Of a stretch of DNA of 23,391 nucleotides, positions 1 to 23,391 are shown piece after piece. The position numbers and the translations under genes are program-made. The stretch covers positions 1-23,391 of the IMG/VR virus record IMGVR_UViG_3300025701_000913; one strand, given 5' to 3'. The notes under the pieces were generated by a model. The model did not search any database. It saw only the letters and a list, made by a program, of their open reading frames with translations, and had not been told where the DNA came from. The stretch's first letter is position 1. Each line of letters starts with the position of its first letter. The stretch is from a virus.

Positions 1-259
1 ATGGGTTTATCTTTGACCACGAAAAAAGGAGAGGTAGGCTATCTAGGAGAAGGTGACCAATTGATGGGTGGGGGCAGAAAACCAGCTTTTCGTTTTCTGA
101 CCTTAGGTCTGTTGGTGTAATCCATAAATCTTCTATCGGCACGATGTCTATGACGCCTTCTTGAGCAAACATAGTTGTATCGCTAGCTGTGAATGAGAAG
201 TTTTCCTCTACCAGCCCATAGGTTTCGCTTAGGCTATCCTCTAACCTTGTATAGTACAT
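1..259 (-). CDS. Partial unknown protein at left edge (N-terminal 86 codons)
   Basis: An open frame starts at an ATG at 257-259 and stays open through the left edge, giving 86 residues. A purine-rich AGAAAG lies about 5 bases upstream. The residues around 24-44 (SDTTMFAQEGVIDIVPIEDL) loosely resemble the start of a Hint/intein module (DT-x-V then a G-x-x-x-I-x-x-L turn), but no splicing Cys is visible, so this is only a hint. Codon use and the strand match the neighbours. It lies 124 bases downstream of hsp20 with a structured inverted repeat between them. I do not recognise the family. The rest of the gene is outside the window. Confidence 0.5.
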   Translation of the reverse strand, partial: MYYTRLEDSLSETYGLVEENFSFTASDTTMFAQEGVIDIVPIEDLWITPTDLRSENEKLVFCPHPSIGHLLLDSLPLLFSWSKINP

Positions 260-282
260 AAGATCTTTCTATCTGCTAAAGC

Positions 283-361
283 CCCCACACAGCGACCCTG
301 GTTGGCCCAGAAAATGGTAACTAATCATCCTAAGGTTAGCAAACCCTTGCCCTGTGTGGGG
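283..361 (-). other. Compact inverted-repeat RNA-like element (10-bp closing stem, two inner hairpins)
   Basis: Bases 283-292 (ccccacacag) pair perfectly with 352-361, enclosing about 60 bases. Inside are a 4-bp hairpin at 298-310 with a 5-base loop, a linker, and a hairpin at 332-348 with one bulged base, so the fold is a multi-branch junction of 79 nt. It is not a tRNA: the closing stem is too long and there is no T-arm. There is no T-run after it, so it is not an ordinary terminator. It lies between the hsp20 stop and the next frame, so it would be in the leftward mRNA. It could be a small RNA, a processing site or a leader element for the left-edge gene. Confidence 0.5.
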
Positions 362-382
362 ACCTTTTAATTATACCACTAA

Positions 383-784
383 CTAATCGATAGCGATAGT
401 TTTTGGCTTCTTCTCTTCTGGAACATCCTTGTACAAGTCAATGTAAAGAATGCCGTCTGACATACCTGCTCTCTCCACCTCAAAGTATTCTGGCAGTGAG
501 AACGAGCGAACAAACTTTCGTCCAGCAATTCCCTTATACAGGTAATCACTATCATCAGACTCGGCTAGTTCGCCCTTTACGGTTAGGATAGACTTCTCGA
601 CAGAGATGTCAATGTCTTCCTTTTTAAATCCAGCTACCGCAAATTCCATAACGAATCGTTCGTTATCTAGTTTACGAACATTGTAGGGTGGGTAGTTGGT
701 TTTCTGCAGTGGTGCATTAAACATTCTGTCAATGTCCTGACTGAATGTTGCAAATGGATCCTTCATGTATAGCGATGCCATCAT
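383..784 (-). CDS. Hsp20-family small heat shock protein
   Basis: This 133-residue protein has the form of an alpha-crystallin small heat shock protein, an ATP-independent holdase in the cytoplasm that keeps unfolded proteins soluble. The N-terminal arm (about 1-35) carries DPFATF and a following DIDRMF helix. The beta-sandwich core (about 36-120) includes FKKEDIDISVE, LTVKGEL, FVRSFSLPEYF and GILYIDL. The tail ends in KTIAID, an I-x-I motif that docks onto neighbouring subunits. The start at 784 is preferred to an upstream GTG/TTG because AGGAGG lies 6-7 bases before it. A terminator and an extended -10 promoter lie just upstream, so it is probably transcribed on its own. Small Hsp20 genes are known from several phage groups, where they may assist virion protein folding. 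Confidence 0.93.
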   Translation of the reverse strand: MMASLYMKDPFATFSQDIDRMFNAPLQKTNYPPYNVRKLDNERFVMEFAVAGFKKEDIDISVEKSILTVKGELAESDDSDYLYKGIAGRKFVRSFSLPEYFEVERAGMSDGILYIDLYKDVPEEKKPKTIAID

Positions 785-836
785 TTTTGTCCTCCTTATA
801 AAGCGACTGTTGCTCCCCGAATGGGCAAGCAAATAT

Positions 837-865
837 ATTATAGCATAAAAAATAGCCCCTGGAAA
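837..865 (-). promoter_or_regulatory. Extended -10 promoter for hsp20
   Basis: On the minus strand, TGCTATAAT at 845-837 is a perfect -10 with the TGn extension. A weak -35 (TTTCCA, 860-865) lies 17 bases upstream within the terminator stem. Transcription would start near 830, leaving about 46 bases of leader before the hsp20 ATG at 784. The weak -35 is offset by the TGn extension. Confidence 0.6.
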
Positions 866-879
866 TATCCAAGGGCTAT
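846..879 (-). terminator. Rho-independent terminator after the holin-like gene
   Basis: Bases 852-863 pair with 868-879 (12 positions, one C-A mismatch, loop AATA). On the minus strand the stem is followed by TTTTTT. It lies 12 bases after the stop of the 892-1248 gene and ends the long leftward operon just before the hsp20 promoter. Confidence 0.8.
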
Positions 880-891
880 CCTTTATATTGT

Positions 892-1248
892 CTACTGAAC
901 TTTCTTGGCAGTTCCTCCGCCACCAGCAGATGGCTTCTTGGCTGCAGGCTTCTTAGCTGGAGCCTTTGGTGCAGACGACTTGGCCTTTGTTGCTGCCTCA
1001 TCAATCTTAGCTGCAATTTCTCCAGCCACTGAGTCAGCGATACGACCAAAAGCTGGGTCCTTAGTATTTAGGTAGCGAATAACAGTTGGTACTGCAGCTG
1101 CCCAAACACCATTAAGGACTCCTAGCCATTCTCCAGTGCCTAGATCTAGTGGCGATGAGACGCCAGCAGATGCCATTGCAGTGGTTACTAGTGCTAGGAC
1201 TACACCCAGCAGGTTACGTAGATATGAATCAATCATAGCCTTATTCAT
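892..1248 (-). CDS. Holin-like small membrane protein with Lys/Ala-rich tail
   Basis: This 118-residue protein has two hydrophobic segments at about 10-32 and 40-58, the second running from the GEWLGVLNGVWAAAVPTVIRYL stretch into a KDPAFG motif. It ends in an Ala/Lys/Pro-rich cationic tail (about 80-118). Two helices plus a charged C-terminus is the layout of phage holins, which form lesions in the host membrane to release the endolysin; the GEWL/NGVWAA/RYLNPKDPAFG pattern recalls proteins of this kind in actinophages (from memory). AGGAG lies 6 bases before the ATG. It is the last gene before the terminator at 846-879. Two other small membrane proteins (16035, 16310) also compete for the holin role. 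Confidence 0.7.
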   Translation of the reverse strand: MNKAMIDSYLRNLLGVVLALVTTAMASAGVSSPLDLGTGEWLGVLNGVWAAAVPTVIRYLNTKDPAFGRIADSVAGEIAAKIDEAATKAKSSAPKAPAKKPAAKKPSAGGGGTAKKVQ

Positions 1249-1260
1249 GTTTCTCTCCTT

Positions 1261-1428
1261 TTACCAAAGAACTTCATCAGCTATTTGGTGATAGTGTGTA
1301 TTGCATAATTGTATGCTTCTATTTTCAGTTGTAGTATAGGTTTCTTCTTGTCTATTAAAGCAAGTAGCCTCCTCGCAAACATCATACAGATACTTGCGTT
1401 TTTGTATAGCATCTTTTAGTGCTAACAT
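1261..1428 (-). CDS. Small Cys/His protein, 55 aa (possible zinc-binding)
   Basis: An ATG at 1428 preceded by GGAGG (6 bases) opens a 55-codon frame ending in TAA at 1261. Cysteines at 18, 23 and 42 and histidines at 45 and 47 form the pattern C-x4-C, then LCNTHYH. The second half resembles the FCSHDY and LCDFHY blocks of the proteins at 4234 and 4470, so it may be a shrunken member of the same Cys/His family. It fills the gap between the 1464 gene and the holin-like gene. No function can be assigned. Confidence 0.72.
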   Translation of the reverse strand: MLALKDAIQKRKYLYDVCEEATCFNRQEETYTTTENRSIQLCNTHYHQIADEVLW

Positions 1429-1463
1429 TGTGTTCCTCCAAATTAGATATATAGTGTATCATA

Positions 1464-1826
1464 CTAATTATCTTTCGGAAGAAATCTTTTAAGCTCTCTA
1501 AACTTGGTTAAGAGTTCTTGGGTATCCTGCCCTGGCTTATTAAGCATTTCGAAAAGATCTTTAAGTGTTACCTGGATTTCATCTATGAAGTCAAATGCCC
1601 ACTGTCTAGATGTAGATAAGAATTTAACAAACTCCTCTGTCTCTCCAAGTCTGAAGTTCTCAAGCTCCTGATGAGCATCCAACAAGGCATTTGATACTGT
1701 AAGCTTGTCTAACTCAAGCTGTGTTACACGCTCTATTGCTTTGCGATACTTAAGATGCCTATTAATAGATATAGCAGCACCAGAAACAATAGATACTATT
1801 GTAGCTATAAACAGTCCTAGCTCCAT
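1464..1826 (-). CDS. Single-pass membrane protein with coiled coil, unknown function
   Basis: With the ATG at 1826, which has AGGAG about 5 bases upstream, the protein is 120 residues. A GTG 12 bases earlier is in frame but has no better ribosome site. Residues 2-21 are a membrane helix (LGLFIATIVSIVSGAAISI), followed by a basic stretch (NRHLKYRK) and a long amphipathic region rich in Leu, Glu and Lys, probably a coiled coil facing the cytoplasm by the positive-inside rule. The upstream 53-codon gene ends one base before this start. A role in lysis or membrane attachment is possible, but an i-spanin is not expected in a host without an outer membrane. Confidence 0.75.
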   Translation of the reverse strand: MELGLFIATIVSIVSGAAISINRHLKYRKAIERVTQLELDKLTVSNALLDAHQELENFRLGETEEFVKFLSTSRQWAFDFIDEIQVTLKDLFEMLNKPGQDTQELLTKFRELKRFLPKDN

Positions 1827-1827
1827 G

Positions 1828-1989
1828 CTACTCCTCACTAATTAGCTTAATGATATTCTCCTTAGAAATTGTATCAGATTCTTCAGCATTAATCAAGCTC
1901 AAGATCCTATCTCTTTCTCCTAGCACACCCTGTGCGAGAATATAATTAACAAGTTTGTGTTGCTCTTCTGTTAGTTTAGTTTCAGACAT
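1828..1989 (-). CDS. Small acidic protein, 53 aa, unknown
   Basis: The frame begins at ATG 1989 with AGGAGG 8-9 bases upstream and ends at TAG 1828-1830, one base before the next gene. The 53 residues are predicted helical and acidic (MSETKLTEEQ..., ending LISEE). It overlaps the stop of the upstream gene (1982) by 8 bases. The strong ribosome site and close fit between neighbours argue that it is real. I do not recognise it. Confidence 0.75.
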   Translation of the reverse strand: MSETKLTEEQHKLVNYILAQGVLGERDRILSLINAEESDTISKENIIKLISEE

Positions 1990-2230
1990 CTTCCTTACCT
2001 CCTTCTCTAGTTAACATTACGATAGCACCATTGTCTTCCAGTGCTTTCTTGATCCTAATCATGTAGTCTACGGCCATTCTCTTTGTCTCCACATTGGGCA
2101 AAGACATGAATACTCTCTCGCTTGCTCTCACTACAAGGAAGTGGTCCTCGTCAATGATATCTAGGTAGAAGCCTTTTGGTGCATAGCTAGACAGTGATTG
2201 AACTGCCCTTCTCATTGGATCAGTGTACAT
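1982..2230 (-). CDS. Conserved-looking unknown protein, 82 aa
   Basis: The frame is open further upstream but that part lies inside whiB, so the ATG at 2230, overlapping the whiB stop by 11 bases, is the likely start; AAGAGG lies about 11 bases before it. The 82-residue product is a compact alpha/beta protein: a helix with PMRRAVQSL, strands FYLDIIDEDHFLVVRA and VFMSLPN, a helix (KRMAVDYMIRIKKALEDNG) and a final strand AIVMLTREGG. No catalytic motif is visible. Function unknown; it could be a partner of WhiB, but only position suggests that. Confidence 0.7.
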   Translation of the reverse strand: MYTDPMRRAVQSLSSYAPKGFYLDIIDEDHFLVVRASERVFMSLPNVETKRMAVDYMIRIKKALEDNGAIVMLTREGGKEDV

Positions 2231-2507
2231 TTTGTGTAAGCCTCTTCCATGTTTCTGCCCACTGCTTCTTGGTCTTGTGTTTACCAAATTCCCTGGAAAC
2301 TTTTCCATGCTCCAGATAGACACCACCCCAGACACCGTATTCCTTTTGAGAAACTCCAACCGCAAAACATTCTCTTGCAACTGGACATCCACCACAAAGC
2401 TGCTCTACTGCAGGACGGAGCTGTTCATTTTCCTCATAGGTTTCGAAGAATATGTTTACATCGTAGCTTAGGCAAGACGCATCTTGCTTCCACGCTTCCT
2501 TACTCAT
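2220..2507 (-). CDS. WhiB-like iron-sulfur transcriptional regulator
   Basis: The 95-residue protein has the four cysteine ligands of the Wbl family (C12, C38, C41, C47: C-x25-C-x2-C-x5-C), which bind a [4Fe-4S] cluster, followed by the family turn GVWGG at 58-62 and a basic C-terminal part (KHKTKKQW) that contacts DNA. Wbl proteins occur only in actinobacteria and their phages and usually act by binding region 4 of the principal sigma factor. In phage WhiBTM2 such a protein represses the host whiB2, so this one may redirect host transcription. The start at 2507 follows the upstream stop by 3 bases, with AGGTAG nearby. It lies in a cluster of small early-type genes. Confidence 0.93.
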   Translation of the reverse strand: MSKEAWKQDASCLSYDVNIFFETYEENEQLRPAVEQLCGGCPVARECFAVGVSQKEYGVWGGVYLEHGKVSREFGKHKTKKQWAETWKRLTQNVH

Positions 2508-2510
2508 GAG

Positions 2511-2720
2511 CTACCTCACAAGCTTATTCGGAATCTCCCAGCCGTTTGACCCAACCTCAAAGATGTCTTGAGAGTACCATACGCCCTTTACAAATGCACC
2601 ATTCTTGTTAGACCATGCACCAGGATATGCCTTTGAAAAGACTACATCCCAACCACGCCATGATAGCATCTTATTTCTTGAAACGATTTTTTCCATTTGC
2701 TCTAGTGAAGTGATGTTCAT
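2511..2720 (-). CDS. Small aromatic-rich protein, 69 aa, unknown
   Basis: A GGAGAG site lies about 7 bases before the ATG at 2720. The 69 residues contain a helix (SLEQMEKIVSRNK) followed by a Trp/Tyr-rich beta region (MLSWRGWDVVFSK, GVWYSQDIFEV, NGWEIP). The order WRGWDV...G.WSNKNGAFVKGVW suggests a small beta fold of the type often seen in actinophage hypothetical proteins. No catalytic residues stand out. It is followed 3 bases later by whiB, with which it is probably co-translated. Confidence 0.75.
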   Translation of the reverse strand: MNITSLEQMEKIVSRNKMLSWRGWDVVFSKAYPGAWSNKNGAFVKGVWYSQDIFEVGSNGWEIPNKLVR

Positions 2721-2734
2721 TTCTTTCTCTCCGT

Positions 2735-3088
2735 CTAGTATCGAAACACGTTCAGGTCTGGTCTACCCTTTTTATCTACTAGGATTGCCATGTCAGATAG
2801 TGCTTCTTTTGGGTTACATAGGTAGATGAATTCATCTAACTCGTCGAGATTGTCTCGTACCCAGGACCTGGTCACCTTTACGACCTTGCCCTTAATTCCA
2901 TTGGCCTTCAGAGTGTTCTCTGAAATATTGGTAAATTCGTAGGCCATCGAGTTAATGTTAGCTGGACCTAGAGAAAACAAAGTTAGCTCGTGGTCTTCGC
3001 TATCCATAGATCTCATAGACCTGCCAACTGCATTAATAAATATTTCGTACTGGCTAAAAGCCTTAGTTCCCTGAATAAGGATTTTCAT
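2735..3088 (-). CDS. Small Rossmann-like protein, possibly SLOG-type
   Basis: The 117-residue protein starts with a beta strand and loop typical of a nucleotide-binding Rossmann fold (MKILIQGTKAF), has a helix, a strand with ELTLFSLGPANINSMAYEF, and ends with strand-helix units (GKVVKVTRSWVRDNLDELD, FIYLCNPKE). The pattern resembles SLOG-type proteins that bind nucleotides or ligands, and the GPANINSMA block looks conserved, but I cannot name the family firmly. It overlaps the upstream membrane protein by 26 bases, with AAAGG 9 bases before the ATG. Role unknown; nucleotide sensing or salvage is possible. Confidence 0.72.
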   Translation of the reverse strand: MKILIQGTKAFSQYEIFINAVGRSMRSMDSEDHELTLFSLGPANINSMAYEFTNISENTLKANGIKGKVVKVTRSWVRDNLDELDEFIYLCNPKEALSDMAILVDKKGRPDLNVFRY

Positions 3089-3482
3089 TGTCTTGGCCTT
3101 TCGTTAGTGTCTCAACAATAAATGCTATAGTATCCAATTCTACATTACTCATAGACATTGTGTCAACTGTTTTTGTAGTTTCTTCAATTATTTTTCCGTT
3201 AACGATCTCTGCTGCTAAAAGAGCATCGTTCTTTATCCAATATGCTGTGTCTTCGGTTAGAACAACCTTGGTAGAATGCTTCTCTAGGTAGTCAAAGGAC
3301 TGGCCTACTGGCTTCTTTTGTATCTTGGCTGCCATGACTCCCCAGGGTTTTAGTACATCAAATTTGTAGCTTTGCGTATACTGAACATCAATTCTCTTTA
3401 TACTATCTATGTTAAACTTAAAAAAGTTATACGTGATTAGCACAGCAGACAATGCTGTAAGTGCTCCAATAACGTACTCCAT
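3063..3482 (-). CDS. Membrane-anchored unknown protein, 139 aa
   Basis: GGGAGG lies 6 bases before the ATG at 3482. Residues 2-20 form one membrane helix (EYVIGALTALSAVLITYNF), followed by a soluble part with beta strands (IDVQYTQSYKFDVLKPWG, KVVLTEDTAYWIKND) and a helical end (NVELDTIAFIVETLTKGQ). No enzyme motif is seen. The C-terminus overlaps the next gene by 26 bases, so the two are probably co-translated. Function unknown. Confidence 0.72.
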   Translation of the reverse strand: MEYVIGALTALSAVLITYNFFKFNIDSIKRIDVQYTQSYKFDVLKPWGVMAAKIQKKPVGQSFDYLEKHSTKVVLTEDTAYWIKNDALLAAEIVNGKIIEETTKTVDTMSMSNVELDTIAFIVETLTKGQDNENPYSGN

Positions 3483-3507
3483 TAATAGCCTCCCATATTA
3501 TTATACT

Positions 3508-3837
3508 TTATAGTTTTAGTACTCGGATAATATATTCTAAAGTTTCTTTTAAGTTTTGAGGCAAGCGATCTCTATCATTCTGAGACAGGGCCCTGCTAGA
3601 TAGCCTAACGACTGGGTTAGATTCTGTCACATTCATATCCAAGAAGCCTCTCTCCCAAAGCTGATTAACCTCGTCAAGAAATAGATCATCCATTCTTTGC
3701 TTAAGCTCTTCGTCTATCTCCTTGATTTTTTCTGTAAACGAGTATATAAACTCTCCCGTTTCAGAGTCTACTCCAGCTACCTCGATGGCACCAGCAAGGA
3801 TTAGCCCCTCTATGTAGTCATCTGCAGAGCTAGTCAT
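3508..3837 (-). CDS. Unknown helical acidic protein, 109 aa
   Basis: The ATG at 3837 overlaps the stop of the nuclease gene by 8 bases, with AGAGAAAG just upstream, so the pair is likely translationally coupled. The product is mostly helical and acidic: DDYIEGLILAGAIEVAGV looks like a helix pair of a small winged or helix-turn-helix domain, followed by a coiled segment (EKIKEIDEELKQRMDDLFLDEVNQLW) and a C-terminal helix (QNLKETLEYIIRVLKL). No family recognised. Confidence 0.7.
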   Translation of the reverse strand: MTSSADDYIEGLILAGAIEVAGVDSETGEFIYSFTEKIKEIDEELKQRMDDLFLDEVNQLWERGFLDMNVTESNPVVRLSSRALSQNDRDRLPQNLKETLEYIIRVLKL

Positions 3838-4234
3838 TAGACTTTCTCTTGGCTAGTAGTTCGTCAAAGTTTTTAACTTTCGTGTCACCCAGATATCCCC
3901 ACGCATAGCCTTTCTCTACCATCTCCATATTCACAGACTTATCATTGTGATCTAGATGAATCCAGCCAAGAACACGACCATATTTACCAGCACTATTACT
4001 CTTCTCTGTACGAATAGTCACAGTCTCTGCTTCTTTAATCTTTGTTTCTAGATAGTGTTTAGCTTCTAGGCCAAGCTTCTTCTCATTAAGATCCCTGGTC
4101 CTTGACTCTGGTGTGTCAATACCAGCCAACCTAACCCTAGACTTGAAGTGAATGTCAAACCCTAAGTCCATGATTACGTCAATGGTATCACCATCTACAA
4201 TTTTTGTAACTTCTTTTACGTAATACTCATACAT
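3830..4234 (-). CDS. Thermonuclease (SNase)-like nuclease
   Basis: This 134-residue protein matches the staphylococcal nuclease fold, an OB-fold phosphodiesterase that cuts single- and double-stranded DNA or RNA using Ca2+. Visible motifs: VDGDT (13-17) with D16, RLAGIDTPE (35-43) giving R35, D40, T41 and E43, and GRVLG with R87. These correspond to D21, R35, D40, E43 and R87 of the Staphylococcus enzyme, so the active site is complete. There is no signal peptide, so it acts in the host cytoplasm, perhaps in host DNA breakdown or DNA processing. The ATG shares one base with the TAA of the gene before it, with AGGAG about 10 bases upstream. Confidence 0.92.
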   Translation of the reverse strand: MYEYYVKEVTKIVDGDTIDVIMDLGFDIHFKSRVRLAGIDTPESRTRDLNEKKLGLEAKHYLETKIKEAETVTIRTEKSNSAGKYGRVLGWIHLDHNDKSVNMEMVEKGYAWGYLGDTKVKNFDELLAKRKSND

Positions 4235-4470
4235 TATACGTTGTCTCCTATCAGACGGTTCTCTATTAGTTTATCTCTCTCGTCTATCGTCTCAAAAGAG
4301 AATGCCTCTATCTTTTGTTTGCCCGAATCTGACATCATTATGTTGTTATAATCATGGGAGCAGAACATTAGCTCTCCAGACACCCCACGCACAAGAACGT
4401 ATGCCTGGGCAGCACAGATATCGCACCTGTCTTGCTGTGAAAGAATTTGCTTTGGCTCTACAATATCCAC
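4234..4470 (-). CDS. Small zinc-finger-like Cys/His protein (actinophage type)
   Basis: The GTG at 4470 shares its first base with the TAG of the upstream gene and has AGGAG 7 bases before it. A TTG at 4491 would lie inside the upstream gene with no ribosome site, so I prefer the GTG, giving 78 residues. C16 and C19 (CDIC) and C37 with H39 (FCSHD) flank a short beta hairpin (AQAYVLV...GELMFC), as in small zinc-binding proteins widespread in actinobacteria and their phages (DUF7455-like by memory, not checked). It may be a regulator or adaptor. The larger upstream protein repeats the same pattern twice. Confidence 0.75.
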   Translation of the reverse strand: MDIVEPKQILSQQDRCDICAAQAYVLVRGVSGELMFCSHDYNNIMMSDSGKQKIEAFSFETIDERDKLIENRLIGDNV

Positions 4471-5027
4471 TATACTTCTCCTAATTTCCAAAACTCTTCG
4501 TCAGCTCTCCAGTCTCTCATTGTTCTACGGTAATCATCTATTACAAATTTTTTAGTGATATCTATTCCGTTAGATAGGCATCTGTAGAGGTACTTTCTGT
4601 GATGAAAGTTGCAAAACTGATCAGATATCTCAAGACTATTCATTTCTCTATAAAACACATACGGCTCGGAGCCACACCAGCACTTATACCCTTCTGGTCT
4701 TAGCTCTCTAGTTGGTGGAGGACTATCGAAGGTCCAAGCAACTTGCATAGTTTGATCAACCACGAACTCAAAGACCTTGTCATGTTGCTCTGTAGAAAAC
4801 TGCAACTCAGCATTTTTTTCAAAAAAGTAATGAAAATCACACAAGAACTTGTTTCCATGAGAACCACTGACATATGCATAAGCTGGTGCTGCACAAGATG
4901 TACTTAGCCTAGTAGCACCATCACTGATTGCGGCAGCCTTTGATTCAATTAGCATTAGTGGATCGAAAGCCTGGCAAGTCTTACCAACTAAAGCTTTATT
5001 TATCTGTGCTGTAAAATCCATTGCCAT
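4470..5027 (-). CDS. Two-module Cys/His protein, unknown function
   Basis: The 185-residue protein contains two blocks resembling the protein at 4234. Block one (about 43-67) has C45 (SCAAPAYAYV) and FLCDFH with C63 and H66, but the first Cys of the expected pair is replaced, so it may not bind metal. Block two (about 114-144) has C116, C118 (CWC), and FCNFHH with C139 and H142. A charged helical tail follows (DYRRTMRDWRADEEFWKL). The ATG at 5027 has GGAG about 11 bases upstream and overlaps the FmdB-like gene by 32 bases. It probably arose by duplication of a small zinc-finger unit. Confidence 0.72.
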   Translation of the reverse strand: MAMDFTAQINKALVGKTCQAFDPLMLIESKAAAISDGATRLSTSCAAPAYAYVSGSHGNKFLCDFHYFFEKNAELQFSTEQHDKVFEFVVDQTMQVAWTFDSPPPTRELRPEGYKCWCGSEPYVFYREMNSLEISDQFCNFHHRKYLYRCLSNGIDITKKFVIDDYRRTMRDWRADEEFWKLGEV

Positions 5028-5172
5028 TAAATCGTACTCCTGGGATGTCGTATACTCTAGTTAGGTTCGATGAGCAGTTGTCGCACTCATAAGAATCTTC
5101 AGGTTCGCTTATACCCCTGATGATATCCTTATAAGTGCCACAGCTGACACACTTATAGCTATAGATAGCCAA
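4996..5172 (-). CDS. FmdB-like zinc-ribbon protein (TTG start)
   Basis: GGAGGAG 5 bases before a TTG at 5172 opens a 58-codon frame ending at TAA 4996. The product has the FmdB-type zinc-ribbon layout: (M)AIYSYKCVSCG at the start with C8 and C11, then CDNC with C30 and C33, a strand RVYDIPGVRF, and the family ending GNGFYSTDK. These are small putative regulatory zinc ribbons of unclear function; similar ones occur in many phages. The start codon is TTG, which is easily missed. It overlaps the next gene by 32 bases and follows the endolysin by 14 bases, suggesting co-transcription. Confidence 0.87.
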   Translation of the reverse strand: MAIYSYKCVSCGTYKDIIRGISEPEDSYECDNCSSNLTRVYDIPGVRFNGNGFYSTDK

Positions 5173-5186
5173 GTAAACTCCTCCTG

Positions 5187-5966
5187 TTAAGAAAGCTTAA
5201 TCTTTTGGCCAACCCTAATCAGGTTAGGATTCTTAATGCCATTAAGCTTTGATAGTGCAGAGATTGTGGTTTTATTTGCCCTAGCAATCTTACCAAGGGT
5301 GTCTCCGCTCTTAACAGTATACACCTTTGATGCTGATTTTGCAACTGCTTTTTTTGCAGCTGGCTTTGGTGCTGGTTTTTTTGCTACTGTCTTTTTTACA
5401 GCTGGCTTCTTAACTGGCTGGTGTACTGGTGCAGGAGCTGTTGGCTCCTTCTCGTCTGTCGCTACGTTTGCGTAAGCCTTAGCCTTTTCTGCAGCGATCA
5501 GTGCCTTTACAAAGCTGATTGGCTCAACAAAGCCCTTACCGTCGGCGGACCACCCGTGAGTCTTGCCCTTCCAAATTTCCCAATGAAGATGAATACCAGT
5601 TGACATTCCAGATGTCCCCATTTTTCCCAGGACAGTTCCAGGCTTAACCTTTTGTCTTGGCTTTACCTGGATGGACCCTGGCTCTAGATGTGCGTATAGA
5701 GATGTGTAGTACTCTCCGTCAATCATATGGCGGATTACAACATAGTGCCCAAATCCACCACCAGCTGCATTAGAAACCCTAGCCTTTAGAACTGTGCCCC
5801 CAGCGAAGGCTTCGATATACCATGGGGCCTTGCCTAGTCCACAGATGTCCGTTCCGTTGTGGTGCTTTCGTGTCTTCTTTACTGGGTGAATTCTCCATCC
5901 CATCTTGGAAGTAATTTTCCAAGTCTTTCCGTATGCCCCGTCAATGGGCTGTTGATACTTTGACAT
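5187..5966 (-). CDS. Endolysin: M23 metallopeptidase with C-terminal LysM
   Basis: The 259-residue protein has an M23 (lysostaphin-type) zinc endopeptidase domain at about 15-150 and a LysM peptidoglycan-binding repeat at about 215-259 ([20 protein letters not shown] start). Zinc ligands H36 and D40 (HHNGTD) and H128 of HLHWEI, with catalytic H93 (YAHL) and H126, are all present. A Lys/Ala/Pro-rich linker (about 170-213) joins them. There is no signal peptide, so release across the membrane would need a holin. It cleaves peptide cross-links of the cell wall during lysis. AAGGAG lies before the ATG at 5966. The first gene after the modification cassette, it is separated by about 10 kb from the holin candidates at 16 kb. 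Confidence 0.93.
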
Positions 5967-5997
5967 ATTGTCTCCTTATTATTTGTATGTTATAGTC

Positions 5998-6654
5998 TTA
6001 CTCTGTGCCGTCAGACATTCTTGGGTTAGCTAGGTGGTGATACCAGTGAGGCATTGAGTACCGAGTCCCCTTCGTAATTGGCATAATCTCATGTATATAG
6101 AGAAAGTTAGATGGAAAAAAGACAATGCTTCCTGCCTCTGGTTTAATTCTAACATTAGAGTGCTGAAATTCGATCTCGCCGCCATCGTAGTCATCATTAA
6201 GGTAGCTTACGGTTGAAATCAGTCTGCTACTAATACCAAGATCTTGATGAGCTGGAAGGTGTCCGCCGTCCTCATCATACCTAAGGACACCATCCATTGG
6301 TTCCTCTGACTTTACTGAGGTTCTAGCCCATGGGTAAAGCACCATGTAGTGCTCAAGTGCCTCGTCCAAAGAGCCATAAAGTGCATCTGCAATTTCGATC
6401 AGGTCATCTCTGTAGAAGTCGTGGTCGCTAATATCTTTGTGTCTCCAGATAAAGAACTTATGATTAAATGGCTTGGGCATGTGCTCATCCCACCACGGCT
6501 CCCAGTCAGTCACCATTGTCCACTGGTCTCCATGCTCTTTCCTGTTAAACTTATCGGAAAGATTCTTGACTAGTTCAACGACTTTATCTGTATTAGGTAT
6601 AATGTTCTTATAATAAACCAAACCTAGGTCTAGCACTTCAAACTGTACGCTCAT
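5998..6654 (-). CDS. 2OG-Fe(II) oxygenase, prolyl-hydroxylase-like
   Basis: The ATG at 6654 overlaps the carbamoyltransferase stop as ATGA, with AAGGTGAT just upstream; an in-frame start further up would overlap by 30 bases and is less likely. The 218-residue product has the complete Fe(II)/2-oxoglutarate site of the prolyl 4-hydroxylase type: H136 and D138 in LPAHQD, H188 in YIHEI, and R198 in KGTRYS for 2-oxoglutarate, with GGEIEF and GSIVFFPS strands. Such enzymes use O2 to hydroxylate peptides, sugars or bases. Substrate here unknown. Last gene of the cassette; translation is coupled to the carbamoyltransferase. Confidence 0.9.
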   Translation of the reverse strand: MSVQFEVLDLGLVYYKNIIPNTDKVVELVKNLSDKFNRKEHGDQWTMVTDWEPWWDEHMPKPFNHKFFIWRHKDISDHDFYRDDLIEIADALYGSLDEALEHYMVLYPWARTSVKSEEPMDGVLRYDEDGGHLPAHQDLGISSRLISTVSYLNDDYDGGEIEFQHSNVRIKPEAGSIVFFPSNFLYIHEIMPITKGTRYSMPHWYHHLANPRMSDGTE

Positions 6655-8090
6655 CTTATCACCTTCTGCCCGTAGGTCTTTTCCCACTCAATTATATCAT
6701 GCTCGTCATTTAAAAGTGGCTGACCTTTTATATTAAGGCTAGTATTTAATAGCACGGGGATGCCCGTCTCTTTATAGAATAAAGTGAGCAGCCTGTGTAA
6801 TCCTGGGTGCTGATGTCTATTTACTGTCTGTACCCTCGATGTTCCATCGATATGAACCACGCTTGGTATTAGTCTTGGCTGCTTACACCTAACCGTATAC
6901 TGCATATATGGCGAAGTTGCTGGTAGATCAAACCACTCAGATGCGTGCTCTTCTAGAACTACTGGTGCAAAGGGACGGAACAGCTCTCTCTTCTTGATTC
7001 TGTTAACCTTGTCCTTTATCTCTGGATCTCTTGGGTCAGCTAGTATGCTCCTATTCCCCAAAGCTCTTGGGCCATACTCTGCCCTGCCGTATACAACTGG
7101 TGCAACACCATCGCTTAGAATTGCATTAAGGGCTGACTCTGCTGGATACCTAGACTCCCCCAGGTTGTAACCTAAGTAGGGGTTTCTCCAGTTAAGATGT
7201 TTACCATAAGCGGCTGCAGCAGCCCCCAGAGAGCTTCCAGCATCTCCTGGATTAGGCATTATCCATACGTCTGCGAACTGACTCCAGAGCGAAGTGTTAG
7301 CTGTAGCATTAAGAGCACATCCGCCCATGAAAACTAGGTTATGCTTGCCAGTCTTTTTCTTGGCAAACTCCATAAACTCATATAGTCTATCTTCGTATAC
7401 CTTTTGAACAGCTGCTGCTATATCGTACTTATTAAGGTCCGTTACCTCAATGTCCCAGTCTACGATACCCTTGTGGAAATTATATTTTTGACCATTGATT
7501 GTGCTGAAGTATTCAGATACTTTCTTATAAAACCTTTTTGGCTTTCCATATGATGCCATGCCCATCATAATGTATTCCTCTTCGTTAGGCTTTAGGCCAA
7601 GTAGCTGGGTAAAAGCTGAGTAAAACAGGCCAAAGCTAAAGGGGTAGTTTTTCTTATAGACACCCTTGATCTTATCACCTTCTCCTACCCAGATGCTAGA
7701 TGTGTTCCACTCTCCTATAGCATCAAGAACTACGATTACTGCATCATTAAACCTGCTTGTATAGTATCCAGCAGCAGCATGTGAGTAGTGGTGACTAAAG
7801 TATTTTACTGGAACATTCTGCAAGGCTGGATGGTCTTTAAACTTTGGTTTGCCCCCACCGAAGCCACCGCTGATAGCTATTCTAGTTTTCTTTAGCATTG
7901 GGTGCTCGTAGTATGCTACCAAGTCTGGCTGGCCATACTTGAGGGCATCATCAATCAAGGCATCATTGACAAACCAGTCATTTTTTTCTTTACTGTACCT
8001 CTCCGCATGCCCTGCAAATAAGATTATATTATCTTTGATCAGAGTTACTGAAGCGTCGTGGGTAGTCTCATTTACCCCCAGGATGATCAT
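6651..8090 (-). CDS. O-carbamoyltransferase, NodU/CmcH (TobZ) family
   Basis: The 479-residue protein has both parts of NodU/CmcH/TobZ carbamoyltransferases, which make carbamoyl-adenylate from carbamoyl phosphate and ATP and transfer it to a hydroxyl of a sugar or antibiotic. The N-terminal Kae1-like half (about 1-325) has HDAS at 11-14 and HHYSHA at 100-105 (metal-binding), VVLDAIGEWNTSS, GGCALNATAN and DAGSSLGAA. The C-terminal half has YGPRALGNRSILADPRD, RPFAPVVL and VLLNTSLN. The product ends soon after GQPLLN, somewhat shorter than the roughly 540-600 residues usual for the family, losing the final strand-helix. It likely modifies a hydroxyl made or added by neighbouring enzymes. Confidence 0.93.
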   Translation of the reverse strand: MIILGVNETTHDASVTLIKDNIILFAGHAERYSKEKNDWFVNDALIDDALKYGQPDLVAYYEHPMLKKTRIAISGGFGGGKPKFKDHPALQNVPVKYFSHHYSHAAAGYYTSRFNDAVIVVLDAIGEWNTSSIWVGEGDKIKGVYKKNYPFSFGLFYSAFTQLLGLKPNEEEYIMMGMASYGKPKRFYKKVSEYFSTINGQKYNFHKGIVDWDIEVTDLNKYDIAAAVQKVYEDRLYEFMEFAKKKTGKHNLVFMGGCALNATANTSLWSQFADVWIMPNPGDAGSSLGAAAAAYGKHLNWRNPYLGYNLGESRYPAESALNAILSDGVAPVVYGRAEYGPRALGNRSILADPRDPEIKDKVNRIKKRELFRPFAPVVLEEHASEWFDLPATSPYMQYTVRCKQPRLIPSVVHIDGTSRVQTVNRHQHPGLHRLLTLFYKETGIPVLLNTSLNIKGQPLLNDEHDIIEWEKTYGQKVIR

Positions 8091-8150
8091 TAGTATATAT
8101 ACTTTCTATTCTTTAATGCTTTACGATTCTTAATTTTCCAAAGGTAGAAC

Positions 8151-9002
8151 TTAATCTTGTGTAATAGTCTTTTCATAATAACTATTATACATCATGTTGG
8201 CGTAAAAAGCATGCTGAGCTATTCCTGGATGAGAATCATCCATTGCCTTAAGAATAAAGTTTCTGTGGTCTAGTGGAATTTTATCGTTTTCATATTCAAA
8301 CAATTGTTGGTTAAAGTAGTCATTGTCGAACTTAATTATTCCATCAATGCTATTCCTAGCGTCATCATGTGACTTCGTGTCAAAGGTTGGATCCCAGGTC
8401 ATTGACACAAACCTGCCGATCTTTTTTGAATCAATCAGGTTCGCAAATGGCTGTACCCCCAAGCCAGAATCCCTTTCCAAATCTGGAAAGTTTGCGAATA
8501 CAACGTCTGGAGTTCCATAAAGCTCTATGTATTTATCCAATGTATTATAACAGTCTGTCATAGAGTACGAAGACTTGGCCAAATTAAAGTATCCAGAAAG
8601 CTTTTCTTTTTTAGAAAGCTTGTCGTAAAGAACTTTAGGCCAGGAGTAATCTTCAAACATTGCCTCACCTAGTGTTACCGAGCATCCGATGAACACAACG
8701 TGAAGCCCTTCGTGGTTGCTTTCGAACTCCTGAGACCTAAAGCCAAAGCTATTAAAGTTATATATATCATTAAGTGTTAGACCCATATCTTCTAGGTATA
8801 GGCTTGTAACATACATTCCGTAGCTTCCTGGTGTAGGATTATGACCTTCCAAGAAAGGCCTGCCTGGCAGCCCAAGAACATCGCTCTTATAGAGCTCTAT
8901 GCCATCTACTAGTTCAGAAGAGTTATCAAACTTCGCGTGGTTTACTTTATGACGCCTCATAAGGCGATCGTTTTCTAGTGGGTGCAGCTTAGTTGGCTCC
9001 AA
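8151..9002 (-). CDS. SGNH/GDSL hydrolase-like protein (copy 1)
   Basis: The TTG at 9002 has AAGGA 5 bases upstream and overlaps the upstream stop by 14 bases; an ATG at 8960 has no clear site and would leave a shorter protein. From the TTG the product is 283 residues. Block I is VVFIGCSVTLG with the nucleophile Ser, block III is NFPD in place of the usual GxND, and block V DDSHPGIAQHAFYANMMY supplies the Asp/His. SGNH enzymes are esterases or acyltransferases acting on glycans. It is closely related to the next gene upstream, so the pair is a tandem duplication. Substrate unknown; a glycan acyl group is plausible from context. Confidence 0.82.
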   Translation of the reverse strand: MEPTKLHPLENDRLMRRHKVNHAKFDNSSELVDGIELYKSDVLGLPGRPFLEGHNPTPGSYGMYVTSLYLEDMGLTLNDIYNFNSFGFRSQEFESNHEGLHVVFIGCSVTLGEAMFEDYSWPKVLYDKLSKKEKLSGYFNLAKSSYSMTDCYNTLDKYIELYGTPDVVFANFPDLERDSGLGVQPFANLIDSKKIGRFVSMTWDPTFDTKSHDDARNSIDGIIKFDNDYFNQQLFEYENDKIPLDHRNFILKAMDDSHPGIAQHAFYANMMYNSYYEKTITQD

Positions 9003-9936
9003 TGTTATCCTTAAGAAATAGTCTGTAAGCAAAGTCAGCATAGAACGCATGCTCTGCAATTCCTGGGTGAACAACATCAAAGGCACGCTCAAAGTGGTCT
9101 ATGAACTTGTGATTCTTCTGTGCCTTACACATGTCAAAGATGAACTTGTTTCTATCCTCACAACTAAATTTGTGATATGTTTCTCCCATATCACTCCTTG
9201 GGTCGTTATCATATTGGGCATAATTGCCTGAGTCCGGTGCGTCCTCGCTATCCTCGTTTGCCGAGCTATCCCAAGAAAAGGAAATTAAATTTATTTTAGA
9301 CTTCTCGCAGTATGACTCTAGCATTTGGTGCATAACCCTTATAGCAAACAGGTGACTCTCGGAAAAGCCCGAATCGATGAGCCTGCCAAAATCTGGAAAG
9401 TTAATAAATATTACATCTGGGTCCCCGACTTCTTTGATGTAGGCCAGTATTTGGGTATAGATATCTAGATGGTTTGCACCATTCATAGCAACATTATAGT
9501 ACCCAGAGACCTTGTTAGCCTCTTTAATCTTGTTGTAGGTAATCATTGGCCAAGAATATTCCTCAAACATTCCATCACCAAACGTTATGGAGCAGCCAGC
9601 AAACAAAATGTGCAGCCCGTCATGCTCCTTTTTGAAGTCATCTGAACGTAAACCGTGCCTATTAGGTCTTCCTGGAGCGACATAGATATCCTCACCCCTC
9701 ATACCGTATTTAGAAAGATTTTTATCTGTAAAATAAAAGTTGAATGGGGGGACTGGCCTGTGATCTATCTCTGAGTCAACATCTCTAGTCTGCAGCTCGC
9801 CAAAGCCCATGGCCTCTATGCGGTCAATAATGCTATCGGCATCATCGTACCAATCCTCGAACCTAAAGCCATGCTCTTTGAAAAAGTCTGATGATGCTGC
9901 TGCTGGGCTATACTTTGTTAAATCTTTTTTTGACAA
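8989..9936 (-). CDS. SGNH/GDSL hydrolase-like protein (copy 2)
   Basis: The 315-residue product shares with copy 1 the blocks LHILFAGCSITFG (nucleophile Ser), EEYSWP, SGYYNVA, DPDVIFINFPDFGR and VVHPGIAEHAFYADFAY (catalytic His with Asp just before). The start is a TTG at 9936 with only a weak GGGG upstream, 12 bases after the previous stop. SGNH hydrolases cut or transfer acyl esters, for instance O-acetyl groups on sugars. Copy 2 is longer at its N-terminus (SPAAASSDFFKEHGFRFEDW). Two divergent copies suggest two related substrates. No signal peptide, so it works inside the cell. Confidence 0.82.
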   Translation of the reverse strand: MSKKDLTKYSPAAASSDFFKEHGFRFEDWYDDADSIIDRIEAMGFGELQTRDVDSEIDHRPVPPFNFYFTDKNLSKYGMRGEDIYVAPGRPNRHGLRSDDFKKEHDGLHILFAGCSITFGDGMFEEYSWPMITYNKIKEANKVSGYYNVAMNGANHLDIYTQILAYIKEVGDPDVIFINFPDFGRLIDSGFSESHLFAIRVMHQMLESYCEKSKINLISFSWDSSANEDSEDAPDSGNYAQYDNDPRSDMGETYHKFSCEDRNKFIFDMCKAQKNHKFIDHFERAFDVVHPGIAEHAFYADFAYRLFLKDNIGAN

Positions 9937-9948
9937 CTCAGCCCCGAT

Positions 9949-10557
9949 CTAAAGATTTCTATTGGTATTTTTCATAGCTTCCCAGTCGCTAGAGTTCAGC
10001 CGAGTTCCGCCTACAAAGTCTGGATCGGCATGTTCTGGTAGGCTAGTATGCATATATAGTGCGGTATGTCTGATACCAGAAGTTACGGTAGTGATGCCAT
10101 GAATGTATTCTGACCCAGCACTAGGGAAGAAAACTGCAGAGTACTTCTTGGGCTTATATTCAAAGTCTTGGTTAGGGAAGTAGATGACTCCACCCTCGTA
10201 TTCCTCTGGATCATTTAGGTAAATTATAGTGCTCCACTCAATGAAGGGCTCTGGATCCTGGGCATCTAGGTGCAGGTCTCCCTTACTTCCAGAGCTCCAG
10301 ATAGACCCGAAAGACTTAAATACATAGATAGGGTTTACAAAGCCATTCTGCTCTTTGTGAACTTCATTAGACTTGTGTCCATACTTAATTAGCATGTCCA
10401 TCACACGCTTATTATATGGAAAGGCCGTGCCTCCAAAGCGATCAGCATAGTATTCTGGGTATGGATTTACCTCGGACGGCCTAAGCTGCTCTTCTATCAA
10501 CAGCTCTGCATCTTCGGGTGTTATAAAGTCCTCGATGATATGTATTCTGTGTCCCAC
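9949..10557 (-). CDS. 2OG-Fe(II) oxygenase, prolyl-hydroxylase-like (copy 2)
   Basis: AGGAGG lies only one base before an ATG at 10563, too close for use, but 7 bases before a GTG at 10557, so I prefer the GTG (202 residues). The catalytic set is H96-x-D98 (DLHLDA), H153 (YIHGI) and R163 (GIRH), with VIYFP and SAVFFPS strands, matching the prolyl 4-hydroxylase-like superfamily. The N-terminus (RIHIIEDFITPEDAELL) is typical of these enzymes. It lies between the glycosyltransferase and the SGNH pair, 26 bases after the former. Expected chemistry is hydroxylation using O2 and 2-oxoglutarate; the substrate is unknown. Confidence 0.88.
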   Translation of the reverse strand: MGHRIHIIEDFITPEDAELLIEEQLRPSEVNPYPEYYADRFGGTAFPYNKRVMDMLIKYGHKSNEVHKEQNGFVNPIYVFKSFGSIWSSGSKGDLHLDAQDPEPFIEWSTIIYLNDPEEYEGGVIYFPNQDFEYKPKKYSAVFFPSAGSEYIHGITTVTSGIRHTALYMHTSLPEHADPDFVGGTRLNSSDWEAMKNTNRNL

Positions 10558-10583
10558 TGTCATTCCTCCTATTTACAATTATA

Positions 10584-11459
10584 TCAGTAAATTGCTTTTG
10601 TTTTGGCAATAAATCTTTCCCCACCAAGCTCATTCATTTGTAGGGAGGTTGGGTCATACCCTACATCATTAATTTGATGAAAAAGTTTTATTGGTGGCTC
10701 ATCTATTTTAAGCAAGGACAGCCATTCCTTGCCAATATCAGTACTTAGCATATCAATCATTGTATTATAGTTGTGCTCTTTAGAAAATGGACAGTATAAG
10801 TTTTCAATTGTTCTGAGCCCTAAGTCCTCATATAGGTCGCTCGGTGCTGAGTATGTGGCAATGCCCTTTTCAAGTAGCCGCATAGACATCTTTTCCTCTT
10901 CTCCAAAATACTTTATATCTCTTGGATAGCCAGTTCTTGTAAAAGTTTCTGTAAGTCCAAACATAAAAAGTCTATCGGTCAGGTGTGACATGCCGAATGT
11001 ACTAGAGCTGCTCTCATTGTGTCCAATGAAGTAGTCGTCCAGGTTAAAAAACTCCCTTTTGCCCTTACCAGATATAAATATTGATGGATTATCATTAATA
11101 AAAGATGTGCAGTCTTCCAGCCATCCATCTCTAAGGCTTGTGTCATCTGTAAGTAATAGGGTATACTTTGCATCAAACTTTTTAGAAAAAATAGTTTCTT
11201 CTTTAAACCAGGTTGGCCCGTCTATGTGATCCCAAAATTTATGCTCATAGAAAACGTTTACTAAATTTTTAAATTTTTCTGTTCTATCCATAGGGTGCTG
11301 GTCTAAAATTGATATATGAACTGACTGAGATGTTGATGCCAGGAGTCTTTCTACTACAGCTAGAAGATTGGGATTTTTGTATGAATGTATAATTGCATTA
11401 ACTATTATTTTTTTCTCCTCTCGCTTCCCCTGTAAATTTTCTTTCTCCAGGCAAACCAT
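10584..11459 (-). CDS. Glycosyltransferase, GlcNAc-transferase-like (GT-A fold)
   Basis: The core starts at about residue 18 with a GT-A strand (IIVNAIIHSYKNPNLLAVVE) and contains HIDGPTWFKEE and LLLTDDTSLRDGWLED, like the GP-x-W and DSH...GWD blocks of Pfam Glycosyltransferase (GlcNAc)/GT60 proteins (by memory), with TDD as the likely metal motif. These transfer GlcNAc from UDP-GlcNAc, in one known case to hydroxyproline. An ATG at 11459 is the nearest standard start but overlaps the upstream gene by 55 bases with no good ribosome site. GAGGAG sits 6 bases before an ATA at 11408, which shares ATAA with the upstream stop, so true initiation may be there. Confidence 0.72.
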   Translation of the reverse strand: MVCLEKENLQGKREEKKIIVNAIIHSYKNPNLLAVVERLLASTSQSVHISILDQHPMDRTEKFKNLVNVFYEHKFWDHIDGPTWFKEETIFSKKFDAKYTLLLTDDTSLRDGWLEDCTSFINDNPSIFISGKGKREFFNLDDYFIGHNESSSSTFGMSHLTDRLFMFGLTETFTRTGYPRDIKYFGEEEKMSMRLLEKGIATYSAPSDLYEDLGLRTIENLYCPFSKEHNYNTMIDMLSTDIGKEWLSLLKIDEPPIKLFHQINDVGYDPTSLQMNELGGERFIAKTKAIY

Positions 11460-12169
11460 TTATAGTAGCCGTGAATCCTAGTTCTACGCCTCTCTGCTGC
11501 GAAGACATGCCTCTCACGGTCATCATCTGTATCTAGAACCTCCATCTCCCAGTTGTCTCTCTTGAATGGAAGCATATGTATGATTGGAGTGCCCTTGGGA
11601 ATTACCCCTCGAAAACCTTGCTTAAGGAAAAATGCTATAAAGACTGGTAGCCCCCAGATGTCTGACTCAACTATCCCAGATTGAACTGTGAATGGAAGGT
11701 CGTACCTATTCATAGGATGCGTAATTAAAACTGAATATCCTGGCGGTGTCTCATAGTACCACTGCATCTTAAATCCGTAATGTATTGGGTGGTGTCCCTC
11801 AGGTACTGGTAGTTCTACGGTGGGCCTGTGATCCAAGATCATTTGGTCGGATGTCCACCACAAGATTGGCTTGCCAGTTTCTTTATCTATATCTACGTGA
11901 AGGTCATCCTCTAGAACATAGTGATAGCCTGCAGTCATTGCATCTAAAAATGGTGGACACTGCTTCGTAGCAACCGCTGCCCCATCTGAACCTATATTAT
12001 TTACAACACCCAAAGTCTTTTCACTGTTTGACTTAAGGTGTTTAGCTAATGACTTATACCACTCTGGCACATTCCAAGATGCTGGCTCTGGAGGTACTGC
12101 TAGGCCCATTGACAATGGAGTGCTAGGGGTAAAGCTAATCTTTAGCAGATCATCATCTGAAGTAGACAC
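11405..12169 (-). CDS. Unknown beta-rich protein, paralogue A (DUF6065-like?)
   Basis: The 254-residue protein begins at a GTG that shares its last transcribed-side base with the upstream TAG; AAGGAAT lies 8 bases before it. It shares with its upstream neighbour the order VPEWY, C-x-PF-x-D-x-MTAGY, a central GYSVLITHPMNR block, a GIVESDIW strand, and the ending GFRGVIPKGTPI...PFKRDNW. Only this copy keeps HPMNRYDLPF. The family resembles one found in viruses and bacteria as DUF6065 (from memory, unchecked). No enzyme motif is visible; it may bind a ligand or sugar. The C-terminus is very basic (WRKKIYRGSERRKK). Confidence 0.78.
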   Translation of the reverse strand: MSTSDDDLLKISFTPSTPLSMGLAVPPEPASWNVPEWYKSLAKHLKSNSEKTLGVVNNIGSDGAAVATKQCPPFLDAMTAGYHYVLEDDLHVDIDKETGKPILWWTSDQMILDHRPTVELPVPEGHHPIHYGFKMQWYYETPPGYSVLITHPMNRYDLPFTVQSGIVESDIWGLPVFIAFFLKQGFRGVIPKGTPIIHMLPFKRDNWEMEVLDTDDDRERHVFAAERRRTRIHGYYKWFAWRKKIYRGSERRKK

Positions 12170-12894
12170 TACTTGTATTCCTTTTTACTTCTAAACTTAT
12201 TCTTATAGCCATTTATGAAGGTACTTCTCAAATTAAACCTTTGCTTGTCAAACAAGGACCTTGCATCTTCTGGCTCTACAAACTCTGACTGCCACTCTTC
12301 TCTTTTAAATGGAATTATCTGTGCAATTGGAGTTCCCTGCTTTATAGTGCCCTTAAAGTTTTTCCTAACCAAGAAGGATAAGTGCCCATCAGTAACAAAC
12401 TTATCAGTGTCTACGATTGCACCAAAAGCCCATAGTGGGGAATCATCTGTGTGATATGGGTTTGTATACAGCGTGCTATAGCCATCTTCTGTACCAACTG
12501 CCCATCCTGGCAAGATCCTAAAAATTTGTTTGTGATACTTCTCTGGATCTACTGGATAGTTTTCATACTGTTCTGGTGAGTGGAATGCAAATAGGTCAGC
12601 CTTCATGCTCTGGAGTTGCATAGGGATAGACCACTCAAGCTTCTCTGGATTTGTGGCATCTAAGTATATATCGCATGGTGCCATAAGCATATACCCAGCA
12701 GTCATGCCATCAAATATTGGCATGCACCTCTTTACCGTAGATGCGGCAACTCCGATGGCTGGAATCATGTCTTCGTCACCCTTATTCCCTGGCTGAGCAC
12801 GATACCATTCTGGTACGAACCTGATAGACTGTTTTGGTCTTGGAGCAAACTCGGCTGTCTCTTTACTAAAAGGATAAAAGCTAATTTTCGGCAT
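12169..12894 (-). CDS. Unknown beta-rich protein, paralogue B
   Basis: This 241-residue protein is the sister of the 11405 product: PEWYR, C-MPIFDGMTAGYMLM, EDGYSTLYTNPYHTDD, GAIVDTDKF, NFKGTIKQGTPIAQIIPFKREEW. The ATG at 12894 overlaps the upstream stop by 14 bases with a weak GAG site. In this copy the THPMNRYDLPF block reads TNPYHTDDSPL, so the putative binding site differs. The C-terminus is basic (KNKFRSKKEYK). The tandem copies have drifted far apart and probably recognise different ligands. Function unknown; context links it to hydroxylation and glycosylation. Confidence 0.78.
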   Translation of the reverse strand: MPKISFYPFSKETAEFAPRPKQSIRFVPEWYRAQPGNKGDEDMIPAIGVAASTVKRCMPIFDGMTAGYMLMAPCDIYLDATNPEKLEWSIPMQLQSMKADLFAFHSPEQYENYPVDPEKYHKQIFRILPGWAVGTEDGYSTLYTNPYHTDDSPLWAFGAIVDTDKFVTDGHLSFLVRKNFKGTIKQGTPIAQIIPFKREEWQSEFVEPEDARSLFDKQRFNLRSTFINGYKNKFRSKKEYK

Positions 12895-13570
12895 AGTATT
12901 TCTCGATTCTTTCTAATATTATATCACTAACTACAAACTCTAGATCAAAAATGGGGTCTCCTCTTCTAGGAATTCCCAGCTCAGCATCTACCATATGAGA
13001 GCCAACGTTTTTTATCTTAAATAAAACAAAGGAGGTGTTAACGTACCTCTCTGTTCCAAGCGGTGGAATGGGGAAAAAAGAATCACCCTCCATGACTACA
13101 AATGGTGACTCTTCACTTGGCTGCATAATCTTAAAGCGTGGAGACTCTTCTACAAACCATGGAATAAAAAACTTAAAGGTTTCATCAAAGCAATCATGCC
13201 TGTCTGGCATCCTTGCATTGGTAAGATAGTACTGCCGAATCCAGGTTCTATCTACGTGGTATAGGTCCTTATTATCTTTTTTAAGAAGGAACATATCGGC
13301 GTATAGGTGGTATCGAAGCCTGACAGAATTACCAGTAATGCTAACAAGAGTTGGTGGCGTTGCTATGTTTTGAACATAGTTGTTTATTGGCTTAATCGGA
13401 GAGTCTCTGAACTGTCCAGTTCGAACAGAGTCATAAGACAGCCATCTATCTACGACCATTGACTTCACAGAAATATCTAGAAAATCTGGATCCTTAGTAT
13501 TATACCAAATATCACGATTGTCCAGATGGCTCTCTGAGTCATGCAGGATTTCTTGTATATTATTTTCCAT
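12881..13570 (-). CDS. Unknown 229-aa protein, first gene of the cassette
   Basis: The ATG at 13570 lies 3 bases after the tRNA-Thr discriminator, so its ribosome site would be GGGGC from the tRNA acceptor end. The product is soluble and beta-rich after about residue 60, with aromatic blocks (VRLRYHLYADMFLL, TWIRQYYLTNARMPDRHDC, FKFFIPWFVEESP, GDSFFPIPPLG) and a C-terminal helix. FIPWFVEESP is faintly like the PEWY region of the next two genes, but I cannot claim homology. It overlaps paralogue B by 14 bases. No catalytic motif seen. Confidence 0.72.
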   Translation of the reverse strand: MENNIQEILHDSESHLDNRDIWYNTKDPDFLDISVKSMVVDRWLSYDSVRTGQFRDSPIKPINNYVQNIATPPTLVSITGNSVRLRYHLYADMFLLKKDNKDLYHVDRTWIRQYYLTNARMPDRHDCFDETFKFFIPWFVEESPRFKIMQPSEESPFVVMEGDSFFPIPPLGTERYVNTSFVLFKIKNVGSHMVDAELGIPRRGDPIFDLEFVVSDIILERIEKYYAEN

Positions 13571-13573
13571 AAG

Positions 13574-13645
13574 AGCCCCAAGTCAGGATTGAACTGACGA
13601 CCTACGCATTACAAGTGCGTTGCTCTACCACTGAGCTATCGGGGC
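13574..13645 (-). tRNA. tRNA-Thr (anticodon TGT)
   Basis: A full cloverleaf of 72 nt: acceptor GCCCCGA/TTGGGGC, D-arm GCTC/GAGC, anticodon stem ACGCA/TGCGT around loop CTTGTAA (anticodon TGT, reads ACA), and T-loop TTCAATC. No CCA is encoded. Third of three tRNAs, immediately before the 13570 gene. Confidence 0.96.
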
Positions 13646-13661
13646 CTGGTATTTCTACCAG

Positions 13662-13735
13662 CGATCTGTATGGGACTTGAACCCACGACCCCCACCGTGA
13701 CAGGGTGGTGCTCTAACCAACTGAGCTAACAGACC
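13662..13735 (-). tRNA. tRNA-Asp (anticodon GTC)
   Basis: 74 nt. Acceptor GGTCTGT/ACAGATC (one G-T pair), anticodon stem CCACC/GGTGG with loop CTGTCAC (anticodon GTC), T-loop TTCAAGT, discriminator G as expected for Asp. No encoded CCA. Middle gene of the trio. Confidence 0.96.
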
Positions 13736-13739
13736 CAAG

Positions 13740-13811
13740 CTCTCCCTCGTGGACTCGAACCACGAACCTTAGAGTTAACAGCTCTCTGCTCTGCCATTGA
13801 GCTAAGGGAGA
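13740..13811 (-). tRNA. tRNA-Asn (anticodon GTT)
   Basis: 72 nt. Acceptor TCTCCCT/AGGGAGA, D-arm GCTC/GAGC, anticodon loop CTGTTAA (anticodon GTT), T-loop TTCGAGT, discriminator G. The outer pair of the anticodon stem is G-A, so that stem has four good pairs. The 5' end is 4 bases after the stop of the lipoprotein gene, so it must be processed from the same transcript. Confidence 0.95.
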
Positions 13812-13815
13812 TCAA

Positions 13816-15063
13816 CTACTGTGAATAGTTGTCTTGTATATATACTAGCATATTTTCGTAGAAAAGGTCAACGCTTTGATCAAAGTATTTTGAGAATGCG
13901 GTCTCCCAATATGTTCCACGGCCCACGGCAGAGACAAAATCCATAACTGTGTCAATACCGAAAGTTCCTATTAAATTTTCTGCAGCCACGCCGCCAAACA
14001 CATATGCATTATAGTCTGCAATTAACTGCTGTGCGGTCTCATTGGTATAGCCCTCCAGTTTGCCGAAGATTAGTCTAACATCGTCAATAGTCATTTCTTT
14101 TGCAAAGCTCTGCAAGGTTGAATGTCCGAACCTCTGGCTCATCCTAAAGTCATGCCAGTTTCTAACTTTGCTGTTTAGTGACTTGTGGTTACTAATTCCA
14201 TAGACATCTCCAATATAAGAAGCTAAGCCTTCTGCTAGCCAAATTGGAAAGTTCGTGTGGTCTATTCCTAGCCTATAAGTTATTCCGTGAAAGTATTCGT
14301 GAGGAATGACAGAGCCCAAGAAGTCTTGCCTTGTACCAGAGTCCGCTATACAAGCATAAACTCTATTCTGAATAATATATACGAATCCGCAATATCGTCC
14401 ACTACTTGAAATCTTTACATCCTCTACAAAAGATCCTCTAGCAATTCTATCTCCGTTGTAAATTCGCATTTGATCGCCCCATGCAGCTGAGTCTTTCCTA
14501 AACAAGTATACGGTGAAGTCATCGATAACACCATATTCTTCATCCCATGTGCTGGATGCTCTGGAAAGATAAGAAACAACGTCAGAGACAATCTCTGGCT
14601 CAATGTCTTCGTGTGCTAAGACATTCTCTGGCAGAAATTTATGAGAGTTATCAAAAAGAGCTGCTACCTCGCTGTATGCCCTAGATCCAATTGGGAAGGT
14701 TTCCCCTTGCTCCACCCTAGGCGATGCCGTCTCTGCGTCATCTTCGGAGCTGGCCGTCGCTAGTGATTGAGCTGCAGAACTAGTGGTTTCTGTAGTATCA
14801 TCAGAACTGACTTTTTTGTTACCCTCTACACGTGCAAGAAGTTCCGCTGCAAGCTCCTCTTCTGCAAGAATTCTCTCCAGAGCTTCCTGGTATTCTGCAT
14901 CAGTGAGGGTGGGCGTGACAGCCGAGGACTCTGACGCAGCTTCCTCGTAGGCACTATCTACCTCTGGTTCTGTTGTAGCACAGCCAGAAAGTAGTAGAGA
15001 TGAGCTAATTAGTACTGCAAGAATTTGACTACGTGACAGCAAGGATCTCCCCCATCTTCCCAT
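13816..15063 (-). CDS. Secreted lipoprotein metallopeptidase (gluzincin-like)
   Basis: The 415-residue protein has a Sec lipoprotein signal: a basic start, hydrophobic stretch, and LLSGC lipobox with the lipidated Cys at 28. A long acidic Ser/Ala/Glu-rich linker (29-120) leads to a zinc-peptidase domain with HEYFH (255-259) and the third ligand E278 in WLAEGLASY, a gluzincin layout. C225 and C238 may form a disulfide outside the cell. It would be anchored on the outer face of the host membrane and digest proteins there. A TTG at 15042 with GGGGGAGA before it is an alternative start that still keeps the signal peptide. A 55-base overlap joins it to the gene before. Confidence 0.88.
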   Translation of the reverse strand: MGRWGRSLLSRSQILAVLISSSLLLSGCATTEPEVDSAYEEAASESSAVTPTLTDAEYQEALERILAEEELAAELLARVEGNKKVSSDDTTETTSSAAQSLATASSEDDAETASPRVEQGETFPIGSRAYSEVAALFDNSHKFLPENVLAHEDIEPEIVSDVVSYLSRASSTWDEEYGVIDDFTVYLFRKDSAAWGDQMRIYNGDRIARGSFVEDVKISSSGRYCGFVYIIQNRVYACIADSGTRQDFLGSVIPHEYFHGITYRLGIDHTNFPIWLAEGLASYIGDVYGISNHKSLNSKVRNWHDFRMSQRFGHSTLQSFAKEMTIDDVRLIFGKLEGYTNETAQQLIADYNAYVFGGVAAENLIGTFGIDTVMDFVSAVGRGTYWETAFSKYFDQSVDLFYENMLVYIQDNYSQ

Positions 15064-15191
15064 TCGGCTTCTTCTTCTTCTGTCATATACGGGTCCCCGT
15101 CATGAGTATTACAGAATGGCTCACTTATCCATCCCATGCTAATGCCGTGGCTAAGCCACTCGCCCAAAGCGTCTTCTTTAGAAATTGTCAT
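15009..15191 (-). CDS. Small acidic actinophage protein (THDG...GGDPC-H type), leaderless
   Basis: The 60-residue protein has the layout I recall from many small actinophage proteins: a helix (KEDALGEWLSHGISMGW), EPFCNTHDGDP, a glutamate run MTEEEEAEWEDGGDP, and CCHVVKF. C27, C51, C52 and H30/H53 could bind metal. There is no Shine-Dalgarno site; the ATG at 15191 lies 6 bases after a good -10, so the mRNA probably begins at the ATG itself, a leaderless start, as is common in actinobacteria. It overlaps the lipoprotein gene by 55 bases, which may couple them. Function unknown. Confidence 0.82.
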   Translation of the reverse strand: MTISKEDALGEWLSHGISMGWISEPFCNTHDGDPYMTEEEEAEWEDGGDPCCHVVKFLQY

Positions 15192-15197
15192 ACCTAT

Positions 15198-15226
15198 ATT
15201 TTATATCAATTACGACATAAAGTCAA
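15198..15226 (-). promoter_or_regulatory. Sigma70-type promoter giving a leaderless mRNA
   Basis: -35 TTGACT (15221-15226), 17-base spacer, -10 TAAAAT (15198-15203), each 5/6 to consensus. It fills the 39-base gap after the 15231 gene. The ATG at 15191 begins 7 bases after the end of the -10, where transcription would start. Confidence 0.72.
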
Positions 15227-15230
15227 GCGA

Positions 15231-15965
15231 TTAATATGCTTTTGGCATTGGGACGTGGTGCTGTTCCCAGAACTTTTCATGTGGCATTAGGTCTGCTGCT
15301 AGGAAAAGGTCCTGAGTCATAATCTTTAGAGGAATGACGTCATAGGCAATTGTAATTCTTTCTCCTGGCCATGTCCATGGAGCCTGAGCATGCTGGTAGC
15401 CAACCATAGAAAGCACTGCCCGATTGTTCTTGTTTTCGTTTACTTTTAGAACACCATCAATATTATAGTGAGTCTCGGATGGCTCTGCATTTACAGAATA
15501 GTATCCGTGAAATGCTGGAACCTTATAGTTTGGATCTAGGTGATCATGCCAGTTTAGCTTTGATCCCTTCTCTATACTATTAATGTTGAACCAGGCTGCA
15601 GTCATCCATTGCTCAGAGTTGTAATCAATCTCATAGTATTCACAGGCTTCCTTGGTCATGTCCACTACTGCGGAAAACAATTCGTGCATGAATGGGTAGT
15701 ACATCTGCCAGGCATTATACTCTCTTGACTTAATCGTAGATGCTGACTTAGAGTAAGTGAAGATATCCAATCCCTCATCAAATGGTTGGATACCTATCAT
15801 CTCACGATTTGCAATCCTGTCGTACTCTAGCTTAAGGGTCTCTGCGGTTTGCTCTAGGTCATTGTCCAAAAACCTTTCAAAAAACTTTTGTGGCTTTATG
15901 TTTTTATCAAAGTTCCACTCCTGTGGCAGGGCAGACCCTTTATAGTGCTGCTCTTTGCGATCCAT
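15231..15965 (-). CDS. 2OG-Fe(II) oxygenase (copy 3, distinct subfamily)
   Basis: The 244-residue protein carries the Fe(II)/2-oxoglutarate set: WHDHLD (H142-x-D144; H140 nearby), H192 in VGYQHAQAP, and R203 in GERITIAYD. The Asn/Trp-rich sequence around AWFNINSIEKGSKLNWHDH is the form seen in the phage and cyanobacterial 2OG-FeII_Oxy_5-like group (from memory). It differs strongly from the other two oxygenases here, so it likely acts on another substrate. It starts at 15965 and is driven by the promoter at 16001-16029. A 5' leader of about 30 bases contains GAAAGAGAG before the ATG. Confidence 0.87.
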   Translation of the reverse strand: MDRKEQHYKGSALPQEWNFDKNIKPQKFFERFLDNDLEQTAETLKLEYDRIANREMIGIQPFDEGLDIFTYSKSASTIKSREYNAWQMYYPFMHELFSAVVDMTKEACEYYEIDYNSEQWMTAAWFNINSIEKGSKLNWHDHLDPNYKVPAFHGYYSVNAEPSETHYNIDGVLKVNENKNNRAVLSMVGYQHAQAPWTWPGERITIAYDVIPLKIMTQDLFLAADLMPHEKFWEQHHVPMPKAY

Positions 15966-16000
15966 TCAAACTCTCTTTCGTATATATAAATCTTGATTAT

Positions 16001-16029
16001 ATTATACACCATAAAGAGATGCGTGTCTA
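16001..16029 (-). promoter_or_regulatory. Strong sigma70-type promoter before the oxygenase
   Basis: -10 TATAAT (16001-16006, perfect), 17-base spacer, -35 TAGACA (16024-16029, 5/6 to TTGACA). TSS near 15994 and ATG at 15965. No terminator is seen after the holin gene ending at 16035, so read-through may add to its activity. Confidence 0.78.
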
Positions 16030-16034
16030 CAGGG

Positions 16035-16307
16035 TTACTCCTGGTTCTTGTCTACTTTTGAAAATGAAGCGTTGATTTCATCCATGGTTAGCTTACCATC
16101 ATCCAGGAATGCTCGTGCTAGTCTTTCAACTACAGTTGCAACTCCTAGAATACCTGCCATGAATACAGCAGATAGCATGTCAATTCCTACCACTGCTCCA
16201 GCTCCCAGGACCCCAAGTCCTGATGCTGCAAATACTGCAACGATACGCCAAATTACATTCTTAAGAGTAGCCCATCCTCCAGCTACTCCCATTTCACTCT
16301 CTTCCAT
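16035..16307 (-). CDS. Holin-like small membrane protein, 90 aa
   Basis: The ATG at 16307 has AAGGAG about 5 bases upstream, within the stop of the small membrane gene. Two hydrophobic helices cover about 18-40 (VIWRIVAVFAASGLGVLGAGAV) and 44-62 (LSAVFMAGILGVATVVERLA), joined by a short turn, followed by a soluble tail ARAFLDDGKLTMDEINASF. The layout matches small two-helix actinophage holins, which trigger lysis by opening the membrane. The DDGKLT-x-EE/DEIN tail is typical of the type by memory. It follows the surface-protein gene closely; the endolysin is about 10 kb away, so timing may be controlled separately. Confidence 0.85.
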   Translation of the reverse strand: MEESEMGVAGGWATLKNVIWRIVAVFAASGLGVLGAGAVVGIDMLSAVFMAGILGVATVVERLARAFLDDGKLTMDEINASFSKVDKNQE

Positions 16308-16309
16308 AA

Positions 16310-16486
16310 TTACTCCTTAGGGTTTCTTATTCTGAACGTAATGATCCAAACTGCCAATGTTACTAGGATCAATGTTCCAGTTACATCACGAGCTGTGCCT
16401 TCAAGTACTAGCCATGCTACTACCATACCCAGCAGTGTCCAGGCTTGGTCAATCAAGTCCCTGAACAATTCTTTTAAGAATTTCAT
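16310..16486 (-). CDS. Small membrane protein, 58 aa, holin-associated
   Basis: The ATG at 16486 overlaps the surface-protein stop as ATGA, with AAGGAG 6 bases upstream. The 58-residue product has two hydrophobic helices at about 16-28 and 37-51 (AWTLLGMVVAWLVLEG, LILVTLAVWIITF) with basic ends and terminal RIRNPKE. The TAA at 16310 lies 2 bases before the holin-like start. It is probably a second holin or a holin regulator. It was easily missed because it is short and nested between coupled genes. Confidence 0.85.
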   Translation of the reverse strand: MKFLKELFRDLIDQAWTLLGMVVAWLVLEGTARDVTGTLILVTLAVWIITFRIRNPKE

Positions 16487-18942
16487 TTTATTCTCCTTGT
16501 CGATGCGGCAGCTGCTGCACTTACTCCTGCAGAAGCTGCTGTTGCTGTTGCTAGCTGTGCTACTTGTCCAACGATAACTGCAGCAACGACAGTCTCCTCA
16601 GATCTTTCTCTTTGCTCTGGTGACATATCTGCACCAACGTTACCTAAATCATTTAACACGTTTAGGACTTCTCCAGCTACTGCACCAAGCACTGGTATAG
16701 CTGCTAATTCTTCTGATAGTTCTGGATCATCTGCCTCTGCTAGCACTGCTAGGATTTCAAGGGCTGCGACATACTCTTCCGAATCTTTTTCTACTGAGGC
16801 AAACACTTCGTTGACCACCTGAGTTATCTGAGCTACCTGTGTTGTAGTTAGATTACGAGGCTCTTCAATCTTTGAGATTTCTCTAACAACTTCTTTTACC
16901 TCGGCAGCTTCCAAAGGAACCTCTAGCTCTACAGCTTCTTTGCCTTCCAGTGCAGCTTCTGCCTCTAGCACTCGCTGTGCCTCCAGCCTTGCAGCTTCTT
17001 CAGCCTTGGCTAATGCATCTGCTTTTGCTTTTGCATCAGCGGTGGCTTTAGCCTTGGCATCTGCCTCTGCTTTTGCTAGTGCAAGCCTGTCTGCTTCTAC
17101 CTTAGCTTCTGCGTCTGCCTTGGCTTTTGCTTGTGCAACTGCTAGAGCTGCAGCTGCATCTGCTTTGGCCTTAGCTTCCTCCTCAAGTCTGGCTGCTTCT
17201 GCTGCTTCTGCTGCTTCTGCTGCTGCTTCTGCTGCTGCTTTTTCTGCTTCTGCTGCTGCTTTTTCTGCAGCAATTCTATCTGCCTCTGCCTTGGCATCAG
17301 CGATTGCCTTTTGCTTGGCGGCTTCTTCTGCAGCCTTAGCCGCTGCTTCTGCTGCTGCTACCCTGTCTGCTTCAGCCTTTATGGCTGCTTGCCTAGCTGC
17401 CTCTGCGGCTGCAGCTGCTTGTCTATCTGCTTCCGCCTGTGCTGCTGCCTGGGCATCGGCCTCTGCTTGTTTTGCTGCCAGCCTATCTGCTTCTGCTTGT
17501 TCTGCGGCTGCTTGATCTGCTGCTGCTTTTTCTGCAGCTATCCTTTCCGCTTCGGCTTGGGCAAGCTCTTCTTCGGAAGGTCCAGCAACTGAAACCATTA
17601 TGTTTGCTACTGGCTCTGACCATACATAAATCCTATTGTCATTATCATCTGCACGAATCTTAAATAGGTACTCAGTGTCAAATCCACCAGTATTCTCAAA
17701 GTTTGAGGCTGAGATAGTGCCATAGGTATTTGTGGTTGTGATCGCCCATCCAGAATCTGCAGTGTTCCAGGCTATTACGTAGTAGTTGAGGTATGCAGTT
17801 TCATTAACCACTGATGCGTCCCAAGTTAAACTTACGGATCCATCCTGATTAACAGTTACAGAAAGATTGGTTGGTGCAGATATTGATGGCTCTGGTGGTG
17901 GTGGGACACTAGAGGTATTGTTTATAGCGTAATACTCTGCACCCTCACGTGCCGCTAGGGTGTCTGTATACGAAGTGCCGCCTTCGTTAGAGCGAATAAA
18001 AGTTCCGACTTCGTCCCATGAGTTGCTAGAAATATTGGCACCTACCTGAGTGTAGACAGTTCCAACTCTTACATTGAGGCTGATGGCAGTTGTATTTGTC
18101 TTAAAGGTATTGCCAGTAATGGTGTTGTTGATATGAGGAGCTGTGTAGTAGCTGTCCCAAGCTGGCCAATAGTTAGAAGCGTTAATGGCAGTTGTATTGT
18201 TCTCAAAGGTTGATCCAGTCACCCTGTGCTTGTTTAGTCCACGCATCAGAAACGCTGTAGAGTTGTTTGTAAATACAGAATCAGCCACAAGAATTGTTCG
18301 CTCGCCATAGATAGCTGTGTTGTTGCTATCAAATATTGAATTGGAAGCATGAATCCTGTTGTCATAGGCATTGTCATCTTCTGATGGGGTGCTTGGAGTG
18401 CCTCCATGATTAGAGAATAGTGCGGTGGTGTTTCCTGTGAACGTTCCATAGTTTATGTATATGTATGATCCACCCTCTTTGGTAGCAATGGCTGTCGTAC
18501 TTGATGTAACGGTGACGTTATTAACATATACCGTCCCCCTTATCAGCCAAATAGCAGAACCAGCTTGCCCGCTAGAGTTATACATGTTGCTAAAGGTTAG
18601 ACCGCCTATGGTCATGTTCTTGCCCTGAAGAACCAATCCCGAATAGAGATCTCCCCCGTCAATGGCTAGGTTTGCCTCTCCTGGTCCCTCTATAGTAACA
18701 TTACGGGTGATACCTGGTAGGCTAGATGCTAGGTTTATTGTACCGCTAACGCCAAAAGTAATCTTATCGAACGTAAGGCCAGCATTTGACTCTGCAATGG
18801 CCCATCTAAGAGTACCCTCTGTTCCATCGTCCTCTAGGGATGTTACGACAATACTGTCTACAGCGTGGGCAGGTTCGAGCACGCCAAATATAGGCAAGAA
18901 TGCCAATGAAAGTGCTGCGAACGCACGTAATGACGTTTTAAT
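16483..18942 (-). CDS. Exported surface protein: beta-helix, Fn3, coiled coil, C-terminal anchor (AUU start)
   Basis: No ATG/GTG/TTG sits behind the perfect AGGAGG at 18948-18953, but an in-frame ATT lies 5 bases after it, and reading from there completes a Sec signal peptide: KTSLR, hydrophobic core, then EPAHA before VDS. A TTG at 18906 would lose its basic start. From the ATT it is 819 residues: parallel beta-helix repeats (about 40-340; NNT/NST-rich), a Fn3 domain (350-450), an Ala-rich coiled coil of AEADR-x-AA repeats (454-664), and a final hydrophobic segment then STRRIK, likely an anchor. Probably a cell-surface adhesin-like or glycan-binding protein. Preceded by a terminator and a TATAAT. 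Confidence 0.82.
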   Translation of the reverse strand: MKTSLRAFAALSLAFLPIFGVLEPAHAVDSIVVTSLEDDGTEGTLRWAIAESNAGLTFDKITFGVSGTINLASSLPGITRNVTIEGPGEANLAIDGGDLYSGLVLQGKNMTIGGLTFSNMYNSSGQAGSAIWLIRGTVYVNNVTVTSSTTAIATKEGGSYIYINYGTFTGNTTALFSNHGGTPSTPSEDDNAYDNRIHASNSIFDSNNTAIYGERTILVADSVFTNNSTAFLMRGLNKHRVTGSTFENNTTAINASNYWPAWDSYYTAPHINNTITGNTFKTNTTAISLNVRVGTVYTQVGANISSNSWDEVGTFIRSNEGGTSYTDTLAAREGAEYYAINNTSSVPPPPEPSISAPTNLSVTVNQDGSVSLTWDASVVNETAYLNYYVIAWNTADSGWAITTTNTYGTISASNFENTGGFDTEYLFKIRADDNDNRIYVWSEPVANIMVSVAGPSEEELAQAEAERIAAEKAAADQAAAEQAEADRLAAKQAEADAQAAAQAEADRQAAAAAEAARQAAIKAEADRVAAAEAAAKAAEEAAKQKAIADAKAEADRIAAEKAAAEAEKAAAEAAAEAAEAAEAARLEEEAKAKADAAAALAVAQAKAKADAEAKVEADRLALAKAEADAKAKATADAKAKADALAKAEEAARLEAQRVLEAEAALEGKEAVELEVPLEAAEVKEVVREISKIEEPRNLTTTQVAQITQVVNEVFASVEKDSEEYVAALEILAVLAEADDPELSEELAAIPVLGAVAGEVLNVLNDLGNVGADMSPEQRERSEETVVAAVIVGQVAQLATATAASAGVSAAAAASTRRIK
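16950..17580 (-). repeat. Ala-codon-rich repeat region (coiled coil of the surface protein)
   Basis: Imperfect heptad-like repeats such as AEADRLAAK, AEADAQAAA and AEAEKAAAE occupy about 210 codons. The plus strand shows repeats of ctgcttctg/gctgctt. They are prone to slippage and length changes, so the length may vary between phages. Confidence 0.85.
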
Positions 18943-18986
18943 GTCTTCCTCCTAGTATGGGGTAGCTGGGAATGTACTCTTATACT

Positions 18987-18992
18987 ATTATA
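18987..18992 (-). promoter_or_regulatory. Candidate -10 (TATAAT) for the surface-protein gene
   Basis: A perfect TATAAT lies about 45 bases before the AUU start and just after the nrdF terminator. The -35 region is poor at 16-18 bases spacing, so an activator may be needed, or it is a chance match. Confidence 0.45.
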
Positions 18993-19008
18993 CTGTGCTT
19001 TATAAATG

Positions 19009-19038
19009 AAAAAGGGGCACAGCCTAAGCCATGCCCCT
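19009..19038 (-). terminator. Rho-independent terminator after nrdF
   Basis: A 7-bp GC-rich stem (19032-19038 with 19013-19019; AGGGGCA/TGCCCCT) with a 12-base loop, followed on the minus strand by TTTTT. It lies about 19 bases after the nrdF stop. Confidence 0.75.
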
Positions 19039-19056
19039 CCATTCCAACTTATTTAA

Positions 19057-22107
<3,051 letters not shown>

Positions 22108-22121
<14 letters not shown>

Positions 22122-22521
22122 ATAGTAGCTCCAGTCTCCTTGTAATTTCTTCTACGTCTTCTGGTGTCCCCATAATTTCTACACGTCCTATAAGTGGTAC
22201 ACCAGTCTTATTGCAGATCATATCTGCTGCCTTACAGTAGTGCTCGCCAAAGTTTGTGTTGCCTGTGCCTATGACACCACGCAATAAATCCCTGTTGGCA
22301 GGATTATTTAAAAATACCTTTACTGACTTTGGGATAGCAGGTGATTCATTACCACCACCATAAGTCGGTAAAACGAGTACATACTCAGCATCCACAGTGA
22401 AGCCCCGAGCGTCGCTAGGACGAGTGGGAATACGAATTCCTGCATCTGTGAGCCTTTCTACAAATCGCTTAGTGTTCTCGGAGTAATTGGAAAAGTAGAC
22501 TATAGAAATTGGCAATACCAT
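22108..22521 (-). CDS. nrdI: NrdI flavodoxin-like maturation protein
   Basis: The 137-residue FMN protein supplies oxidant to build the Mn2-tyrosyl radical in NrdF. Motifs fit: [17 protein letters not shown] (FMN phosphate loop and helix), [27 protein letters not shown], and a C-terminal helix. The ATG at 22521 has only a weak AAGCGG site, but the N-terminus is at the right place. It ends 14 bases inside nrdE. It lies 14 bases after the terminase stop. The trio order nrdI-nrdE-nrdF without nrdH is seen in many actinophages. Confidence 0.95.
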
Positions 22522-22535
22522 TAGTACACCGCTTT

Positions 22536-23391
22536 CTATATGACCTCAAATTGGGACAGATAGTCCTCAATCTTTTCTTTACTGGGTTTATATTGTATCA
22601 CGTTTTTAGAATTATCTTCAAGTGGATCTTTTGGCCTATCCCTGAAAGTATGAATCTCTACTTCCTGGTTAACGTTTTTGGGAGTATGAGAGATTGCTCC
22701 AAAGACTGCACCACACACCGCATCTGCAAGGTCCTTAGATAGCTTTCTAGGGTGGTCTACACGGTTCTGCTTTACAATCTTAAGCTCTGTTAGCTCCTCA
22801 AACAGTAGCTCAATTGCTGGCATGGCTAGACGCTCTTCGTAAACAAGCATAGCCATATCTTCGTAGTGCTTCTTGGCGACCGATACCGTTTCAGTTCTCA
22901 TTCCTACAGCCTTTAGCTCATTCTGAATATCAAATGACTGCCAGCGGTCGAAGGATACCATTCCGACGTTAAATCCTTGGCGACGTAAATTCTGAATCCA
23001 CTGCTTAACTTCTGAAAGGTTAACTGGCCCCTCAACCCTTGGCTCCCAGTATACTACAGCATCTACGACTACCATTGGCACTACCTGCTCATAGTCTTTC
23101 ATTACCTGAACAGATACCCACTTCTCTACGTGGGCAATTGCTACGGCACACTTGTCATGCTTCTGAGCAAGGTCTGCGTGGACATAGTAAACTTTGTCTG
23201 GATCTGGTTTAAATGTTTCGTCGAACCTCTTAGAGCTATCAATAGGATTTCTTACTGTCATACACGCTCTTACCTTGTCACGCTGCTTAAAGAATGCATC
23301 AGATGCGAAGGTTGGCACACAGGCAAAGCGTTGCATAGCATCGCCCATATCTGTATAGAATGCCAGCTTAAAGTCATCAACCTTTCTTGTA
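22536..23391 (-). CDS. Terminase large subunit, C-terminal nuclease part (partial)
   Basis: The frame is open to the right edge, giving 284 residues without a start. It is the RNase H-like nuclease domain of the DNA-packaging terminase that cuts concatemers and closes packaging. Key acidic residues appear in VHADLAQKHDKCAVAIAH, the SFDRWQSFDIQNEL block, and KDLADAVCGAVFGA (the last DA pair), as in phage TerL nucleases that bind two metals. The ATPase part with Walker A lies outside the window. The stop is 14 bases from nrdI, suggesting one transcript carrying terminase and ribonucleotide reductase genes. Confidence 0.92.
   Translation of the reverse strand, partial: TRKVDDFKLAFYTDMGDAMQRFACVPTFASDAFFKQRDKVRACMTVRNPIDSSKRFDETFKPDPDKVYYVHADLAQKHDKCAVAIAHVEKWVSVQVMKDYEQVVPMVVVDAVVYWEPRVEGPVNLSEVKQWIQNLRRQGFNVGMVSFDRWQSFDIQNELKAVGMRTETVSVAKKHYEDMAMLVYEERLAMPAIELLFEELTELKIVKQNRVDHPRKLSKDLADAVCGAVFGAISHTPKNVNQEVEIHTFRDRPKDPLEDNSKNVIQYKPSKEKIEDYLSQFEVI

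What the first reader, a model, noticed from the sequence alone, without database searches (positions are those of the whole stretch)
5998..13570. Nine-gene coupled cassette: hydroxylases, glycosyltransferase, carbamoyltransferase, SGNH pair and unknown paralogues
Seen: the genes run without real gaps, several overlapping by 1-55 bases. Two enzymes have full HxD...H...R Fe(II)/2-oxoglutarate sites, one is a GT-A glycosyltransferase, one a NodU/CmcH carbamoyltransferase, two are SGNH-like, and three are unrecognised. Known: GT60-type GlcNAc transferases can add sugar to hydroxyproline made by a prolyl 4-hydroxylase (Skp1 in Dictyostelium); carbamoyl and acyl groups decorate sugar hydroxyls. Inferred: a hydroxylate, glycosylate and decorate pathway in a phage, acting on a virion protein, a host protein or a modified base. 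The oxygenase at 15231 may belong to it.
Basis: partly seen in the sequence, partly recalled or inferred. Interest (0 to 1): 0.78.

Follow-up and report, generated by a model that had tools for sequence, protein, structure and literature searches.

The report
Phage hydroxylase-glycosyltransferase cassette with dUTPase-fold trio
Many uncultured aquatic phages carry the same tightly packed set of genes, which looks like a machine that hydroxylates a target (probably a phage tail protein), attaches a sugar and decorates it, and that includes three puzzling proteins built on the fold of the DNA-precursor enzyme dUTPase.

Summary
All nine genes exist and are tightly packed. Both hydroxylases keep HxD...H...R; the carbamoyltransferase and SGNH pair keep residues conserved across relatives. 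The GT is a diverged relative of GT60 (PF11397).

The three "unrecognised" genes are the main result. Two (DUF6065-like, phrog_7084; "D") are predicted to have a dUTPase fold but lack dUTPase motifs 2 and 5, so are probably not dUTPases. The third ("U") is probably a more diverged member of the same superfamily.

In 41 of 41 non-redundant viral loci carrying U, the next gene is D on the same strand, with a GT and a hydroxylase within 7 kb. Carbamoyltransferase (31/41), SGNH (20/41) and a second GT60 are add-ons. U has no match in 50,697 phage records.

Best reading: a hydroxylate-glycosylate-decorate module with an inferred dUTPase-fold heterotrimer as scaffold or adaptor; U and GT evolve fastest. 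A virion tail protein is the likeliest target: in one phage group the block lies inside the tail module. DNA modification is less likely: no hydroxymethylase, C5-methylase or TET/JBP over cut-off in 14 related records. Target and chemistry are untested.

The parts
12881..13570 (-). U229: first gene of the core block; diverged dUTPase-superfamily protein
   Evidence: No family hit. AlphaFold pLDDT 91; best VIA Z 5.4, first 44 listed entries all dUTPase/dCTP deaminase superfamily; profile match to D E=8e-5; herpesvirus dUTPase E 4.5e-4 in BFVD
12169..12894 (-). D6065a: phrog_7084 protein, predicted dUTPase fold without motifs 2 and 5
   Evidence: phrog_7084 E=4e-41; AlphaFold pLDDT 80; VIA Z 10.5 to dUTPase; D profile vs E. 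coli Dut E=1.6e-4; motif counts
11405..12169 (-). D6065b: paralogue of D6065a (31% identical)
   Evidence: phrog_7084 E=3e-34; DUF6065 E=0.01, below cut-off; alignment
10584..11459 (-). GT: diverged GT60-like (PF11397) glycosyltransferase
   Evidence: PF00535 E=0.01; core GTs of related phages over the PF11397 cut-off; invariant D105, W113, E187 in four close relatives
9949..10563 (-). OG1: Fe(II)/2OG oxygenase, prolyl-4-hydroxylase type
   Evidence: PF13640 E=3.5e-7, over cut-off; H98, D100, H155, R165 conserved 96-100% in 51 representatives
8989..9936 (-). SGNH1: SGNH/GDSL hydrolase or acyltransferase
   Evidence: PF00657 E=0.0024, below cut-off; Ser116, Asp287, His290 invariant in 46 representatives
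8151..9092 (-). SGNH2: paralogue of SGNH1 (start uncertain)
   Evidence: 30% identical to SGNH1 with the same GCS and DxxH motifs
6651..8090 (-). CarbT: NodU/TobZ-type O-carbamoyltransferase
   Evidence: PF02543 7e-40, PF16861 2e-53; closest solved NovN, GdmN, TobZ
5998..6687 (-). OG2: second P4H-type Fe(II)/2OG oxygenase
   Evidence: PF13640 6e-17; closest solved PiuC, P4H, LH3, prolyl 3-hydroxylase
15231..15965 (-). OG3: probable HxH-type oxygenase-like protein; associated, not core
   Evidence: No Pfam hit. HDH, distal H and R conserved in most relatives; family occurs inside the block in L150-L165

Best explanation
The conserved block U-D-D-GT-hydroxylase encodes a coupled modification machine. 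Inferred steps: (1) a protein-hydroxylase-type 2OG oxygenase (OG1, with OG2 and OG3) puts a hydroxyl on a side chain of a target protein; (2) the GT60-like GT attaches a sugar to that hydroxyl, as in the eukaryotic Skp1 pathway; (3) in many phages, including this one, a carbamoyltransferase and SGNH enzymes, and elsewhere a second GT60, decorate the sugar. U, Da and Db, paralogous dUTPase-fold proteins whose D members lack dUTPase motifs 2 and 5, most likely form a heterotrimer (dUTPases are homotrimers) that no longer hydrolyses dUTP and serves as scaffold, adaptor or ligand-binding subunit. U and GT, the fastest-evolving members, probably set acceptor and donor specificity. The likeliest target is a virion tail or adhesin protein. 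Shown: gene content, conserved linkage, catalytic residues, predicted folds, differential divergence. Inferred: the reactions, their order, the heterotrimer and the target.
For: Fixed order, same strand, overlapping or close genes in 41/41 non-redundant loci across different genomic settings. Hydroxylase, SGNH and carbamoyltransferase residues conserved. OG2's solved relatives include protein hydroxylases (P4H, LH3, prolyl 3-hydroxylase); CarbT's are sugar or antibiotic O-carbamoyltransferases. Core GT relatives over the PF11397 cut-off and second GT60 genes in cassettes. dUTPase fold of D and, more weakly, U. Tail context: the block lies between tail-fibre-like and other late genes in L150-L165, next to a GXP-repeat tail protein in six of them; D relatives lie beside tail-fibre-like genes and 2OG oxygenases in other phages and beside the receptor-binding region of HF2-type haloviruses (PMC7230728). 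U and GT diverge fastest.
Against: No reaction, complex or modified protein has been seen. In the window's own group the cassette is about 20 kb from the tail genes (G001: tail region about 3-23 kb, cassette 46-54 kb). Most target candidates have no collagen-like repeats. The window GT itself has no significant GT60 hit. U's dUTPase-like fold is a moderate match only (Z 5.4). Solo D genes next to RNR or thymidylate synthase genes leave a nucleotide role open.
Confidence: 0.45

Rival explanations
1. Host-directed modification: the module glycosylates and carbamoylates a host surface or secreted polymer or protein (for example to block superinfection), rather than the virion.
For: The cassette's neighbours in the window are a signal-peptide-like Fn3/repeat protein and a lipoprotein-like protein, both as variable as the cassette. 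A close relative carries GT61, PIG-L deacetylase, nucleotidyltransferase, UDP-sugar dehydrogenase, epimerase and a second carbamoyltransferase.
Against: In another phage group the block sits inside the tail module. None of the cassette ORFs has an obvious signal peptide or membrane anchor by eye (no predictor was run).
Confidence: 0.22
2. DNA hypermodification: the oxygenases hydroxylate a base in phage DNA, the GT and carbamoyltransferase decorate it, and the dUTPase-fold proteins handle the nucleotide precursor.
For: 2OG oxygenase, GT and carbamoyltransferase together with a nucleotide-enzyme fold near RNR genes; OG2 matches Tet_JBP weakly (E=0.012).
Against: No Tet_JBP match over cut-off, no thymidylate synthase/hydroxymethylase family and no C5-methylase in 14 related records, several over 100 kb; controls rang for the last two. 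D lacks motifs 2 and 5. OG2's solved relatives are protein-hydroxylase types. The records may be incomplete, and a JBP-like route acting on thymine in DNA would need neither methylase nor hydroxymethylase.
Confidence: 0.13
3. The dUTPase-fold genes are simply the phages' dUTPases or nucleotide-pool enzymes, co-transcribed with an unrelated glycan cassette.
For: No canonical dUTPase (PF00692) over cut-off in 15 related IMG/VR records; solo D genes lie next to RNR or thymidylate synthase genes; an acidic motif-3-like pair is kept.
Against: RSG 0/138 and motif 5 essentially absent. HF2 and HJTV-2 have D as well as a PF00692-family enzyme. U-D-D stays with GT and hydroxylase in all 41 loci, hard to explain for an unlinked function.
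Confidence: 0.12
4. A small-molecule pathway: the cassette tailors a metabolite made or taken up by the infected cell.
For: CarbT's closest solved relatives are antibiotic carbamoyltransferases (NovN, GdmN, TobZ).
Against: No scaffold-making gene (PKS, NRPS or obvious RiPP precursor) was seen among the window ORFs; CarbT is missing from 10 of 41 blocks; tail-module location in another group.
Confidence: 0.05

Closest known systems
Skp1 prolyl-hydroxylation/glycosylation pathway of Dictyostelium and Toxoplasma (PMC3515798)
   Same: A prolyl-4-hydroxylase-type 2OG oxygenase paired with a GT60-type GlcNAc transferase; the GT follows hydroxylation of the acceptor.
   Different: Eukaryotic cytoplasmic oxygen-sensing pathway with a known acceptor; no dUTPase-fold proteins, carbamoyltransferase or SGNH. 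The phage acceptor is unknown and the window GT is only a distant GT60 relative.
Mimivirus and LH3 collagen lysine hydroxylation and glycosylation (PMC9546862)
   Same: Virus-encoded 2OG hydroxylation followed by glycosylation of a protein; OG2 has a weak LH3 match.
   Different: Giant eukaryotic viruses with collagens; different GT families and lysine rather than an unknown residue; no dUTPase-fold partners.
Phage virion glycosylation, e.g. mycobacteriophages (PMC11256854 abstract suggests it for Maravista)
   Same: Actinobacterial phages encoding glycosyltransferases thought to act on their own virion proteins.
   Different: No 2OG hydroxylase/GT60 pair or dUTPase-fold trio is described there, as far as searched.
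Herpesvirus dUTPase-related proteins and the inactive BIV dUTPase-related protein (PMC11599850, PMC4261571)
   Same: dUTPase-fold proteins without dUTPase activity, put to other uses.
   Different: Viruses of animals, other functions; no link to hydroxylases or glycosyltransferases.
NodU/TobZ/NovN O-carbamoyltransferases
   Same: Both domains present (PF02543, PF16861); family chemistry is carbamoylation of sugar or antibiotic hydroxyls.
   Different: Shorter (479 aa), substrate unknown, part of a phage block; the same type is already known in phages as phrog_1601.

Membership tests
Fe(II)/2OG oxygenase, P4H type (PF13640): OG1, OG2 | Family score over cut-off and HxD...H metal triad with 2OG-binding R | tested here: met
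   31.5 and 62.8 bits against cut-off 27; residues conserved 96-100% in 51 representatives
Fe(II)/2OG oxygenase, P4H type (PF13640): OG1, OG2 | Hydroxylates a protein side chain | not testable with these tools
   Needs an enzyme assay or mass spectrometry
GT60 / PF11397 (window GT) | Profile score over the family cut-off | tested here: inconclusive
   Window GT: no PF11397 hit. Core GTs of G010, G019 and G021 over cut-off; L109 and L162 core GTs E 0.003-0.006, below cut-off
O-carbamoyltransferase (NodU/TobZ) | Both domains present over cut-off | tested here: met
   PF02543 137.9 bits, PF16861 180.8 bits
SGNH hydrolase superfamily | Catalytic Ser and DxxH | tested here: met
   S116, D287, H290 invariant in 46 representatives; the Pfam score itself is below cut-off
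DUF6065 (PF19541) | Profile score over cut-off | tested here: not met
   D6065b 15.8 bits against 26.6; D6065a no hit. Both are phrog_7084
dUTPase superfamily (fold), D6065a | dUTPase-like fold | tested here: met
   Predicted model: VIA Z 10.5, 119 residues, rmsd 2.5, all 50 listed entries dUTPases
dUTPase superfamily (fold), U229 | dUTPase-like fold | tested here: inconclusive
   Best Z 5.4 but first 44 listed entries all of the superfamily; profile match to D E=8e-5; none to Dut directly
dUTPase (enzyme), D6065 | Motif 2 (RSG) and C-terminal motif 5 | tested here: not met
   RSG in 0 of 138 D proteins; motif-5-like pattern in 1 of 138
dUTPase (enzyme), D6065 | Hydrolyses dUTP | not testable with these tools
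   Needs an enzyme assay
TET/JBP DNA oxygenase | PF12851 score over cut-off | tested here: not met
   OG2 15.2 bits against 34.9; 0 of 14 related records over cut-off
Skp1-type hydroxylation/glycosylation pathway | Sugar attached to hydroxyproline of an acceptor protein | not testable with these tools
   Acceptor unknown; needs mass spectrometry

The most novel reading that the evidence does not exclude
A previously undescribed phage protein-modification system in which a heterotrimer of catalytically retired dUTPase-fold subunits presents the acceptor or the nucleotide sugar to a 2OG hydroxylase and a GT60-like transferase, giving phage virions hydroxylation-dependent, carbamoylated O-glycans: a prokaryotic-virus counterpart of the Skp1 and collagen pathways.
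Probability: 0.27. Interest if true: 0.85.

Novelty: new variant of a known kind. Interest (0 to 1): 0.64.

Why it matters
It gives a specific, testable role for some of the many unexplained 2OG oxygenases of environmental phages by tying one set to a GT60-like transferase in a fixed gene block. It puts a fold on phrog_7084/DUF6065-like proteins, a family of unknown function, and finds dUTPase-fold paralogues in an unexpected setting. If the target is the tail, it would be hydroxylation-dependent glycosylation of phage virions, with likely effects on host recognition. The hypervariable island between near-identical flanks suggests strong diversifying selection.

Tried and rejected
The SGNH alignment was too divergent for a collection scan. 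PDB sequence searches with GT, SGNH and D profiles gave nothing useful. A collagen-like tail protein as the general target was not kept: GXP repeats lie next to the block in only six loci. A defence-system reading has no support: PADLOC gave only a generic '2OG, CRISPR-associated' model. Promoter and terminator scans were at chance level. D as the phages' dUTPase was not kept as the main reading because motifs 2 and 5 are missing. Adjacency of second GT60 genes to hydroxylases elsewhere in the genomes (e.g. G002, G012, G021) was seen, but no null model was computed, so it is not used as proof. DUF6065 is named in no paper of the library. Hits of D in cellular genome bins were mostly phage fragments, or solitary genes in gammaproteobacterial MAGs without cassette neighbours. 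E. coli Dut was first fetched at wrong coordinates (corrected).
Full report
What was checked. The window is a 23,391-base virus record with nearly all genes on the minus strand: terminase, NrdI and ribonucleotide reductase on one side, WhiB-like, SNase-like and M23/LysM genes on the other (the first five named from sequence by eye). The WhiB-like gene and a tRNA-Asn similar to that of Streptomyces phages point to an actinobacterial host; this was not tested further.

What each gene is. OG1 and OG2 pass PF13640 and keep HxD...H...R; OG2's solved relatives are PiuC, bacterial prolyl 4-hydroxylase, LH3 and prolyl 3-hydroxylase. CarbT is a two-domain O-carbamoyltransferase closest to NovN, GdmN and TobZ. 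The SGNH pair keeps Ser and DxxH in all 46 representatives. The GT is weak alone, but core GTs of three related phages exceed the PF11397/GT60 cut-off, and second GT60 genes follow CarbT in several cassettes.

The unknown three. D6065a and D6065b are phrog_7084 proteins. An AlphaFold model of D6065a from 31 sequences (pLDDT 80) matches dUTPases: Foldseek best E 6e-3, VIA Z 10.5 over 119 residues with all 50 listed entries dUTPases. Independently, the D profile matches an E. coli Dut profile over motifs 3 and 4 (E=1.6e-4; unrelated cassette families 0.37 or worse). An acidic motif-3-like pair is kept in 137 of 138 D proteins and GTPxxQ in nearly all, but RSG (motif 2) is in none and a motif-5-like pattern in one, so these are probably not dUTPases. 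U229 matches no family. Its model is confident (pLDDT 91). The best PDB match is only Z 5.4, within the range of common arrangements, yet the first 44 listed entries all belong to the dUTPase/dCTP-deaminase superfamily; a viral-structure search finds a herpesvirus dUTPase at E 4.5e-4; and the U profile matches D (E=8e-5, controls 0.16 or worse). I take U as a diverged third member, with moderate confidence. The heterotrimer is inferred from the known trimeric nature of dUTPases and the constant company of the three genes; it was not tested.

Conservation of the block. Scans with D, U and GT brought in about 160 loci, with some records represented more than once. After collapsing U to 85% identity, all 41 loci with enough flank have D as the next gene on the same strand and a GT and a hydroxylase within 7 kb; CarbT is in 31 and SGNH in 20. 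All 41 come from scans with D, U or GT as bait, none of which required the other genes. The block sits in at least three settings: window type, after the terminase/RNR region; after LysM-c7-CarbT; and between tail-fibre-like and other late genes, with extra OG3 copies. U has no match in 50,697 phage records.

Evolutionary pattern. Against its closest long relative (G001) the window is 97.7 and 98.0% identical in DNA at its two ends, but 68-72% or unalignable across most of about 4.5-18.9 kb, except 87.5% at 5169-8190. Across 42 blocks, U and GT diverge fastest, and D, OG1 and CarbT slowest. This suggests constant chemistry with variable recognition; it is not a formal test of selection.

Target. 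For a virion tail target: the block's place inside the tail module in one group, D relatives next to tail-fibre-like genes and 2OG oxygenases in other phages, and D beside the receptor-binding region of HF2-type haloviruses (PMC7230728). Against: in the window's own group the block is far from the tail genes. Against DNA: no Tet_JBP over cut-off, no thymidylate synthase/hydroxymethylase family and no C5-methylase in 14 related records, with the caveat that records may be incomplete. A host-surface target is not excluded; a relative carries further sugar genes.

Verdict. The combination of a GT60-like/hydroxylase pair with dUTPase-fold paralogues was not found described in the papers searched. 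Function is inferred, not shown.

Noticed in passing
L014-L042 (e.g. L042:7724-9052, L023:7251-9029): A tail-like Fn3 protein two or fewer genes upstream of the solo D gene carries a long run of Gly-Ala-Phe repeats, (GAF)n ending in GAY, in at least 19 loci.
   Followed up: no
L152:10649-11794, L154, L159:11371-12552, L161, L164, L165: A tail-like protein downstream of the block's hydroxylases has short collagen-like Gly-X-Pro runs, the position that collagen prolyl 4-hydroxylases modify.
   Followed up: partly
L043, L044, L045, L014-L042: Solo D genes lie near ribonucleotide reductase or thymidylate synthase genes in haloviruses and in one aquatic phage group.
   Followed up: partly
L010's record (G004), about 42-47 kb: Six Fe(II)/2OG oxygenase genes of the PF13640 family lie close together, nine in the whole record.
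   Followed up: no
L048 (relative G001, 59-69 kb): A second sugar cluster: GT61, nucleotidyltransferase, PIG-L deacetylase, second carbamoyltransferase, UDP-sugar dehydrogenase and epimerase. The window's left edge (2-259) looks like the start of the GT61 gene.
   Followed up: partly
window 13816-15063 and 16483-18906: A lipoprotein-like protein with an HExxH-like motif and a signal-peptide-like protein with an Fn3 match and Ala/Glu/Lys-rich repeats; both as variable between close relatives as the cassette.
   Followed up: no
window 13573-13811: Three tRNA genes (Thr-TGT, Asp-GTC, Asn-GTT) sit directly upstream of the block on the same strand.
   Followed up: no
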